A DNA stretch of 64,000 nt from Lacipirellula parvula (GTDB taxonomy: Bacteria; Planctomycetota; Planctomycetia; Pirellulales; Lacipirellulaceae): contig NZ_AP021861.1 of the NCBI RefSeq assembly GCF_009177095.1, positions 2,214,501-2,278,500 on the forward strand, written 5' to 3'. Position 1 is the first letter of the stretch, and every line of letters starts with the position of its first letter. The notes beneath the pieces are model-generated. The model saw only the letters and a program-made list of their open reading frames with translations. It did not search any database and was not told where the DNA came from. Shown piece after piece: positions 1 to 64,000 of the stretch. The position numbers were made by a program, and so were the translations under genes.

Positions 1-1482
1 GGCGAAGATGACCTCAAAGTGCGCATCCGCGGCGAGCTCGATCCCTTCTGCCGCTTCATGTACCAGCATCGGCTGAAGAAGTACGACGGCGACTGGACGC
101 GCGTCGTGCAAGACGTTCGTATCAAGCGGTTGATTCTTAGCGAGAAAGACCGCATCGGCATCGGCACCTTCCAGCCGAAGGACGAAAAGAATCAGGATGC
201 CACTGAGCTGACCGGGGACATCAACTACCGCAAAATCGCCGTCTACGGCAGCGATAGCGACCCGCGGGCCTTTAATTTCGACGGCGAATTCAATATCGCC
301 AACCGCGGTATCATCGAGTTCGTCGAGGTGCTGAAGCTCGACGTGGCATTCCTCTATGACCTGCTCGGCGCCAGCCAGGAACATCGCATCAAGCCGAAGA
401 AGTTCGCGCAGACCGACATCGACGAAGTGATCATCGGTCACACGAACGAACCGGAGTACCGCCGGCTACAGAACAACGAGTTCATGGAGGCCCTTCGCGA
501 CCGGACGGTGAAGATCGACATTCCGTACGTCACGACGCTGGCGAACGAAATCAAGATTTACGAGAAGGACTACAACCCGCGCACGGTGCCCAACAAGCAC
601 ATCGCGCCGCACACGATCGAAATGGCGGCGATGTGGGCGATCCTCACGCGGCTCGAGGAGCCAAAGCACGCCGGCCTGTCGCGGCTGCAAAAGCTGAAGC
701 TCTACAACGGCAAGTCGCTCCCCGGGTTCACCGAGGAGAACATCGCCGAGCTGCGAGATCAGGCCGTTAGCGAGGGCCTCATCGGCATCTCGCCGCGGTA
801 TGTGCAGGACAAGCTCTCCAACGCGCTTGTCGCCCATCCAGAGGCCCGGTCCATCAACCCGTTCATGGTGCTCAATGAACTGGAGGCCGGGCTCAAGCAT
901 CACAGCCTCATCACGCACGAGGAGACGAAACACCAGTTTCGCGAACTCCTCGGCGTGGTGAAGGAAGAATATACGAACATCGTGAAAAACGAAGTTCAAC
1001 GCGCGATCGCCGCCGACGAAGCGGCCCTGTCGCGGCTCTGCGGCAACTACATCGACAACATCAAGGCGTACACCCAGCGCGAGAAGGTCCGCAACGCCTT
1101 CACCGGGCAGTACGAAGAACCGGATGAACGCCTGATGCGGTCGATCGAAGACAAGATCGACATCCCGGAGAGCCGCAAGGATGACTTCCGCCGGGAGATC
1201 ATGAACTACATCGGCGCCCTGTCGATTGACGGCAAGAAGTTCGACTACAGGACGAACGAGCGACTAAACAAAGCGCTCGAACTGAAGCTGTTCGAAGATC
1301 AGAAGGATTCGATCAAGCTCACGAGTCTCGTCTCGAATGTCGTCGACGCGGAAACGCAGCAGAAGATCGACGTCGTGAAGGGCCGTCTGATCCGCGACCT
1401 CGGCTACGACGACGAAAGCGCCACCGACGTGCTGAACTACGTCGCGAGCATCTTCGCCCGCGGCGATGCGAAGGAGAAGTAA
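1..1482 (+). CDS. prkA: PrkA family serine protein kinase, 5' end outside window
   Basis: The frame is open from base 1 to the TAA at 1480-1482 (493 residues). Roughly the first 150 residues of a usual ~640-residue PrkA, including the Walker A loop, are therefore outside the window. The visible part holds the end of the PrkA AAA+ core (stretch [16 protein letters not shown] near residue 140) and the C-terminal kinase-like half. The GTG at 19 is internal, not a start. PrkA is known as a stress or stationary-phase kinase that occurs with a YeaH-type vWA protein and SpoVR, and both follow here on the same strand. Its target in this organism cannot be told from sequence. A hairpin repeat fills the spacer to the next gene. 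Confidence 0.95.
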
Positions 1483-1485
1483 GAG

Positions 1486-1586
1486 AGCGGTCAGCTGTCA
1501 GCGATCAGCTGTCAGCCAAAGGAGGAGAGCCCCCTCGGATCCCCATTCCCTTCTGGCTGACTGCTGAAAGCTGATCGCTGACCGCT
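1486..1586. repeat. Inverted repeat, heptad-period arms, between prkA and yeaH
   Basis: The arms at 1486-1518 and 1554-1586 (33 nt each) are complementary at nearly every position apart from the variable pair in each unit. Each arm is a run of 7-nt units of the form TCAGCNN. The unit fills the whole spacer between two genes that are normally co-transcribed. It encodes nothing visible and could form a long hairpin in the mRNA. Confidence 0.85.
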
Positions 1587-1595
1587 TCCCCACGC

Positions 1596-2699
1596 ATGGA
1601 CATCGAACGCGACCAACGCCGATTTAAGCAGATCGTTCGCGGCCGGATCCGCGACAATCTGCGCAAGTACATCACTCACGGCGAGATGATCGGCCGCAAG
1701 GGTCGCGATCTCGTCAGCATTCCGGTCCCACAGCTCGACGTTCCGCGGTTCAAGTTCGGCAAGAACGGCTCCGGCGGCGTCGGGCAAGGGGACGGGGAAG
1801 TCGGCGACGCCCTCGGCAAGCCAGGGCAGGGGCCCGACGGGGCAGGGGGCGCCGGCAGCGATCCGGGCGGCGGGCACTACCTCGAAGTCGAGGTTTCGCT
1901 CGACGAGTTGGCTGAGATGCTGGGGAACGAACTCGAGCTCCCGCGCATCAAACCGAAGGGCGCCGCGAGCATCGAAGCGGAGAAGACCAAGTACAACAGC
2001 ATCCGCCAAACCGGCCCCGAGTCGCTCCGCCATGTGCGGCGGACTTACTTGCGGGCGCTCAAGCGGCAGATCTCCACCGGAAGTTACGAGATTGGCGATC
2101 CTCGCGTGATCCCGGTGAAAGCCGACAAGCAGTACCGCTCCTGGAACGAAGTCCCGCAGCCGCAGGTGAACGCCGCGGTGGTGTACATGATGGACGTCTC
2201 CGGCTCGATGACCGACGAACAGAAGGAGATCGTTCGCACTGAGGCGTTCTGGATCGATGCCTGGCTCGGCAAGCAATACAAGGGCGTCGAAAAGCGATAC
2301 ATCATTCACGACGCCGTGGCCAAAGAAGTCGACGAGAACACCTTCTATCATACCCGCGAGAGCGGCGGCACGCGGATCAGCTCCGCCTACAAAGTGGCGG
2401 CCGATCTGATCGAGCGTGAGTTCCCCGTCGCCGATTGGAACATCTACTGCTTCCAATTCTCCGACGGCGACAACTGGGGGGACGACAATCGCAAGGCGTT
2501 CGAACTGCTCGGCGAGAAGCTGCTCCCCGCTTCGAACCTGTTTTGTTACGGCCAAGTCGAAAGCCCGTACGGCAGCGGCGACTTTATCGACGCCCTCGAA
2601 AAACAATACAGCGACCACGAAAAGCTCGTGCTGTCGGAGATCGCGGACAAAGACGCGATCTATGAGTCGATTCGAAAGTTCTTGGGTAAAGGGAAATGA
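1596..2699 (+). CDS. yeaH: YeaH/YhbH family (DUF444) vWA-type protein
   Basis: A 367-residue protein starting [20 protein letters not shown], a typical DUF444 N-terminus. A Gly-rich low-complexity stretch follows (residues ~65-90), then a von Willebrand A-like fold with the MIDAS motif DVSGSM near residue 200. The family partners PrkA and SpoVR in stress and stationary-phase operons; its biochemical role is not settled. It lies 113 bp after prkA and 102 bp before spoVR, both spacers being occupied by inverted repeats. Length and order match the usual trio. Confidence 0.93.
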
Positions 2700-2704
2700 T
2701 TTGA

Positions 2705-2776
2705 ACCACGACGGCACAACGGACACGACGTAATCAAGTACGTGGCATTTCGTCGTGTCCGTTGTGCCGTCGTGGT
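2705..2776. repeat. Perfect 26-bp inverted repeat between yeaH and spoVR
   Basis: The arms 2705-2730 and 2751-2776 are perfectly complementary over 26 nt, with a 20-nt loop. The arm is built from CACGACGG/CACAACGGA-like units spaced 8-9 nt apart. The same arm sequence recurs at 4889-4915 and, decayed, at 5013-5037. It lies between two operon genes. Confidence 0.93.
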
Positions 2777-2801
2777 GAGTCGTTTTAAAGTTGAATGAAT
2801 C

Positions 2802-4343
2802 ATGTCGATGGGCCCCACTAGCAACTTGACGCCTGAACTCGCCGCCATGCAGGTGGAGATTGAGGAGCATGCGCGCCGCTATGGGCTCGACTTCTATCCG
2901 ACGATCTTCGAACTGATCGACGCCGACCAGCTCAATGCGATCGCGGCGCGGGGCGGGTTTCCCACCCGCTACCCCCACTGGCGGTTCGGGATGGAGTACG
3001 AACAGCTGTCGAAGGGGTACCACTACGGATTGCAGAAGATCTACGAGATGGTGATCAACAACAATCCGTGCTACGCCTACCTGATGCGCTCGAACGCGGC
3101 GCTCGATCAGAAGCTTGTGATGGCCCACGTCTACGGCCACTGCGATTTCTTCAAGTGCAACGATTGGTTCTCCCAGACCAATCGCAAGATGATGGACGAC
3201 ATGGCGAACCACGGCACGCGGATTCGTCGCTACATGGATCAGGTCGGCGTCGAGCCGGTCGAGGATTTCATCGATGCGTGCCTGAGCGTCGAAGACCTCA
3301 TCGACATCTGCTCGCCATTCATTCAACGGCGTGAGAAGAAGGACAACTACCGCTTCGGAGATCGTGAGAAGCAGGAAGAAGAAAGCCGCTCGCCGCGGTT
3401 CCAGGCGAAGGGGTACATGGATTCGTTCGTGAATCCTCGCGAGGTGCTGCTCAGCAAGCAACTCGAAGCCGCCGAAAAGGGCGTCGCCCGCCGCATTCCC
3501 GAACAGCCGGAACGCGACGTATTGCTGTTTATCCTGGAGCATGCGCCGCTCACATCGTGGCAGGCCGACGTGCTGTCGATCGTCCGCGACGAGTCGTACT
3601 ACTTCGCCCCGCAGGCGCAGACGAAGATCATGAACGAAGGGTGGGCCAGCTACTGGCACTCGACGATCATGATCAACAAGGCGGTGACGGCCGTCGACAT
3701 TGTCAACTACGCCGACCACCACAGCGGCACGCTGGCGAGTTCGCCGACGCAACTCAATCCCTACAAGGTCGGCATCGAGCTCTTCCGTGATATCGAAGAT
3801 CGCTGGAACCGAGGCGCCTTCGGTCGCGACTACGACGAATGCGAAGACGTCCAACAGCGTCGCCGTTGGAACACCGGCGCGGGGCTTGGTCGGCAGAAGA
3901 TCTTCGAAGTGCGGCGGATTCACAACGACCTCACGTTTATCGACGAGTTCCTCACGCTCGACTTCGTCCGTGACCACAAACTATTCAGGTTTGGCTACAA
4001 CCCAGGCAGCGAAGCGTACGAAATCGAAAGCCGCGAGTTCCCGAAGGTGAAGCAACAATTGCTGCAAAGCCTTACCAATCGCGGCCGTCCGATCATCAGC
4101 GTCGTCGACGGTAACTATCGCAACCGGGGGGAGCTCTACCTTCGGCACGATTTTAGCGGCGTCGAACTGCAAACCGACTTCGCCGTGGATACGCTCCGCA
4201 ATCTGGAGCGTTTATGGAACCGACCGGTCCACATTGAAACCGTGCTTGAAAACGCCCGCGCCGTCCTGTCGTTCGACGGCAAGAACCACGAAATCGAGAA
4301 GGGGGACTCGGTCGACATTCCGGGTCTCGAAGCCATCACTTGA
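2802..4343 (+). CDS. spoVR: SpoVR family protein
   Basis: A 513-residue protein of usual SpoVR length. The N-terminal half contains the family region around YPHWRFGMEYEQLSKGY (residues ~58-74) and the conserved stretch YYFAPQAQTKIMNEGWASYW near residue 270. SpoVR-like proteins (YcgB in enterobacteria) are linked to spore cortex formation or stress in other phyla, but their reaction is unknown. The gene closes the prkA-yeaH-spoVR trio and is followed after 22 bp by a small unknown gene that may be co-transcribed. Confidence 0.95.
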   Translation: MSMGPTSNLTPELAAMQVEIEEHARRYGLDFYPTIFELIDADQLNAIAARGGFPTRYPHWRFGMEYEQLSKGYHYGLQKIYEMVINNNPCYAYLMRSNAALDQKLVMAHVYGHCDFFKCNDWFSQTNRKMMDDMANHGTRIRRYMDQVGVEPVEDFIDACLSVEDLIDICSPFIQRREKKDNYRFGDREKQEEESRSPRFQAKGYMDSFVNPREVLLSKQLEAAEKGVARRIPEQPERDVLLFILEHAPLTSWQADVLSIVRDESYYFAPQAQTKIMNEGWASYWHSTIMINKAVTAVDIVNYADHHSGTLASSPTQLNPYKVGIELFRDIEDRWNRGAFGRDYDECEDVQQRRRWNTGAGLGRQKIFEVRRIHNDLTFIDEFLTLDFVRDHKLFRFGYNPGSEAYEIESREFPKVKQQLLQSLTNRGRPIISVVDGNYRNRGELYLRHDFSGVELQTDFAVDTLRNLERLWNRPVHIETVLENARAVLSFDGKNHEIEKGDSVDIPGLEAIT

Positions 4344-4365
4344 GTCGCATCCACTGTAGAGTCGC

Positions 4366-4845
4366 ATGAGTCTTTCCTCCCAACTGCTCGCTGAACTTAG
4401 GAACGCCATCGGGCAGGGTTCGCAATCTTTCTCCATCACGGCTGGCACTCGAACGATTCACTGCCGAGCGATCCAGTGCGAGCCGTTCGCGGCGACGATC
4501 GACGAGCTGACGCTCGAAACCGCCGAACTCGCCGGCGCGAGCGTCGCTCAGCTTCAAACGGCGAGCCAGTCGCTCGCCCAACGCGTGAACTACCTGCTCG
4601 AACCGATCGCTCCGATCGAAACCGACTCGCAAGGCTGCAGCGTCCAGATGCGGAGCAACCCGCCGCAACGCGACGACAACGCGAGCCGCTACTATGAACT
4701 GCTCCTTCGCCGCGGCGGTTCGATCGCACTCTGCCGCTTCGAAAAACAGCCGGGGCAACCCCGCCTCCGCGTTCCCGCCGCGCTGACCCACGAAGTAATC
4801 GGCCGGCTTGTCGACGATTTCTCCAGCACCGTGGATTCAATTTGA
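4366..4845 (+). CDS. Hypothetical protein downstream of spoVR
   Basis: A 159-residue acidic-to-neutral protein that I do not recognise as a named family. It starts 22 bp after the spoVR stop on the same strand, which suggests the same transcript. It has no signal peptide, membrane segment or metal-binding motif. The sequence looks like a compact alpha/beta protein ending in an amphipathic helix (HEVIGRLVDDFSSTV). An antisense frame over the same bases is judged a shadow because the plus-strand start and spacing fit the operon. Confidence 0.6.
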   Translation: MSLSSQLLAELRNAIGQGSQSFSITAGTRTIHCRAIQCEPFAATIDELTLETAELAGASVAQLQTASQSLAQRVNYLLEPIAPIETDSQGCSVQMRSNPPQRDDNASRYYELLLRRGGSIALCRFEKQPGQPRLRVPAALTHEVIGRLVDDFSSTVDSI

Positions 4846-5082
4846 ACCGCCAAGGACGCCAAGTACGCCAAGGGAAAGACGAAGAATGAACCACGACGGC
4901 ACAACGGACACGACGAAGGGAAAGAATTGAATGACGAAAGTCGAGATCACAGCAATGAGAGAGGAAGTGTTTTGCTCAGCCCTCATTCGATCTTGGCTTT
5001 TCATCTTTTCTAGTCGTGTACGCCGTGTCGTCGTGGTGAATCCGTCTGTATTCCTTGGCGCACTTGGCGTCCTTGGCGGTTC
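4844..5082. repeat. Nested pair of inverted repeats (two families)
   Basis: The outer arms 4844-4875 and 5052-5082 are complementary and made of 9-nt units CGCCAAGNN. Inside them lie arms of another family, 4889-4915 and 5013-5037, related to the 2705-2776 repeat (CACGACGG units). The centre, 4916-5012, shows no convincing gene. The stretch 4846-5207 otherwise holds only the hemQ upstream region. Confidence 0.85.
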
Positions 5083-5207
5083 ATTTTTTTGTATTCGGCA
5101 CATTGTGACGTTCCCGTTCCATCCCTAAACCTCCGAGGGCGATTCTGGTACCATGCGAATTGACTTTGAACTCCTTCGACGGCTATTCCACCACCGCATC
5201 TCTCGCC

Positions 5208-6056
5208 ATGCATCGTCCTACCGCTTCGACGCAGCCCATCGAATCTACCCGTCCGCCGATCGACGGTGGATGGCACTGCAGCCACTTCTACTACACGTGG
5301 AATCGGGATCGGCTGGCCGACATGCCGCCGCAGCAGGTCGCCGCGGGCCGGGCCGCACTGATCTCCACGCTCGATCCTGCCCGTGAGGGGCAGCCGCTTC
5401 GCGTGCAGACCTCGATCGTCAGCGGCGCCAAGGCCGACTTCGGGCTGATGGTGATGGACCCCGATCCGCTCGTGGTCGATTCGGTTCACCAGCAGCTGAT
5501 GGCCGGCCCGCTTGGTCCGGCGATCGTCCCCGGCTACTCGTTCGTCTCGATGACCGAGATCAGCGAGTACGTGATGACCGCCGAGCAATACGGCGCGCGA
5601 CTGGTCGCCGAAGGCGAGACGGCGGGCAGCCCAGTGTATGAGACGAAGCTGAAGGCGTACGCCGACCGGCTGGTTCACATGAACCACCAACGGCTGACGC
5701 CGAACTTCCCGGCGTACACCAACACCTGCTTCTACCCGATGAACAAGAAGCGGAAGGTGGGCGAGAACTGGTTCCTGCTGCCGAAGGAAGACCGCAACGC
5801 GATGATGAGCGAGCATGCCAAGAGCGGCATGGCCTACGCGGGCAAAGTCTCGCAGCTGATCACTGTCGGCCTCGGCCTCGAAGACTGGGAGTGGGGCGTT
5901 ACGCTGTGGGCGACCAATCCCGAGTACCTGAAGGACATCGTCTACCATATGCGGTTTGACGAAGCGAGCGCCCGCTACGCCGAGTTCGGGCCGTTCTACG
6001 CGAGCTACGTCTCGACGGCGGAGGCGATGCTGGATCATTGCCTGATAGGGAAATGA
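5208..6056 (+). CDS. hemQ: HemQ-type coproheme decarboxylase (chlorite dismutase family)
   Basis: A 282-residue protein from the ATG at 5208; the frame is open from 5160 but upstream residues look non-conserved. The motif WHCSHFYYTWNRDRL near residue 21 and the ferredoxin-like halves match the chlorite-dismutase superfamily. The region MNHQRLTPNFPAYTN near residue 157 is where the proximal heme His is expected. HemQ/ChdC converts coproheme to heme b with peroxide in the coproporphyrin-dependent pathway. True chlorite dismutase is less likely given genomic context and the family's spread in Planctomycetes. No other heme gene is adjacent. Confidence 0.88.
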   Translation: MHRPTASTQPIESTRPPIDGGWHCSHFYYTWNRDRLADMPPQQVAAGRAALISTLDPAREGQPLRVQTSIVSGAKADFGLMVMDPDPLVVDSVHQQLMAGPLGPAIVPGYSFVSMTEISEYVMTAEQYGARLVAEGETAGSPVYETKLKAYADRLVHMNHQRLTPNFPAYTNTCFYPMNKKRKVGENWFLLPKEDRNAMMSEHAKSGMAYAGKVSQLITVGLGLEDWEWGVTLWATNPEYLKDIVYHMRFDEASARYAEFGPFYASYVSTAEAMLDHCLIGK

Positions 6057-6221
6057 CGAATGCGTCAAACTCTGCCGATCGCCGAGTCTGAAACGTCCGC
6101 TTGCCCTTTCTTTCTCGCGGGTCGCCGTTTCCGATTCTTTCAATTGCCTTGCTAGCACATTAGAATGGGCCCGCGGCGGCGCAGGTTTCCATTTCAATTG
6201 GCAGGGCGAGGGTCCACTCTC

Positions 6222-6926
6222 ATGGCAGGCGCCATCGTGTCCGGCGCGACCGGCGAAGCAACTCCGTCTGGCGGCGCTCCGTCGCATCGCGGCGGCGTTC
6301 ACTGGGTGAAGCACCCGCTGGTCGAACATCACGTCACCCGCATGCGGCGGGAGACGACGCGTCCCAGCGAGTTCCGCAGCCTCGTCCGCCGATTGGCGGC
6401 GCTGATGGCGTACGAAGCGACGCAAGATTTGCTGACGCAGCCTCTTCAGGTGACGACGCCGCTGTGCGAAACAGACGGCGTGCAGATCAAGGGCCGCATT
6501 GGCATCGTCCCGATTCTGCGGGCTGGACTGGGGATGGTCGACCCGGTGCTCGACCTGCTGCCGATGGCCGAGGTGTGGCACCTCGGTCTCTACCGCGACG
6601 AAGCGACGGCTCAGCCAGTGAGCTACTACGACAAGCTTCCCGCCAAGCGGCCGGTCGACGTGGCGATGATTCTCGACCCGATGCTCGCCACCGGCGGCTC
6701 GGCGGCTGCAGCGCTGATGACGCTCCGCGAGTGGGGCGTGCCGCAGGTGAAAGTGCTGTCGCTCATCGCCGCCCAACAAGGAGTCGACGCGGTGGCGTCG
6801 CAATTCCCCGAAGCGCAGATTTACGTCTGCCAGATCGACCCGGAGCTGAACTCGCACAAGTTCATCGTGCCGGGGCTCGGCGACGCCGGCGATCGGATTT
6901 TCAACACCATCGAACCGCACGAATAA
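6222..6926 (+). CDS. upp: Uracil phosphoribosyltransferase
   Basis: A 234-residue protein from the ATG at 6222; an in-frame start at 6165 would add residues without family likeness. It has a type I PRTase fold, with the PRPP loop LDPMLATGGSA at residues ~149-159 and the uracil-binding tail GLGDAGDRIFNT near the C-terminus. It makes UMP from uracil and PRPP. A CNT nucleoside carrier follows 129 bp downstream and hpt after that, so this opens the nucleoside salvage region. Confidence 0.95.
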   Translation: MAGAIVSGATGEATPSGGAPSHRGGVHWVKHPLVEHHVTRMRRETTRPSEFRSLVRRLAALMAYEATQDLLTQPLQVTTPLCETDGVQIKGRIGIVPILRAGLGMVDPVLDLLPMAEVWHLGLYRDEATAQPVSYYDKLPAKRPVDVAMILDPMLATGGSAAAALMTLREWGVPQVKVLSLIAAQQGVDAVASQFPEAQIYVCQIDPELNSHKFIVPGLGDAGDRIFNTIEPHE

Positions 6927-7055
6927 ACCTCGTCTCGCTCGGCCCGATGACGACGCTGGAGGCGGCGCGTCGCGGGTCGACGTTTTAGAGCGTCGCTCAT
7001 TCGGGCGGCTTCTCGTTCTCCGTCGAATACTCAAGCGAAGGGCCACGGCCGCCTC

Positions 7056-8312
7056 ATGGAACGCGTGATCAGTTTTCTCGGTTTGTTTGTGATGGTCGGG
7101 CTCGCGTGGCTGATGAGCTCGCACAAGACGCGGTTTCCGTGGCGGGTCGTCATTGGCGGCATGTTGCTGCAGCTGGTCTTCGCGCTCTTGATTCTCAAGA
7201 CGACCGCCGGCGAAGCGTTCTTTGACGGCGTCGACGGCGTGTTCAACGCGCTGATGGATTGCGTCGACGCCGGCTCGAGTTTTGTGTTCGGTCAGAACTT
7301 CAAGGACCATTACTTCGCCTTTCGCGTGCTGCCGTCGATCATTTTCTTCGCGGCATTGATGCAGGCGCTCTACTACGTCGGCGTGATGCAGTGGATTGTC
7401 CGCGGCCTTGGCTGGGTGGTGCAGCGAACGCTCGGCACCACGGGGCCGGAAAGCCTCGCGGCGGCGGCCAACATTTTTCTTGGGCAAACGGAAGCCCCGC
7501 TCGTCGTGCGGCCGTATGTCAACAAGATGACGAAATCGGAGCTGATGGCGATCATGGTTCCCGGCTTTGGCTCCACCGCAGGCGGCGTGCTCATCGCCTA
7601 CAAGGGCATGGGCATCGACGCGGGTCACCTGCTGACCGCCAGCGTGCTCTCGGCGCCGGCGAGCTTGCTCATCGCGAAGGTCATGATCCCGGAAACCGAA
7701 ACGCCTGAACCGGTCGAGAAGGTCGAGCTCGAAATGGGCGACTCGGGCGGCAATCTCGTCGAAGCCGTGTCGATGGGGACGCTGGAGGGATTGAAGCTGG
7801 CGCTCAACGTCGGCGCGATGCTGATCTCCTTTCTCGCGCTGCTCGCGCTCTGCGACGGGTTGCTCGGTTGGGTCGGACATCAGGTTTACGATGTGGGCGA
7901 GTGGTTCGGCTGGCTTGAAACGGGGTTCACCTTCGAGTGGTCGCTCTCGGCGATCTTTGCGCGAATCTTTTGGCCGATCGCTTGGGTGATGGGAATCGAG
8001 ACGCAAGATTGTTCCGCCGCGGGGCAGTTGCTCGGCATCAAAATGGCTTCGAACGAGTTTGTCGCGTACGGCATGTTCAGCGAGTGGATCAAGCCGGGCG
8101 GGGAGATTGACCTCAGCCCGCGAACGCAGGTGATCATGACGTACGCCCTGTGCGGGTTTGCGAATTTCAGCTCGATCGGCATCCAAATCGGCGGCATCGG
8201 CGGCATGGCGCCCGAGCGGCAGCGGGATCTCGCGAAGCTCGGCCTGCGGGCGATGCTTGGCGGGGCGCTGGCGAATTTCATGACGGCGTGCATCGCGGGC
8301 ATGCTGCTGTAG
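7056..8312 (+). CDS. NupC/CNT family concentrative nucleoside transporter
   Basis: A 418-residue polytopic membrane protein. The CNT hallmark GIKMASNEFVA is at residues ~326-336, and the substrate-site region ANIFLGQTEAPLVV is near residue 145. Gly- and Ala-rich hydrophobic segments run throughout. CNT carriers import nucleosides with Na+ or H+. The position between upp and hpt, upstream of the phosphorylases and cdd, fits import of nucleosides for salvage. Substrate preference is not decided by what I can see. Confidence 0.93.
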   Translation: MERVISFLGLFVMVGLAWLMSSHKTRFPWRVVIGGMLLQLVFALLILKTTAGEAFFDGVDGVFNALMDCVDAGSSFVFGQNFKDHYFAFRVLPSIIFFAALMQALYYVGVMQWIVRGLGWVVQRTLGTTGPESLAAAANIFLGQTEAPLVVRPYVNKMTKSELMAIMVPGFGSTAGGVLIAYKGMGIDAGHLLTASVLSAPASLLIAKVMIPETETPEPVEKVELEMGDSGGNLVEAVSMGTLEGLKLALNVGAMLISFLALLALCDGLLGWVGHQVYDVGEWFGWLETGFTFEWSLSAIFARIFWPIAWVMGIETQDCSAAGQLLGIKMASNEFVAYGMFSEWIKPGGEIDLSPRTQVIMTYALCGFANFSSIGIQIGGIGGMAPERQRDLAKLGLRAMLGGALANFMTACIAGMLL

Positions 8313-8324
8313 TGAAATTGGTCG

Positions 8325-8461
8325 ACCGCGGATTACGCTGATTGCACGGATCGGCTAAATTCAACGCTCTTCAATTTTGCCGCTTCGAAGATTTTGCAGT
8401 CCGTCCTGCACGAACGCATTCCTGACTTCCTCCATCTGTGAAATCCGCGTCATCCGCGGTT
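8325..8461. repeat. Inverted repeat, 9-nt period arms, between CNT gene and hpt
   Basis: The arms 8325-8351 and 8434-8461 are imperfectly complementary. Each is a run of 9-nt units of the form NNCGCGGAT with drift. About 80 nt without a gene lie between them. The right arm ends roughly 30 nt before the hpt start. Confidence 0.8.
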
Positions 8462-8494
8462 GCTTCTCTGACCGCCGAAAGGACTCTCTCTCCC

Positions 8495-9046
8495 ATGAAA
8501 ACGCTGCTCAGCAAAGAGGAACTTCACGATGGCGTCGCCCGGATGGCGAGCGAGATCGAGCGGGCCTTCGAGGGGCGGCAGCTCACGATCGTCGGCATCC
8601 TCACGGGCAGCGTCGTGTTGGTGGCCGACCTCATCCGCCACATCGACCAGCCGATGCGGGTCGGCGTCATTCAGGCGAGCAGCTACCGCGGCGCGACGAC
8701 GACCCGCGGCGATCTGGTGATCAACAGCGAGCTGATGCTCGACATCGCCGGCCGCGACGTGCTGTTGGTCGACGACATTTTTGACACTGGGCACACCCTC
8801 CAAAAAGTGGTGGCGAAGCTGCAAGACTTTAAGCCGGCCAGCGTCAGCTCGGCCGTGCTGCTGCGGAAGCAAGGGCGGCAGGAAGCCGACTACGAGCCTG
8901 ACTTCACCGCGTTCAACATTCCGGACGAATTTGTCGTTGGGTACGGCCTCGATTACGAGGACATGTACCGCAACCTGCCGTACCTGGCGGCGCTCGAGCC
9001 GGAAGATCTTGAGCGGCATCGGTCGATGCACAGTCAGGCGCTGTAA
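8495..9046 (+). CDS. hpt: Hypoxanthine phosphoribosyltransferase
   Basis: A 183-residue protein from the ATG at 8495, preceded by the purine-rich GAAAGGA. An upstream in-frame start at 8438 lies inside the repeat arm and is unlikely. The PRPP-binding motif VLLVDDIFDTGHTL is at residues ~89-102. Near the C-terminus are the purine-recognition residues of the FVVGYGLDY segment. It makes IMP (and GMP) from hypoxanthine (and guanine). It sits with other salvage genes. Confidence 0.95.
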   Translation: MKTLLSKEELHDGVARMASEIERAFEGRQLTIVGILTGSVVLVADLIRHIDQPMRVGVIQASSYRGATTTRGDLVINSELMLDIAGRDVLLVDDIFDTGHTLQKVVAKLQDFKPASVSSAVLLRKQGRQEADYEPDFTAFNIPDEFVVGYGLDYEDMYRNLPYLAALEPEDLERHRSMHSQAL

Positions 9047-9084
9047 GTCTTTCTGATTCTTTCTCGTGCAGTCTCTCGTTCCCT

Positions 9085-9209
9085 CGTTCCCTCGCTCCGC
9101 GTGGGAACGTTTTTTTGACGCTCTGCGTCATTCTTTACGGCTGCTCGTATTGTTGGTCTCGCGCCGCGGGAGCGGCGGGGAGTGCGTTCCCACGCGGAGC
9201 GTGGGAACG
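9085..9209. repeat. Paired 25-nt palindromes
   Basis: Copies at 9085-9109 and 9185-9209 have the form CGTTCCC...GTGGGAACG with a GC-rich centre (GCTCCGC in one, GCGGAGC in the other), so the pair is also mutually inverted. The same palindrome pair occurs at 14624-14648 and 14729-14753. Confidence 0.85.
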
Positions 9210-9224
9210 AGGCGCGGCGGCGGT

Positions 9225-9462
9225 TGAATTTTGTCGCGAAACGCGTTTTTTGGCGACAAAATTCACCCGATGCGCGAGTTGTGCGATCGGCTATTGAACG
9301 AACTCGTGGGGTGCTCTGTAGTTGCATTGTTTGATCGATGCATAAGTCTTTGGTCGCGTTTGCATTCTGTCGCGACAGAATTGGGTTGGCGTCGTCGTGT
9401 GATTGGTATTGGGCGACGCCCGACTCAATGGATGACGACCCCCAGGCGGAGCCTGGGGCTAG
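9225..9462. repeat. TTGTCGC palindromes and a GACCCCC-type palindrome
   Basis: Within the 547-bp gap 9047-9593 there are three items. A 13-bp perfect stem (9225-9237 with 9253-9265) is built on AATTTTGTCGC. A perfect 18-bp palindrome with centre CTGTCGCGACAG lies at 9364-9381. A CCCCAGGC/GCCTGGGG palindrome lies at 9437-9462, the family of 39901-39991. No gene is supported in the gap. Confidence 0.7.
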
Positions 9463-9593
9463 GATGCGCGTGGAGATAGCTTCTCCGCAGTCGCACGGAT
9501 CTAGCGGCTTGGTTCGTTGTAGCCGAAGCGGCCGTCGCCGCGCAGCTGGCAGATTTGGCCAGCTTGACAAGACGCTTGCGTCACGGCGACCGA

Positions 9594-9992
9594 TCAGAGC
9601 GCGCCGGAAGAGAACTGCTCAGGCAGCAGCACGGCGAGGGTGGTGGTGCGCGTGCGCATCGGATCGTCGGCGTCGATCAGGATCACTTCCATTGCGGGTC
9701 CGAATTCGCTGAGGACTTGTCGGCAGGCGCCGCAGGGAGAGTGCCCGCCGCTGGTGGCGACGGCGACGGCGACGATTTGCTTGTGCCCCGCGGCGACGGC
9801 GCTGCCGATGGCGACGCGTTCGGCGCAAATCGTCAGGCCGTAGGAGGCGTTTTCGACGTTGCAGCCCGCGAAGATTTGGCCGTCGGCGGCGAGCAGCGCG
9901 GCGCCAACTTGGAATTTGGAATAGGGGGCGTAGGCTCGGCTGCGAACCGCCAACGCCGCCGATTCCAGCGATTTCCGCAGGGTTTCATTCAT
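9594..9992 (-). CDS. cdd: Cytidine deaminase
   Basis: A 132-residue protein of the homotetrameric Cdd class. The zinc site has Cys56 and the catalytic Glu58 in the C-A-E-R segment, with Cys87 and Cys90 in PCGAC. The N-terminal YAPYSKFQVGAALL and NVENASYG substrate segments are present. It deaminates cytidine and deoxycytidine to the uridine forms, feeding DeoA and Upp in this cluster. It is transcribed opposite to hpt and to the next gene. Confidence 0.96.
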   Translation of the reverse strand: MNETLRKSLESAALAVRSRAYAPYSKFQVGAALLAADGQIFAGCNVENASYGLTICAERVAIGSAVAAGHKQIVAVAVATSGGHSPCGACRQVLSEFGPAMEVILIDADDPMRTRTTTLAVLLPEQFSSGAL

Positions 9993-10085
9993 CGATAGAT
10001 TCCTCTATTTCGTTCAGTTCCGCCCCCGGTGTACAATTTTGCCGGCCTCGATTGGCAGCGACTTTCAGCAGAGCAGGGACGAGCT

Positions 10086-10583
10086 ATGGCGAAGTGCGAC
10101 GGTTGCGGGACGTTCATCGTGTTCGGCGGAGTCAAAAGCGACGGCTACCGCTACTGCAACAATGATTGCGCGCAGCGCGGTCAGGTGCAACTGTTGTCGA
10201 ACGCCGTGCCGCAGGAATTGCTGGACCGCTACATTCACGAAGTCCACCAAGGCGACTGCCCGAAGTGCGGCGGACCCGGGCCGATTGACGTCCATATGTC
10301 GCACACCTGCTGGTCAGCGCTCGTAATGACGTCGATGAACAGCAAGCCGCAGGTTTGTTGCCGTTCGTGCGGCGTGAAAGCTCAGGTGGGCGCGACCTGC
10401 AGTTCGGCGGTGCTGGGCTGGTGGGGATTTCCCTGGGGGTTGTTGTTCACGCCGATCCAGATCGTGCGGAACGTCAAAGCGATTGTGGTCAAGCCGGACC
10501 ATTCGCGGCCTTCGCCGCAACTCGCGCACTTGGTGAAGCTGGATCTGGCGAGTAGTGCGATTCGACCGGGGATCAAGACCTAA
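10086..10583 (+). CDS. Zinc-ribbon-type conserved hypothetical protein
   Basis: A 165-residue protein from the ATG at 10086 (MAKCDGCGTFIVFGG). It has several CxxC pairs: CDGC at residue 4, a CNNDC segment near residue 34, CPKC near residue 59 and a CCRSC segment near residue 96. These are consistent with two zinc ribbons. A hydrophobic stretch with WWGFPWGLLF near residue 120 may be a membrane anchor or hairpin. The function is unknown. It is followed after 27 bp by a GyrI-like gene on the same strand. Confidence 0.75.
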   Translation: MAKCDGCGTFIVFGGVKSDGYRYCNNDCAQRGQVQLLSNAVPQELLDRYIHEVHQGDCPKCGGPGPIDVHMSHTCWSALVMTSMNSKPQVCCRSCGVKAQVGATCSSAVLGWWGFPWGLLFTPIQIVRNVKAIVVKPDHSRPSPQLAHLVKLDLASSAIRPGIKT

Positions 10584-10610
10584 GACAGCGCACTTCCCAA
10601 GGAGCTTCGG

Positions 10611-11078
10611 ATGAAGCACGAAGTTCGATTGGAAGCTTCAACGGGATCGTCGGTGGCCGTCGTCCATCGGCAGGCGACGCGACCGCAACTTGGCGCCGTT
10701 GTTCAAGCGGCCTGCGGCGTCGTGTGGAATACACTGCGGGCGGCGCAGGTAGCCGGCGTCGGTCGGCACGTGGCGATCTATTGGGACGATACGATTCGCC
10801 TCGACGTCGGCGCAGAGGTCGCTGAGCCGTTCGCTGGAGCGGGCGAGGTCGTGGGAGCCACATTGCCGCGAGGGATGACGGCCGCAGCGACGCACGTTGG
10901 GCCCTACGACCAACTCGGCGGCGCGCATCAGGCGATTCAGGCGTGGTGCTCTGCGAACGGACGGCCGTTGGCCGGACCGAGTTGGGAGATCTACGGGCAC
11001 TGGCAGAACGAGTGGAATGCCGATCCGACGCTGATTCGCACAGACGTTTATTACCTGCTAGCGGACTCTGCGAGCTAG
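10611..11078 (+). CDS. GyrI-like (AraC effector-binding-type) small-molecule-binding protein
   Basis: A 155-residue protein with the pattern of a stand-alone GyrI-like/SOUL-fold domain. The features are an early VAVVHR strand, the central VAIYWDD and VEVGAEV-like strands, the loop RGMTAAATHVGPYDQL, and the final WEIYGHW near residue 125. Such domains bind hydrophobic cations or act as effector domains of regulators; there is no DNA-binding part here. It is probably co-transcribed with the zinc-ribbon gene 27 bp upstream. Confidence 0.75.
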   Translation: MKHEVRLEASTGSSVAVVHRQATRPQLGAVVQAACGVVWNTLRAAQVAGVGRHVAIYWDDTIRLDVGAEVAEPFAGAGEVVGATLPRGMTAAATHVGPYDQLGGAHQAIQAWCSANGRPLAGPSWEIYGHWQNEWNADPTLIRTDVYYLLADSAS

Positions 11079-11086
11079 ATGCGTGA

Positions 11087-11983
11087 TTAGACGCTTGCGG
11101 TCGCGTGCGAAACCCGAGAAGCGTGGCGTTTAGCTCGCTGCTCAGCAGATGGCTGCGACGCCTCGCGGTTTGGCGCGAGCGTCACGATGCGTTGCTCGCG
11201 CGGTTTGATTCGTCGGCGCCCGAGTAGCCGCAGGAACTGATAGCGAGCTTCTTGCCAAATTCGTTGTTCGCGGGCGAGGTAGCACCGACCAACGCTCGGC
11301 TGCGCGGCGCCTTTGAGGCCGGATTGCTCGGCGTCGTCGAGAGCGTCGGCAATCATTTCAGCTGCAAGTCGCATCGACTTGGCGGTGATGGTTGCTTCGG
11401 TATCACTTGGAGCGAGCGCCGGATAGCCGTACTTCAGCACCGCGCCCGTGTCGATGCCGCGATCGATGCGGTGGAGCGTGACGCCGACGTTGTCGACGTC
11501 GTTGTTTGCGAGGGCCCAAAAGAGGGTTCGCTCGCCGCGGTAGGCGGGCGCGATGCCGCGGTGGACGTTGAGGGTGGCAAGGCGTGGGATCTCGAAGATC
11601 TCGGGCTTTAAGATCGGCGCCGCGGTGACGAGCAGCACGTCGGGGTTGAGGCGGCGGAGTTCCGCGGCGAACGGGCGCGAGTTGATTTGACGGATGTCGA
11701 TGGGCGTCGTGGGGATGTCGCCGACCGTCTCGTCGAGGTGGGCGAGGTAGTCCATCGCTTCGCGTTCGCGGCGGTTGTGGGCGCGTTCGAGATACTTGCG
11801 GTGCGCGAGTTCGACGACGCTCCTGACGGGGGCCTTGCGGAATTTGGCGAAGCGCGAGGCGGGGGCGGCGGCTGGTTCGCTCCACGCGACGCGGAAGACG
11901 TGGCTGATGGGGTGGCGCTCGGCCACGGAGCGGAGGAGGTAGGCGTTGGTCGGCGTGCAGGTGCTGAGGGCGACGATGTTCAC
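11087..11983 (-). CDS. Formyltransferase family protein (Fmt-like fold)
   Basis: The 298-residue form starts from the GTG at 11983 (VNIVALSTCTPTN); an ATG at 12019 would add 12 residues. The central region has the formyltransferase signature: LNVHRGIAPAYRG with the catalytic Asn and His, and later GIDTGAVL carrying the catalytic Asp. The C-terminal part is basic and lacks a recognisable Fmt OB-fold, so true methionyl-tRNA formyltransferase is unlikely. Sugar-nucleotide or other N-formyltransfer is possible. The substrate cannot be read from context. Confidence 0.75.
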   Translation of the reverse strand: MNIVALSTCTPTNAYLLRSVAERHPISHVFRVAWSEPAAAPASRFAKFRKAPVRSVVELAHRKYLERAHNRREREAMDYLAHLDETVGDIPTTPIDIRQINSRPFAAELRRLNPDVLLVTAAPILKPEIFEIPRLATLNVHRGIAPAYRGERTLFWALANNDVDNVGVTLHRIDRGIDTGAVLKYGYPALAPSDTEATITAKSMRLAAEMIADALDDAEQSGLKGAAQPSVGRCYLAREQRIWQEARYQFLRLLGRRRIKPREQRIVTLAPNREASQPSAEQRAKRHASRVSHATASV

Positions 11984-12195
11984 GCGAGTCTCACGAGGCG
12001 AGAAAAGGGAGGGCGGCATGCTGTGCGGGACGGCATGCCGCCCGGCGGGAGAGGGGGCTGGAGAGCTTCAGAGTAGTTAGGGGGAGAGAGAGGCCTGGCG
12101 GGGAAGGCTCTACGGAGGTCCACAATTGAGTGTGGAGTTAGCAGAGTAGGCTGCTGCGGCCGGAGTGATGGGCGCAATCGGAATGCTGCGCGTGG

Positions 12196-12312
12196 GGAGC
12201 GTGTACCAGCTGCTTCCCCCCTCCCCAGCCCAGTACTGCGCACAGGCTACCGCCTGCGCTCGATCGCCGCTGGCGACCGTGCTCGTTGCTCCCTCCAGGG
12301 GGAGGGGGGCAG
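12196..12312. repeat. CCCTCCCC-type inverted repeat element, decayed or interrupted copy
   Basis: It contains the GTACCAG core and CCCCTCCCCAGCCC arm seen in cleaner copies at 33265-33367 and 55441-55545. About 70 unrelated nt then separate it from the CTCCCTCCAGGGGGAGG part. It lies in the 330-bp gap between the formyltransferase-like gene and deoA, where no gene is supported. Confidence 0.6.
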
Positions 12313-12349
12313 ACATTTCATCATGGCGGCGAGAGGGCGAGCGGTGCTC

Positions 12350-13633
12350 TCAGTCGATGCGGTCGAGGATGAGCGGGCCGGTGGCGGGGGCTTCGTCGGT
12401 GACTTGGATCGCTTCGAGCAGTGTGTGGCGCACCCGTTCGGCGATCATCGGTTTGGCGAAGATGCGAGCGAGCGGTTGGCCGGCGTCGATGCGGTCGCCG
12501 AGCCGCGTGAGCATTTCGAGGCCGGTCGAATGGTCGAGCTGGTCGCTGAGCACCTGGCGGCCGCCACCCATAGCGATGATCGCTTTGCCGAGCAACTCGG
12601 CGTCGATGCGGGCAAGGTAGCCACTGCGGGGGCTGACGAGGTCGCTCGCCGGAGCGACAGGACGCGGGGCGTTGAGGTCGCCCGCTTGGGCGGCGATCAT
12701 CGCGGTGAATTGTTCCATCGCTTCACCGGAGTCGATGGTGCGTTGGAGCTTTTCGATGCCGGCGGCGGAGCTCTCGACATGTTTCGTGGAGACTAGCACC
12801 TCGGCGCCGAGGGCGAGCGTGCACTCCATGAGGTCGGCGGGACCGTTGCCCTGGAGGGCGGCGATAGATTCGTCGACTTCGACCGCGTTGCCGGCCATGC
12901 GGCCGAGCGGCTGATTCATGTCGGTGAGGAGCGCCGTCGTCGCGACGCCCATTCGCTTGCCGGTGGCGACGAGCGATTTTGCGAGTGCACGGGCGTCGGC
13001 TTCGGTCTTCATGAAGGCGCCGGTGCCGAACTTCACGTCGAGCACCAGGGCGTCGAGGCCCTCGGCGAGCTTCTTGCTCATGATGCTCGCGGTGATCAAC
13101 GGGATCGAAGGGACCGTGGCCGTGACGTCGCGAAGTGCGTAGAGTTTGCGGTCGGCGGGGACAAGGTCGGCGGTAGCGCCGGTGATGACGCAGCCGGTCT
13201 TGGCGACGACGGCGCGGACTTCGTCCATCGTGAGGTTGGTGCGAAAGCCGGGAATCGCTTCGAGCTTGTCGAGCGTGCCGCCGGTGGCGCCGAGGCCGCG
13301 GCCCGAGATCATTGGCACTTCGAGGCCGCAGCAGGCGAGCATGGGGGCAAGAAGAAGCGAGGTTTTGTCGCCGATGCCGCCGGTGGAGTGTTTATCGACG
13401 CGCGGCACGCCGTCATCCGGCCATTCGAAGCGGGCGCCCGAGGCGAGCATGTGATCGGTGAGCGAGGCGATCTCGTCAGTGGTCATCCCGTTAAGGTAGA
13501 TCGCCATCGCGAGGGCCGACATCTGGTAGTCAGGGATGGCGCCGCGGGCGTAACCGTCGATGAACGCCGCGATCTCGGCGTCGGTGAGCTGCTCGTGATC
13601 GCGTTTCTTTTGGATGATCCAGACGGGGTTCAT
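12350..13633 (-). CDS. deoA: Thymidine (pyrimidine-nucleoside) phosphorylase
   Basis: A 427-residue protein with the full fold of the DeoA/Pdp family. The phosphate-binding segment KHSTGGIGDKTS is at residues 81-92, followed by the family signature around SGRGLGATGGTLDKLE and an alpha/beta C-terminal domain. It splits thymidine or deoxyuridine with phosphate into base and deoxyribose-1-phosphate. Downstream genes on the same strand give PNP, a second PNP and DeoC, a coherent nucleoside catabolic set. Whether it also takes uridine is not visible. Confidence 0.95.
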   Translation of the reverse strand: MNPVWIIQKKRDHEQLTDAEIAAFIDGYARGAIPDYQMSALAMAIYLNGMTTDEIASLTDHMLASGARFEWPDDGVPRVDKHSTGGIGDKTSLLLAPMLACCGLEVPMISGRGLGATGGTLDKLEAIPGFRTNLTMDEVRAVVAKTGCVITGATADLVPADRKLYALRDVTATVPSIPLITASIMSKKLAEGLDALVLDVKFGTGAFMKTEADARALAKSLVATGKRMGVATTALLTDMNQPLGRMAGNAVEVDESIAALQGNGPADLMECTLALGAEVLVSTKHVESSAAGIEKLQRTIDSGEAMEQFTAMIAAQAGDLNAPRPVAPASDLVSPRSGYLARIDAELLGKAIIAMGGGRQVLSDQLDHSTGLEMLTRLGDRIDAGQPLARIFAKPMIAERVRHTLLEAIQVTDEAPATGPLILDRID

Positions 13634-13657
13634 ATCTTTGGCTCTGGGAGAAAGATC

Positions 13658-13786
13658 TCACGCAAAGGCGCGAAGGCGCAAAGAAGAGAAAAAAATTGTA
13701 AACGCTGAGCTGAGTTCAGCGATTGAATCATGCTCTTAAGCTTGGCCTCGCATTGTATTCCTTCGCGCCTTTGCGCCTTTGCGTGA
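13658..13786. repeat. Inverted repeat, octad-period arms, between pnp and deoA
   Basis: The arms 13658-13683 and 13761-13786 are nearly perfect complements. Each consists of 8-nt units like GCAAAGGC following TCACGC. The same family, in opposite orientation, is at 28138-28212. About 77 nt of non-coding sequence are enclosed. Confidence 0.88.
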
Positions 13787-13794
13787 AATACCTC

Positions 13795-14616
13795 TCACAG
13801 CGTTTCCACCACGCCGCGGACGATCGCGCTAAGTTTGGCGCCGGCGGTGGCGGCGACGGTGAGGACTTCGTGGCCGCAGGTTTCGCCGAGCGAGTCGGGC
13901 GAGCCGACGTTGGTGATTGTCGATAGGCCGAGGACGCGCATGCCGGCGTGGACGGCGGCGATCACTTCGGGAACGGTCGACATGCCGACGGCGTCGCCGC
14001 CGATGCGGCGGAGCATGCGGTACTCGGCGCGGGTTTCGTAGTTCGGCCCGAGCACCGAGGCGTAGACGCCGCGGTGGAGGATGAAGCCGTCGCGCATCGC
14101 GATTTCGACAGCGCGGCGCTGCAGGCCTTTATCGTACGGCGTGCACATGTCGGGGAAGCGCGGGCCGAGGGCGTCGTCGTTCACGCCGATGAGCGGGTTG
14201 CGGAACATGAGATTAATTTGATCGTCGATCAGCATCACGTCGCCGGTGGCGTATTGCGGATTGAGGCCGCCGGCGGCGTTCGAGACGACGAGCGTGCGGC
14301 CGCCAAGCGCGGCGAGCAGGCGGACGGGCAGCGACGCGGTCTCGGCCGAGTGCCCTTCGTAGAGATGGAAGCGGCCTTGGAAGGCGATGATGGGGGTGCC
14401 GCCGAGCGTGCCGCAGACCAAGCGGCCGGCGTGGCCGATGGCGGTGGTGTGCGGGAAGTGGGGGAGGTCGGCGTAGGGGATTGTCGCTTGGGCGTCGATT
14501 TCATTCACGAAATCGCCGAGGCCGGAGCCGAGGATGACGCCGGCCTTCGGCGTGGTGTTCCACTGGTTGCGAACGAACGCGGCGGTTTCGGCGATCTGAT
14601 TGGCGAGGTGGAGCAT
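13795..14616 (-). CDS. punA: Purine nucleoside phosphorylase, 6-oxopurine type
   Basis: A 273-residue trimeric-type PNP. The phosphate loop is GSGLGDF near residue 31, followed by SNAAGGLNP, GPNYETRAE with the base-binding Glu, MSTVPEV, and Asn236 in STITN. Asn at this position (Asn243 of human PNP) goes with inosine/guanosine specificity. It phosphorolyses purine nucleosides to base and (deoxy)ribose-1-phosphate. It lies just downstream of a second PNP copy, and deoA follows. Confidence 0.94.
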   Translation of the reverse strand: MLHLANQIAETAAFVRNQWNTTPKAGVILGSGLGDFVNEIDAQATIPYADLPHFPHTTAIGHAGRLVCGTLGGTPIIAFQGRFHLYEGHSAETASLPVRLLAALGGRTLVVSNAAGGLNPQYATGDVMLIDDQINLMFRNPLIGVNDDALGPRFPDMCTPYDKGLQRRAVEIAMRDGFILHRGVYASVLGPNYETRAEYRMLRRIGGDAVGMSTVPEVIAAVHAGMRVLGLSTITNVGSPDSLGETCGHEVLTVAATAGAKLSAIVRGVVETL

Positions 14617-14623
14617 CGTTACT

Positions 14624-14753
14624 CGTTCCCACGCTCCGCGTGGGAACGGGCGGGACGCCGCTCTGCGGCAATTTGGTGTTGGTTGTGGCTCTAACTTTAG
14701 GGCGCGCGACGCGGAGCGTCGGGGTGTGCGTTCCCACGCGGAGCGTGGGAACG
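14624..14753. repeat. Paired 25-nt palindromes between the two PNP genes
   Basis: Copies at 14624-14648 and 14729-14753 are each a CGTTCCC...GTGGGAACG palindrome with oppositely oriented GC-rich centres, identical in family to 9085-9209. The pair fills the spacer between the tandem PNP genes, close to both gene ends. Confidence 0.87.
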
Positions 14754-14757
14754 AGGG

Positions 14758-15588
14758 TTAGCGAGAGGCTTCGTGTTGGAGGACCGAGAGAACTAACGCG
14801 CGGAGTTTGGGTTGCGCGGAGTTCGCGAACGCGATGATCTCGTGGATGTCGGCCGGCTTCAGCGTATCGGGGAGGCACATGTCGGTAATCACCGAGAGGC
14901 CGAAGACGCGCAGTCCGGCGTGGACGGCGACGATTACTTCGGGGACGGTCGACATGCCCACCACGTCGGCGCCGATCGCGCGGAGGAAGCGATATTCGGC
15001 TCGCGTCTCAAGGTTAGGGCCAGTGACGGCGACGGTGACGCCGCGGTGGGCGACGAAGTTCTCGCGGCGAGCCGTTTCGAGCGCAACTTCGATCAGCTCG
15101 GGCGTGTAGGGCGCCGACATATCGGGGAAGCGCGGGCCGAGGCGGTCGTCGTTGACGCCGACGAGCGGGTTGTCGCCCATCAGGTTGATGTGATCGTCGA
15201 TCACCATCACGTCACCCGCTTTGTAGTACGGGTTCATGCCGCCGACGGCTTGGGAGACGATGAGCGTCTCGGCGCCGAGCGCCTTCATCACGCGGACCGG
15301 CAGCGTGATTTGCTTGAGCGGGTAGCCTTCGTATTGATGGAAGCGGCCTTCCATCGCGACGACCGGCACGCCGGCGAGTCGGCCGCAAACGAGGCGGCCG
15401 CGGTGACTGGTGGCGGTCGAACGCGGGAAGTGGGGGATGTCGGGATAGTCGATCGCGACGGGCGATTCGATTTCATCAGCGACGTTACCGAGGCCGGTGC
15501 CGAGGATGATGCCGGCGCGGGGCGTTTCGTTCCAGCGCTCACGGACGGCGGCGGCGGCGGCTTCGATTTGCGAGTATAGTTCTAGCAT
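14758..15588 (-). CDS. Purine nucleoside phosphorylase paralogue with Asp at the specificity site
   Basis: A 276-residue trimeric-type PNP, clearly paralogous to the next gene, with GTGLGN, GPNLETRAE and MSTVPEV. It differs at key places: SQAVGGMNP replaces SNAAGGLNP, Leu replaces Tyr before the base-binding Glu, and Asp236 (codon 14881-14883) replaces Asn in VITD. In human PNP the equivalent Asn243-to-Asp change favours adenosine, and MTA phosphorylase has Asp there. I infer a 6-aminopurine or broader specificity. The start ATG at 15588 lies near the GxxExxY element. Confidence 0.9.
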   Translation of the reverse strand: MLELYSQIEAAAAAVRERWNETPRAGIILGTGLGNVADEIESPVAIDYPDIPHFPRSTATSHRGRLVCGRLAGVPVVAMEGRFHQYEGYPLKQITLPVRVMKALGAETLIVSQAVGGMNPYYKAGDVMVIDDHINLMGDNPLVGVNDDRLGPRFPDMSAPYTPELIEVALETARRENFVAHRGVTVAVTGPNLETRAEYRFLRAIGADVVGMSTVPEVIVAVHAGLRVFGLSVITDMCLPDTLKPADIHEIIAFANSAQPKLRALVLSVLQHEASR

Positions 15589-15625
15589 ATTGGGCGTGTG
15601 GCGGAGTCCGGCGTGATTATTAATG

Positions 15626-16160
15626 CGGGAGCGGGGAGATTTTTAACCACGAAACACACGAAGCACACAAAAAGCTTAAGGGGGAAGAATGGAGGTGTTG
15701 TACCGTGAGGAAAGCTATCTGGTGATGGGGGCGTGTTTCGAGGTCTATAAAGAAATGGGGTGTGGGTTTTTGGAGGCGGTCTATCAAGAGTGTTTGGGTA
15801 TTGAATTCGGTTTGCGATCGATTCCTTTTCAGCCTCAGCTGGAGCTACCGCTGCAATACAAGCAGCACGAACTCTCGCAGAAATACCAGCCAGACTTCGT
15901 GTGTTTCGAAAAGATCGTGTTGGAGATTAAGTCAGCCAACGCGATCATCGACAGACACCGTGCTCAAGTTCACAACTATCTTTGTGCCACAGGTTACCGA
16001 TTGGGAATCATTGCGAATTTCAATCACCATCCCAAGCTAGAATGGGAGAGAATCGTTCGATAGGCGACATCACGAAGCACCATTGTTAGTCCTTTACTCA
16101 AGTCACACTTTCTATTTGGTGTGCTTCGTGTGTTTCGTGGTAAAAACCTCCCCGCTCCCG
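15626..16160. mobile_element. Putative mini-element: 46-nt inverted repeats enclosing a GxxExxY gene
   Basis: The arms 15626-15671 and 16115-16160 are complementary over 46 nt with about three differences. They begin CGGGAGCGGGGAG, pass through a T-rich step, then run into 9-nt units CACGAANNA. They enclose one ORF (15689-16063) and nothing else. The unit splits the co-directional pair pnp2 and deoC. No clear target duplication is visible. Mobility is inference from structure. Confidence 0.6.
15689..16063 (+). CDS. GxxExxY protein (PD-(D/E)XK nuclease-like, PDDEXK_3)
   Basis: A 124-residue protein. The name motif GFLEAVY is at residues 26-32. Asp69 in QPDFV, then E79-x-K81 in LEIKS, form the PD-(D/E)XK pattern, with Gln93 in the following helix. 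The family is widespread, often multi-copy, and predicted to be nuclease-like, but no role is established. Here the gene sits alone inside near-perfect 46-nt inverted repeats and runs opposite to the flanking salvage genes. Both facts argue that it is carried by the repeat unit rather than belonging to the cluster. Confidence 0.9.
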   Translation: MEVLYREESYLVMGACFEVYKEMGCGFLEAVYQECLGIEFGLRSIPFQPQLELPLQYKQHELSQKYQPDFVCFEKIVLEIKSANAIIDRHRAQVHNYLCATGYRLGIIANFNHHPKLEWERIVR

Positions 16161-16172
16161 AATTGCGAGCTC

Positions 16173-16889
16173 CTAATATGCCCCGCCAGCTTGGGCTGTT
16201 TCGCCGCGTTCGCCGGCGGCGATGGCGGCGGTGCCGCTGGTGCCGAGGCGGGTGACGCCGAGGGCGACGAACTTTTGGGCGTCGGCGAAGGTGCGGATGC
16301 CGCCGGAGGCTTTTACTTCGACGGCGGGGCTGCAGGCGGCCCGCATCAGGCGGATGTCGTGCTCGGTGGCGCCGGTGGCGATCATGCCGCCGTTGTCGCC
16401 TTTCACCATGCCGAAGCCGGTCGAGGTTTTCACGAACGCGGCGCCGGCGGCTTCGCTTAGTTCGCACAGGCGGCGCTTCACGTCGTCGTTGGGGAGCAGG
16501 CCGCACTCGAAGATCACTTTGGTGATCGCTCCGCCCGCGCGGGCGACTTCGACGACGGCGCGGATGTCGTCTTCGACATATTGCCAGTCGCCGGCGAGCG
16601 CGCGGCCGATGTTCACCACCATGTCGACTTCACGGGCGCCTTGGGCGACGGCGATTTCGGTTTCGCAGACCTTGGCGCCAGTGGTCGTGCCGCCGTGGGG
16701 GAAGCCGATGACGGTGCTCGGGACGACCTTCGAACCGGCGAGCAGTTCGGCGGTCAGCGCGACCATCGAGGGCTTCACGCAGACGCTGGCCGTGCCGACT
16801 TCGACGCAGAGTTTGCAAGCTTCGCGGAGGTCGGCGTCGGTTTGGGTCGGTTGGAGAACGGCGTGGTCGATGAGGGCGACGATCGACAT
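16173..16889 (-). CDS. deoC: Deoxyribose-phosphate aldolase
   Basis: A 238-residue TIM-barrel aldolase. The Schiff-base Lys154 is in VKTSTGFG, Lys193 in EVKASGGIR, and Asp89 in the EVDMVVNIG strand. It cleaves 2-deoxyribose-5-phosphate to glyceraldehyde-3-phosphate and acetaldehyde, the last step for deoxyribose released by DeoA and the PNPs. It is the first gene in transcription order of the minus-strand salvage set, separated from pnp2 by the GxxExxY unit. Confidence 0.95.
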   Translation of the reverse strand: MSIVALIDHAVLQPTQTDADLREACKLCVEVGTASVCVKPSMVALTAELLAGSKVVPSTVIGFPHGGTTTGAKVCETEIAVAQGAREVDMVVNIGRALAGDWQYVEDDIRAVVEVARAGGAITKVIFECGLLPNDDVKRRLCELSEAAGAAFVKTSTGFGMVKGDNGGMIATGATEHDIRLMRAACSPAVEVKASGGIRTFADAQKFVALGVTRLGTSGTAAIAAGERGETAQAGGAY

Positions 16890-17021
16890 GGGGCGGCGGC
16901 TCGCAGGCGGGGCGAATGGGGGTGGCGAATGGGGGTGGCGGGGCCGGCCCCATCGTAGCGAAATGGCGTGCGGTTCGCCATTAGATTCGACCGCCAGAAA
17001 TGGCGGGAATGCTTAAGCATT

Positions 17022-17130
17022 AAGGCACGAAGACACCAGATAAGCACCAAGGAAGGGCGGAAAGAACGGAGAAGTCGTCATACCATCATCTGCAATTTTT
17101 TGGTGCGTCCTCCGTGCGTTTGCGTCTTGA
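17022..17130. repeat. Weak inverted repeat, degenerate 9-nt arms
   Basis: AAGGCACGAAGACACC-like sequence near 17022-17052 and a roughly complementary TTGGTGCG...TTGCGTCTTGATGG stretch near 17100-17130 resemble an eroded member of the period-9 repeat group. Complementarity is partial only. Confidence 0.35.
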
Positions 17131-17144
17131 TGGTTATTTTCTCG

Positions 17145-17469
17145 TTAGCGAATCGTTTCGCCGCCCGACATCGTGATCCAGGCGACGAAAGCGTTGGGAT
17201 CGATTTCCTCAAGGGCGAACTCTACGTGCCCGTCGGCGAAGCTGACGAGGATGCCGCCGGGGTGGAAGCCGTAGGGCTGCGAGACGTTGTTGCAGTTGAT
17301 GATTTGCGAGCCGTGGCAGTAGTTGTTGATGGTCATCCAGGTTTCGGGGCTGGCCCAGCGGAAGCGACTGTTGATCGAGCGGTTTTCCTCGCCGTTGTAA
17401 AAGAGCGGAGCGGGGTCGGTGGCGCGTTGATACCAGCCGAACATGAACGGCTTCGCTAGCGGAACCTTT
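17145..17469 (-). pseudogene. DUF1559 protein, C-terminal fragment
   Basis: About 107 residues ending in the typical DUF1559 C-terminus, with FHPGGILVSFADGHVEF (the H-x9-DG signature) followed by FVAWITMSGGE. The frame has no start of its own. Upstream, at about 17466-17474, it runs into the end of a serine recombinase. The matching N-terminal part is 8 kb away at 25486-25848 on the same strand. About 100 residues of the usual middle are absent from both pieces, so the host gene lost sequence besides being split. Confidence 0.8.
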
Positions 17470-19305
17470 GATCGCCTTACTGGAAGAGACGCCAGCGATT
17501 TTGCCTTTGAATTGCCCGAGGCGGTAACGCCCACCCTTGAGCGAATACCGGTTGCTCGTGCCGCTCTTGGTTGTAACCGTCGTCGTTTTGAAGTGCAACC
17601 GAACCTCTGTGCCGAGAGCCCGCAGAGCCTCGTTGACGATAATTGGATTCAACAAGACGTGCAGGTCTTCTCGGAAAGGATCGCGTTGAAACGACGCAAG
17701 GAACTCGTTGATTTTAGCAGGTGGGACGGCAGCCGAGATTGCGGTGCGGTCGAACTCAGCCCAAAAGTCGTCGAGCCGCTTAGCATCAGCGTCGGTGTAG
17801 TAGAAGTCCGCGGGAATCTTGCTTGGGTCGCCGTCGATTGCCGCCAGCATCTGCTCTCGGGTGAGCCCGTTGGTTTTAACGAGGCCCTCCAGCTCCTTCT
17901 GCCGAGCGACCAGCTTATTGAGCTGGGCCTGGATCATCATCGCCGTCTCGGCATCCCAGTCCATCGCAAGAAGCTTCTCGCGAGTCCGCTTGAGGTCCGC
18001 AGTTACCTCTCCTAGCTCGATGTCGTACAAATTCTGTTCTCTGCGCTTAAGATTGGGGGCAACAAGATCATCGGGAGGCGACGTGAGAAGCTCGGTGAGG
18101 TCGTCTCTGGTCTCGAAGAACAGCGACATAACCTGCGGCAGAATGTCCTCCTCGTTGATGGCGGGTGTGCCGGCCGAGCAAGCCCCCTTACCGAACCGAC
18201 GCGTCATCCCGCAGTAGTACCGACGCTTGCCGCTGGAGGGAGGCGTTGCCCCGGCCATCTTCGATCCGCAATGATCGCAGACCAGGATATCCGACAGGAC
18301 ATACCGCGAGTGGCGGTCACGCTTGCCGATAGCGAACCGCTCCCGCACCTTAGCCGCTTGCCGCTGCGCTGCGTCGAACGTTTTCCGATCGACGATTGGT
18401 TTGTAGACATTCCGCCGCGTGATGACTGGCGCACGCTCGATGTGCTTGGGCTGAGCATCCTGCGCATCAGCCAATTCGCCGTCCGCCCCAACAACAGTAA
18501 ACTTACCTTGCTGGCGGCGCCCGTAGGTGAAGTCACCCGCGTAAACCGCGTTCACGAGAATGTCGCGGACGGTGACCGCCGACCATTTTGACTTACCCCG
18601 AGGCGAGGGAATCTCCTCAGAGTTAAGCACCGCCATTATCTTGTTGTAGGGAATCAGGTCCGTTACGAACATCTGAAAGATTCGCTTGACGACGGCGACG
18701 GCCTTTCGATCGCCGTGGACCAAACCTCCGTTACCGTCATTCTTCATCGCGTAGGGAATCGGTGCGGCACGCTTCCCCTCCCCTGCCCGGTCGAGGTTCT
18801 TCAACGTGCTGCGGCGAGAAAGCTTGCGGCTGGACTGGTTGCTCGACCATACGTCGATAATGAACTTGAGCGACTGCCCTAAGTCGTTTCGGTTCCGCAG
18901 GTCGTAAACGCCTTGAGCGACCGTCACGATGAACTGAATGCCGCTCTTCTTGAGGGCCTTAACGTCCTCTTCAACGTCATCCCAATCCGCTCGACTGAAA
19001 CGATCTACGTCGTCGCAGATGATCGCTACGAAGTCGCCCTTGGAAGCGGCGTCCCCGAGCATTCTTGCGAAGTCGGGTCGAGCCCCCTCACGCTTCCAAC
19101 CGGACACGCCCGGGTCCGCGTACTCGCGAATAATCTGATAGCCGTTAGATTTCGCCAGCTTCTCAATCTCTGTGCGCTGTTGCGAGATCGATTTTTCTTG
19201 ACGCTCCCGCTTGCGCCCCTGCGAATCGGTTTGAAGCCCCTTTGTAGATTTCCGCAAGTATGAGACTGCTGGAATTAGAGCCTGTGCCTTAGCTTTTGCC
19301 GGCAT
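17209..19305 (-). CDS. Large serine recombinase (site-specific integrase of the island)
   Basis: The start is the ATG at 19305, with GGAGGT eight bases upstream. The N-terminal resolvase domain has the catalytic pair Arg18 and Ser20 in YLRKS and the DRFSR helix. A recombinase domain and a zinc ribbon (CDHCG near residue 340 and a YYCG segment) follow, then a coiled-coil region. The native C-terminus ends near 17470. The remaining ~85 codons to 17209 are read out of frame through the DUF1559 fragment and are a product of integration. Such enzymes move phages and islands by attP x attB recombination. Confidence 0.93.
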   Translation of the reverse strand: MPAKAKAQALIPAVSYLRKSTKGLQTDSQGRKRERQEKSISQQRTEIEKLAKSNGYQIIREYADPGVSGWKREGARPDFARMLGDAASKGDFVAIICDDVDRFSRADWDDVEEDVKALKKSGIQFIVTVAQGVYDLRNRNDLGQSLKFIIDVWSSNQSSRKLSRRSTLKNLDRAGEGKRAAPIPYAMKNDGNGGLVHGDRKAVAVVKRIFQMFVTDLIPYNKIMAVLNSEEIPSPRGKSKWSAVTVRDILVNAVYAGDFTYGRRQQGKFTVVGADGELADAQDAQPKHIERAPVITRRNVYKPIVDRKTFDAAQRQAAKVRERFAIGKRDRHSRYVLSDILVCDHCGSKMAGATPPSSGKRRYYCGMTRRFGKGACSAGTPAINEEDILPQVMSLFFETRDDLTELLTSPPDDLVAPNLKRREQNLYDIELGEVTADLKRTREKLLAMDWDAETAMMIQAQLNKLVARQKELEGLVKTNGLTREQMLAAIDGDPSKIPADFYYTDADAKRLDDFWAEFDRTAISAAVPPAKINEFLASFQRDPFREDLHVLLNPIIVNEALRALGTEVRLHFKTTTVTTKSGTSNRYSLKGGRYRLGQFKGKIAGVSSSKAIKGSASEAVHVRLVSTRHRPRSALLQRRGKPLDQQSLPLGQPRNLDDHQQLLPRLANHQLQQRLAALRLPPRRHPRQLRRRARRVRP

Positions 19306-19610
19306 CGTCGTGACCTCCACCGTGACCTCTGTAAGCAAAAGAGGGGGCGGCGTGGCCTACCGAGGTCACGGAAAGTGGCCCAACTCGGGGGATCAATCCC
19401 GAGAAGTGCCGCCCCTGCTGCGAATTATACCGAATTCGTCGGCTACCCCTTATAACTCGTCGTTGCCTCGACTCTGGGGCCGCCATCTCGACATTCAAAC
19501 ACAAATTGTCAATAAATACGAAGCTCCACCGGCGCCCAAATGCATGAGGCAGCTATTCTCTCATTCGCGATTCAAGATCGCACGTCCAATCCACTCTTAG
19601 GCATGTAAAA
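19306..19610. promoter_or_regulatory. Divergent intergenic region with repeated GTGACCTC motifs
   Basis: This is the 305-bp space between the divergent recombinase and ATPase genes. CGTGACCTC occurs twice in tandem at 19308-19328, and its inverse GAGGTCACGG follows at about 19360, so a dimeric regulator could bind here; that is inference. A small stem (CTCGGG...CCCGAG) is at 19385-19404. No other gene is supported in this gap. Confidence 0.4.
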
Positions 19611-22244
19611 ATGAAATTGGTCGCGGCGCATATCGACGCATTCCGTAGCATCATCGGTCGCACACTTGAGCTTTCGCACGAATGCCTAGGCTTGGTGGGC
19701 ATTAATGAATCGGGCAAATCTAACGTTCTTGCTGCTCTGTCCGTGCTCGCTGAAGACACCCCCTTGAAGGGCTCAGATGCGCCGAAGATGAACAGAAAGC
19801 TTGACCCGGCAATCCGCTTCGAGTTTGTACTTGACGCATCCGAAAAGCAGACCGTCCGCGACCAGCTGATGCGATGGCAGGAACTCTCGAACGCAAGCGA
19901 TTTGGCGTGCGACGTTGAGCAGTGCCGTTTAACGTATCACGTTTGCTTTGATTCCAAGAGAAATCAAGAATTGCGATTCTTCACCGTGGATGGCGCCGAA
20001 ATTGACGAGCGTTTTTTAGTGCGGAAGTTCGGCGAAGAGACAAGAGGAAGGCTCATCGAAATGCCGGGAGGCGTTCAGAAACTCGACGATGTTGTTTTAT
20101 GCACCATCGAGATCATTCAAAGCAATAAAATGACATCGATCAAACTGTCTGAGATCCTGGAGATAGAATCAGCGATCGAAGATATTCGAGGAAAGATCGC
20201 CCAGCTTATCGAGTCCGCGATTCGGGCCGCCGACGACGAACACGATGGCCTCGAAACTGAAGCCGAGGATGACGAAGAACAAGAAGATGATAACGAAGAG
20301 GAAGAAATCGATGAGGAGAGTCACAAAGATGATGACAGCGGAAATGAAATTGATTCCGATCCTCCAATCAACGAGCCTCATCGTGAAATATCCGAGGACG
20401 ATCTACAACGTCACCTGCCGGCAAGCAAGCTGACCGAATACTTACAGCTTCAGCGAAGGCTGCAAAGCCTTGAGCTTTCGAAGTTCGGCGCAACGGGCGA
20501 TCTGGAACATGCCTACAATGTTCCAGCTTTGATCGCATCGAACAGAGCTGACATTGAGCGACTTTGTAGACGACTCGAAGGGTACAATTCACGTCGAGAT
20601 GCGAACGAACTTGCAATCTCAGAATTATCATCTCTTAAAACCCTTACGGCAGAGCAAAAGAAACAACTCGTTTATGAACGAAAGCAGTTTGCCAACCGCT
20701 CGAGACTGATTGAGAACGCACAGCGAGAACTCAACCGAACGAGGCTGGAACTAGCAGCCCTTGAGACGCCACTCACAGATTGGTTTACTACCAGCAAAGC
20801 CGATCTGAATCTGCAGCTAGGGGACGCGCTTGATTCACACTTCGGTAGCCAACTGCCTCGTGTAGTGATGTGGACGCACAGCGATCGCTACATGCTGCAA
20901 GGTGAGACCGATTTTGGGACGATGACGACCGTCGAGCACCTCGATGAACTATCGCGTCCATTGCTCAACCTTTTTCGAATCGGCCTTAACCTTGACACCC
21001 TGGAAGGCATAAAAGAGACGATAGGAGAAATCCAGTCGGACGGAGGGCAACGCACGCGTTACCAAACGCAAATCAATCGGCGTCTCAAAGATTACTTGAA
21101 GCAAGTTTGGCCAACGTATGATCAGCAGTTACACATCTCACTCGAACAAGAACGCATTCGAGTTCAATTCTTCGATCCCTCGTGCGACGACGCCAGCTAC
21201 TTCAACATGCAGGAGAGAAGCCAAGGCTGCCAGACATTCATATCCTTCCTTCTGACTATAGGTGCTGAAGCAAAAACCGGTGTGATATCAAATTCCCTCC
21301 TTCTACTCGACGAGCCGGAAATTCACCTGCACCCGTCGGGTGTTCGATACATGCTTAAGGAGTTAATCGAGGCATCTCGTCACAGCAATACTGTCGTATT
21401 CGCCACGCATTCAGTCTTCATGATTGATACGGAGAACTACGATCGGCACGTCATTGTAAAAAAGGAGCAGGAACTTACCGTCATACAGCCGTCGCGTCGC
21501 GATCGAATCGGCTTCTTCATGCAAGAGGAAGTACTGTACTCGGCGTTAGATGTACATCCAACGCGTGATTTCGGATTGCGACAGCAATTCAATTTCGTGT
21601 TTGAAGGCGATGGCGATGCGACGCTTTTCGAGAGTTACTTCACTCGCGGATTGAGGGTCGAAACTCGCCCGTTCGAGCTAAACAAGACATCCTTTTACCA
21701 AGGCGGCAAGTGCGGCGACATCCTTAAGTACTTCAAGCGGACACCAATCCAGCTTGGCGCAACATGGATCTTCCTCCTCGACCGCGACATGCCTGCCGAC
21801 GAACTTCGTACGTTTCTTGTCAACCGGTTTCAACCATTCGTAGATCAGTTTGTCTTCGTTTACCAGTACTCAGAAGCTGATCGTACTGACATTACGACAA
21901 CGGAACTCGAAGACATGCTACCCATTCCCTTTTTATCTAGATCAATCGTCTCGGCAAGCGAGGCGACTGGAGTGTCCGTACCAGAGGACGATCGCCGAGA
22001 CGGCGAGTCATTTGACGCGGAAATGATTAGGAAGATTATCGACGCGGACGATAGGAAGCGATTTGAAACCTCATTCAAGAGCCACCTAAATCGCAACCTG
22101 CGAGATGCATGCAAGGGCCTACGAAAGCATGAGGATTTCATTGCTTCATTTCCTAAGTACACAGCATGGGCTGACAGGGTAGTCGGAGATATTGCAGCAA
22201 AACGAAACGGCGCAACCTCTAAACCTAAAACTTCAACTCAGTAA
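19611..22244 (+). CDS. OLD-like AAA ATPase with C-terminal TOPRIM nuclease domain
   Basis: An 877-residue protein. The ABC/SMC-type ATPase has Walker A GINESGKSN at residues ~29-37, Walker B LLLLDEPEIHLHP at ~563-575 and a switch His in FATHS near 598. The C-terminal TOPRIM has FEGDGDA near 664 and LLDRDMP near 722. Between the ATPase halves is a very acidic stretch (residues ~200-260) and a coiled coil. OLD-family proteins act in phage exclusion and defence (P2 OLD, GajA of Gabija); no helicase partner is present here. The gene is less GC-rich than its neighbours, suggesting transfer, and is the likely cargo of the island. Confidence 0.85.
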   Translation: MKLVAAHIDAFRSIIGRTLELSHECLGLVGINESGKSNVLAALSVLAEDTPLKGSDAPKMNRKLDPAIRFEFVLDASEKQTVRDQLMRWQELSNASDLACDVEQCRLTYHVCFDSKRNQELRFFTVDGAEIDERFLVRKFGEETRGRLIEMPGGVQKLDDVVLCTIEIIQSNKMTSIKLSEILEIESAIEDIRGKIAQLIESAIRAADDEHDGLETEAEDDEEQEDDNEEEEIDEESHKDDDSGNEIDSDPPINEPHREISEDDLQRHLPASKLTEYLQLQRRLQSLELSKFGATGDLEHAYNVPALIASNRADIERLCRRLEGYNSRRDANELAISELSSLKTLTAEQKKQLVYERKQFANRSRLIENAQRELNRTRLELAALETPLTDWFTTSKADLNLQLGDALDSHFGSQLPRVVMWTHSDRYMLQGETDFGTMTTVEHLDELSRPLLNLFRIGLNLDTLEGIKETIGEIQSDGGQRTRYQTQINRRLKDYLKQVWPTYDQQLHISLEQERIRVQFFDPSCDDASYFNMQERSQGCQTFISFLLTIGAEAKTGVISNSLLLLDEPEIHLHPSGVRYMLKELIEASRHSNTVVFATHSVFMIDTENYDRHVIVKKEQELTVIQPSRRDRIGFFMQEEVLYSALDVHPTRDFGLRQQFNFVFEGDGDATLFESYFTRGLRVETRPFELNKTSFYQGGKCGDILKYFKRTPIQLGATWIFLLDRDMPADELRTFLVNRFQPFVDQFVFVYQYSEADRTDITTTELEDMLPIPFLSRSIVSASEATGVSVPEDDRRDGESFDAEMIRKIIDADDRKRFETSFKSHLNRNLRDACKGLRKHEDFIASFPKYTAWADRVVGDIAAKRNGATSKPKTSTQ

Positions 22245-22335
22245 TCGATATAGCGACTGTGCCTCCTTCAATTGAGCCGCCCCCGGCCGCCAAACAGGAG
22301 CAAAACGGCCGAGAGCGACTCTTTTGTAAAGGAGC

Positions 22336-22372
22336 GGGCAGCGTGGAAGCTTACCGAGAAACCACGCTGCCC
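22336..22372. terminator. Strong hairpin between convergent island genes
   Basis: An 11-bp perfect GC-rich stem (GGGCAGCGTGG with CCACGCTGCCC) encloses a 15-nt loop. It sits between the convergent ends of the ATPase gene and the 140-residue gene, as a shared terminator would. There is no long T-run on either side. Confidence 0.55.
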
Positions 22373-22425
22373 GGGCTTTCGCCAACAGAGCTACTACACT
22401 CCGCCCTCCCCAGTGGTCGGCGAAA

Positions 22426-22848
22426 CTAGCGGCGGTTTGAGCTGAACTCGTTTTGGAAGGTCCAGCTTTCGAGCGGCATCGGCGTCGGTACGTCGTCGTT
22501 GCGACGGTTCGTCACCCCCTCGCCAAATGCCATCCCCGCGTACATCGAGTGTTCCTGCCGAGTCGCCGCGGGTTCGGGAGCAGTAACCGGCTTGGGATCG
22601 TCAACGAACTCGTTGCGAAAATTCCAAACGTGCAGTTCCATTGGCGTCGGCTTGTCGTTGGCGATTGCCTCTTCACGCTGGCGTTCAGCTTCCTGTTCCG
22701 GAGTCCAAAACCGGCTGTATCTCCCGCTGTATACGTACCCTGGATCGTCGTTGGGAGCTTGGCCGCCGTTACCGCCGCAATTGCAAGTGGAGCGGGAGTT
22801 ACCGCAGCACGACATATGGGGTTCGTTCGTGATAAACATTTGTTTCAT
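22426..22848 (-). CDS. Small Cys-rich hypothetical protein with duplicated motif
   Basis: A 140-residue protein of unknown family. A Cys cluster (CCGNSRSTCNCGG) lies near residue 14. Later, two copies of the pattern PTPMxLxxWxFxNEF appear near residues 67 and 120, an internal duplication of about 53 residues. It has no signal peptide or membrane segment. It is on the same strand as the terminase genes, so it may belong to the packaging block. The function is unknown. Confidence 0.6.
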   Translation of the reverse strand: MKQMFITNEPHMSCCGNSRSTCNCGGNGGQAPNDDPGYVYSGRYSRFWTPEQEAERQREEAIANDKPTPMELHVWNFRNEFVDDPKPVTAPEPAATRQEHSMYAGMAFGEGVTNRRNDDVPTPMPLESWTFQNEFSSNRR

Positions 22849-22937
22849 ATGTAATATTATCCTCGTTAAATCGTGTTAAAGCCCGGATTTATTATACGCT
22901 TCACCTGCCGGGGGAAATCGAAGAGACCTAGAGCACG

Positions 22938-23486
22938 CTAGGTGCGGCGAATCGTGGAGATTTTATCGCGGTAGGCCTGCATTTCGCTCTTGCGCTTCAT
23001 CGCGGCCTCTTCCTCGTCGAGCCGCAATCGTTCGTGCCGCGACTCACGAGAGTCCGGGAACTCATCCACAAGCTGCTGCTTCAACTGTTCTTCTTTGGCC
23101 TGTAGTTTCGCGATACGCTCGGCACCCCGCTTGAGTTGCTCGTCAGCGTCGGCCGGCGGCGGTGGGCAATGCATCGGCCCCTTGAAGTGATTGGCGGCCT
23201 GCTCGGTGCAATCTCGCTTGAAGTTGTCGAAGTTACGCTGCTCATCAACGATCTTCGCGGACACGTACTCCAACTGGAAGCGAACAGCGTCATCTGGAGA
23301 GAATGGCGGCTGACGGGTCTGGGTTGGGAAGGCACTCCCAAACATCGGCGGGGGCGTCCAGTACTTCGCCCCATTCTCGAAAATGGTGGTGTCGCTCTCT
23401 CTAACGTAAACGTAGCTCAATGGGCTACCATCCTCGCCGAGCTGGGCTGCGGCGAATCGCTCAAAAGGGGCCAAACCGTCTGACAT
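22938..23486 (-). CDS. Hypothetical island protein with coiled coil
   Basis: A 182-residue protein not recognised as a named family. The N-terminal half is mixed, with WTPPPMFGSAFP near residue 43. The C-terminal half, from about residue 110, is a charged coiled coil rich in Glu, Lys and Arg. It lies 38 bp downstream of the large terminase gene on the same strand, so it is probably co-transcribed. That position in phages often holds a portal or scaffold gene, but this protein is too small for a portal. Confidence 0.65.
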   Translation of the reverse strand: MSDGLAPFERFAAAQLGEDGSPLSYVYVRESDTTIFENGAKYWTPPPMFGSAFPTQTRQPPFSPDDAVRFQLEYVSAKIVDEQRNFDNFKRDCTEQAANHFKGPMHCPPPPADADEQLKRGAERIAKLQAKEEQLKQQLVDEFPDSRESRHERLRLDEEEAAMKRKSEMQAYRDKISTIRRT

Positions 23487-23524
23487 CGAAGTTCTCCTAA
23501 AATAGGACCAAAGGAAAGTAATTG

Positions 23525-25150
23525 CTAACCAAAGAGGTTTCCGCCAAGATCAACGAACCCGTTGTTTAAGGCGTCGTTGAAAGACCTGTTATTAGGCATC
23601 GCTCGCACGCGGGACTCTTCTGCTTCGTACTCGGCTCTGCGTCGATCAAAGTCAGACCAAGGATCGGGAGGCGGCGAGTTATCGGTGGGGTTGTAGAGAA
23701 CCCGAATTTGGAATGGCCGAACGCCGGCAACCTCGTGGGCCATGAGCAACGCGAGAGCAAAGGCACTAAACGTATCGCCGTGGCCGTCACCGTCTCTGGG
23801 GGAAGTCAGCCGGCAACCATACGATTTTTCTTCGACACGCAGGCGATTCAAATCTCGGCGCAACGGCTCGCAGTCGTACAGTTGGATGCGACGATCGCCG
23901 AAGCATTCAATCGTCAGCGTCGCCTGCTGGCGAAGGTTTGCAGCAACTGGTGGAATCTCGCGCATCCACGGCTGGTTTCCGTACAGCCGTCGACTGTTGC
24001 GGCGTCGGTGCCCGGAATCCGCTTCTAGCGTTTGGGCCAAGTGCTCTGCCTGCCAAGGATCGAATCCAATAAACTCCAATCCATACTGCTTTTCGAGGCT
24101 GAGGATGTACTGCTCAACTTCGATCAAATCGATCTTCTGGCCGAGCGTCGGCCGCCACTGCTTCTGGTGTGCGAGCCGAATCTTGCCGGCAACGCCCCCC
24201 TCGGGAACAGCGAGAACTACAACAGCCGAGCAATCGCGGGTCAGCCCCAAGTCGAGCCCGGCCACAAAGATGTAATCTCTCTCGTCACCGCGCATGGGCT
24301 GAAGATCGTCCTTGAACGCCGCGGCGATGTCCTCCTTGGTGAGTGCGTCGCCACCAGCAGAAGACCATTCGTTCAACCACAGGCGGTTGTATGCTAGGCC
24401 CGGCAAGAGGCGTCGCTGTTCGGCTAGCGTTTTCTCCGTCATCCAACTGGCGACTGGTCCGTCGAGGCGACGAAAGATCCAGTCTTCATCGTTGCGAATT
24501 GATTCGCGGAGTTTCCACTGCCATGTTTCAGCGAAGCCCGCGTTGCTGATAATTACAAAGAGACAACCGGTGCGCTTCGCAGCCGACGAGATCAGCGAAC
24601 CGAACAACTGTTCCGCGGAATCGAGCCAATGGGTCAACTCGTCGGCGATGATCAGGTCAGGTAGAATGCCGTAGCTGGACGCAACATCGCTGGTCGACAC
24701 AGTCAGCGACGCTCCAAAGCCCGGGTGGGTCTGGTGGACGTTTACAACTGAGAGCTTCTGGACTTCGATGACTTCCGCCAACCACGGGTTCAGTCTCAAG
24801 ATGACGTCGATGGCGTTGCGGAGTAGAGCGGCTTGTTCGGAATCGGCGGCGAAGCAGTACCCCTTGATTGGTCGAGTCGCGAACATCAACGCCCAGATTA
24901 CGATGACCGCCAAATCTGTTGTCTTACTATGGCCGCGGGGACGCTCCAAATAAGCTCGCATAACCGCGGTATCGGAGTCTGAGCGGCCGGCGCAACGCAT
25001 CAAGCCGGGGTCGATCGCGGCGAAGTCTTCACGCTGCCAATCATCCATAATCTGGCCGAATCGCTTCACCGAGCCGTCAGCGTCGACCAACAGATCATCG
25101 CGGAACGCTGCGGGGTTCTCGGCATACTTCGCTAGTTTTGCTGCGTTCAT
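23525..25150 (-). CDS. Phage-type terminase large subunit
   Basis: A 541-residue protein with both TerL domains. The ATPase has a Walker A-like ERPRGHSKTTD at residues 69-79 and Walker B LIIADE at 166-171. The nuclease domain starts at AGLDLGLTRD (297-306), with a later acidic GDGHGDTFSAF segment near residue 466. TerL cuts and pumps DNA into a procapsid. Without structural genes nearby, this suggests packaging into another phage's particle or a remnant of a prophage. The upstream ORF is the likely small subunit, one base away. Confidence 0.88.
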   Translation of the reverse strand: MNAAKLAKYAENPAAFRDDLLVDADGSVKRFGQIMDDWQREDFAAIDPGLMRCAGRSDSDTAVMRAYLERPRGHSKTTDLAVIVIWALMFATRPIKGYCFAADSEQAALLRNAIDVILRLNPWLAEVIEVQKLSVVNVHQTHPGFGASLTVSTSDVASSYGILPDLIIADELTHWLDSAEQLFGSLISSAAKRTGCLFVIISNAGFAETWQWKLRESIRNDEDWIFRRLDGPVASWMTEKTLAEQRRLLPGLAYNRLWLNEWSSAGGDALTKEDIAAAFKDDLQPMRGDERDYIFVAGLDLGLTRDCSAVVVLAVPEGGVAGKIRLAHQKQWRPTLGQKIDLIEVEQYILSLEKQYGLEFIGFDPWQAEHLAQTLEADSGHRRRNSRRLYGNQPWMREIPPVAANLRQQATLTIECFGDRRIQLYDCEPLRRDLNRLRVEEKSYGCRLTSPRDGDGHGDTFSAFALALLMAHEVAGVRPFQIRVLYNPTDNSPPPDPWSDFDRRRAEYEAEESRVRAMPNNRSFNDALNNGFVDLGGNLFG

Positions 25151-25151
25151 A

Positions 25152-25466
25152 CTACTCCTCCACGTCCGTTACTTGCGGGGCTTGCCGGAGCGTCGCCCAA
25201 ATATCAACCTTCTTATCTAAATCCAACAGCCGTAAATTCCGGTCGCGTTGGTCCGATGCCTTGGCGATCTCCCCGCTGAACCGTAGCCGGTCGCTAGCCG
25301 TCATCTTCCCTTCCGCCTCTCGCAACCAATGCTGGGCGAGAATGCCGTGCCTCTCCCACTTACAGATAGAGTTGATACAGGCGGCGTCGGTCATACTCAC
25401 CGAACCCTTAGCGTTCTCCACCAAGGCCTCCAAGTGCCTGCGGAGCCCATTCACCCGCTGCTCCAC
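25152..25466 (-). CDS. Putative terminase small subunit
   Basis: 104 residues from the GTG at 25466; the ATG at 25394 (80 residues) is an alternative and has a weak AAGGG upstream. The sequence is helical, with [20 protein letters not shown] resembling the start of P27-like small terminases. Position immediately before TerL with one base between supports the call; sequence likeness alone is modest. The frame continues upstream into the island junction, so the original start may have been changed by integration. Confidence 0.55.
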
Positions 25467-25485
25467 GTACTGAAGGTGCTCGGGG

Positions 25486-25848
25486 ATCGATTTGCTCAAA
25501 CTTGTTGCCTTGGTCGAAGTGCGGAAGCAGGAAGGTGAGGCCGTTGTGAGTGGCGAGCGCCGGCTTAACGCCCGTGGGCGGCTCGCCGTCGCGATCTTGT
25601 GCGGCTGGGGCGAAGTATCCTCTCGCAGACTCAAAATTAAGCGCTGCGAGGGCGAGATTCTTAAGATTGTTGGCGCAGTCGCTTTTGCGAGAGGCTTCGC
25701 GAGCAGCCTGTACTGCCGGAAGCAGCAGCGCAATAAGAATCGCGATGATCGCGACAACGACGAGGAGTTCGACGAGCGTGAACGCATCGCGACGCGTTCT
25801 GCTGGCGGCGTAACCGTTCATACGGATGGCCCTGAAGGAGCGCTGCAT
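25486..25848 (-). pseudogene. DUF1559 protein, N-terminal fragment
   Basis: About 121 residues beginning with a charged leader and the prepilin-type segment [18 protein letters not shown], then [20 protein letters not shown] and the DUF1559 region to [12 protein letters not shown]. It is cut at the island junction; beyond it the frame reads antisense-like residues of the terminase gene. DUF1559 proteins form large pseudopilin-like families in Planctomycetes. The other end of this gene is the fragment at 17145-17469. Confidence 0.85.
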
Positions 25849-25951
25849 GCCGCTCGGTCAGAAAGGTTCCGCGTCCATTGCTGACAATGGGCACATCCGT
25901 TGTGGCTGTTATGCTAGCAATTCATCATTCTGGACACAAAGAGATTCTGAT

Positions 25952-25986
25952 AAAAAAACGAGCGGCCGAGAAATCTCGGCCGCTCG
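25952..25986 (-). terminator. Rho-independent terminator after the PEP-CTERM gene
   Basis: A 12-bp perfect stem (25959-25970 with 25975-25986, CGAGCGGCCGAG type) has a 4-nt loop and is followed on the minus strand by seven T. It lies 58 bp beyond the PEP-CTERM stop. A second stem (25998-26008 with 26025-26035) stands between them. Confidence 0.88.
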
Positions 25987-26043
25987 TCCAATCTTGGGCG
26001 TTTTTGAGGCTCGCTCAGGCGGTTCTCAAAAACGCTGAATCGA

Positions 26044-26745
26044 CTAGCCACGACGACGCGTAGCGACGGCGGCGATCAGGCTCAGTCCGGCCAGCGACAG
26101 CGTGGCTGGCTCCGGAACTGCCGGCGTCGCATTGAACTGCACGTTGTCCAGGCGGTTGTTGCCAGCGGCGGCCGTGGCGCCCGTGCCGACGAAGCGGACA
26201 ATGACGGACGACTTGTTCTCGATGGCCGGGAACGCGCTGAAATCGACCGAGACGACGCCTACCGCGGCGAACGTCGTGGCAGCCGCGGGAAGAACGTTGG
26301 TGACGACAGGCGTGAACGAGCCGCCGCCGTCCGTCGAGAACGACCACGCATTCGTGGTGTAACCCGTGGCGGTACGCTGGTGGGCGTAGGTGAGGACGAC
26401 GTCCTCGAGACCCAGCGTCGAGAACGAGAAATCGACCGGAGTGCCGTTACCCGGGAAGTTGGTTCCAGCAACGAGCGAAAGAGATTCTTCGGCGGGATCG
26501 GCGCCGACGGCGTTGATCGTCGTGCCGCCGAAGTCGTCGACCGTGCCGAGATAGCCGGCCAGGTTTAGAGTGCCGGAGCCTGAACTGGCCGCGAGCGTCG
26601 TGGGAACGCCGCCGGAGCCGGGGGTCGAGGCGGTGGCAATCGAAAGGGTATTAAAGTTCCAATTAGCAATCAGAGCGGCGTGCGCCGCGCTGCCTTGCGA
26701 CGCGATGGCGCCGACAAGAGTGAAAATCACCGCAAGTTTCTTCAT
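26044..26745 (-). CDS. PEP-CTERM sorted exported protein
   Basis: A 233-residue protein from the ATG at 26745, preceded by GAGGAG. It has an N-terminal signal peptide (MKKLAVIFTLVGAIASQGSA). The body is Gly/Ala/Thr-rich with beta-sandwich-like strands, as in extracellular lectin-like proteins. The C-terminus is a textbook PEP-CTERM tail: VPEPATLSLAGLSLIAAVATRRRG. Such tails are processed by exosortase in organisms making exopolysaccharide, and sortase-like attachment or release follows. The ligand is unknown. It is a single-gene unit with its own terminator. Confidence 0.93.
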   Translation of the reverse strand: MKKLAVIFTLVGAIASQGSAAHAALIANWNFNTLSIATASTPGSGGVPTTLAASSGSGTLNLAGYLGTVDDFGGTTINAVGADPAEESLSLVAGTNFPGNGTPVDFSFSTLGLEDVVLTYAHQRTATGYTTNAWSFSTDGGGSFTPVVTNVLPAAATTFAAVGVVSVDFSAFPAIENKSSVIVRFVGTGATAAAGNNRLDNVQFNATPAVPEPATLSLAGLSLIAAVATRRRG

Positions 26746-27215
26746 TAGACATCTCCTCAGGCGTTGCAACACTTGTAAAAGGGTTAAATAGATTTCGAGG
26801 TGAGTAATTCAGTCGCCGTCGAATTGAAAGGGTATTCGGCGGGGCGGTTCGAGGCCGTTGGCCATCATAATCCTGTTTGCACGCTTCTCATGCATATTCA
26901 CGATAAATTCACTAACCGGAAAAACTGTGCAGACAGTTCGCAACGGCAAACTTTGCGCCAAGAGTTGGGCTGGTCGACGGAGTTAAGCCCCTGGGCGTCG
27001 CGGTGCTAGCTGCAACCTGAAGGCAGCCAACGGCTTGCGGCGGCCCTGCGGCGGGCTACACGCTTGGCCAATGGGCTGGAGAGCAATCGGGTTTCGCACG
27101 AAATGCCCCATAAGGCGGCAACGGCGGCCGCTTGCCGTGGCACATTCAGGGGGCCCCCGGGCGGGGGGCGCAGTGGGGCCCGAAGCAGGCCGTTCGGCGG
27201 TAGATCCGGCGTCGA
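26746..27215. other. Gene-free interval upstream of the PEP-CTERM gene
   Basis: 470 bp between the PEP-CTERM start and the end of the AMP nucleosidase gene. The part next to the PEP-CTERM gene is AT-rich and presumably holds its promoter. The rest, from about 27000, is GC-rich with short AGCCAACGGCTTGCGGC-like repeats. No gene or clear inverted pair was found. Confidence 0.4.
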
Positions 27216-27989
27216 TCAGTACTGAAAGTGCTTGATCTGCTCGCCCTGATCGTCGATCTCGCTCAGCGATTCGATGCCGATTTCGAGATGAACGTCCGAC
27301 CAATCTTGGCTCACCTTCTGGTCGCTGAGTTGAGTCTTCACCCCTTCGGGAGTCATCGGCAGATCGGAAACCAGCAACAAGGCGCCGCGGGCGATCTGGT
27401 TTTTGTGGCCGACCGCAAAGATCGTCGCCGTTTCCATGTCGATGGCAATCGGCGTGTACTCGGCCAGCTGCTTCTTGAAGTCCTCGTCGTGCTCCCACAC
27501 GCGGCGGTTGGTCGTGTAGACGACGCCCGTGCGGTAGTCGAGATGCCGGTCGACGAGCTTCTGCGAGACGAACTTGTGGAGCTTGAACGAGGGGAGGGCG
27601 GGGACGAGTTTGGGCAGGTAGTCGTCGGAGGTGCCTTCGCCGCGGATGGCGCCGATCGGCAGGATGAAGTGGCCGATTTCGGTCGAACGCTTCAGGCCGC
27701 CGCATTTGCCGAGGAACAGGACCGCCTTCGGGTTGTAGGCCGTCAGCAGGTCCATCACCGTGGCGGCGTTCGGCGAGCCGATGCCGAAGTTAACGATCGT
27801 TAGGCCGTCGGAGTTCGTCGCAGCCTGCATCGGGCGGTCGATGCCGTAAACCGATGTGCTGAATTTTTCCGCGAAGCGAGTGACGTAGTTGCGGAAGTTG
27901 GTGAGCAGGACGTATTCGCCGAACTGGTTGATCGGCATTCCGGTGTAGCGGGGAAGCCAGTCGTGAACGAGGTCGTGCTTCGTGATCAT
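27216..27989 (-). CDS. amn: AMP nucleosidase
   Basis: A 257-residue protein matching the short AMP nucleosidase form, which lacks the extra N-terminal domain of enterobacterial Amn. The NP-I fold shows IVNFGIGSPNAATVMDLL near residue 65, LFLGKCGGL near 91, the catalytic Met-Glu segment in AIDMETATIFAVG near 182, and SDLPMTPEGVKT near 208. It hydrolyses AMP to adenine and ribose-5-phosphate. It stands about 10 kb from the salvage cluster across the island and belongs to the same metabolism. Confidence 0.92.
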   Translation of the reverse strand: MITKHDLVHDWLPRYTGMPINQFGEYVLLTNFRNYVTRFAEKFSTSVYGIDRPMQAATNSDGLTIVNFGIGSPNAATVMDLLTAYNPKAVLFLGKCGGLKRSTEIGHFILPIGAIRGEGTSDDYLPKLVPALPSFKLHKFVSQKLVDRHLDYRTGVVYTTNRRVWEHDEDFKKQLAEYTPIAIDMETATIFAVGHKNQIARGALLLVSDLPMTPEGVKTQLSDQKVSQDWSDVHLEIGIESLSEIDDQGEQIKHFQY

Positions 27990-28587
27990 GAACCGCGCCT
28001 GGTGTGGGGGCGAACGGAGGGAGCCGCGATCTACAACCTAATGGAGCGGGGCGGCTGATTCCAGCTTGATCTTGGGGTGGTGCTAGAGCCTTGAGGCTTA
28101 ACTTACACCGGGAACTCAAAGGCTCTTGCACTGTTTTCTTTGCGCCTTCGCGCCTTTGCGTGAGACTTGCCTTTCTTCGGATGATCTCACGCAAAGGCGC
28201 AAAGGCGCAAAGGGGAAGACGAATTCGGGAGATAAGGAATTGGGCTAGGTCGCACTCATTGGCTCGTTGAGGCGCGACTCTTTTTGAGAGTTTCATAGCG
28301 TCCTGGACGGTTCAATCTCAAAGATTGCCGCACAAATTGGCGAATACCGGGCGTCATTCATGAGGGGCTTCGCGGGGATTCCCCTAGCAGCGGCATACTC
28401 GGGAGCCCGCTGGCGGTCCGATTTCGTCCGGTTGGGGTTTATTCTTCGAGCGGCTTATCCCGCCAAATTGGGCCAATTTGCCGTCGGCAGCGCCAGCGCT
28501 CATAATGCAAGTCTATGGCTGGACACGGCTTCCGGCCTGCCAGCCCCCGCCGCGACGCACCTCCTTCCTCAATAGCCCACTCAAGTC
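27990..28587. other. 598-bp interval upstream of the secretion operon
   Basis: This divergent interval holds the octad-period repeat at 28138-28212 and, presumably, promoters for amn and gspE. From about 28320 to 28587 the sequence has no supported gene; a 71-codon open frame there lacks any family likeness. Confidence 0.45.
28138..28212. repeat. Inverted repeat, octad-period arms, inverse orientation
   Basis: The arms 28138-28165 and 28185-28212 share the family of 13658-13786 (GCAAAGGC units). Here the TCTCACGC ends face inward across a 19-nt loop, the reverse topology. That could mark the junction of two neighbouring units or an inverted copy. Confidence 0.85.
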
Positions 28588-30285
28588 ATGGACGCCGGAC
28601 AGATTCTGTTGAAGCACGGTTTGCTGTCCGACTCGGACCTTTCGCGGGCAATCGATGCCCGGACGAACGGTTCGCGCGTCGATCAGTTGGCCGTCGAGAT
28701 GGGACTGGTCGGCGAAGCAGACGCCTTGCGGGCGTTGGGACTGGAGACCGGCGTTGATTTCATCGAGCTTGAGTCGGCCTCAGTCGACCTGTCGCTGCTG
28801 CAGACTTTTCCGCAGAGGCTGATCCATCGCCACGGGTTGTTCCCGATCGAAAAAAGTCGCGGGGCCGTGCTGGTCGCGACTTCCGATCCGCTGAACCTCC
28901 ACCCGCTCGACGAAGCGGCGGCGGCCCTGGGGTGTCCGATCATTCCCGTGGCGGCGACGCGCGAGGCGATCGCCAAGCGGATCAAAACGCATCTCGGCGT
29001 CGGCAGCGAGACGATCGAAGGGTTGCTTGCCCAGCGCGAAGAGGAAGAGGTCGAACTCGTCGACGGCCTGCAAGTCGAGGATGGCGAAATCGCCGCCGAG
29101 GTGCAGGAAGCGTCGGTCGTTCATCTGGTGAACGAGATTCTGCTCGAGGCCATCGACTCGCGAGCGTCGGACGTGCACATCGAGTCGCAGCCTTCGGGCG
29201 TGAAGGTGCGTTACCGCATCGACGGCTTGCTGCAGCAGCAACCGACGCCGCCAGAGATCAACCGCTTTCAGGCGGCGATCATCAGCCGGTTAAAGATCAT
29301 GGCGCGGCTGAACATCGCCGAGAAACGCCTGCCGCAAGATGGTCGCATCAAGCTGAAGGTGCATGGCCGCGAGGTCGATGTCCGCGTGTCGGTGATCCCG
29401 ATGTTGCATGGCGAGGGAATCGTCATGCGTATTCTCGACAAAGGGAAGATGGAATTCTCCCTTGAGAAGCTCGGCATGGCGCCGCAGATGAAGGCGACGT
29501 TCGATCGGCTGATTCGCATGCCGCACGGCATCATCCTGGTGACGGGGCCGACCGGTTCGGGCAAGACGACGACGCTTTATAGCGCGCTCGTCGGCATTAA
29601 AAGCGAAGATACAAAAATCATCACGACCGAAGACCCGGTCGAATACCAGCTCGAAGGGATCAACCAGATTCAGGTTCATCCGAAGATTGGGCTGACGTTC
29701 GCCATGTCGCTGCGTTCGATCTTGCGGCATGACCCTGACGTGGTGCTGGTGGGCGAAATTCGCGATCACGAGACAGCGGAGAATGCGATTCAGGCGTCGC
29801 TCACTGGTCACTTGGTGTTTAGCACGCTTCATACGAACGATGCGCCGAGCGCGTATACGCGACTCGTCGACATGGGCATCGAGCCGTTCCTCGTGGCGAG
29901 CACGATCGAAGGGGTGATGGCCCAACGGCTCGTGCGGCGGCTTTGCCCCAAGTGCCGTGAGGAGTACGAACCGCAGCGAGACGAATTGCCGGACGATTTT
30001 CCGTGGGACGAGTACCGTGCGCTCGATCGACCGATCTACCGCAACACCGGTTGCCGCGCCTGTCGCGGGGCGGGGTTCGCCGGGCGGCAAGGGATTTTCG
30101 AACTGTGCGAAACGACCGACGGCGTGCGGCAGTTGGCCCATGACCGCGCGAGCAGCTGGGAGATTCGCAAGATCGCGCTGAAGGAAGGGATGCGTACCTT
30201 GCGCGACGATGCCTGGCACAAGGTGTTTGAGGGAATCACGACGGTGGATGAAGTGTTGCGGGTCACTAAAAGCGACATTAAGTAG
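28588..30285 (+). CDS. gspE: Type II secretion ATPase GspE
   Basis: A 565-residue protein. The N1E/MshEN-like domain is at residues ~1-150. Then come the PilT-type ATPase with Walker A GPTGSGKTT near 321-329, the Asp box in ITTEDPVEYQL, the Walker B region VGEIRDHETAE, and the His box in LHTNDA. The zinc insertion has CPKC near 452 and CRAC near 489. It powers pseudopilus assembly at the inner membrane. It begins the operon that continues with gspF, but a mini-element with its own gene now stands between them. A PilB role in type IV pili is possible, though the pseudopilin set favours T2SS. Confidence 0.92.
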   Translation: MDAGQILLKHGLLSDSDLSRAIDARTNGSRVDQLAVEMGLVGEADALRALGLETGVDFIELESASVDLSLLQTFPQRLIHRHGLFPIEKSRGAVLVATSDPLNLHPLDEAAAALGCPIIPVAATREAIAKRIKTHLGVGSETIEGLLAQREEEEVELVDGLQVEDGEIAAEVQEASVVHLVNEILLEAIDSRASDVHIESQPSGVKVRYRIDGLLQQQPTPPEINRFQAAIISRLKIMARLNIAEKRLPQDGRIKLKVHGREVDVRVSVIPMLHGEGIVMRILDKGKMEFSLEKLGMAPQMKATFDRLIRMPHGIILVTGPTGSGKTTTLYSALVGIKSEDTKIITTEDPVEYQLEGINQIQVHPKIGLTFAMSLRSILRHDPDVVLVGEIRDHETAENAIQASLTGHLVFSTLHTNDAPSAYTRLVDMGIEPFLVASTIEGVMAQRLVRRLCPKCREEYEPQRDELPDDFPWDEYRALDRPIYRNTGCRACRGAGFAGRQGIFELCETTDGVRQLAHDRASSWEIRKIALKEGMRTLRDDAWHKVFEGITTVDEVLRVTKSDIK

Positions 30286-30293
30286 CGAATAGT

Positions 30294-30726
30294 AATGGGG
30301 AATGCTGAATGGGGAATGGGGCATAGTGAGGGGACTCGTATGCGAAATCAAGAGTTGAGCAACCGTACCAAGCAGTTTGCGCTTCGTGTGATGAGACTAT
30401 TCTCTGCTTTGCCGCATTCGGACTTGGGGCGTGTTCTCGGTAAGCAGTTACTTCGATCTGGAACGTCAGTCGGCGCAAACTACCGTGAGGCCTGCCGAGC
30501 ACGTTCTGATGCGGAGCTCATCTCCAAGCTTGGCATTGTCGAGCAAGAGCTAGACGAATCGATTTACTGGATGGAACTGTTAGTGGACGGCGAGATCGTC
30601 ACCGCCGCGCGCTTGGGCGAGTTAATGACGGAAGCCGACGAGTTAATGAAGATCGTGGTGACCTCCATCAAAACCATCAAATCACGATAGTGCCACTACC
30701 CCACTCCCCATTCAGCATTCCCCATT
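30294..30726. mobile_element. Putative mini-element: heptad inverted repeats enclosing a four-helix-bundle gene
   Basis: The arms 30294-30328 and 30694-30726 are complementary apart from a few changes and consist of 7-nt units AATGGGG/AATGCTG. They enclose only the ORF 30340-30690. The left arm starts 8 nt after the gspE stop and the right arm ends 4 nt before the gspF start, so the unit occupies exactly an operon spacer. Mobility is inferred. Confidence 0.62.
30340..30690 (+). CDS. Four-helix-bundle protein (23S rRNA-intervening-sequence / S23 family)
   Basis: 116 residues from the ATG at 30340; an earlier in-frame start at 30295 lies in the repeat arm. The family pattern is clear: FALRVMRLFSALP, then LGKQLLRSGTSVGANYREA, then SDAELISKLGIVEQELDESIYWMELL, and a last helix with a KIVVTSIKT end. 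Relatives occur in rRNA intervening sequences, as Avd of diversity-generating retroelements, and as many orphan copies of unknown role. No reverse transcriptase or template repeat is nearby. It is held inside inverted repeats between two secretion genes and is unlikely to be a secretion component. Confidence 0.9.
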   Translation: MRNQELSNRTKQFALRVMRLFSALPHSDLGRVLGKQLLRSGTSVGANYREACRARSDAELISKLGIVEQELDESIYWMELLVDGEIVTAARLGELMTEADELMKIVVTSIKTIKSR

Positions 30727-30730
30727 TGTA

Positions 30731-31933
30731 ATGCCCGATTTTGCTTACATTGCACGAACTGCCACGGGGCAACGCGTTGAAGGCGTGTTGGCTGCCGGTT
30801 CGCAGCGCGAAGCATTGTTGGCGCTCGCGGGCAAAGAACTGTTCCCCGTTCAGGTGAAGCCTTCTGGCGGGAAGGTCGTCGCTGCAGGATCGCTCAAGGT
30901 TCGGCCGCAGGCGATGTCGCAGTTCTACGTCCAGATGGCGGCGCTGCTGCGGAGCGGCGTGCCGTTGTTGCGGTCGCTCGATGTGCTGGGGCGACAGGCG
31001 ACCAATCCGACGATGAAGAAGATCGTCGACGATCTCCACTCGCGAATCACCGAAGGCGATTCGCTCGCCGAGGCGATGGCCCGGCATCCGCGGGCATTCA
31101 ACGAACTTTCGCGCAGCATCATCCGCGCGGGCGGCGAAGGCGGGTTTCTCGAAGAGGCGCTCGAACGCGTCGCCAAGTTCACCGATCAGCAGGCTGAGCT
31201 GAAGGGCCGCGTGACGGGGGCGATGGCGTACCCCATCTTCCTGATGGTGTTGGGCGTCGCGATCGTCGTCGGGCTGATGATTTTTGCGGTGCCGCAGTTC
31301 GAGACGTTGTTCGAACGGCTGCGCGAGCGCGGAGAATTGCCGATTCTGACCGATGGCCTGTTGCGGGTCAGTGCAAGCATCCACACCTACGGACTGTTGA
31401 TGGCGCTGGCGATTGTCGGCATCGTGCTGGCGGCGCGACACCAGCTCATGACCGAGCGAGGACGCTGGTGGCTCGATCGGCAGCGGTTAAGACTACCAAT
31501 CGTCGGATCAATTTACAGCAATCTTGCCGTGTCGCGATTCTGCCGCGTGTTGGGAACGCTGCTGTTGGGGGGCGTGCCGATCGTGCGTTCGCTCAAGATC
31601 AGCAGTTCGTCGACTGGCAACTTGGTGCTGTCGCAAGCGATCGACAATGCCGCTGACAACATCACCGCCGGCGAATCGCTGGCGGCGCCGCTCGCGGCGA
31701 GCGGGCACTTTCCGCCGAACGTCGTCGAAATGGTCGCCGTCGCCGAGCAATCGAACACGCTCGAAACTGTGCTGACGAACATCGCGGAATCGCTTGAGAA
31801 AGAAACGTGGCGGCGGCTCGATTTATTCGTGCGGCTGTTGGAACCAATCATGTTGTTGTTTTTGGCTGGCGCGGTGCTCGTCATCGTGCTGGCGCTGATG
31901 CTGCCGATGCTTAAGTCGGCGACGTCGATGTAG
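30731..31933 (+). CDS. gspF: Type II secretion inner-membrane protein GspF
   Basis: A 400-residue protein with the duplicated T2SF domain. The first copy, residues ~60-185, contains MAALLRSGVPLLRSLDVL. The second, ~265-385, contains GTLLLGGVPIVRSLKI. Three hydrophobic segments are at about 165, 215 and 370. It is the platform on which GspE acts. The start is 4 bp after the four-helix unit, whose right arm therefore supplies the upstream sequence of this gene; no strong ribosome-binding site is seen there. Confidence 0.93.
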   Translation: MPDFAYIARTATGQRVEGVLAAGSQREALLALAGKELFPVQVKPSGGKVVAAGSLKVRPQAMSQFYVQMAALLRSGVPLLRSLDVLGRQATNPTMKKIVDDLHSRITEGDSLAEAMARHPRAFNELSRSIIRAGGEGGFLEEALERVAKFTDQQAELKGRVTGAMAYPIFLMVLGVAIVVGLMIFAVPQFETLFERLRERGELPILTDGLLRVSASIHTYGLLMALAIVGIVLAARHQLMTERGRWWLDRQRLRLPIVGSIYSNLAVSRFCRVLGTLLLGGVPIVRSLKISSSSTGNLVLSQAIDNAADNITAGESLAAPLAASGHFPPNVVEMVAVAEQSNTLETVLTNIAESLEKETWRRLDLFVRLLEPIMLLFLAGAVLVIVLALMLPMLKSATSM

Positions 31934-32063
31934 CGTGCGTTGCTGAGTCGGTGTCGATCGTGCCCGCGCGGTGATACAATAGCTCGCTCTTAACCAGTCT
32001 CTCCGATAAGCAGGGTTCGCCCGCTTCCGACGAGTTCAAGAAAACCGAGGAAAGGATTTGAAA

Positions 32064-32510
32064 ATGAACGACAAGCATTCCCGCCGACGCGGCATGGTGC
32101 GAGCGAGTGCGCAGGGCTTTACCCTCGTGGAAGTTCTGTTGGTGTTGATCATTCTGGTGATCATCGGCTCAATCGTCGTGCCGAATCTGTTCGGCGTGAA
32201 GGATAAGGCCGACATCGACGCTGCGAAGGCACAGGTGAACTCGATGAGCACGGTAATGGACATCTACCGTCTCGACATGAACAAATACCCGGCGACGCTC
32301 AAAGATCTCAACGACGCGCCGACTGACAGCGCGGTGGCCGACAAGTGGAACGGCCCCTACTTGAAGTCGGCCTTGAAGCCGGACCCGTGGAGCAACGAGT
32401 ATCAATACGCGTCCCCCGGGAAGAAGAACACTTCAAGCTATGACTTGTGGTCGAATGGTCCAGACGGGCAAAGCGGCACGGATGACGATATCGGCAACTG
32501 GGAGAAGTGA
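32064..32510 (+). CDS. gspG: Major pseudopilin GspG
   Basis: 148 residues from the ATG at 32064, with AAGGA seven bases upstream; a TTG at 32058 is less likely. A short basic leader is followed by the prepilin site QG/FTLVEVLLVLIIL (processing after Gly, Glu at +5). The C-terminal domain has the calcium-loop type region DPWSNEYQYASPGK and SNGPDGQSGTDDDIGNW. It forms the body of the pseudopilus. Its stop overlaps the next start. Confidence 0.95.
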   Translation: MNDKHSRRRGMVRASAQGFTLVEVLLVLIILVIIGSIVVPNLFGVKDKADIDAAKAQVNSMSTVMDIYRLDMNKYPATLKDLNDAPTDSAVADKWNGPYLKSALKPDPWSNEYQYASPGKKNTSSYDLWSNGPDGQSGTDDDIGNWEK

Positions 32511-33235
32511 TGCCAATCGTCGCTGCGATTCCTGCAGGTGCGTCGCGTGACCGCGTACGGCTGAGCGGATCGGCTCGGCGTCGCGGCATGACGTTGGTCG
32601 AAATTTTGCTCGTGCTGGCGCTTGTCGTCTTGATCGGCAGCATGGTGGCGCCGGTTTTCAACGGCGTTTTTTCGACGATTCGCCTGCGTCGCGGCGGCGA
32701 CCAAGTGATCGCCCAGTGGTCGGCGGCGCGGATGCGGGCGATCGAGACGGGCGAGGTGCAGCAATTTCGCTTCACGCCCGAAACGGGGAAGTTGGTCGTT
32801 GAACCTTGGACCGGCGTGCTGGGGGCGGACGCTGATTCGCGGCGTTCGACCGGCGCTGCGTCGACTTCTTCGGCATCAACGGCCGCTGGCGGCACGACTT
32901 CCACGACCACGGCGGCGAGCAGCACCGCGGCGACGGGGACTGCCAAGACGACGAACGTGACGCTTCCTGAAGAGGTTGTCTTTCACGCCGGCGAACTGGC
33001 GGTGGAAGATTACGAAACGGGCGAGCGGAGCGTCGCGTCGCTACAGGAACCGGGCGAAGACCAGTCGACGCCGATTCTATTCTTTCCCGACGGCACCACG
33101 TCGGACGCCTCTGTCCTGCTGACGAACGGCAAGCAGCAGTTTGTGCGTTTGACGCTGCGCGGGCTGACCGGGGTCGGTCGGGCGAGTTTGGTGCTGACGC
33201 AAGAAGAACTGCAACGCGCGGATCGGCGGAAGTGA
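32510..33235 (+). CDS. gspH: Minor pseudopilin, GspH-like
   Basis: 241 residues from the ATG at 32510, overlapping the gspG stop (TGATG). It has a long basic leader and the prepilin segment RRGMTLVEILLVLALVVLIG near residue 27. The globular part is interrupted by a Ser/Thr/Ala low-complexity stretch (residues ~105-145). It is named from order and length; sequence likeness beyond the prepilin helix is weak. GspH helps form the pseudopilus tip. Confidence 0.75.
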   Translation: MPIVAAIPAGASRDRVRLSGSARRRGMTLVEILLVLALVVLIGSMVAPVFNGVFSTIRLRRGGDQVIAQWSAARMRAIETGEVQQFRFTPETGKLVVEPWTGVLGADADSRRSTGAASTSSASTAAGGTTSTTTAASSTAATGTAKTTNVTLPEEVVFHAGELAVEDYETGERSVASLQEPGEDQSTPILFFPDGTTSDASVLLTNGKQQFVRLTLRGLTGVGRASLVLTQEELQRADRRK

Positions 33236-33264
33236 AATGCGAGCAACGATAATACTTTTTCTTG

Positions 33265-33367
33265 TGGCTCCCTCCCCCTGGAGGGGAGGGCTGGGGAGGG
33301 GGGAATAAACGCTGGTACCCGCTATCGTCACCCCTCCCTAACCCTCCCCCTCAAGGGGAGGGAACCA
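33265..33367. repeat. CCCTCCCC-type inverted repeat element between gspH and gspI
   Basis: The arms, about 40 nt each (33265-33303 and 33328-33367), are complementary and pyrimidine-rich on alternate strands. The inside carries GGTACC near 33313. The 55441-55545 copy matches this one through the inside as well as the arms, so it is a true repeated element. It splits the secretion operon. Confidence 0.85.
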
Positions 33368-33427
33368 GAAGATTACACGCGAGATTAGTTCAGTAACGTT
33401 CGTAAGCACGCATCGGCGTCAGACTAA

Positions 33428-34003
33428 ATGGTCGGAACTACCTCTCATCACGACTGCTCAGCATGTGGCTGCCGAGCGCGACGCCGCACGCAGCGTTTGC
33501 AGCAAGCATTCACGCTGCTGGAAGTAATTCTGGCGCTCGCGATTCTCGGCGCCGCGATGGCGATCTTCGGCGAGGTGATGCAGCTGGCGAACCAGAACGC
33601 CCTCGATGCCCAGGCCGAGACGCAGGCTCAGATACTCGCCAGTTCGGTGATGGATGAGATTCTCGCCGGCGTCATCGATGATTCGCCCGCCAATCGCCAG
33701 CCGTTGGAGACGGAAGGCGATGTGCGGTGGGTCTATTCCGTGAGCTCGGGGACGGCGACGGTCAGCGGCGTGTACCCGGTTATCGTCGAGGTCGAGCAAG
33801 ATCTGGAGGCCCGCTACAAGCCGGTGAAGTTTCGCCTCGTGCGGTGGTTCTCAACGACGCCGGAGGGGAACGAGTCGGAGGAAGAAACGGCTAACTCGCA
33901 GCAATCACAGCAGAATGCGAACCAATCGAACAACGCCCAGCAGGGTGGGGCGGGTACGGCTGGGGGAGCAGGCGGCGCGGGCTCCGCGGGAGGCTCACCG
34001 TGA
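33428..34003 (+). CDS. gspI: Minor pseudopilin, GspI-like
   Basis: A 191-residue protein with the prepilin segment QQAFTLLEVILALAILGAA near residue 26 (Glu at +5). The globular domain runs to about residue 150, followed by a Gln/Asn then Gly/Ala-rich tail of about 45 residues. The last codons overlap the next gene start (GTGATG). It is assigned as GspI from order (H-I-J-K) and the short size of its folded part. Confidence 0.78.
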   Translation: MVGTTSHHDCSACGCRARRRTQRLQQAFTLLEVILALAILGAAMAIFGEVMQLANQNALDAQAETQAQILASSVMDEILAGVIDDSPANRQPLETEGDVRWVYSVSSGTATVSGVYPVIVEVEQDLEARYKPVKFRLVRWFSTTPEGNESEEETANSQQSQQNANQSNNAQQGGAGTAGGAGGAGSAGGSP

Positions 34004-35208
34004 TGATTCACGCTCGCAACGAGTGGCGTGCTGAACAACGAGGCTGCGCCCCGCAAGCCGGCTTCACGCTCATGGAGATCGTGCTCGCGCTCGCGCTTAC
34101 TTCGGTCGTCACGTACTTGTTGATGACAGCGGTTGAGCTCTTTGTCATCCGCATTGAGACGAGCCGCGGTCGGGTCGAGTCTTCGCAAATCGCGCGAACA
34201 ATTCTCGACCAGATGGCAGATGACATTGCCTCGCTCCGCATCGATCCGCCGCGCGCGGCGGCGAGTCCAGGGTCGGGGAGTGGCGCAGGAGGCGGCACTC
34301 AGGCGGGAGGCGGCGGTGGATCTGCGGGCGCCAGCCAAGGGGCTGCGTCAGGGCAAGGCGGCGCAGGCGGTGCAGGAACTGCCGGAGGGCAAGCAGGAGC
34401 TGGCAATGCAGGCGGCGTCGGCAGCGGCAGCGCGACGGGCGGCAATGCTCTTGCCCCCGCGACGCTACACGGAATTTTCGGCAACGCTGAAGAGTTGCGA
34501 ATCGACCGCGCGGCGCCGCAGAACTGGGCTCGCGCCAGTCGCGAGGTTGATCCGACCGAGCCGGCGGCGGTGGGCGACTTCCCGCGGACTGTGCGCTACT
34601 ACTTAGGCGAGGGGACCGGGCAAACGTCGCAAGAGCTGGCGAAGCAGGGCGTCACCGTCGAAGAGGAGCCAACGGCGAACGCCGCGGGGCTCTACCGCGA
34701 GGTGATTCCGACGACGGCGCTCGCCGACGATTCTGATCCGCTGGCCAGTCCAGCGTCTCGCGAAGGTGCACGGGTCGAACTGCTTGCTCCCGAAGTGGTG
34801 AAGCTCGAATTCCATTACTTCGACGGCCAGCAGCTCGTCGACGAGTGGGACGTCGCTGAGGATGGCGGGCTGCCGAAGGGTGTGGAGATTTTGCTGACGA
34901 TCAACCAGCCCGACTATGGCCCGCAGTCCGACGCCGAGCAGCAGCGGCGAACGCAGACGGGACAGAACTATCGAGAAAAAGACTTGGTCGTCTATCGGCG
35001 GTTCGTGCGGATTCCGGCGGCGAACCCGCCGCAGGCTGCCGAACTCTTGCTGCCGCAAGCCCAGAACGGCGGGGCGCAGCCGGCTCAAGGGAATGCCGGC
35101 GCCGGCAACAACGGCGGCGGTAACGGCGGGAACAACGCGGCCGGCGGGAACGGCCAGGGAGGGCAGGGGGGCCAAGGCGGGCAGGCGGGAGCAAACAATG
35201 GAAACTAA
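34003..35208 (+). CDS. gspJ: Minor pseudopilin, GspJ-like
   Basis: A 401-residue protein with the prepilin segment AGFTLMEIVLALALTSVV near residue 20. A Gly-rich low-complexity insertion lies at residues ~85-145 and a Gly/Asn/Gln-rich tail from about residue 360. The folded part between them includes VRYYLGEGT and a strand-rich end region with VELLAPEVVKLEFHYFDGQ. It is about twice the usual GspJ length because of the insertions. Its end overlaps gspK. Confidence 0.8.
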   Translation: MIHARNEWRAEQRGCAPQAGFTLMEIVLALALTSVVTYLLMTAVELFVIRIETSRGRVESSQIARTILDQMADDIASLRIDPPRAAASPGSGSGAGGGTQAGGGGGSAGASQGAASGQGGAGGAGTAGGQAGAGNAGGVGSGSATGGNALAPATLHGIFGNAEELRIDRAAPQNWARASREVDPTEPAAVGDFPRTVRYYLGEGTGQTSQELAKQGVTVEEEPTANAAGLYREVIPTTALADDSDPLASPASREGARVELLAPEVVKLEFHYFDGQQLVDEWDVAEDGGLPKGVEILLTINQPDYGPQSDAEQQRRTQTGQNYREKDLVVYRRFVRIPAANPPQAAELLLPQAQNGGAQPAQGNAGAGNNGGGNGGNNAAGGNGQGGQGGQGGQAGANNGN

Positions 35209-37006
35209 CGCCCTGCACGCGATTCACTCTCGTCAACGCCAGCGCCGCGGCAGTGTGTTGCTGCTCGTGCTGATCGTCGTGGCGATGCTCACGCTCGGCA
35301 CGGCGACGTACCTGGAGTTAATGCAGAACGAGCGAATGGCAGTCCGGCATCACGGCCGCGGGCTGCAGGCGGAGCGGCTTGCGGAGTCGGGCGTTGAGTA
35401 TGCACGGACGCTCGTGGGGCTGACCCCTGCGGAGATCTTGCAAGCTGGCGGGCTGGCGAACAACCCAACCTCAATGCAGGCAATCATTGTCGACGACGAG
35501 GGGAATGAGTTCGATCGCGGCCGGTTCTCGATCATCTCGCCGGCGCAGGTCGACGGTTACTATTCAGGCTACAAGTTCGGCCTCGAAAACGAGTCGGCGA
35601 AGTTGAACGTCAACGCCTTACTGGCGCCAGGCGCCGAGGACGGAGCCGCGACCCGCTTGCTGGCCCTGCCGGGAATGACGGCGGAAATCGCTGATGCGAT
35701 TCTCGACTGGCTCGACGCCGATGTGACGCCGCGGACGAACGGCGCCGAGGCCGAGTCGTACGCGCAACTCACGCCGTCGTACGAGCCGCGCAACGGACCG
35801 ATCAGCGATCTTGACGAACTGCTTCAGGTGCGCGGCGTGACGCCCGAACTGCTGTACGGCGTCGATCAGAATCGTAACTTTATCGTCGATGCCAACGAGA
35901 CGCCGTGCGGGCAGCTGCTGGAGATCGACAATGCCGACGGATATCTCAATCGCGGTTGGTCGGCGTATCTCACGACTGGAAGCGTCGAGGCGATGCAACC
36001 GGCCGCCGCTTCAACCGGCAGCGTGTCGACGTCGACCACTTCCACGGCGACGCCCCTGCAATTCAACGGCAGCGACCTGCAGCAGCTTTACAACAGCCTG
36101 AGCCCCGTGATCGGCGAGGACAAGGCGAAGTTTTTCATCGCCTACCGGCAGTACGGACCATTGCAGGATCAGCAGAACAACGGCGCGACCGGCGCTGCAA
36201 GCCAGGCTGGAGGCGCCGGAGGAGCGGGGAGCGGCGGACAGAGCAATGGCGGCGGAGGCGGAGGCCAGCAAGGCAATCAACAGGGCAACCAGCAAGGGAG
36301 CGGCGGCCAACAGGGTGGCCAACCGCCGAACGGCTCCGAGCAGATCCAACCAGGCAGCGGGCTTGTTGGCCAGGATCAGAATCAACAGCCGGTAGTGATC
36401 GAACCCTCGGCGATCACGCTCAACTTCCAACAGCAGGGCCAAACGCAAGTGAATTCGCCGCTCGATCTCGTCGGCGTGCGCGTCCAGATTCCGGGGCAGA
36501 ACAACGGCCCGCCGCAGAACGTCACTTCGCCATGGGCCGAGGATGCAGCGTCCTATCGCGAATTGCTCAAACTCTACGATGCTGCGCCGCCGACGACGGC
36601 CCAGCGCGTCGCGGGGAGAGTGAACGTGAATCAAGCGTCGCGGTTCGTGTTGCAATCGATTCCTTCGCTGCCCGCCGCGGCGGTCGGCAAGATCATTAGT
36701 CGCCGCGAGGCGGAGCCCGACCCGGCGGTAAGCGAGCAGCGGCACGCGCTCTGGCTGCTGATCGACGGCGTCGTCACGCTCGCCGAGATGCGGCAGATTG
36801 AACGGTATGTCACGACCGGGGGCGACGCCTTCAGCGGTCAAGCTGTCGGCTTCTTCGACGCCGGGCCCGCGGCTGCCCGGCAGGAGTTCATTGTCGACCG
36901 TTCGGGGACGACGCCCCACCTGCGGCTGCAGCGCGATTTGACGCCGCTCGGCCGGGGCTTTAGCACGCTGTCGATGGGCGTTGAGTCGAGCGAGACGCCT
37001 CAGTAG
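35198..37006 (+). CDS. gspK: GspK-like pseudopilus tip protein
   Basis: 602 residues from the ATG at 35198, which lies inside the gspJ end. The hydrophobic segment RRGSVLLLVLIVVAMLTLGT lacks the usual Glu at +5, as is normal for GspK. The SAM-like domain is visible in ADAILDWLDADVTPR and SDLDELLQVRGVTPELL. A long Gly/Gln/Asn-rich insertion covers residues ~330-395. The C-terminus has a second helix-hairpin-helix-like region with VNVNQASRFVLQSIPSLP. It is nearly twice the family's usual length. Confidence 0.88.
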   Translation: METNALHAIHSRQRQRRGSVLLLVLIVVAMLTLGTATYLELMQNERMAVRHHGRGLQAERLAESGVEYARTLVGLTPAEILQAGGLANNPTSMQAIIVDDEGNEFDRGRFSIISPAQVDGYYSGYKFGLENESAKLNVNALLAPGAEDGAATRLLALPGMTAEIADAILDWLDADVTPRTNGAEAESYAQLTPSYEPRNGPISDLDELLQVRGVTPELLYGVDQNRNFIVDANETPCGQLLEIDNADGYLNRGWSAYLTTGSVEAMQPAAASTGSVSTSTTSTATPLQFNGSDLQQLYNSLSPVIGEDKAKFFIAYRQYGPLQDQQNNGATGAASQAGGAGGAGSGGQSNGGGGGGQQGNQQGNQQGSGGQQGGQPPNGSEQIQPGSGLVGQDQNQQPVVIEPSAITLNFQQQGQTQVNSPLDLVGVRVQIPGQNNGPPQNVTSPWAEDAASYRELLKLYDAAPPTTAQRVAGRVNVNQASRFVLQSIPSLPAAAVGKIISRREAEPDPAVSEQRHALWLLIDGVVTLAEMRQIERYVTTGGDAFSGQAVGFFDAGPAAARQEFIVDRSGTTPHLRLQRDLTPLGRGFSTLSMGVESSETPQ

Positions 37007-37027
37007 GCGAAGCCGATGGGGGGAGAC

Positions 37028-37153
37028 GGACAGGATTACAGGATCTTGGCGGATTGACGGGACGAGGAGTTCAGGCTGGGGACGTTTAGGGGGCGATCCG
37101 TGTGGTTCGCAGTTACATATCCTGTGAATCCACAGAAATCCGGCGATCCTGCT
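37028..37153. repeat. Inverted repeat, period-9 GGAT arms, between gspK and gspL
   Basis: Arms at 37028-37055 and 37119-37153 are built from 9-nt units with a GGAT core (ACAGGATTA type). Complementarity is in phase but imperfect. A one-armed relative lies at 40020-40049. The 257-bp spacer shows no gene. Confidence 0.7.
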
Positions 37154-37263
37154 GCAGTCTTCACCGCAAACAGGCAGGGGGCCCGCGCAGCCGGCGGGGG
37201 CCTTGATTACAATGAACTGAGCTAGTTTCCCGCCGATTTTTTCCCTGCCGTTCGCAGCCCGAC

Positions 37264-38973
37264 ATGTCTCGAACCCTCGCTCTCAAACTATTGCCGGCCG
37301 CCGCCATCGCCGCCGTCGTGCGGAATGGCGAGCGATTGGAAATCGAGCGGGCAATGCGGATTCCGTTACCGACGGGAGGCGATGGGACGGCGCGGGGCAA
37401 AGCCATTCGCGAAGCGCTCGCGACGTGGAAGCTAGGCCGCATGGCGACCGTGCTCGCGGCGCCGCGGAGCGATCTGACGATTCAAAATCTCGAACTGCCG
37501 CCGATGCCGGCGGACGATCTGCCCGAGCTTGTTCACTTGCAAGCCGAGCGAGATATTCAGCTCTCCGAGGATGGCGAGGGATTCGACTTCCTGCCGTTGG
37601 CGGGCGACGAGGATCATCCTTACCGCGTGCTCGGGGCCGGGCTGTCGGCGACGCAGTGGAAGACGCTGAAGGCGACCTGTGATGCGAGCGAGTTGAAGGT
37701 CGGCCGGATCGTGCCTGAGCCGCTCGGCTGGGTCGAGCTCGGCCGGAACGCGCTGACCGAGCGTCAGGCCGACGCGCTGGGAGTGTTCTCCGCGATCATC
37801 GAACGTCAAGCCGTGGTGTGGGCAAGTCGCGGCGACGCCTTGCAGTTGATTCGCACGGTGTGGCTGCCGGCTGACGACAACGCGGCCGCCGACGCCGCCG
37901 CATTGGGGAACGAACTGCGCAGGACATTGCTGTCGCTCGCGCAGTCGCCGGATGCGGGCGCCCCGCCGCGTTGCTATTACCTTGGCGACAACGCCGATGA
38001 AATTGCCGGCGAGCTTGGCGCCACGATTTCGAAGCCCGTCCAGGCGACCACGCTCGCGAAGTTGGTGCGCATTGATCCGTCGTTCGACTTGGCGGGCGCC
38101 GGCGTCTCGCTGGTGGAACTTGCTCCGATGGCCGCGCTGGCGGCCGCGGCAGGCGCGGGCAAAGCGGCGCCGATCGATCTGCTCCACCCGCGTCGACGTC
38201 CGCCGGCGCCGAGCAAGATGCGGACTTACGTCCTGGCGGGTGCGGCTGCAGTGGCGGGCGTCGCGATGATCGGCTGGCAAGCCTACCAAAACGTGCAGGC
38301 GCCGCTCGCTTTGGCTGCCACGGCCGACGCCGAGCGCAAGGCGCTCGAGCCGGTGCTTGAGTCGTATAAGGCCGACGAGACGAAAGCGGCGGCCATCGGC
38401 GAGTGGTTGGGACAATCGACGAACCTGCTGACGGAACTCGACCATCTCAGCGGAAGGTTGCGTCCCGAACCGCTCGCCAGCGAGAAGTTCGCGGCGGATC
38501 AGGACTTGGTGCTCACTCGGCTGAACGTCATCAATCGGCAAGTCTCGTTTACCGCCGCGGCCAAAAGCAACGATGCGATCCAGCCTGCTGAACGCCGTCT
38601 CCGCGAGGGGAACTATCGCGTCGATCGCGGCGTTGTTGAACCGAAGGCGGAGGGGATGCCGGGATTCAATGTGACGGTGTTCGAAACGGTCGAGCGTGTC
38701 GCGCCAGCGACGACGACTACGACTACGAATACGGCTGAACCGCCCGCCGCCGCAGCGCCCGCTGAAAATGCGCCCGCTCCGGCGGCGGCCAAGCCCGCTG
38801 ATGCAGGTGAAGTGAAGAAACCCGAGCCCGCGAAAGCAGAGGTTGAGCAGGCAGAGCAGCCGACTGAGGCCGAGAAGCCTGCCGCGGCGGACGAACCCGC
38901 GAAGTCGCCGGAACCTGCGAAGGCGTCCGCCCCGGTCGAGTCGACTGAGCCTGCCGCGGGAGCGACGCCATGA
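37264..38973 (+). CDS. gspL: GspL-like protein (PilM-type actin fold plus membrane anchor)
   Basis: A 569-residue protein. The N-terminal ~290 residues resemble the cytoplasmic actin-like part of GspL/PilM, with MATVLAAPRSDLTIQNLELP near residue 60. One membrane segment (YVLAGAAAVAGVAMIGW) is near residue 320. A periplasmic ferredoxin-like part follows, then a Pro/Ala/Glu-rich tail from about residue 480. It links GspE to the pseudopilus platform. Its stop overlaps the next start (ATGA). Confidence 0.82.
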   Translation: MSRTLALKLLPAAAIAAVVRNGERLEIERAMRIPLPTGGDGTARGKAIREALATWKLGRMATVLAAPRSDLTIQNLELPPMPADDLPELVHLQAERDIQLSEDGEGFDFLPLAGDEDHPYRVLGAGLSATQWKTLKATCDASELKVGRIVPEPLGWVELGRNALTERQADALGVFSAIIERQAVVWASRGDALQLIRTVWLPADDNAAADAAALGNELRRTLLSLAQSPDAGAPPRCYYLGDNADEIAGELGATISKPVQATTLAKLVRIDPSFDLAGAGVSLVELAPMAALAAAAGAGKAAPIDLLHPRRRPPAPSKMRTYVLAGAAAVAGVAMIGWQAYQNVQAPLALAATADAERKALEPVLESYKADETKAAAIGEWLGQSTNLLTELDHLSGRLRPEPLASEKFAADQDLVLTRLNVINRQVSFTAAAKSNDAIQPAERRLREGNYRVDRGVVEPKAEGMPGFNVTVFETVERVAPATTTTTTNTAEPPAAAAPAENAPAPAAAKPADAGEVKKPEPAKAEVEQAEQPTEAEKPAAADEPAKSPEPAKASAPVESTEPAAGATP

Positions 38974-39881
38974 CGAGTCGTGAGAAGAATTTGATCGGCG
39001 CAGTCGCGGCGGCCGGCTTGCTATGGTTCGGCTCGCAGGGCCTCACGCGCTATCGCGAGAAGGTGACGCAGAGCAAGAATCAGCAGACCGCCGCCGAGCA
39101 GGCGCTAAGCGAAGCGAACGTCGCCCAGTTGCGCGGCGCACGGGCGCGCAAACGGCTCAACGAGTGGCGAGCCCAATCGCTGCCGACGAATCAGGAAATT
39201 GCCGAGTCTCTCTACCAAGACTGGCTCCGCGCTCAGCTGGCCGGCGCCGGAATGAACGTCGTGCAACTCACCGACAAGTCGGGCAGCGCGAAGAATCCGC
39301 AATTCGGCGAAGTAACGGTAGCCGGCAAGGCCGAGGGCTCGCTCGCCCAGTTGACCGATTTCCTGCACCGTTTCTACGCGGGGCCGCATCTGCATCGGCT
39401 CTCCAGTTCGACGATCGCCGCCAGCGATGGCGGGCAAAAATTGACGTTCGACTTTGTTGCCGCCGCGCTGATTCTGCCTGATGCGAAGCGGACCGACGCC
39501 TTGGCCGAGGGCGACCCGCGGCCGATCGAGGGAGTGAAGTCGCTCGACGACGTGAGGCAGCGACTCGTGGACCGCAACTTGTTCGTGGCGCAGGCGCCGA
39601 AAGCAACGGAAGTCGATAACAACGCGGCCGACGCCGAGATCACGACCACGATTTACGGCAATTATGGCGACGAGGGGTGGCAATTGTGGGTTCGCCACAA
39701 GACGTCGGGGCAGGTGAGTCGCTTTCTGAAAGGCGACGCGATTCAGTTCGGCTCGTTCAAAGGCAAGATCGTCGAGATCGAGAACAGCCGCGTCGTCATT
39801 GAGACGGAGAAGGGGCGGATGGAATTCCGCACGGGGCAGAATTTCACGCAGGGAACGCTACTAGCGCCCCCAGCGGCGTAA
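38970..39881 (+). CDS. gspM: GspM/PilO-like protein with a GspC HR-like C-terminal domain
   Basis: A 303-residue protein. One membrane segment (LIGAVAAAGLLWFGS) lies near residue 8, then a short coiled coil and a ferredoxin-like domain ending near 175. The C-terminal ~100 residues (DRNLFVAQAP, then QLWVRHKTSGQVSRFLKGDA, then KGKIVEIENSRVVIETEKGR) have the strand pattern of the GspC homology region, which binds the secretin. No separate gspC is present in the operon. I therefore infer a GspM-GspC fusion. Confidence 0.72.
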   Translation: MTSREKNLIGAVAAAGLLWFGSQGLTRYREKVTQSKNQQTAAEQALSEANVAQLRGARARKRLNEWRAQSLPTNQEIAESLYQDWLRAQLAGAGMNVVQLTDKSGSAKNPQFGEVTVAGKAEGSLAQLTDFLHRFYAGPHLHRLSSSTIAASDGGQKLTFDFVAAALILPDAKRTDALAEGDPRPIEGVKSLDDVRQRLVDRNLFVAQAPKATEVDNNAADAEITTTIYGNYGDEGWQLWVRHKTSGQVSRFLKGDAIQFGSFKGKIVEIENSRVVIETEKGRMEFRTGQNFTQGTLLAPPAA

Positions 39882-39900
39882 AAGCCGTGTCGCGGTGGTC

Positions 39901-39991
39901 CTAGCCCCGGGCTCCGCCCGGGGGTCGCGCACCATGCCGATGGAACGTTGCCCGTACTCCACGCCGACCCCCGGGCGGAGCCCGGGGCTAG
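39901..39991. repeat. Inverted pair of CCCCGGGC-type palindromes between gspM and gspD
   Basis: Palindromes at 39901-39926 and 39966-39991 (CTAGCCCC...GGGGGTC and its inverse) lie 39 nt apart. A single related palindrome is at 9437-9462. The rest of the 352-bp gap holds one GGAT-type arm at 40020-40049 and the gspD upstream region. Confidence 0.85.
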
Positions 39992-40019
39992 CATCGCCCC
40001 GACTTCGTCTCGTCCAGTT

Positions 40020-40049
40020 GATCTGCAAAATCCTGTGATCCTGTCCATC
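40020..40049. repeat. Single arm of the period-9 GGAT repeat family
   Basis: On the minus strand, 9-nt units of the ACAGGATCA type run through this stretch, matching the arms at 37028-37055 and 37119-37153. No complementary arm is seen within 200 bp, so this is a solitary or half-lost copy. Confidence 0.6.
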
Positions 40050-40233
40050 TTTCGATGGGCATCGCCGACCAAAGCGTCGGCGCCAGCAGTGCTGGCTTCT
40101 TAAATGGCGAGTTCCAAGCCGGTTTAACTGGCGTTCTAGGTAAACCTTGCCGATTAATTCGATTGTAAGGCCCAGTGGCGCCCCTGCGCTGGTGCTTTGC
40201 CAGCGACTTTGCCCTCTTGAGGCGGATAGCCCC

Positions 40234-43200
40234 ATGTCGTTCCTCGCCGCAATCAATCATCGAGCCACGCTCTTCGCCACCGGCGCTGCGGCCGTTGTGG
40301 GAGTGCTTGCCTTGGCCTTGCCGACGCCGCCTGCGGCTGTGTCGCATGCGCAGGAAGCGTCTGGCGGGTCGAACTCGGGGCTGGTGGCTCCGCTCGTTGA
40401 AATGCCGGCGCTCGATTTTGGCGTGCCGACGTTGCCGAGCACCCCGGCCGCGGCAGCTTCAGCGGCCGCGCCGGCTCCGGTAGTCGCGACGCCAGCCCCA
40501 ATTGTCGTGAAGCCAGCGCCAGTGCCAGCGGCTCCGGCAATTGTGGCGCAAGCTCCAACGGCGCCTATGCCGGTCGCCTCGCCGAATCCACCGCAGCCAG
40601 TCGCTCCGGCCGTCGTGTCGCCGCCGGCGGCTACCGCGCCGCCGCAAGGCTTGCCGGCCGAAGAGGCGAGCCTGCAACTTCGCCAACTCAATCCTGATCA
40701 ACTCCACGCGCGGCTTGAACTGGCGTTCGACCGCGCGTTGCCTCGGCTTCCTGATGACGGGACCCCGTGGCTGCGGTTCCCGGTCGACGCCGGCGACAAG
40801 CTGCCGGTGTTGATTGCCGGCAATCGCCAGACGGGCGAAGTTCGCATCGTGGGCCGGCCAGAGCAGCTACGCGCGTGGCGTGAAATTGTCGGAGCGCTCG
40901 ACTCGCCGCCGATCGGCGACCGCGTGACGCAGCTTGTTTCCACCGACAAGGCAGCCGCGCCGCATGTGAAGCAAACGGTTGGCGCCATTGCGGCACACGC
41001 TCAACCGGTGGCAGGTCAAGTGACGGCGTCAGGCTCGGCGGCAGGTTCGCTTCCCGCCGGCGCCGCGGAACTCGCGATGGCCGACGGCGAAGGGCTGCTC
41101 GGCCCCGTGCAGATCGAGGTGGTGGAAGGAACCGACTTCTTCATCATTCGCGGCAACCCGCGCGACGTCGAGCGTGTGATGAAGGTGATCGAAGAAATCG
41201 AAGAGATGAGCCGCGTGAGCGAGCCGCAGGTGGTGGTTCGTCCGCTGCAGCACGTCGACTCGCAGTCGATGGCCCTCATCACGTCGCGGATTTTCTCGCC
41301 GGCGGCGGAAGGCAGCTTTAGCCTCTATCCGTACTACGGTCCGGTGTTGGCGTTGCCGCTCGGCAAGCCGAATGCGCTGCTGCTCGTCGGTTCGCCGACG
41401 GCCGTAGGCAAAGCGGGCGAGTTGCTGGGGAAGCTCGACGTCGGCGGGGGCGAATCGCTCACGCAGTTCGAAACGTTTCGCTTGAAGAATGCTCAGGCTG
41501 AGCAGGCGCAACTGGTCGTCTCGCAGCTGTTCGTCCAGAACGAAGCCGAGGCCGAAGGAACCGCGCCGCCATTGGCGGCAAAGGCGCTGGTGATTGCGGA
41601 GACGAGGACCAATTCGCTGATCGTGCGGGCGAGCCCGCGCGACATGGAAGAAATTCGCAAGATGGTGAGTGAGATCGACGCCCCGGGCGGCGAAGCGGTG
41701 AACGAGATTCGCGTGTTTCGGTTGAAGAACTCGATGGCGGCGGAACTTGCCCCCATCTTGCAACGCGCGGTTCGCGGGGCAGGACAGAATGACGACGCCG
41801 GCCAGACCGACACGCGCGTCTCGCAACTGTTGAAGATGGTCACCATCGACGCCGAGGGGCAGAAGATTCTCGCCTCGGGCGTCCTCGCGGGCGTCACCGT
41901 CAACGCCGACCAACGGGCCAACACGCTCATCGTCTCGGCGCCGCCGGAGAGCATGTCGCTGATGGCGGTGCTCATCGAGCAACTCGACGTGCAGCCCGAC
42001 GCGGTGGCTGAAATCAAGGTGTTCACGATCGAGAATGGCGACGCGGTCAGCCTGGAAGAAATGCTGCGGAGTCTGTTCGGCAGCGCGGATCAGGGAGGAG
42101 CGCAGGGCGGCCAAGGAGGCGGCGGAGCCCAAAGTACGGCCGGCTCGCGCATTTTCCAGCTCCGTTTCTCAGTCGACGAACGTACCAACAGCATCGTCGC
42201 CGCCGGTAGCAGCGACGAACTGCTCGTCGTCGAAGCAGTCTTGTTGCGGCTCGACTCCAGCGACAGCCGGCAACGGATCAATCGCGTTTACAAACTGAAG
42301 AACGCCGACGCCGAGCAAGTCGCCTTGGCCCTGCAAGAATGGCTCCAACAAAAGCGCGACGTGGAAGCGACGGCGCCGGGCGCCACGAGCCCATTTCAGC
42401 AAATCGAACGTGAAGTGGTGATTGTCGCGGAAATCAACAGCAACAGTCTCATCGTCTCCGCGACGCCGTCGTACTACGATGAGATCTCCGACATCATCAA
42501 GCAAGTCGACGAAGAGGCCCCGATCGTGATGATCCAGGTTCTCATCGGCGAAGTAACCCTCGGCGACATCGACGAGTTCGGCGTCGAATTCGGTTTGCAG
42601 GATTCGGTGCTGTTCGACCGCAGCTTGCTAGAGAACATCACAAATATCAATACGGTGACGCAAACGCAATCGCCCGGCGGCGCCGTGACCACGGTGACGA
42701 CGCAGCAGGTGCAGGCGGCGACGCAGACTCCGGGCTACAACTTCGGCGACGCCAACCAGCCGCTGGGCAATTCCGGCAGCGCTTCCGCCTTGGCGACCGC
42801 GGGCGCCGTGGGCGCGCAGGGCTTGTCGAGCTTCGGCGTCGGCCGCGTCAGCCAAGCGGCCGGGTTCGGCGGCATGGTGCTCTCGGCCTCAAGCAACAGC
42901 ATCAGCATGTTGTTGCGAGCGTTGCAACAGTCGCAGCGGCTCGAAGTCCTCAGCCGGCCGCAGATCATGGCGCTCGACAATCAGACGGGGCGCGCATTCG
43001 TCGGTCAGGTCGTTCCGTACATCACGCAGAGCAGCCTCGAAGCGAACGGCGCGCGTACGAATGTCGTCACCTTCCAAGACGTCGGCTTGGAACTACTCGT
43101 TCGGCCGCGCATCAGCCCCGACAACCTCGTGGTGATGGAAGTCTACGCCGCGAAGAGCGAACTCGGCTCCGTGCAGGACGGCGTGCCGATCTCGGTCGCT

Positions 43201-43704
43201 CCGAACGGTTCCGCAATCAATGCGCCAATCATCAGCACCATTTCCGCAGAAACAACGATCAGCGCCATCAGCGGGCAGACGGTGGTGCTCAGCGGTCTCA
43301 TCGTGAAGCGCGATCGCGAGCTCCACCGCCGCGTGCCGCTGCTGGCCGACATTCCGCTGCTCGGCGACTTGTTCCGCTTCGATTCGAAGCAGGTGCAGAA
43401 GGCGGAACTCCTCATCGTGCTGACGCCGCACGTCATTCGCAGCCGGCAACAGTCGGAAATGTTGAAGCAAGTCGAATCGGCCCGGATGAGCTGGTGCCTG
43501 TCCGACGTCGTTGCGATCAACGGCCCCGCCGGGCTGCGGAGCGCGAACGATACGATGGGCGCGGCCGAAGGCGAAGTCGTCTTCCCGACGGAGATTCCCA
43601 ACTCGGAGGGACGGTTCGAAGCGGCGGAGACGATCGTCACGCCAGGAGCGCTGCCAACGCCCGGCAACCAGCCTCCTGTCCTAGCTCCCACGCTGGCGCC
43701 TTAG
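40234..43704 (+). CDS. gspD: Type II secretion secretin GspD
   Basis: 1156 residues from the ATG at 40234, with GAGGC upstream; the ORF is open from 40147. A signal-like segment is followed by a Pro/Ala-rich linker (residues ~45-145). At least five consecutive N-type modules follow (repeats of FRLKNAxAE...NSLIVRASP pattern between ~345 and 790). The secretin domain begins at IVMIQVLIGEVTLGDIDEFG and contains VPYITQ, LSGLIVKRD and the closing PLLADIPLLGDLFRF...LIVLTPHVI. It forms the outer-membrane channel and is much longer than a usual GspD. Confidence 0.94.
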   Translation: MSFLAAINHRATLFATGAAAVVGVLALALPTPPAAVSHAQEASGGSNSGLVAPLVEMPALDFGVPTLPSTPAAAASAAAPAPVVATPAPIVVKPAPVPAAPAIVAQAPTAPMPVASPNPPQPVAPAVVSPPAATAPPQGLPAEEASLQLRQLNPDQLHARLELAFDRALPRLPDDGTPWLRFPVDAGDKLPVLIAGNRQTGEVRIVGRPEQLRAWREIVGALDSPPIGDRVTQLVSTDKAAAPHVKQTVGAIAAHAQPVAGQVTASGSAAGSLPAGAAELAMADGEGLLGPVQIEVVEGTDFFIIRGNPRDVERVMKVIEEIEEMSRVSEPQVVVRPLQHVDSQSMALITSRIFSPAAEGSFSLYPYYGPVLALPLGKPNALLLVGSPTAVGKAGELLGKLDVGGGESLTQFETFRLKNAQAEQAQLVVSQLFVQNEAEAEGTAPPLAAKALVIAETRTNSLIVRASPRDMEEIRKMVSEIDAPGGEAVNEIRVFRLKNSMAAELAPILQRAVRGAGQNDDAGQTDTRVSQLLKMVTIDAEGQKILASGVLAGVTVNADQRANTLIVSAPPESMSLMAVLIEQLDVQPDAVAEIKVFTIENGDAVSLEEMLRSLFGSADQGGAQGGQGGGGAQSTAGSRIFQLRFSVDERTNSIVAAGSSDELLVVEAVLLRLDSSDSRQRINRVYKLKNADAEQVALALQEWLQQKRDVEATAPGATSPFQQIEREVVIVAEINSNSLIVSATPSYYDEISDIIKQVDEEAPIVMIQVLIGEVTLGDIDEFGVEFGLQDSVLFDRSLLENITNINTVTQTQSPGGAVTTVTTQQVQAATQTPGYNFGDANQPLGNSGSASALATAGAVGAQGLSSFGVGRVSQAAGFGGMVLSASSNSISMLLRALQQSQRLEVLSRPQIMALDNQTGRAFVGQVVPYITQSSLEANGARTNVVTFQDVGLELLVRPRISPDNLVVMEVYAAKSELGSVQDGVPISVAPNGSAINAPIISTISAETTISAISGQTVVLSGLIVKRDRELHRRVPLLADIPLLGDLFRFDSKQVQKAELLIVLTPHVIRSRQQSEMLKQVESARMSWCLSDVVAINGPAGLRSANDTMGAAEGEVVFPTEIPNSEGRFEAAETIVTPGALPTPGNQPPVLAPTLAP

Positions 43705-43751
43705 CAGGCTGCGGAACTGCGATTCCTATTTACCGTTTTCATTTTTCAACC

Positions 43752-44816
43752 ATGCTCGCCATGCCAAGCTCGCTAGACCAACGTTCGCGATCGACCGCGG
43801 TGACGACGTCGCTCCTGGCGGCGCTGCTGCTGTCGATCTTCGCAGGCTGTGCCAGCAAATCGAACAAGTGGAAGTTCGCCAATTGGAACGTCAAGCAGGC
43901 CGTGGGGCTGGAACCGAAGGAGCCGGAGCCGCAGCAACCCGAGCGCATGGTGGCGACGTGGACCGACACCACGCTCAGCACGGTGGGCCAAACTCCGAAG
44001 CGCGGCTTCGGCGGCAAGCTGATGTTCTTCAAGAAGGGTTCTGAGGATCCGGTGCGCGTCGAAGGGAATCTCGTTGTCTACGCCTTCGACGAGACAGATC
44101 GCCCCGACCACGAAACTCACCCGCAGCGGCGGTACATCTTCCCGATGGAGGAGTTTGTGCGGCACGAGAGCAAGTCGTCGCTAGGGCCGGCGTACAGCTT
44201 CTGGCTACCCTGGGACGAAATCGGCGGCCAGCAGCGGAACATCAGTTTGATCGCCAAGTTCGAGCCCAAAGAAGGCCCGGTCGTCATCGGGGAGCAAACG
44301 CGACATCTGTTGCCGGGTCTTACCATCGATCCCAACGCGAACAAACCGTTGCTCGCCAAGACGGTGCTGACCGAGAGCGGCGAGCAGGTGCGGCTAGCTT
44401 CGTACGCCGGGCAGTCTGCCGGGGCGCCCGGGGCAGCGAGTCAGGAAAGTTCGATCATCGTTCCAGCGCAGCAGCGCCAAATGTCGACGGCGACCATTCC
44501 GTTGCCGAAACGATTGGGTGAAGCGGCGAGCGAGCCCGCTCAACAGACGACAACCTTGGACGCCGGTAGTTCAGCAAAACCGTTATCGCAGCTGTCGACG
44601 CTAGGATCTCAACCGTTCCAGCAGCCGGCGGCCGCTAACTCGCAAGTGATGCAAGCTTCGGCGCAGATCCCGATCGTTTCGACGCCCGTGACCACGGCTA
44701 CTCAGCGGCGGGAACTAAACGAGGCGGCGAAGGCGGCGAAGCGGCCGCAGGCTGGATCTGTACGAGATTCTCTACTTGAGACACTCCCGGTTCGAGCGAA
44801 GCCAGGCGGGCGATAA
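43752..44816 (+). CDS. Lipoprotein downstream of the secretin
   Basis: 354 residues from the ATG at 43752. The lipobox is LLLSIFAGC near residue 27. The middle (residues ~65-190) is a compact domain with GFGGKLMFFKKGS, VRVEGNLVVYAFDET and AYSFWLPWDEIGG. The C-terminal third is Gln/Ala/Ser-rich. It starts 47 bp after gspD on the same strand. A secretin pilotin role would fit place and lipid anchor, but no sequence family supports it. Its last 119 bp overlap the convergent BON gene. Confidence 0.75.
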   Translation: MLAMPSSLDQRSRSTAVTTSLLAALLLSIFAGCASKSNKWKFANWNVKQAVGLEPKEPEPQQPERMVATWTDTTLSTVGQTPKRGFGGKLMFFKKGSEDPVRVEGNLVVYAFDETDRPDHETHPQRRYIFPMEEFVRHESKSSLGPAYSFWLPWDEIGGQQRNISLIAKFEPKEGPVVIGEQTRHLLPGLTIDPNANKPLLAKTVLTESGEQVRLASYAGQSAGAPGAASQESSIIVPAQQRQMSTATIPLPKRLGEAASEPAQQTTTLDAGSSAKPLSQLSTLGSQPFQQPAAANSQVMQASAQIPIVSTPVTTATQRRELNEAAKAAKRPQAGSVRDSLLETLPVRAKPGGR

Positions 44817-45504
44817 GCTCGCGATCGCGCTCCGTGGCGACGCTGCCGCGAATGACCGCGGTGCGGCCGACCATTTCGATCTGGGGCGAACTGACGCCGA
44901 CGGTGGCCATCTCTTTCGCCAAGCGGCGTTGAAGAGGCACGTTTGCCTGCAGTGGCGTGATCGCGGGAGCGTCGAACGCGGGTTTGAGTTGAACGCGGAT
45001 CGCCGGCGGAGCGGCGTTCTGTTCGCGCCAGCGACGGCGCGAGTCGCGCATCTCGTTGAGGTTTTCGATCATCGTGTCGAGCGTGCCGCCCGTACCGCGG
45101 CGACCGCCCGCTTGGCTTTCGAAGCCCGCTCGCACGTCCTGAGCATCGCGGCCAACGAAGCCGCCTTGTTGGAACCGCTCGCTTCCTGATTGCGATAGTC
45201 CCGCGGACATGGGGCCGCTGCCAAGAGCGCTCTGTCCCATGGGGCCATTGCCTGTACCGCCGCCAGCGCCGTTGCCGCCTTGTTGCTGAGCGAAGGCGCC
45301 GCCGGTACTCGCGCCGTAACTGCTGGAGATGCCGTCGCGAGCGCCGGAGATGCCGCCGGTGTAGTTGCTGCGGAGGCTACCGGTGCGACTTTGGCTCAAC
45401 CCACCGCGGGCGCCGGTTTGTGCGGCTGCTTGGTGAGCACTAGCGGCGAACGCCAGAACGCCGGCAGCCGCGTAGGTGACTGCGAGTTGGCGGAAACGGG
45501 GCAT
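44698..45504 (-). CDS. Exported BON-domain protein
   Basis: 268 residues from the ATG at 45504 (MPRFRQLAVTYAAAGVLAFA, a signal peptide). The long middle is rich in Gly, Ser and Gln and looks disordered. The C-terminal BON domain is at about residues 185-255, with LQRRLAKEMATVGVSSP and ERDRELIARLASLEPGVSQV. BON domains bind membranes or lipids. Its 3' end overlaps the secretin-linked lipoprotein gene by 119 bp, tail to tail. Confidence 0.85.
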   Translation of the reverse strand: MPRFRQLAVTYAAAGVLAFAASAHQAAAQTGARGGLSQSRTGSLRSNYTGGISGARDGISSSYGASTGGAFAQQQGGNGAGGGTGNGPMGQSALGSGPMSAGLSQSGSERFQQGGFVGRDAQDVRAGFESQAGGRRGTGGTLDTMIENLNEMRDSRRRWREQNAAPPAIRVQLKPAFDAPAITPLQANVPLQRRLAKEMATVGVSSPQIEMVGRTAVIRGSVATERDRELIARLASLEPGVSQVENLVQIQPAAASPPSPPRLVPAAE

Positions 45505-45806
45505 GGCAGAATCTCCCGACTCGTGAGCGGAGCAGCCCAAGTATACCACTTATTCCGGTTCTGGCCAAAATCAGCAGGTTGTCGCCGCCCGCAACCGCGG
45601 CTCAACCCACAAGTAGCCGCGGCTCAACGAGCCGCAGGAGCGAACCGGTGACGGCTAAGCCTCTTCTCCGACGGTGGTACGCGTGTACCGGCCCGCTCCG
45701 GCAGGTCGTTGACCTGCGGCTGTAGGGGCGGTTGTCGTCGGCGGCGGATGGGGGTAGAAAATTGGGCTCGTCGATACTCGTCCGTTTCGCAGCAGGATCA
45801 ACAGCC

Positions 45807-46814
45807 ATGGAATTTCAAGTCACCGGTCCCTCGGGCATGCGGGCCAAGTTTGTCTCACGCGGCGCCACGCTGGCGGAGCTGTGGGTTCCGGATCGCGACG
45901 GGGCGATGGCCGACGTCGTGCTGGGGTTCGACAATGAAGCGGGCTACGCCAGCAGCGACAACCAGCATTTCGGCTGCACAACCGGCCGATTCGCTAACCG
46001 CATCGCCCTCGGCAAGTTCTCGCTCGACGGCAAAGAGTACCAGTTGGCGATCAACAACGGCGTCAACCACCTGCATGGCGGTTCGCAACGCGACCTGTCG
46101 CGGGTCGAGTGGCAAGGCGAGCCCTTTGCAGGGCCTGAAGGCAGCGGCGTGATCTTTCGCTATGTCAGCCCCGACGGCGAGGAAGGCTACCCCGGCAAGC
46201 TCGACATCCAGGTGACCTACACGCTCACGCCGGGTAACTCGCTCAAGATCGATTACGTGGCGACGACCGACCAAGCGACGCCCGTCAATCTGACGAACCA
46301 CAGCTACTTCAACCTTTCAGGCCACGGTTCGCCATCGGTGCTCGACCACGAGGTTTGGATTGGGGCCGAGCGCTACACGCCGAAGGATGCCGGCGCGATT
46401 CCGACGGGCGAAATCGCGCCGGTCGAAGGAACGCCGCTCGACTTCCGCACACGGCGGCGGATTGGCGAGCGGATTGGCGATTTCACTGGCCACGAAGCGG
46501 ACGGATACGATCACAACTTCGTGCTCAACGGCCCGATTGGCGTGATGAAGATGGTCGCCACGGCGTACGACCCCGCGTCGGGCCGCACGATGCACGTCCA
46601 CACCGACCAGCCGGGCATGCAGATGTACACGGCCAACTTCGTGTGGGGCCAAACTTGTAAAGCGGGCCAAGTCTACCGAAAGCACTCAGCCGTCTGCTTC
46701 GAAACGCAGCACTTCCCCGATTCGCCGAACAAGCCGCAATTCCCGTCGTGCATCTTGCGACCGGGGGAGGAGTACCGGTACTCGTGCGCGTATGAATTCG
46801 GCGTTGAAGCCTAG
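45807..46814 (+). CDS. galM: Galactose mutarotase (aldose 1-epimerase)
   Basis: 335 residues from the ATG at 45807; upstream codons to 45732 are not conserved-looking. The supersandwich fold has TTGRFANRIALGKF near residue 61, NHLHGG near 88, the catalytic His in VNLTNHSYFNLSG near 163, and the catalytic Glu in CFETQHFPDSPN near 300. It interconverts alpha and beta aldoses such as galactose and glucose. No sugar-use genes are next to it. Confidence 0.94.
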   Translation: MEFQVTGPSGMRAKFVSRGATLAELWVPDRDGAMADVVLGFDNEAGYASSDNQHFGCTTGRFANRIALGKFSLDGKEYQLAINNGVNHLHGGSQRDLSRVEWQGEPFAGPEGSGVIFRYVSPDGEEGYPGKLDIQVTYTLTPGNSLKIDYVATTDQATPVNLTNHSYFNLSGHGSPSVLDHEVWIGAERYTPKDAGAIPTGEIAPVEGTPLDFRTRRRIGERIGDFTGHEADGYDHNFVLNGPIGVMKMVATAYDPASGRTMHVHTDQPGMQMYTANFVWGQTCKAGQVYRKHSAVCFETQHFPDSPNKPQFPSCILRPGEEYRYSCAYEFGVEA

Positions 46815-46820
46815 GGAGTT

Positions 46821-46911
46821 AATGACGAATGACGAAGTCCGAATGACGAATGAAATACCAGAAGATTCAGGGCTTACCCCATTCGTCATTCTGGCTTCGT
46901 CATTCGTCATT
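46821..46911. repeat. Inverted repeat, heptad-period arms, between galM and greA
   Basis: The arms 46821-46852 and 46880-46911 are 32 nt each and nearly perfect complements, made of 7-nt units AATGACG with one diverged unit in the same place in both arms. The unit lies between the convergent galM and greA genes and could serve as a terminator-like hairpin. Confidence 0.92.
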
Positions 46912-46925
46912 TGCCCCGCTAGGGG

Positions 46926-47402
46926 CTACTCAAACCGGATCTCAAGAATCTTGAACCGGTTGGTCCCCGCCGGGACTTCAATCTCGGCCTTCTCGCCGAC
47001 CTTGAGGCCCAGCAGACCTTGGGCCAGCGGGCTGGTGACGAGGATCTTGCCGATGTCGTAATCTTCTTCGCCGGCGCCGACTAGGGTGAACTCCTCGGTG
47101 TCGCCGAACTCGAGGTCCTTCACCTTCACGGTGCAGCCGAAGACGACCTGGTCTTTCGGCATGGTGGACATGTCCACGATCTCGCCGCTGGCGAGCTTGG
47201 CCTTCAGCATGTTGATCTTCGCCTGCAGCATCCCCTGGCTCTCGCGGGCGCCGTGGTACTCGGCGTTTTCTTTGAGGTCGCCGTCGGCGCGCGCAATCGC
47301 GATACGCTTCTCAATCTCGGGCATCTGGACGTTTTCCAGCTCGTTCAACTCGGCCTTGAGTTTCTCGTAGCCGGCCCGGGTCATCGGAGTGCGATCGCTC
47401 AT
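46926..47402 (-). CDS. greA: Transcription elongation factor GreA
   Basis: 158 residues from the ATG at 47402, the normal GreA length; an ATG five codons earlier is less likely. The N-terminal coiled coil has the acidic tip [15 protein letters not shown], whose Asp and Glu position Mg2+ in the polymerase. The C-terminal FKBP-like domain has [21 protein letters not shown]. It rescues backtracked RNA polymerase by transcript cleavage. Confidence 0.97.
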
Positions 47403-47604
47403 TTCTTCCTCGCTCAAATAAAACGGGTCTTCCTTGCGGAAGACCCTCGCGTGAATCCCCAGATTGTTTCTCGAATGGGGGCCGATGTAAAGGGTGGAGG
47501 CCGTTTGGCATTCTTCGGCCCGAAGTGGGCCGGGCCTTGAGGCGGGCTGGCGGAGCCCTCCCTAGCCGGTTCGATCTCTGCAGCGATTGGCCGGGGAGCG
47601 GGGC

Positions 47605-48309
47605 CTATCGCTCGCCAGTGTAGAGGAGTCGGCCGCAAGCAGTGCAGAAGACCGGCTTCCCCATCAGCAGGTGGTTCTGCATGTTGAGGGTTACTTGCTT
47701 GCCGCACCCTTCACAGACGCCATCCTCCATTTTGGCCATGCCGTCGGCGCCCTTGCCGCGGATGACGCGGCGGTAATCTTCACGGAAGTCGACCGGCAGA
47801 CCCTTCTCCGCGTCGCCGAGCTCGCCTTCCAAGCGGGCGATGTCGGCGGCGATCAGCTGGCCCTCTTGGGCGACCACGTCGCGGAACTTCGCGAGTTCGG
47901 TCTTCCCCGCGGCCAGCCGTTCCTTCACTTCGACGACTACCGCTTCGAGCTGGTCGATCCGCTCCATCGTTTCCAGAATCTCGTCGGCCAGCACGCTGCC
48001 AGCCATCGTGGCCGCGGCGATCTGGTCGGTCATCGTTTGGTATTCTTTGTTGTTGCTGCAGGAGTTCAGCTTCACTTGCCAATCGGCAATGCGGCTTTCG
48101 TTCGACTTCAGGTCGAGCTGCTTCCGATCGCTGAGGGCCTTCGTCTGTTTGACGGTGTCTTGCGAGGCGGCCAGTTCAGCGTCGAGCTTCGCCGAGTTTG
48201 CCTCGCGGGCCTTCACTTGCCGCGGGCCCCGTTCCTGCCGCTCGCGCAGGTCGGAGAGTTGCCGGTGAATCCGGTGAAGTCGTTGCAGCAGTTCGGCGGA
48301 AAGCGCCAT
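47605..48309 (-). CDS. Coiled-coil protein with C-terminal C4 zinc ribbon
   Basis: 234 residues from the ATG at 48309. Residues ~1-170 are a long antiparallel coiled coil, and the segment SNNKEYQTM near residue 75 is typical of the COG1579-like family. The C-terminus carries CEGCGKQVTLNM and CTACGRLLYTGER, a four-Cys zinc ribbon. Relatives are linked to RNA or nucleic-acid binding, but the role is not established. The gene upstream on the same strand is rpoD, from which a strong terminator separates it. Confidence 0.85.
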   Translation of the reverse strand: MALSAELLQRLHRIHRQLSDLRERQERGPRQVKAREANSAKLDAELAASQDTVKQTKALSDRKQLDLKSNESRIADWQVKLNSCSNNKEYQTMTDQIAAATMAGSVLADEILETMERIDQLEAVVVEVKERLAAGKTELAKFRDVVAQEGQLIAADIARLEGELGDAEKGLPVDFREDYRRVIRGKGADGMAKMEDGVCEGCGKQVTLNMQNHLLMGKPVFCTACGRLLYTGER

Positions 48310-48400
48310 GGGTCGCGGCTCGCAGGGTGTCGTGGACCGTGCATTGTACCGCAGATTGAGAGGGGCGACAGCGGGCGGAAGGGTGCGCGAATCAACGAAA

Positions 48401-48438
48401 AAAACGGCGTCGTGGCCATTCTGCCACGACGCCGTTTT
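48401..48438 (-). terminator. Rho-independent terminator after rpoD
   Basis: A 16-bp perfect stem (48401-48416 with 48423-48438) has a 6-nt loop and is followed on the minus strand by T residues. It stands about 140 bp past the rpoD stop and before the zinc-ribbon gene. Confidence 0.93.
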
Positions 48439-48574
48439 CAAACTATCGTTGAGCTTCGCTGCCTAGCCGGGCCGCTACGCGGTCCGGGGCGGCTCACTTG
48501 GGCTCGCCTGTACAACGCGCTCCCGGAGGGCATTGGCTCTCCGGCTGGTCGCTATGCAGCACGCGAAGCGTTGC

Positions 48575-50275
48575 TTAGGCCACCAAGCGGCAGTCGGCCG
48601 GTTGCTCGTCCCACGCCTCAGTCTCTTGCTCTTGCGGCATGATCTGCGGGCTATCGGCGACGTACTCAGCCAGCTCCGAGCTACGCACCGGGTGCTGCAG
48701 CTTGGCGACCGCCTTGGCTTCAATTTGGCGAACCCGTTCGCGGGTCACCTTGAAGATCCGGCCAACTTCTTCGAGCGTGTAGCAATAGCCGTCGGTCAGG
48801 CCGTACCGCAGGCGGATAATTTCCCGCTCGCGGAAGGTAAGCGTCTTCAGCAGGTCGTCGATCTTCTCGCGAAGCAGGCTGTTGTTCGCCAGGTTCAGCG
48901 GGTTGTCGGTGTGCGAATCTTCGACGAACTCGCCGAAGCTGCAGTCGTCGCCCTCGCCGATCGGGCGATCGAGGCTCACTGGCGTGCGGCCGATGTCCAT
49001 CACGTGCAGGCTTTCTTCCAAGCTGATGCCGGCGGCATGGGCCGTCTCTTCCGGCGACGGTTGCCGGCCGAGTTCGTGCTGCAGACGCTTGGCGGTTTGC
49101 TGGAGCTTGCTCAGCACGTCGATCATGTGAACCGGGATGCGAATCGTGCGGGCTTGGTCGGCAATCGCGCGGGTGATCGCTTGGCGAATCCACCACGTGG
49201 CGTAGGTGCTGAACTTGAAGCCGCGGCGGTATTCGTACTTGTCGACCGCCCGCATCAGGCCCGTGTTGCCTTCTTGGATCAGGTCGAGGAAGCTCATGCC
49301 GCGATTGCGGTACTTCTTGGCGATCGACACCACGAGCCGCAGGTTGCCGCTTGAGAGGTCGCGCTTCACGCGTTCGAACTCGGTGAGCTGCGTCCGCAGC
49401 AAATCGCAGCGGTCGCGAAGGCTCTTCGGCGATTCGAGCGTTTGCAACATCAGCGCCTTCAGTTCGCGGCGAACCGGGGCGATGCGATGTTGCGAAGCGC
49501 CTTCGGCCTTTAGCTGCTTCAGCTGAGCTTGCAGGCGATCCATGCGGCGCGAAACTTCTTCCAACTGCTTCATCAGCGGCTGGACGCGGCGGGTGCGGAG
49601 GCTCAGCTCTTCAACGAGCACGAGCATCTTGCGTTGACGGCGGAGGAAACGTTGGCGAGCGGCCGCCTTCTCGGTGCCGCCGGCGCGGTTGTCGACCTGC
49701 ACGGCGAAGTCGCGACGTTGGGCTTGCATTAATCGGCGGAGCGTCGGCAGGTTCACCGGCATACGGGCCGAGACTTGCGCCTTCGTGAGACGTTCGGTCA
49801 GCGAGACCTTGATCGTGCGGTCGAAGGGCAACTCGCCCGATTGAACGCGTTCCAGCACGCTGACGGTCGCTTCCAGGGCCATGAATGACCGTAGGATATT
49901 GCGACGGAAACGCTTGCGGGTGATTTCGATTTTCTTGGCGAGCGAGATTTCTTCTTCGCGCGACAACAGCGGAATCCGGCACATCTGCGAGAGATACATC
50001 CGGATCGGATCGTCGGTCAGCTTCGGCAGTTCGGCTTGCAGGTCTTCGCCGCTAACTTCGGCTTCGGCCAGGGCGGCGGCGACGCGGCGGGAAACGGAAG
50101 CTTCGCCTTCGACGAGCTTGATCCGCATGCCGTCGAGCAAGTCGAGCAGGGCCTCGACGTGAACCGAGTCGGTCGACTCATCGGGAAGGAAAGCGTTCGC
50201 CTGGTCGTAGGTGAGATAGCCTTGCGTGCGAGCGAGCGCGGCAAGTTCGTTGAGGCGGGCGGCAAAGCGGGACAT
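48575..50275 (-). CDS. rpoD: Primary-type sigma-70 factor RpoD
   Basis: 566 residues from the ATG at 50275 ([20 protein letters not shown]). Region 1.2 is [20 protein letters not shown] near residue 90. A non-conserved, charged helical insertion follows (residues ~150-290). Regions 2.1-2.4 contain [34 protein letters not shown] and [15 protein letters not shown]. Region 3 is [14 protein letters not shown]. Region 4.2 has the helix-turn-helix ending [14 protein letters not shown]. Immediate linkage with dnaG supports the housekeeping role. Confidence 0.93.
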
Positions 50276-50340
50276 CTGAAACTCCTCCTGCACTTCCTGT
50301 GCAATGGAAAAGTTGGCGGGTCAGGAACTGGCAAGCTTCA

Positions 50341-50465
50341 TCCCCCTCCCTTGCAGGGAGGGGCTAGGGGAGGGATTCACGACGTTCATGCTGCACCAAG
50401 GCGCGGGAGCCATGGGAGCCGTCTTAATCCCTCACCTATCCTCTCCCTACAAGGGAGAGGGACTA
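50341..50465. repeat. CCCTCCC/GGGAGGG inverted repeat between dnaG and rpoD
   Basis: Arms near 50341-50375 and 50432-50465 are pyrimidine/purine-rich and roughly complementary, a degenerate relative of the 33265 and 55441 elements. It sits in the 216-bp spacer between the two co-directional genes. Confidence 0.65.
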
Positions 50466-50491
50466 ATGCAAACCAGTTCTCGCCAAGCACC

Positions 50492-52372
50492 TCACCCATC
50501 CGTGGGCGTGGAACCTGCTTGGCGGCGCTTCAAATCGTTGAACAAGGCGACCAGCGCGCGGTCCGCCTGTTCGGAGTCGAGTTGATTTGTCTTCAGCTCA
50601 GCTACGGTCATCCGGTGGCGAGCTTCCGTGTGGCGACGTTCGCGATCGGCCAGCAAATCGCTGAACCGCTTTTGCACGTCGGCGTTTAATTTGAGTTGGC
50701 CAACTTCGTCGCAACCGACCAGCAGATTTTTTACTGCGGAGTCTTCGGTGGCGTTCATCAGGCTGGCGAAGGTCGGCGTGACGCCGTCGTGGTACATCTC
50801 CGCGGCCATCGCGTAAATTTGGCGGGCGATCGGATGTTCGACGTCTTCTTCGTGAATTTGTTCGAGCAGCGCGTCCATTAAGTCGCCACCGCAGAGGACG
50901 ATCTCGAGCAGCTCGCGATCCCAAGCGGAAAGCTTTTGCGGGACGGGCTTCGGCGCGACAGGCGTGGATTGTTCGGCGTTGCGACCGAGCGGCGTGGAGC
51001 GAACGAGCGAGGCCGCCGCTTGCCGCACGGCCTTCAGCCGCGTGCGGAGCGTCTCTTCCGCCAAGCCGAACCGCCGAGCGATCTGGACGAGCATCTGCTG
51101 TTCGCGTACGAACGCGGTGCTGCTGGCCGACGCACCGGTCGGCAGCATCTTCGCGAGCGTCGCGAGAATCGCCTCAACCGCTTGCGCGGATTGATGCGGG
51201 GCAGCGCCTGGGGCCAATCCTTTGGTCACGGCATTGATCTTGTGTTCGAGGGCGTCGACCGACTGTGTGAGCAGTCGTCGAAATTCGTCGCTTCCGTGCG
51301 AGCGAATAACATCACACGGATCGGCCCCTTCTGGCAAGCTCAGAATTTTTAATTCGACTTCATGCGCGACGAACAGTGCTAGCAGGTTGTCGAGAATGTC
51401 GAGCGTGCGGTTCTGCCCCGCCGCATCGCCGTCGAGCACGAGCGTGATTTTGTCGGTGAATCTGCGGATTAGCGGGACGTGTTTTTCCCCCAGCGCCGTG
51501 CCGAGCACCGCCACCGCATGCTTCACGCCATGCTGGTGGGCCATGATGACGTCGGTGTAACCTTCCATCACCAGCACGCCGCCTTCTTTCGCGATTGCAT
51601 CGCGGGCGAGATCGAGGGCGTAGAGTTCGCTGCTCTTGTTGAAGAGCGGAGTCTCCGGACTGTTGACGTACTTCGCGTCGTTGTCGCGCTTGAATTCAGG
51701 CAGCACGCGGCCGCCGAAGGCGATCGTCCGCGCGCGGGAATCGCGGATCGAAAACATCAGCCGGCCGCGAAAGCGATCGTAGTAGCCGCCGGCCTCGCGT
51801 TTGCCGATGAGGCCGACGCGCTCGAGCACCGCCGGCTGCCAGTTGGCCGTGGCGCCGCGCTTGAGCATCCAGTCCCACTCGTTCGGTGAGAAGCCGATAT
51901 GGAACGCGGCGATGCTTTCCTCGTTGACGCCGCGGTCGGCGAGGTAGCGGCGCGCAGGCTCAGCGCCGGGGCTTCGCAGCAGACACTGGTGGAACTGCTC
52001 TTCCGCCCAGGCCATCGCCTTCAGGAGATTGCGGCGTTCGAATGGATTGTCGGCTTGGTTCTCAAGCCGATTGGCAGGCGCGAGACTCACCCCTGCGCGA
52101 TCAGCTAGCATCTCCAGCGCTTCGCGGAACTCCATCCCCTCGGCGCGCATCACGAACGTAAAGATGTCGCCGCCGACGTCGCACGGCCAGCATTTGAACG
52201 ACTGGCGGTCGGGGTTCACCGTGAAGCTTGGCTTGGCGTCGTCGTGCCAGGGGCAAAGGCCGACGAAGCTGCGTCCCTGACGCCGCAGGGCGATATATCC
52301 GCCGATCAGGTCGACGATGTCGATCGCCTGACGGATCTGTTCTTTCGCATCCTGCAAACTCGAGAGCGACAC
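50492..52372 (-). CDS. dnaG: DNA primase DnaG
   Basis: 626 residues from the GTG at 52372. The CHC2 zinc domain has CPWHDDAKPSF near residue 40 and FKCWPCDVGGD near 60. The catalytic core has RGRLMFSIRD near residue 204. TOPRIM acids are in LVMEGYTDVIM and LVLDGDAAGQNRTL. The C-terminal part (after ~430) is helical and suits helicase binding. It makes RNA primers for replication. It is followed by rpoD on the same strand, the core of the macromolecular synthesis operon. Confidence 0.97.
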   Translation of the reverse strand: MSLSSLQDAKEQIRQAIDIVDLIGGYIALRRQGRSFVGLCPWHDDAKPSFTVNPDRQSFKCWPCDVGGDIFTFVMRAEGMEFREALEMLADRAGVSLAPANRLENQADNPFERRNLLKAMAWAEEQFHQCLLRSPGAEPARRYLADRGVNEESIAAFHIGFSPNEWDWMLKRGATANWQPAVLERVGLIGKREAGGYYDRFRGRLMFSIRDSRARTIAFGGRVLPEFKRDNDAKYVNSPETPLFNKSSELYALDLARDAIAKEGGVLVMEGYTDVIMAHQHGVKHAVAVLGTALGEKHVPLIRRFTDKITLVLDGDAAGQNRTLDILDNLLALFVAHEVELKILSLPEGADPCDVIRSHGSDEFRRLLTQSVDALEHKINAVTKGLAPGAAPHQSAQAVEAILATLAKMLPTGASASSTAFVREQQMLVQIARRFGLAEETLRTRLKAVRQAAASLVRSTPLGRNAEQSTPVAPKPVPQKLSAWDRELLEIVLCGGDLMDALLEQIHEEDVEHPIARQIYAMAAEMYHDGVTPTFASLMNATEDSAVKNLLVGCDEVGQLKLNADVQKRFSDLLADRERRHTEARHRMTVAELKTNQLDSEQADRALVALFNDLKRRQAGSTPTDG

Positions 52373-52499
52373 GCGCGGGCAATCCCTTCAGACGACTACA
52401 AAGCAAGTTTCCTGGAACCCACCGATTGTAGCGGACTGCGGCGAGGTCGGGCATCGGCCGCGTACAAATCGCCCGCAGATCGGAAGAAGGGCTTGTCGA

Positions 52500-53720
52500 C
52501 TAGGGCGTCGATTCGACTGGGGATTCTGGCCGCGCGGCGACTTTGACGACGAGCTCAAGATTCTTCGGCTTGCCGCGCGTCGCCCGGACGAGCTTCACCG
52601 GCACCTCGGTTCCGATCGGCGTCGCCGCGATCGCTCGGCTGAGGAGCGTCGGGTCGGAGAACTCAACGCCGTTCCACGACAGAATCACGTCGAACGGCTT
52701 CAGGCCAGCTTCATGGGCAGGCGTGTTGTGATCGACCGAAGTCACGAGCACGCCCTCGCCCCGTTCGAGGCCGAGTTCCCGGGCGATGTCGTCGGAGACT
52801 TCGTTCGGACTGACGCCGAGGAAGCCGCGGAGCACGTAGCCATGGTCGCGAATTTGCTCGTAGCTCGCGCGGGCAAGTTCGCTCGGCACGGAGAAGCTGA
52901 TTCCCTGATACGACGGGCCGATGATCGCCGTGTTGATGCCGACGACTTTGCCTTCGTGGTTCACGAGCGGACCGCCGCTATTGCCGGGGTTCACGGCCGC
53001 GTCGGTTTGCAGGAATTCTTGAATGACGCGGGTGCCGGTGATGCCGCGGCGTTCCTTCGCGCTGAGGATGCCCGAGGTAATGCTCTTCTCTAGTCCGAAG
53101 GGGCTGCCGAGGGCCCAAACGATGTCGCCGACTTGTAGCTCGTTGCTGTCGCCCCATTCGGCGGGAACGAGGTCTTTAAGTTCCGTTTTCAGGACGGCGA
53201 GGTCGGTCATCGGGTCGATGCCGATGACGCTCGCCGGAGCGCGGCGACCGTCGCTGAGTTTGATCTCAGCCGTCTCGACTCCCTCGATCACGTGGTTGTT
53301 CGTGAGGATGTATCCCTCTTTGTCGACGATCACGCCAGAGCCTTGTCCCTCGGCGCGACCGCGTTGCGTGCTGATGTTGACGACGCTGGGCTGCACCGTT
53401 TGTGCGAGCAGGCGATAGCCGGTGGAGATTTGATCTAGCTTGAAGTCCTTCAAGTTCGCGCGAGCCACGTCGAGCCGGGCCCGTTCACGCGCTGATGTGA
53501 GCGAGTACTCAATCCGGTAGACGAACGACGGTGCGACCAGAATGATCACCAGAACAGTGAAGACCCACAGCAACCGCTTCAGACGGATTCCCTCTTCTTC
53601 GCGACGAGCGTCGACGGTCCAGACTTCGCTCATCGGCCGGTTGCGAACCGGCGGGGGCGTCGTGGTGATCAGATCAGCGCCCCACGGCGATTGGTCTGGC
53701 GGGAGAGATTCATGCTGCAT
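52500..53720 (-). CDS. HtrA/DegP-type trypsin-like serine protease with one PDZ domain
   Basis: A 406-residue protein. The cytoplasmic N-terminus is followed by one membrane segment (LLWVFTVLVIILVAPSFVY, residues ~49-67), so the protease faces the periplasm. The catalytic triad is visible: His in TNNHVIEG, Asp in DPMTDLAVLK and Ser in GNSGGPLV. A C-terminal PDZ domain spans ~295-390 (LRGFLGVSPNEVSDD, GLKPFDVILSWNG). DegS-like architecture suggests stress sensing or envelope quality control. Confidence 0.93.
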   Translation of the reverse strand: MQHESLPPDQSPWGADLITTTPPPVRNRPMSEVWTVDARREEEGIRLKRLLWVFTVLVIILVAPSFVYRIEYSLTSARERARLDVARANLKDFKLDQISTGYRLLAQTVQPSVVNISTQRGRAEGQGSGVIVDKEGYILTNNHVIEGVETAEIKLSDGRRAPASVIGIDPMTDLAVLKTELKDLVPAEWGDSNELQVGDIVWALGSPFGLEKSITSGILSAKERRGITGTRVIQEFLQTDAAVNPGNSGGPLVNHEGKVVGINTAIIGPSYQGISFSVPSELARASYEQIRDHGYVLRGFLGVSPNEVSDDIARELGLERGEGVLVTSVDHNTPAHEAGLKPFDVILSWNGVEFSDPTLLSRAIAATPIGTEVPVKLVRATRGKPKNLELVVKVAARPESPVESTP

Positions 53721-53971
53721 GACGCGGTTCCTGAAACGTTCCGTGCCAGGAGGGAATAGAAGACGCCCTCACTGGCTTCCGTCACCCTTGCTTACGAATC
53801 TACTGCTTCGGATGATCGCGCCAGTGGAAGCGCGGACCCAAGAAAGGCCGCGAGCCAGCATTCGCGGCATTCTTATCAGCCATTATACTGCTGGAGAGCA
53901 TTACGGGCAGCGTTTCCGCAAAATGCCCGCGACCGCAAAAACCCGAAAACCTCGCCCGAGCCCATTCCGAG

Positions 53972-54652
53972 ATGCCCAGCCGATACTTTCCGCCGGCACA
54001 ACGGGCCTCGCCGGAGGGGCTGGTGGCTATTGGGGGTCGCCTGTCGACCAACTGGCTGCTCGACGCCTACCGCCACGGGATCTTCCCCTGGCCGTCGAAT
54101 TCCTATGAACCGATGCTCTGGTGGTCGCCCGATCCGCGGGCGATTTTGCCGCTCGACGGGATGTATATCTCGCGGCGGTTGGAGCGGCGACTACGGAGCG
54201 GGGAGTTTCAAGCAACGTGCGATACGGCGTTCGCTGAGGTAATCAGCGCATGTGCGACGGGGCCGGGTAGGGAAGGGGGGACGTGGATCACCCCGGAGAT
54301 GGTCGCCGCCTATACGGAGTTGCACCGACTGGGGTGCGCGCATTCCGTTGAGATCTGGCGCGAAGGACAATTGGCCGGCGGCGTGTACGGCTTGGCGATC
54401 GGCGGGCTGTTCGCCGCGGAGAGCATGTTTTACCGCTCGCGCGATGGATCGAAGGCGGCGCTCGCGCGACTCGTTTGCCATTTACGGACGCGCGGCTTCG
54501 CATTGCTGGATGTGCAGCAGGCGACGGACCACACCGACAGCCTTGGCGTCGTGGAAATCACGCGCAAGGAATACTTGAAGCGGCTGGAGGCAGCCGTGGA
54601 ATTGCCAGTTGAGTTCGGCAGCACGCTGGAAATGTGGAGCAAATCTACGTGA
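53972..54652 (+). CDS. aat: Leucyl/phenylalanyl-tRNA-protein transferase
   Basis: A 226-residue protein. The family segments are YRHGIFPWP near residue 33, MLWWSPDPRAILP near 48, WITPEMVAAYTELH near 103, GLFAAESMFYRSRDGSKAAL near 145, and the closing DVQQATDHTDSLG near 177. The enzyme adds Leu or Phe to N-terminal Arg or Lys of proteins, marking them for ClpAP in the N-degron pathway. The stop lies one base from the convergent DUF3309 gene. Confidence 0.95.
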   Translation: MPSRYFPPAQRASPEGLVAIGGRLSTNWLLDAYRHGIFPWPSNSYEPMLWWSPDPRAILPLDGMYISRRLERRLRSGEFQATCDTAFAEVISACATGPGREGGTWITPEMVAAYTELHRLGCAHSVEIWREGQLAGGVYGLAIGGLFAAESMFYRSRDGSKAALARLVCHLRTRGFALLDVQQATDHTDSLGVVEITRKEYLKRLEAAVELPVEFGSTLEMWSKST

Positions 54653-54653
54653 A

Positions 54654-54815
54654 CTAGAACGGCAACTGGCCCATCAAGATGAGCACTAGCAAAATGACGG
54701 CGACAACGCTCAGCAGCCCGCTTGGCCCATAGCCCCAGTTGGTCGAATGCGGCCAACGGGGCACCGCTCCCAGCAGGAGCAGGATGACGACAATAAGTAG
54801 AATCGTGCCAATCAT
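54654..54815 (-). CDS. DUF3309 micro-protein (membrane)
   Basis: A 53-residue protein, shorter than usual ORF-calling limits. It starts MIGTILLIVVILLLLGAVPR, then has WPHSTNWGYGPSGLL and a second hydrophobic stretch ending VLILMGQLPF. Two short membrane segments around a WGY-G-P-S-G turn match the DUF3309 family, which is common in Proteobacteria and Planctomycetes and has no known role. It ends one base after the aat stop, convergent. Confidence 0.88.
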   Translation of the reverse strand: MIGTILLIVVILLLLGAVPRWPHSTNWGYGPSGLLSVVAVILLVLILMGQLPF

Positions 54816-54865
54816 GGGACTTAGCTTTCGCGTCGCACTTGTGATCTACAGTCAACGACTGCAAG

Positions 54866-55105
54866 TTACTTGTTCACTTCAACGTCGACGCCTGGGAGGT
54901 TGATGTCGACGGCCTTCTCGTCCTTGCGGTCGACGTCAACATCAACATCGCCCGTGTCACGGTCGCGCTCAACTTCCAGTGTACGGTTGGGCGTTTCGAC
55001 TTCGAGAACCTTCTCTTTGTTCTCGCAACCGAGCGACACGAGCATCGCAGCTCCGAGCAGCATCGGCGGGAGCGAGCAAGCGGTGAGTAGTTCGGAAAAC
55101 TTCAT
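54866..55105 (-). CDS. Small acidic lipoprotein
   Basis: 79 residues from the ATG at 55105. A signal peptide ends in a lipobox-like LVSLGC near residue 28. The mature part is very acidic, with TLEVERDRDTGDVDVDVDRK and DINLPGVDVEVNK, an alternating Val/Asp pattern of short beta repeats. No named family is recognised. Such small charged lipoproteins are common in Planctomycetes. It stands 50 bp upstream of DUF3309 on the same strand, so the two may share a transcript. Confidence 0.75.
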   Translation of the reverse strand: MKFSELLTACSLPPMLLGAAMLVSLGCENKEKVLEVETPNRTLEVERDRDTGDVDVDVDRKDEKAVDINLPGVDVEVNK

Positions 55106-55440
55106 CTCTGTTCCCCTCTGTGAAGAAGCCGTTGTAACGGCGGAGTTGGCGTTGTGAGGTTGCGTTGCGACTTGCTGTCGTGACAACGTGGAACCATCTA
55201 TGCAACAGGCGTGCCACACGTGGCGAACGCGCAAATCGCCGAGAAAATAGCCGCTCGCCGCGGTTGTGAACGACTGAGCAGCGTGGCTGCGGAACGACCA
55301 ATCGCGTCCGATTGGTCGGATTAGCGAACGCGTGGCCGGTCGTGTTAGCTGGAGAGGACGCGATGCGTCGCATGTTTAGCCCCTGGCTCTGAAGCTTGTC
55401 CGCAGCAGTCTGCAGAGCCCTCAGAGAAAAACCCAACTCT

Positions 55441-55545
55441 GAGGTCCCCTCCCCTTGATGGGGAGGGTTAGGGAGGGGTGACGGCGGTGGGTACCAGGGT
55501 TCCACCCCCTCCCCAGCCCTCCCCTCAAGGGGGGAGGGAGCCACA
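55441..55545. repeat. CCCTCCCC-type inverted repeat element, intact copy
   Basis: Arms near 55444-55482 and 55504-55545 are complementary, with the inner GGGTACCAG core at about 55489. It matches the 33265-33367 element over arms and core, in the opposite orientation. The rest of the 506-bp gap 55106-55611 shows no gene. Confidence 0.85.
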
Positions 55546-55611
55546 ACATTTCTCTTGAGAAGCCTGCTGCAGGAGAGGCATTAGGGGCCCAGGCTCCTGC
55601 CGCCGAGGAAA

Positions 55612-57393
55612 CTACTCCGAGTCGGAGTACGGTGCGTCGCCGATGGCGAATGACTGCGTCATCCGCTGGTTCCCTTCGCCTTCGGCCGGGGTGGCGGGGA
55701 GTTCGAGCGTGAACTTGCTTCCTTGGCCGACGGTGCTGTCGACGCGAACCTGGCCGCCATGTTCTTCGAGAATCTTGCGGGTCACGGGGAGCCCCAGGCC
55801 CGTGCCGCGGCCCCCCTTGCGGGAAACAAAGACGGTGAAGATCGCCTCAAGGTCGTCGGGGGCAATGCCGCCGCCGTTGTCCTCGACCGTGATCTGGGCA
55901 ACCTTAGCATCGTCGTCGTAATGCGTAGCGACGATGACTTTCGGGTGCTCGGCCTCGTCGCAGGCGTCGATCGCGTTGGTGACGACGTTGAGAATCGCGC
56001 GGTGAAGCGCCTCGGGGTCGAACATCAGCGAGGGCATGTCGCTCGCCGGCTGCCAGGCGAGTTCGACCGACAGTTCCTGGGCACGGCTCGCCATCAATTC
56101 CACCACCTCGGAGGTGATTTCATTGAGATTTGCCGGGCGCGGTTCGGGCTCACGCTCCTTGCTGAACGTGAGCATGTCCATCACGAGCGTCGAGATCCGC
56201 TCCTGATTTCGCTCGACGATCGCCCAACCCTTGCGGATCGTATCGACGGCCTTCTGCTCGGCTGCTTCGTCGCGTTCGCCGCTCTTGGCCATCGAGTCGT
56301 GATCGCCGAGGCCGAGTTCGATTAGGTAGCTGCCGCCGCGAACGCCCTGCAAGATGTTCTTGATATGGTGCGACAGCGACGCGATCGTCTGGCCGACGGC
56401 TGCGAGCCGTTCTGCCTGGACGAGCGCCTTGTAGTAAGAGGTGTCTTCGACGGCGAGCGCGGCCTGGTGCGCGATCGCGATCATTAGCCGCAGATGCTCT
56501 TCGGTGAACTGGTTGGTTCCCTTGGCGGCGAGCATCTTCTGCGGCGACACCGCGGTGTCGATGTAAATGACGCCGACGACCTCGTAGCGTCCCTGCATCG
56601 GCACGCAGATCGCCTCGCGAACGCCGAGGCTAACGATGCTCTGGGCCGGATCCCAGCGGGAGTCGTCGCGGGCATTGCTGGTCAGGACGCCTTCGTTCTG
56701 TTCGACGACGTAGTCGAGAATCGTCTTGCTAATGCTGATTTTCTCTTCGGTGCGCATCCCGCGGCGATGGCGGCGCACTTTTGGAGTCAGTTTGCCCGTC
56801 TCCAGATCTTTCAGCATGATGCAGCCGCGGTCGGCTTCGACCCAGTCGAAGATCATGTCCATGATCCTCGCCAGCAGCTGATCGATGTCCATCGTGTGGC
56901 TGACCGCGAGCGCCGTGCGATACATGATCTGCAGGTTGCTGCGGGCGCGGGCGAGCCAGGGGTTCGACGAACCGCGGGCGTCGGGCATCAGCCATTCGCT
57001 GCCGCCGGTTTGGCCAAGCGAGGCGACGATGCGAGAGCCGTCGTCGATGGAGTTCGACATCGGCACAATGTCGACTTGTCCGGCGGCGTCTTCGACGCGG
57101 TCGTCGATGAAGCCTGTGTACAGCAAAAGCGAACGGCCAACCTGTACTTGATCGCCGCTGGTGAGCTCATGCTCGCTGACGATCTTGCCGTTAACGAACG
57201 TGCCGTTGGAACTCCCCAGATCGCGGACCGCGTAGGAATTCCCTTTGCGAATCAGCTCGGCGTGATTGCGCGAGACTTCGGTGTCGTGCAGCCGAATCGA
57301 ATGGGTGTGCGTACGCCCGATGGTGTGGACGGCTTCCTCAAGTTGGAAGCGCGAACCTTGATCGCGGCCCTGGATGACAAACAGCGAAGCCAC
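55612..57393 (-). CDS. FHA-GAF sensor histidine kinase
   Basis: 593 residues from the GTG at 57393 (VASLFVIQGRDQGSRFQLEE); the frame is open further but would overlap the receiver gene. The FHA domain is at ~1-95 (IGRTHTHSIRLHD, SRNHAELI, SSNGTFVNG). The GAF domain is at ~155-320 (LLARIMDMIFDWVEADRGC). The dimerisation segment ASLSHHIKNILQGVRGG holds the phospho-acceptor His. The ATPase domain has VVTNAIDACDEAE, EDNGGGIAPDD and GRGTGLGLPVTRK. FHA reads phospho-Thr, so it may connect Ser/Thr kinases to a two-component path. Confidence 0.9.
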   Translation of the reverse strand: MASLFVIQGRDQGSRFQLEEAVHTIGRTHTHSIRLHDTEVSRNHAELIRKGNSYAVRDLGSSNGTFVNGKIVSEHELTSGDQVQVGRSLLLYTGFIDDRVEDAAGQVDIVPMSNSIDDGSRIVASLGQTGGSEWLMPDARGSSNPWLARARSNLQIMYRTALAVSHTMDIDQLLARIMDMIFDWVEADRGCIMLKDLETGKLTPKVRRHRRGMRTEEKISISKTILDYVVEQNEGVLTSNARDDSRWDPAQSIVSLGVREAICVPMQGRYEVVGVIYIDTAVSPQKMLAAKGTNQFTEEHLRLMIAIAHQAALAVEDTSYYKALVQAERLAAVGQTIASLSHHIKNILQGVRGGSYLIELGLGDHDSMAKSGERDEAAEQKAVDTIRKGWAIVERNQERISTLVMDMLTFSKEREPEPRPANLNEITSEVVELMASRAQELSVELAWQPASDMPSLMFDPEALHRAILNVVTNAIDACDEAEHPKVIVATHYDDDAKVAQITVEDNGGGIAPDDLEAIFTVFVSRKGGRGTGLGLPVTRKILEEHGGQVRVDSTVGQGSKFTLELPATPAEGEGNQRMTQSFAIGDAPYSDSE

Positions 57394-57433
57394 GCGAGTA
57401 TGTTCTCTCGGTCGACGAGCGGGAGTCGATCGC

Positions 57434-57799
57434 CTACGTACGACTTCCCAGAAGCTCTTCGATTCTACGGATGAGCGCTGGGTATTGGTAGGGCTTCGCG
57501 ACGAACTCTGCGGTCGGGAAACGACTTGCGCTTCGCTTAAAGGCGCCGAGCACAACGATTGGGGCGTCGTTACGGGCGGCCGCAGCGACGAGCCGCGCCG
57601 CAGAATCTTCACAAATGCCGTGGGTCGGCTCGGCGTCGACGACGATCAGATCGGGTTGCGCAGCGGCGGCAAGCTGCGCTGCCCGCGATGTTTCGCGAGC
57701 TTCGAGCACCTCAGCGCCACTGCGGGCGAGGAGCGAACAGAGTACGTCGCGTGATTCACGCGAACGGTCGACGATCAAAACGCGCGCAGTGGGAGACAC
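57434..57799 (-). CDS. Degenerate response-regulator receiver domain
   Basis: A 121-residue stand-alone receiver fold. Asp55 sits in the phospho-acceptor strand LIVVDAEP and Lys102 in FVAKPYQ. The acidic pair at the first strand is VDR (Asp11, Arg12) instead of two acids, and the usual Thr/Ser before the Lys is Gly in VVLGAF. Mg2+ binding and phosphorylation may thus be weak or absent. It lies directly upstream of the FHA-GAF kinase and is probably co-transcribed, as partner or pseudo-receiver. Confidence 0.8.
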   Translation of the reverse strand: MSPTARVLIVDRSRESRDVLCSLLARSGAEVLEARETSRAAQLAAAAQPDLIVVDAEPTHGICEDSAARLVAAAARNDAPIVVLGAFKRSASRFPTAEFVAKPYQYPALIRRIEELLGSRT

Positions 57800-58387
57800 A
57801 GTCGACGCTCCGGCGATGCGAAGTTGGGAGGGATAGCGAAGCGGGTCGCTCAGTCAGGCGGGGCGGGGAGCATAGGGACCGACCATGGCGGAATGGAAGG
57901 CCACTTTGTGACGGCGGCATGCGGAGAGAAATGCGGGGAGATTAACCACGAAAAGCACGAAAGGGACGAAAGGGACGAAAGGAGGAGGAGGGGCATTGAC
58001 CGCGAATCACGCGAATCGTCGCGAATAACTCAGGAATACCGACAGGGCGTGCTCGATGCCTTCGCTCGACTACACTCTCTTGCACGAATTCATCCCCAAC
58101 GATCGCAACGGCGGTAGTACTGAATTTCATTCGCGAAGATTCGTGGTCCCTAATTTCCTTTTCGTTCCTTTCGTGCTTTTCGTGGTTAATCTCCCCGTAT
58201 TTAGTCGTAAGAATCCTCCCACAGAACTGCTCTTTACGGCAAACCGGTCGCCCGGCACAATACCCGCCGAATTCAACCCCTCCGCCCCAATCCCGCATGG
58301 CAACATTCGGGGGCGTCTCGTTAGCCCCTGGGCGGGCCCCAGAATCGTCTGGTCATGGATGGCCAGGTACAAGCAAGGAGTGCTGAC
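57800..58387. promoter_or_regulatory. 588-bp divergent interval upstream of the receiver and ompH genes
   Basis: It holds the nested repeat at 57934-58196, with promoters for two divergent units presumably at its edges. AAGGAG at about 58376 is the ribosome-binding site deciding the GTG start at 58388. No gene is supported inside. Confidence 0.5.
57934..58196. repeat. Nested inverted repeats sharing end sequence with the GxxExxY unit
   Basis: The outer arms 57934-57983 and about 58150-58196 begin CGGGGAGATT-AACCACGAA and continue as 9-nt units NCACGAAAG. The inner arms 57998-58033 and 58120-58148 belong to a different 9-nt family (CGCGAATCN). The outer end matches the GxxExxY unit at 15626, but no ORF is enclosed. 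Confidence 0.85.
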
Positions 58388-59101
58388 GTGAAAAAGCTGC
58401 TGATCTCAGCTGCAGTCGCTGGATTGTTCTCTTCCGCCGCGATGCCGGCCTTGGCCCAAACCGCTCCTGCGGCAGCCCCGGCTGCAAGCGGCTTCTCCGC
58501 TGGCGCCAACGCCTCGCGGTACCACATCGCCGTCGTCGACATCAGCTTCATCTTCAAGAACTATCCCGTCTTCACGCAGCAAATCGACAAGCTGAAGGGC
58601 GAGATGGAAGCGGCCGACGGCGCCCTCCGCAAGGAACGCGACAATCTCGTCGCCATGGAAGAACAGCGTAACGCGCTGAAGCCGGGCTCTGCCGAATTCA
58701 AGTCGCTCGACGAAAACCTCGCTCACAAGAAGGCTGAGTTCAGCATTCAGCAGGGCAAGGTTCGCCGCGACTTCATGGAAAAGGAAGCTCAGGTCTATCA
58801 CTACTGCTACACGCAAGTGTCGGCCAAGGTGAAGGAATACGCTGACAAGAATCAGATCGGCTTGGTCTTGCGGTTCACCGGCGAAGACAACCCTGGCCAA
58901 CCGGCTGCGACGCAAGATCGCGAGTCGGTGATGCGGATGATCATGAACCCGATCATCCACCAGAGCAGCATCGACATCACCCCCGATGTGCTGATGACGC
59001 TCGGCGTGGACGTTCGCAAGCTTCCGGCTCCGTCGGCCACCGTGCCGTCGACCGCGACGCAACCGGGCCAAGGCGGCTTCGGCGGCAACCAGCTTCGCTA
59101 G
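58388..59101 (+). CDS. OmpH/Skp family periplasmic protein
   Basis: 237 residues from the GTG at 58388, with AAGGAG seven bases upstream; an ATG at 58355 would spoil the signal peptide. The signal peptide KKLLISAAVAGLFSSAAMPALAQ is followed by an Ala/Pro linker. The Skp-like domain starts HIAVVDISFIFKNYPVF, continues as a coiled coil (~60-140), and ends with the DITPDVLMTLGVDV segment. Skp-type chaperones guard unfolded outer-membrane proteins. Placement before lpxC and lpxA fits outer-membrane building. Confidence 0.88.
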   Translation: MKKLLISAAVAGLFSSAAMPALAQTAPAAAPAASGFSAGANASRYHIAVVDISFIFKNYPVFTQQIDKLKGEMEAADGALRKERDNLVAMEEQRNALKPGSAEFKSLDENLAHKKAEFSIQQGKVRRDFMEKEAQVYHYCYTQVSAKVKEYADKNQIGLVLRFTGEDNPGQPAATQDRESVMRMIMNPIIHQSSIDITPDVLMTLGVDVRKLPAPSATVPSTATQPGQGGFGGNQLR

Positions 59102-59210
59102 TCGCATCGTGTTAATCGGCGGCGGCGTCTCCGAATCAGCGGCAGGCGCCGCCGCTTTCTCTTGCCATCTTCCGCGGGAATCGCTTCCCGCGCTTCAGGT
59201 TCGACTGCGC

Positions 59211-60083
59211 ATGATTCCGTCCCGCATGCAACAAACGATCGCCGCTCGCGCCGTCGTCGCCGGCTTTGGCTACTGGAGCGGCCGCGACGTGCGGATTGAG
59301 TTCCGTCCGGCTGCAGCGGGAGCCGGTATCACGTTCGTGCGGAGCGATCTGGGCGCCTCGGCCCGCATTCCCGCTCGCGTCGATTTGCGAGTGGAAGTTC
59401 CGCGTCGTACAAATTTGCGGCAGGGAAAGATCGAAGTCGAAATGGTCGAGCATGTGCTCGCCGCACTTTCCGGCCTCGGCATCGACAACTGCGAAGTTTG
59501 GACCAACCATCCCGAGATGCCCGGCTGCGATGGTTCCTCAGCCGCGTTCGTCGACGCCCTCGTACGGGCCGGCGTCGTTTCGCAAGGCATCGAGGCGAAG
59601 CGCGTCGCCATTACCGAAACGATTCGCGTCACTGAAGGCGAATCTTGGATTGAAGCTCGCCCCTCGGCGAAGAATCAATTCTCCATCGAATACCAGCTTC
59701 ACTACCCGGCGGCTCCCGTGATCGGACGGCAAGTCGCTCGCGTGGTGGTGACCCCCGAGCGGTTCCGTAGTGAGCTTGCTCCGTGTCGCACATTTTTGCT
59801 ACAGACCGAGGCAGACCAACTTCGTCGGCAAGGATTGGGCGTTCGCGTGACGAATCGCGACCTCCTGGTCTTCGACGAACGCGGTCCGATTGACAATCGC
59901 CTTCGTTTTCCCAACGAATGCGCCCGACACAAAGCACTCGATGTTCTCGGCGACTTGGCCCTCGCGGGTTGCCGGTTCATTGGCGAATTTACCGCGTACC
60001 GCAGCGGTCATCGACTCCACGCGGAGCTGACGCGGCAGTTAGTCGACCGGTTCGTCACGACGGCGTGGCGAGCCAGCGCTTAA
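59211..60083 (+). CDS. lpxC: UDP-3-O-acyl-N-acetylglucosamine deacetylase LpxC
   Basis: 290 residues from the ATG at 59211. The zinc-site His near residue 80 is in EMVEHVLAALSGLG, and a second His and an Asp are in HKALDVLGDLALAG (residues ~240-244). A further His is in SGHRLHAEL near 266. The substrate loop has PEMPGCDGSSAAFVDAL near residue 101. LpxC removes the acetyl group in the first committed step of lipid A synthesis. The presence of lpxC and lpxA together supports a lipid A-type outer membrane. Confidence 0.93.
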   Translation: MIPSRMQQTIAARAVVAGFGYWSGRDVRIEFRPAAAGAGITFVRSDLGASARIPARVDLRVEVPRRTNLRQGKIEVEMVEHVLAALSGLGIDNCEVWTNHPEMPGCDGSSAAFVDALVRAGVVSQGIEAKRVAITETIRVTEGESWIEARPSAKNQFSIEYQLHYPAAPVIGRQVARVVVTPERFRSELAPCRTFLLQTEADQLRRQGLGVRVTNRDLLVFDERGPIDNRLRFPNECARHKALDVLGDLALAGCRFIGEFTAYRSGHRLHAELTRQLVDRFVTTAWRASA

Positions 60084-60119
60084 CGGCCCTGAATCAGGCG
60101 GATGTAGAAAGAGACCAAC

Positions 60120-60926
60120 ATGGCTACCAGCATTGCAGCGAACGCTTGGGTCGACCCCCGGGCGGAGATCGACGAAGAAGTCGTCATCGGCCCCTTTTGC
60201 ACGATCGGCGCGGGTGCGCGGATCGGTCGCGGAACCCGACTCCATAACAACGTGACCCTGATGGGGAACGTCACCCTCGGCGCCGACAACGTTCTGTTTC
60301 CGAACGTCGTCATCGGCGCCGAGCCGCAAGACTACAGCTACCAAGGGAGCGACACGGCCGTCGTCATCGGCGACGGCAATACGTTCCGCGAAGGCGTGAC
60401 CGTCAATCGCGCCAGCGAGAAGGAAGATGGCGTCACCAGCATCGGCGACAACAACTTCCTGATGGGCAACTGCCACGTCGCCCACGATTGCAAGCTCGGC
60501 AGCCACATTCTGATTGCCAACGGCTCTCTGTTGGCCGGCCACGTTCACATTCACGACCACGCCTCGGTTTCCGGCGGCGTCGCGATTCACCAGTTCGTGA
60601 CGATCGGCAGCTACTCGTTCATCAGCGCTCTGAGTCGCGCTCTGCACGACGTGCCGCCGTTCATGCTGGTCGAAGGAATTCCGGCTCGGCCGCGGTGCAT
60701 CAACATCGTCGCGCTGAAGCGGAACGACTTCACCGCTGAGCGCGTTGAATTCATTGCCGCCGCCCACCGGTTGCTCTACCGGTCGAAGGTCGGCCTGAGC
60801 CACGCCCGCGAAATTTTGCGGACGAACAACCAAATCTCGCCCGACGTGGAGACGCTGTTGGCGTTCATCGAAGGGCAACAAGTCGGAAAGCATGGCCGCG
60901 GCCGCGAAGTTCGGAGGGCTGCATGA
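60120..60926 (+). CDS. lpxA: Acyl-ACP-UDP-N-acetylglucosamine O-acyltransferase LpxA
   Basis: A 268-residue protein. The left-handed beta-helix is made of hexapeptide repeats (IGPFCTIGAGARIG, VTLMGNVTLGADNV). The catalytic His lies in MGNCHVAHDCKLGSH near residue 120, and the helical C-terminus starts at AAHRLLYRS. It transfers a 3-hydroxyacyl chain to UDP-GlcNAc, the first lipid A step. It lies 36 bp after lpxC, and its end overlaps the oxidoreductase start (ATGA), so the three form one unit. Confidence 0.95.
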   Translation: MATSIAANAWVDPRAEIDEEVVIGPFCTIGAGARIGRGTRLHNNVTLMGNVTLGADNVLFPNVVIGAEPQDYSYQGSDTAVVIGDGNTFREGVTVNRASEKEDGVTSIGDNNFLMGNCHVAHDCKLGSHILIANGSLLAGHVHIHDHASVSGGVAIHQFVTIGSYSFISALSRALHDVPPFMLVEGIPARPRCINIVALKRNDFTAERVEFIAAAHRLLYRSKVGLSHAREILRTNNQISPDVETLLAFIEGQQVGKHGRGREVRRAA

Positions 60927-62044
60927 GTCGCCTGCGTCTCGCCGTCATCGGCGTCGGTCATTTGGGCAAGATTCACGCGAAGCTTGCCGCCGGAATTCCT
61001 GAGATCGAGCTCGTCGCCGTCGTCGACTCGCGGCCTGAAGCCCGCGAAGCGCTGGCGAAGGAAACGGGCGCTCGGCCGGCGGCTCATTTTCGTGAATTGA
61101 TCGGCGAGATCGACGGCGCGATTGTGGCGACTCCGACGGTGACGCATTTCGACGTGGCGTCGGAATTGATCCGCGCCGGCGTTCATGTGTTCGTCGAGAA
61201 ACCGATCACGCCGACCGTGCGCGAAGCCGACGAGTTGGTGCAATTGGCCCGCCGCAGCCAGATCGTACTACAAGTTGGGCACGTCGAACGCTTCAATCCA
61301 GCGCTTGTGAGCGTGCAAGACCGGCTGCAAGAACCAAAGTTTATCGAAGCGCGTCGCCAGAGCGGCTACACGTTCCGCTCGACCGACGTCGGCGTGATCA
61401 TGGATCTCATGATTCACGACATCGACGCGACGTTGTCGCTCGTTAAATCACCGGTCGCCTCGGTCGATGCCATCGGCATTTCGGTCCTGGGCGATCACGA
61501 AGACATGGTTAGCGCACGGCTTCACTTCGCCAGCGGCGCCGTGGCCAACCTCATCGCCTCGCGGGCGAGTTACGCTCCGGCCCGTTCGATGCAGGTTTTC
61601 ACGCCCAGCTGCTTCGCGTCGATCGACTTCGCCACGCGAAAATCGACGATCGTTGAACCTCGCGCCGACGTGTTGCGACGAGACTTCCACGTGAACGACC
61701 TGAGCGACGAAACTCGCACGCGGCTGCGTGAGCGGTTGTTTGAAGAACTGCTCGTCAAATCAGAAGTTCCCGCCGTCGAAGCAAACGCCATCGAGCAAGA
61801 GCAACGCGACTTTGCCGAAGCAATTCGCACGGGCCGCGAGCCGCGCGTCACCGGCGCAGACGGCCGCGATGCGGTGGCGGTGGCGGAACTCGTGCTCGAA
61901 TCGGTTCGTCAGCACCAATGGGACGGCGCAAACAGCCGTCGCGCGGGGCACTTGGCCTCGCCGATGTTGCCGCTGCCGATGGTTGCGGCAATGGATGAAT
62001 GGGCGACGGACGATACGGTGGTGTTGCGGCGCAAGGCTGGCTAA
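60923..62044 (+). CDS. Gfo/Idh/MocA family oxidoreductase linked to lpxA
   Basis: A 373-residue protein. The Rossmann motif VIGVGHLGKIHAKLA is at residues ~7-21, the catalytic Lys in VEKPITP near residue 93, and the C-terminal alpha/beta domain has MDLMIHDIDATLSL near 150. Tight overlap with lpxA suggests a lipid A or UDP-sugar substrate. GnnA, a UDP-GlcNAc 3-dehydrogenase beside lpxA in bacteria with amide-linked lipid A, is a possible equivalent. No GnnB-type transaminase is nearby, so this remains inference. Confidence 0.85.
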   Translation: MSRLRLAVIGVGHLGKIHAKLAAGIPEIELVAVVDSRPEAREALAKETGARPAAHFRELIGEIDGAIVATPTVTHFDVASELIRAGVHVFVEKPITPTVREADELVQLARRSQIVLQVGHVERFNPALVSVQDRLQEPKFIEARRQSGYTFRSTDVGVIMDLMIHDIDATLSLVKSPVASVDAIGISVLGDHEDMVSARLHFASGAVANLIASRASYAPARSMQVFTPSCFASIDFATRKSTIVEPRADVLRRDFHVNDLSDETRTRLRERLFEELLVKSEVPAVEANAIEQEQRDFAEAIRTGREPRVTGADGRDAVAVAELVLESVRQHQWDGANSRRAGHLASPMLPLPMVAAMDEWATDDTVVLRRKAG

Positions 62045-62133
62045 CGGGCCGTTGTTAGCGCCTTGCCAATGTTGCATACGCCGGGGGCGGGACGCCCCGG
62101 CTCGCTGGGCTTAGCTTTCACTACCCACTTCTG

Positions 62134-63597
62134 CTACGCCAAGTCGCGATCTTCGAAGAAGATCAGTGCTAACAGGATCGCCGCGGCACTGTAGAGCGCG
62201 CTATAGAGCAGCGCCCAGCCAAGGTACGACAACGGTACGCTTGTCGCGCCGGCGATCGCTCCCTCGATCTCGAAGTGGTCGAGCACCGGTAAGATCACCG
62301 AGAGCAGCTTGCCGATGAATCGCACGAAGACGATCTCGCCGGCCGACGATTTGACGATCAACGCCGCCAAGTGGCCCAGCACGTAAATCGAACCGCAGAT
62401 CACAAGGTTCGGCAGCATCGGCAGCCGCGTCGACACGGCGACGCTGATCGCCGCCATGATCACTGCCTCGAAGAATGCCAGGACGAGACCCGGCACGATC
62501 CGCACCACTTCGAGGTAACACTCGGTCCATTCGGGCGTCGTCTTCGACGACTCGCGGGCGTCGTACACCACCTTGAACGACACGGTCAGCAAGAAGACGA
62601 CGCCGAGGATGACGAACATCAGCACGATCGGCCAGATGATGCCGAGGAACTTGCCGATGATGAACTGACGGCGACCGACCGGCTTCGAGAGCACGGTTAG
62701 CGCGGTGCGGCCTTCGATTTCGTCGGCGACCGAACCGCTCGCGGTCCACAGGGCCATGGCGATTGCCAGAACCTTGATGAGCGTCATGCCGGAGGTCTTG
62801 AGCATCTTCACGTCTTCGCCGAACGTGTTGTACGGGACGAAGACGAACGCCAAGAGCATCACGACGCCCACCAGAATGAGCATGGTGAACAGCGGTTGGG
62901 CGACCGTTTCCTTTGCTGTGGCGGCGGCGATAACCGCCGTTCGCGGGGCTAAGAACCGCACGACGAGGTAGACCAGGTAGAGCCCGACAGTGCTGGCCGC
63001 GGCGATCGGAATCGCCCGCACCTGCGGCGTCTCGACGTCGGTGTACATCTCGATCGAAACCTTGGCGGGCGAGTCGCTCTCATTGGTGAGATAGAGCGTC
63101 GTCACCTCGCCCTCGAACGCACGCGGCTTGGAGACGCCAGGCGCCCATACATAGGGCTCGCCGCCTTGAACGAGCAGGAGCGGCTCTTGGAATCCCTTCT
63201 TGGCCGCGACGTTGACGGCAATGTCTTGATCGCTGGTGATCGTGAAGCTCTGCAATTCGCTCGCGCGGAACGCCGCGGGAATTTCAACGTCGCTCTTGCG
63301 CGGTCCGACTTCGACAGTCTCGACGATCGGCTGCACGTCGGGCAACCGCTTGAGCGACTCGATGATTTGATCGTACGGCATCGACGGAATCGCCAGCAGC
63401 GCGAGCGCGGCCATCGACATGGCGACGTACGAAATCGGCCGCAGGATCCCTTCGCTCACGGCGTCGGCGATCGCGTGAGCCGCGCGGCGGTTCACCAGCC
63501 AGACGACGCCCCACATCAACAGCAGAATCAGCGCGCCAATCGTCACGCCGACCGCTAAGATCCAGATGGGGGTGAGCCAAATCGTCAACTTCGACAT
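62134..63597 (-). CDS. ABC-2 type transporter permease
   Basis: A 487-residue integral membrane protein. There are two hydrophobic segments near the N-terminus, then a soluble periplasmic region (~residues 80-195) rich in strands. At least five more membrane segments follow, including LFTMLILVGVVMLLAFVFV and PIVLMFVILGVVFLLTVSF. The segment VADEIEGRTALTVLSKPVGR near residue 290 is typical of ABC-2 permeases. No ATPase gene is adjacent in the window, so the partner and substrate are unknown. Confidence 0.82.
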   Translation of the reverse strand: MSKLTIWLTPIWILAVGVTIGALILLLMWGVVWLVNRRAAHAIADAVSEGILRPISYVAMSMAALALLAIPSMPYDQIIESLKRLPDVQPIVETVEVGPRKSDVEIPAAFRASELQSFTITSDQDIAVNVAAKKGFQEPLLLVQGGEPYVWAPGVSKPRAFEGEVTTLYLTNESDSPAKVSIEMYTDVETPQVRAIPIAAASTVGLYLVYLVVRFLAPRTAVIAAATAKETVAQPLFTMLILVGVVMLLAFVFVPYNTFGEDVKMLKTSGMTLIKVLAIAMALWTASGSVADEIEGRTALTVLSKPVGRRQFIIGKFLGIIWPIVLMFVILGVVFLLTVSFKVVYDARESSKTTPEWTECYLEVVRIVPGLVLAFFEAVIMAAISVAVSTRLPMLPNLVICGSIYVLGHLAALIVKSSAGEIVFVRFIGKLLSVILPVLDHFEIEGAIAGATSVPLSYLGWALLYSALYSAAAILLALIFFEDRDLA

Positions 63598-63665
63598 GTC
63601 GTTACCGAATTGCGGTGGAGATCAGTTGTGTCGGATCGCGGGGCGTCAACGTTGGCGCTCAAGCA

Positions 63666-63959
63666 CTAGTGTCGAATACGAAAGTCGGCGAACTCGCCAA
63701 GTGCCGGCCGCACGTCGACGGCCACGTTGCGAATTCGACCTTCCATCCGTTCCGCCACTGCGGCGAGGAAGCGATCGAGTTCGCCGGCGAATCCCTCGGC
63801 GATCAACTCGACGCGTCCGTCGGGCAGATTCTTGATGAACCCCGTCACTTCAAACCCTTCGGCCAGTCGTCTCGTCGTCTCACGAAAACCGACGCCTTGG
63901 ACATGGCCCGTGTAAATCGCTTGCCGTCGTTGCAGCGACGTGGGGCGGTGGGCAGGCAT
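63666..63959 (-). CDS. acyP: Acylphosphatase
   Basis: A 97-residue protein of normal size. The catalytic Arg26 is in GHVQGVGFRETTRRL and Asn44 in FIKNLPDGRVELIAEG, with the ferredoxin-like fold completed by VDVRPALGEFADFRI. It hydrolyses acyl phosphates such as carbamoyl or 1,3-bisphosphoglycerate. It is followed on the same strand by the ABC-2 permease after 68 bp. The last 41 bp of the window hold no identifiable feature. Confidence 0.95.
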   Translation of the reverse strand: MPAHRPTSLQRRQAIYTGHVQGVGFRETTRRLAEGFEVTGFIKNLPDGRVELIAEGFAGELDRFLAAVAERMEGRIRNVAVDVRPALGEFADFRIRH

Positions 63960-64000
63960 GAGCCATGACGCCGTGTGGATGAAGAGTCGGCGACCTTGCG

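Follow-up and report, generated by a model that had tools for sequence, protein, structure and literature searches.

We found that the small S23-type gene lodged between gspE and gspF in Lacipirellula parvula is no local oddity: it lies between inverted arms made of tandem heptads and belongs to a widespread class of such units. Our reading, to which we give a probability of roughly 60%, is that the unit at positions 30294-30726 of the window (the whole stretch of 64,000 nucleotides that was analysed) is a copy of an element class that consists of an S23 gene and inverted arms of about four to five clade-cognate heptads, and that has gene-less derivatives.

The unit between gspE and gspF

The unit and the genes around it are laid out as follows.

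28588-30285, plus strand: gspE, upstream host gene (context)
30294-30321, plus strand: left heptad arm (AATGGGG AATGCTG AATGGGG AATGGGG), period-7 self-match 0.81
30340-30690, plus strand: S23-type (23S_rRNA_IVP / TIGR02436) four-helix-bundle gene, 116 aa
30694-30703, plus strand: right side of the inner stem, which pairs with 30317-30328 in the RNA fold and overlaps the arm
30699-30726, plus strand: right heptad arm, complementary to the left arm at 27/28 positions
30731-31933, plus strand: gspF, downstream host gene (context)

An earlier note on this DNA had described a 116-residue S23-type gene in heptad inverted repeats between gspE and gspF, and its coordinates hold, including the 8 nt between the gspE stop and the left arm and the 4 nt between the right arm and gspF. 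The arms are 28 nt each and 96% complementary, they are period-7 arrays (AATGGGG x4 on the left, CCCCATT x4 on the right), and the inverted-repeat score of the unit is 25. An alternative in-frame ATG at 30295, inside the arm, would give a protein of 131 aa. The 116-aa ORF belongs to the S23 family by its matches to PF05635 (E 8e-18, 65 bits, curated cut-off 33.8) and TIGR02436 (E 3e-26, 91.8 bits, cut-off 24). The best NCBIfam matches of the upstream and downstream genes are GspE (614 bits, below the curated cut-off of 630) and GspF (333 bits, below the curated cut-off of 424). The RNA fold of the whole unit has a z of -3.3, equalled by 0/100 shuffles, and the predicted stem reaches inward to about 30294-30328 / 30694-30726. 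In profile searches the S23 protein of the unit matched no transposase or nuclease family, PF05635 being its sole Pfam match, and inspection by eye showed no target-site duplication at the borders. No known Rfam family scored at or near its gathering threshold on the unit, and no rRNA was matched by Rfam in window positions 28000-32000 or in 20 other S23 loci.

The position between gspE and gspF, and nothing else, speaks for reading the gene as part of the type II secretion operon. From 43 genomes of the family we retrieved 30 gspF loci, 28 of them with gspE upstream, and the S23 unit is present in three of these 28 spacers, all three in this genus (G000, G138 and G140, where the unit is orthologous). 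Within the same genus, two genomes have a spacer without the unit (48 nt in G142 and 484 nt in G141), and elsewhere the S23 family sits between other genes. The spacer comparison that the earlier note had proposed thus finds a unit that turns over at the level of the genus and no conserved secretion-linked gene. Within this sample the secretion reading is refuted, we give it almost no credence, and the unit is unlikely to act in type II secretion.

Period-7 arms at S23 genes and their heptad grammar

PF05635 is present in 70 of the 117 genomes that represent the order, often more than once per genome; the 14 control genomes gave no match. We examined 149 S23 loci: 8 from the same genome as the window, 86 from relatives in the order, and 55 from named contigs of Planctomycetota, Verrucomicrobiota, Acidobacteriota, Chloroflexota, Thermodesulfobacteriota, Myxococcota, Lentisphaerota, Nitrospirota, Poribacteria and others, these 55 being near relatives of the window protein. 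The PF05635 sample consisted of 30 loci and 60 more among the matches listed, with the own genome and family taken first and the rest mostly by score. L005 was left out because it spans the pseudogene already counted as L035, bringing the number from 150 to 149.

The survey of S23-type genes for flanking short-period inverted repeats, likewise proposed earlier, was positive at most loci: strong arms, defined by an inverted-repeat score of at least 14, flank the gene at 121/149. Among random 350-nt segments, 0.3-0.7% reach this score (10/2,929 in the window and 13/1,943 in other S23-bearing contigs), and when the downstream side was swapped in from another locus, 28/720 pairings did so (counted off a histogram). 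The best period in the 121 armed loci is 7 in 114, 8 in five, 9 in one and 12 in one. The arms match themselves at a mean of 0.71 when shifted by 7 and 0.72 when shifted by 14, whereas any other shift between 3 and 15 gives 0.26-0.35. A period-7 stretch is found on at least one of the two sides at 133/149 loci versus 12/166 single control stretches, which are one-sided, so that a two-sided control rate of about twice 12/166 is to be expected. The median element length is 467 nt (109 loci), and the median arm is 4.4 heptads long (10-90% range 3.3-5.3), not exactly five. The 5' arm is purine-rich in 105 of the 121 armed loci, and the arms have forward polarity in 116/117 cases, as called with profiles trained on these same arms. 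Of the 28 loci without strong arms, 23 keep a one-sided period-7 stretch of at least 0.7, and at least four (L116, L128, L133 and L143) run into a contig end. A period-7 stretch of at least 0.6 is missing at 8/149 loci.

In the own genome, a protein search found four intact S23 genes and one weak, broken match. All four intact genes lie in period-7 inverted arms, with heptads AATGGGG, AAGGGGG and AATGACG (twice). The PF05635 profile finds eight places in this genome, and of the four additional ones two are broken by stops. One locus, L035 (1323622-1323936 of the genome), is an S23 pseudogene with an in-frame TAA. A period-7 stretch is missing from both of its sides, and the decay may have taken gene and arms together.

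The window also holds a small gene of another kind in a comparable setting:

15631-16155, plus strand: comparator GxxExxY (PDDEXK_3) unit, gene match 15707-16054, inverted arms of period ~9 (AACCACGAAACACACGAAG)

Its gene matches PF13366 with E 1e-38. Among the 30 best-scoring GxxExxY loci in the same set of 117 genomes, 26 have arms, with best periods of 9 (11 loci), 8 (10), 10 (three), 11 (one) and 4 (one). The earlier note had taken the S23 and GxxExxY units to be of the same kind. This stands for the architecture, which in both is a small gene in short-period inverted arms, with gene-less versions, and fails for the period, which is 7 for S23 and mostly 8-10 for GxxExxY. By eye, the GxxExxY arms also have cores like CACNGAG and AACCAC ends, and the protein is of a nuclease superfamily rather than the S23 family. 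The further idea of one architecture carrying interchangeable small proteins did not survive, given that the periods differ and the heptad grammar follows the S23 clade (see below). GxxExxY genes occur in 51 of the 70 S23-bearing genomes versus 9 of the 47 others.

Several other repeats were seen alongside these units. Hairpins with period-8/9 arms of the GxxExxY kind (CGCAAAGG, CACGAAAGG, CGCCAAGGA) lie in the window at 4843-5083, 13658-13786, 57934-58197 and 2705-2776, all with too little room for a GxxExxY gene, and a hairpin of CGCAAAGG units at 28138-28212 has its polarity reversed, the pyrimidine-rich strand coming first. At locus L002 (700-1060) there is a nested hairpin, with CACGAAA arms within the loop of CGCAAAGG arms; a query across it gave more than 100 matches each in G000, G138 and G140, mostly short and partial. 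At 9082-9212 and 14622-14755 of the window there are two inverted pairs around CTCGTTCCC(T/A)CGCTCCGCGTGGGAACG, which are REP-like and not of short period.

The heptads of S23 arms become more alike with increasing identity of the S23 proteins (Mantel 0.41; 0/500 permutations as high, maximum 0.06). At equal protein identity, coming from the same genome makes a pair slightly more alike at most. The Mantel, tree and polarity analyses were based on 157 loci (the 149 and eight of nine cyanobacterial plasmid loci, L212 being left out for having the same spacers as L211), minus 40 with an inverted score below 14, an arm shorter than 18 nt or a best period other than 7. A two-component mixture model, fitted to the arms alone with the protein data unused, yielded one grammar around GAW and one around YYRG. 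The GAW grammar covers 49/49 rows on one side of the deepest split in the S23 protein tree, drawn from many phyla, and the YYRG grammar covers 64/68 rows on the other side (clade II), where all 68 rows come from one order of Planctomycetota. Placed on the protein tree, which was built from 113 columns and whose bootstrap had not settled, the arms-only clusters need 5 changes versus 38.9 in shuffles (0/500 as low). Both clades, and with each of them its grammar, are present in the own genome. It is the type of protein, not the bacterium, that the heptad word follows; joint descent of gene and arms would yield part of the Mantel signal without any recognition.

Cyanobacterial plasmid loci were fetched for nine of 26 rows in the earlier search and for ten of 32 rows in a later test, the later ones picked by similarity to a clade II protein. 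All ten of the latter have period-7 inverted arms (score 17-31), with heptads that by eye are mostly YAGNNNN. The grammar model put 7/10 in the expected class and called one in reverse polarity. Three of the plasmid loci (L211, L212 and L213, from Planktothrix) have near-identical S23 genes (358/360 identical), and L213 differs from the other two in the copy number and make-up of its heptads on both sides: the arrays also turn over in steps of seven. These three have drmD on one side and on the other a large gene, for which 2/3 records give PglX or MmeI.

Such turnover brings in the possibility that the heptad arrays are by-products of replication slippage and that S23 genes are merely nearby. 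According to PMC4679880, Mrazek 2007 put forward a polymerase footprint of 7 nt, and where genomes abound in 5-11-nt repeats, heptanucleotides are mostly the most frequent class (PMC4679880). The Planktothrix arrays, changing by sevens at 358/360 S23 identity, fit slippage, as do two S23-negative genomes that are rich in arrays. Slippage does not lead one to expect paired arms in inverted orientation that all share one polarity, a grammar tied to the S23 protein clade, or GxxExxY arms with periods mostly of 8-10 in the same set of genomes. Arm inversion, polarity and the clade-tied grammar already disfavour this by-product reading, and we consider it very improbable.

At the genome level, two period-7 array patterns match 47/70 S23-bearing genomes versus 7/47 others (p 2e-8), or 47/69 versus 4/32 when the small-genome family f7 is excluded; these counts are partly circular, as the S23 units contribute their own arms to the matches. 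The reversed patterns, which also have period 7, match 10 and 37 of the 117 genomes, so the genome-level count speaks for period-7 arrays and not for the grammar. Arrays also occur in seven S23-negative genomes and are numerous in two of these. The two (G067 and G102) have no PF05635 match, with class II pattern counts of 47 and 114 and reversed-pattern controls of 12 and 38; gene loss, missing contigs or another driver are possible explanations.

Gene-less hairpins, constraint and relocation

Gene-less inverted repeats of the same kind are dispersed in the genome, as seen in the window, and are also found in gspE-gspF and gcvH-gcvPA spacers of related genomes. The window has two with period 7:

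46821-46911, no strand assigned: gene-less period-7 hairpin with AATGACG-type arms, as on the S23 genes L003 and L004 of the own genome
1486-1586, no strand assigned: gene-less period-7 hairpin with YAGNNNN-type heptads (AGCGGTC, AGCTGTC)

Among the 28 gspE-gspF spacers of the family, four have gene-less period-7 hairpins with scores of 12-22 (G121, G133, G111, G048) and two have weaker ones (G075, G118). The hairpins of G086 and G081 have period 9, and many of the remaining spacers show no such hairpin. The second S23 copy of the own genome lies between genes that we take to be gcvH and gcvPA. In this spacer G000 has the S23 unit, G138 a gene-less hairpin of the AATGGGG type, G142 and G139 gene-less hairpins of the AATGACG type and the GATTGCG type, respectively, and G140 a hairpin of another kind.

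The gene and the arms are both under constraint at the gspE-gspF site. The three S23 orthologues have pS values of 0.84, 0.73 and 0.89 and pN values of 0.08, 0.14 and 0.15, so that synonymous sites are near or beyond saturation while the protein is under strong purifying selection. The left arms of G000 and G138 are identical at 27/28 positions. The heptads of G140 differ (20-21 of 28) and its own arms pair at 28/29 positions. Arm sequence and arm pairing are thus both kept, and the arms change together.

Units are often inherited in place, since 22 of the 45 closest S23 pairs share both flanks, and flanks are shared even where the flanking proteins are only 56-61% identical. Some unit sites are kept across Pirellulaceae. 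In another 11 of the 45 pairs there is no homology on either 780-nt flank, including two copies on one contig of G004, and the remaining pairs are one-sided or cut. Closely related units at unrelated sites show only relocation or transfer on evolutionary time. Movement itself was not caught: no two strains were seen to differ in a unit, and neither a transposition event nor an enzyme for one was found, so that the shared mobilisation principle suggested in the earlier note gained no support.

In-place inheritance also fits a role that is useful to the host, and domestication for intercistronic RNA control is the chief rival to our reading. Here the hairpins would serve the host in mRNA stability, processing or attenuation, S23 would be a host regulator that binds them, and the units would seldom move and would not be selfish. 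The usual site is indeed a spacer between co-directional genes (gspE-gspF and the annotated plasmid loci), selection on gene and arms is strong, single sites are retained across Pirellulaceae, and wherever the gcvH-gcvPA spacer was retrieved in the genus (five genomes), a hairpin of some sort is kept in it, with differing sequence. A domesticated regulator sits less well with a patchy occurrence (70/117 genomes), with the unit-free 48-nt gspE-gspF spacer of G142 within the genus, with closely related units at unrelated sites in 11/45 pairs, with several units per genome beside unrelated functions, and with the decayed, armless copy at L035. Weighing these, we judge domestication unlikely and prefer the reading of the unit as a copy of an element class.

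Known systems and what the units may be

The S23 unit stands between the intervening sequences (IVS) of 23S rRNA and the RAYT/REPIN system and is a member of neither. Like the RAYT/REPIN system, in which a small gene lies between its own inverted repeats and gene-less hairpins are dispersed, S23 units combine a gene in its own inverted repeats with dispersed gene-less hairpins. However, RAYT/REPIN arms are aperiodic palindromes and those of S23 units are tandem heptads, and RAYT/REPIN units contain a Y1 (HUH) transposase where the S23 unit matches PF05635 only. Y1_Tnp genes occur in 61/70 S23-bearing genomes versus 23/47 others, a correlation that may reflect repeat-rich genomes generally. Strong inverted arms are present at 16/20 Y1_Tnp genes of the order, for which wider flanks were searched than for S23. 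We considered Y1 transposase genes as bearers of the heptads and rejected them, their arms being REP-like palindromes of their own. The loci L248-L267 are planctomycete Y1 transposase genes, many between inverted palindromes of the GTAGCCAGGGGCGCAAGCCCCTGG type, an arrangement that is presumably the classical RAYT/REP layout.

An S23 IVS of 23S rRNA, such as the 428-nt IVS of Coxiella, has been called selfish, and its stem is cut by RNase III (PMC4990558). Compared with the IVS described there, the window unit shares an S23-type ORF between terminal inverted repeats of about 28 bp, a length of about 430 nt and an RNA stem (PMC4990558). The window unit lies in the spacer of a protein operon rather than within a 23S rRNA gene and has arms of tandem heptads, and cutting by RNase III is demonstrated for the rRNA IVS only. 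The stem predicted for the window unit would be long enough for RNase III.

Heptameric G-rich repeats in Xanthomonas and Nostoc have period 7, usually four units, and an intergenic position between aligned genes (Rehm 2015, PMC4692102). Convergent inverted pairs number 70 in Xcc and 75 in Xac, and Nostoc PCC 7120 is reported to have few heptad pairs and none on plasmids (PMC4692102). They are interpreted there as G-quadruplexes with a role yet to be found, and the paper nowhere uses the term four-helix (PMC4692102). These repeats resemble S23 arms in period and inverted-pair layout, and X. campestris is also the species of the S23 structure Xcc0516. Under the S23 grammar, the published heptads score no better than many random heptads of like make-up, and we therefore claim only period and layout as common to both. 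In the open-access literature, which leaves most subscription papers outside, we recognised no link between S23 or GxxExxY genes and heptad or other short-period inverted repeats. Both halves are in print separately, as S23 ORFs in rRNA IVS and as orphan heptad repeats (PMC4692102, PMC4679880).

The AlphaFold2 model of the window S23 protein has four helices and a pLDDT of 96.5. Its closest folds are the S23 protein 2rld (Z 19.4) and Xcc0516 from X. campestris (2gsc, Z 16.7), structures with five chains each; Xcc0516 is described as a homopentameric toroid (PMC4990558). The model shares its four-helix-bundle fold with Avd and bAvd of diversity-generating retroelements (DGR), and Avd chains, alone or in the DGR ribonucleoprotein, match it with Z 13.6-14.4. 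Since a designed helical bundle scores 13.7, the Avd match by itself is uninformative. Two clade II S23 proteins also match bAvd, below its cut-off. These matches are what favours a retro-mobile unit, in which S23, like Avd, would recruit a reverse transcriptase encoded elsewhere, and this enzyme would copy the unit's RNA. In contrast to DGR, we saw no genome-level link to reverse transcriptase (RT): RT genes occur in 37/70 S23-bearing genomes versus 19/47 others (p 0.26), and RVT_1 was unseen in 33 S23-bearing genomes, some of them incomplete drafts. We reject RT as an obligatory partner, and copying by a recruited RT is improbable.

For the element class that we prefer, the following mechanism is conceivable. 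The S23 protein, a four-helix bundle with five-chain relatives, would bind the heptads in RNA or in single strands or hairpins, perhaps with one heptad per subunit, so that a pentameric ring would read some five heptads. The protein would come from copies that carry the gene, and hairpins without it would be their non-autonomous derivatives, in the relation of REPINs to RAYTs. Thanks to its RNA stem, the unit could live harmlessly in operon spacers, as the IVS does in 23S rRNA helices. For the copying itself, our preferred guess is a replication-based route through the hairpin with S23 protein bound. By analogy, S23 rings might generally read a heptad code, one word per subunit, and define a transposase-less mobile class in many phyla, of which the rRNA IVS, the orphan cyanobacterial and xanthomonad heptads and those S23 genes that stray into defence operons, cas included, would be parts; this broader scheme is possible, though on balance doubtful. 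The TRAP ring, which reads spaced triplets, offers a likeness for such a code.

S23 genes have been counted among CRISPR-Cas-associated functions, on the ground that 18 lie in cas loci (PMC3936711). Among the cyanobacterial plasmid loci, we saw S23 units between CRISPR-Cas genes in L215, L269 and L274 (once between csx2 and cas1, twice between cas6 and cas4). Because the S23 gene has its own heptad arms in all three cases, these appear to be inserted units rather than cas components, and S23 in cas loci is a warning against guilt by association. We also noted three partial S23 matches in phages.

Structures of S23-type proteins have been solved since 2006-2007 (release dates of 2gsc and 2rld), and in a 2016 paper these proteins were still without known function (PMC4990558). 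The tie between S23 clade and heptad grammar offers a direct, testable candidate ligand for them. The excess of heptanucleotide repeats in bacterial genomes has so far been ascribed to polymerase slippage (PMC4679880) or examined in terms of G-quadruplexes (PMC4692102), and S23 units are a possible origin of it.
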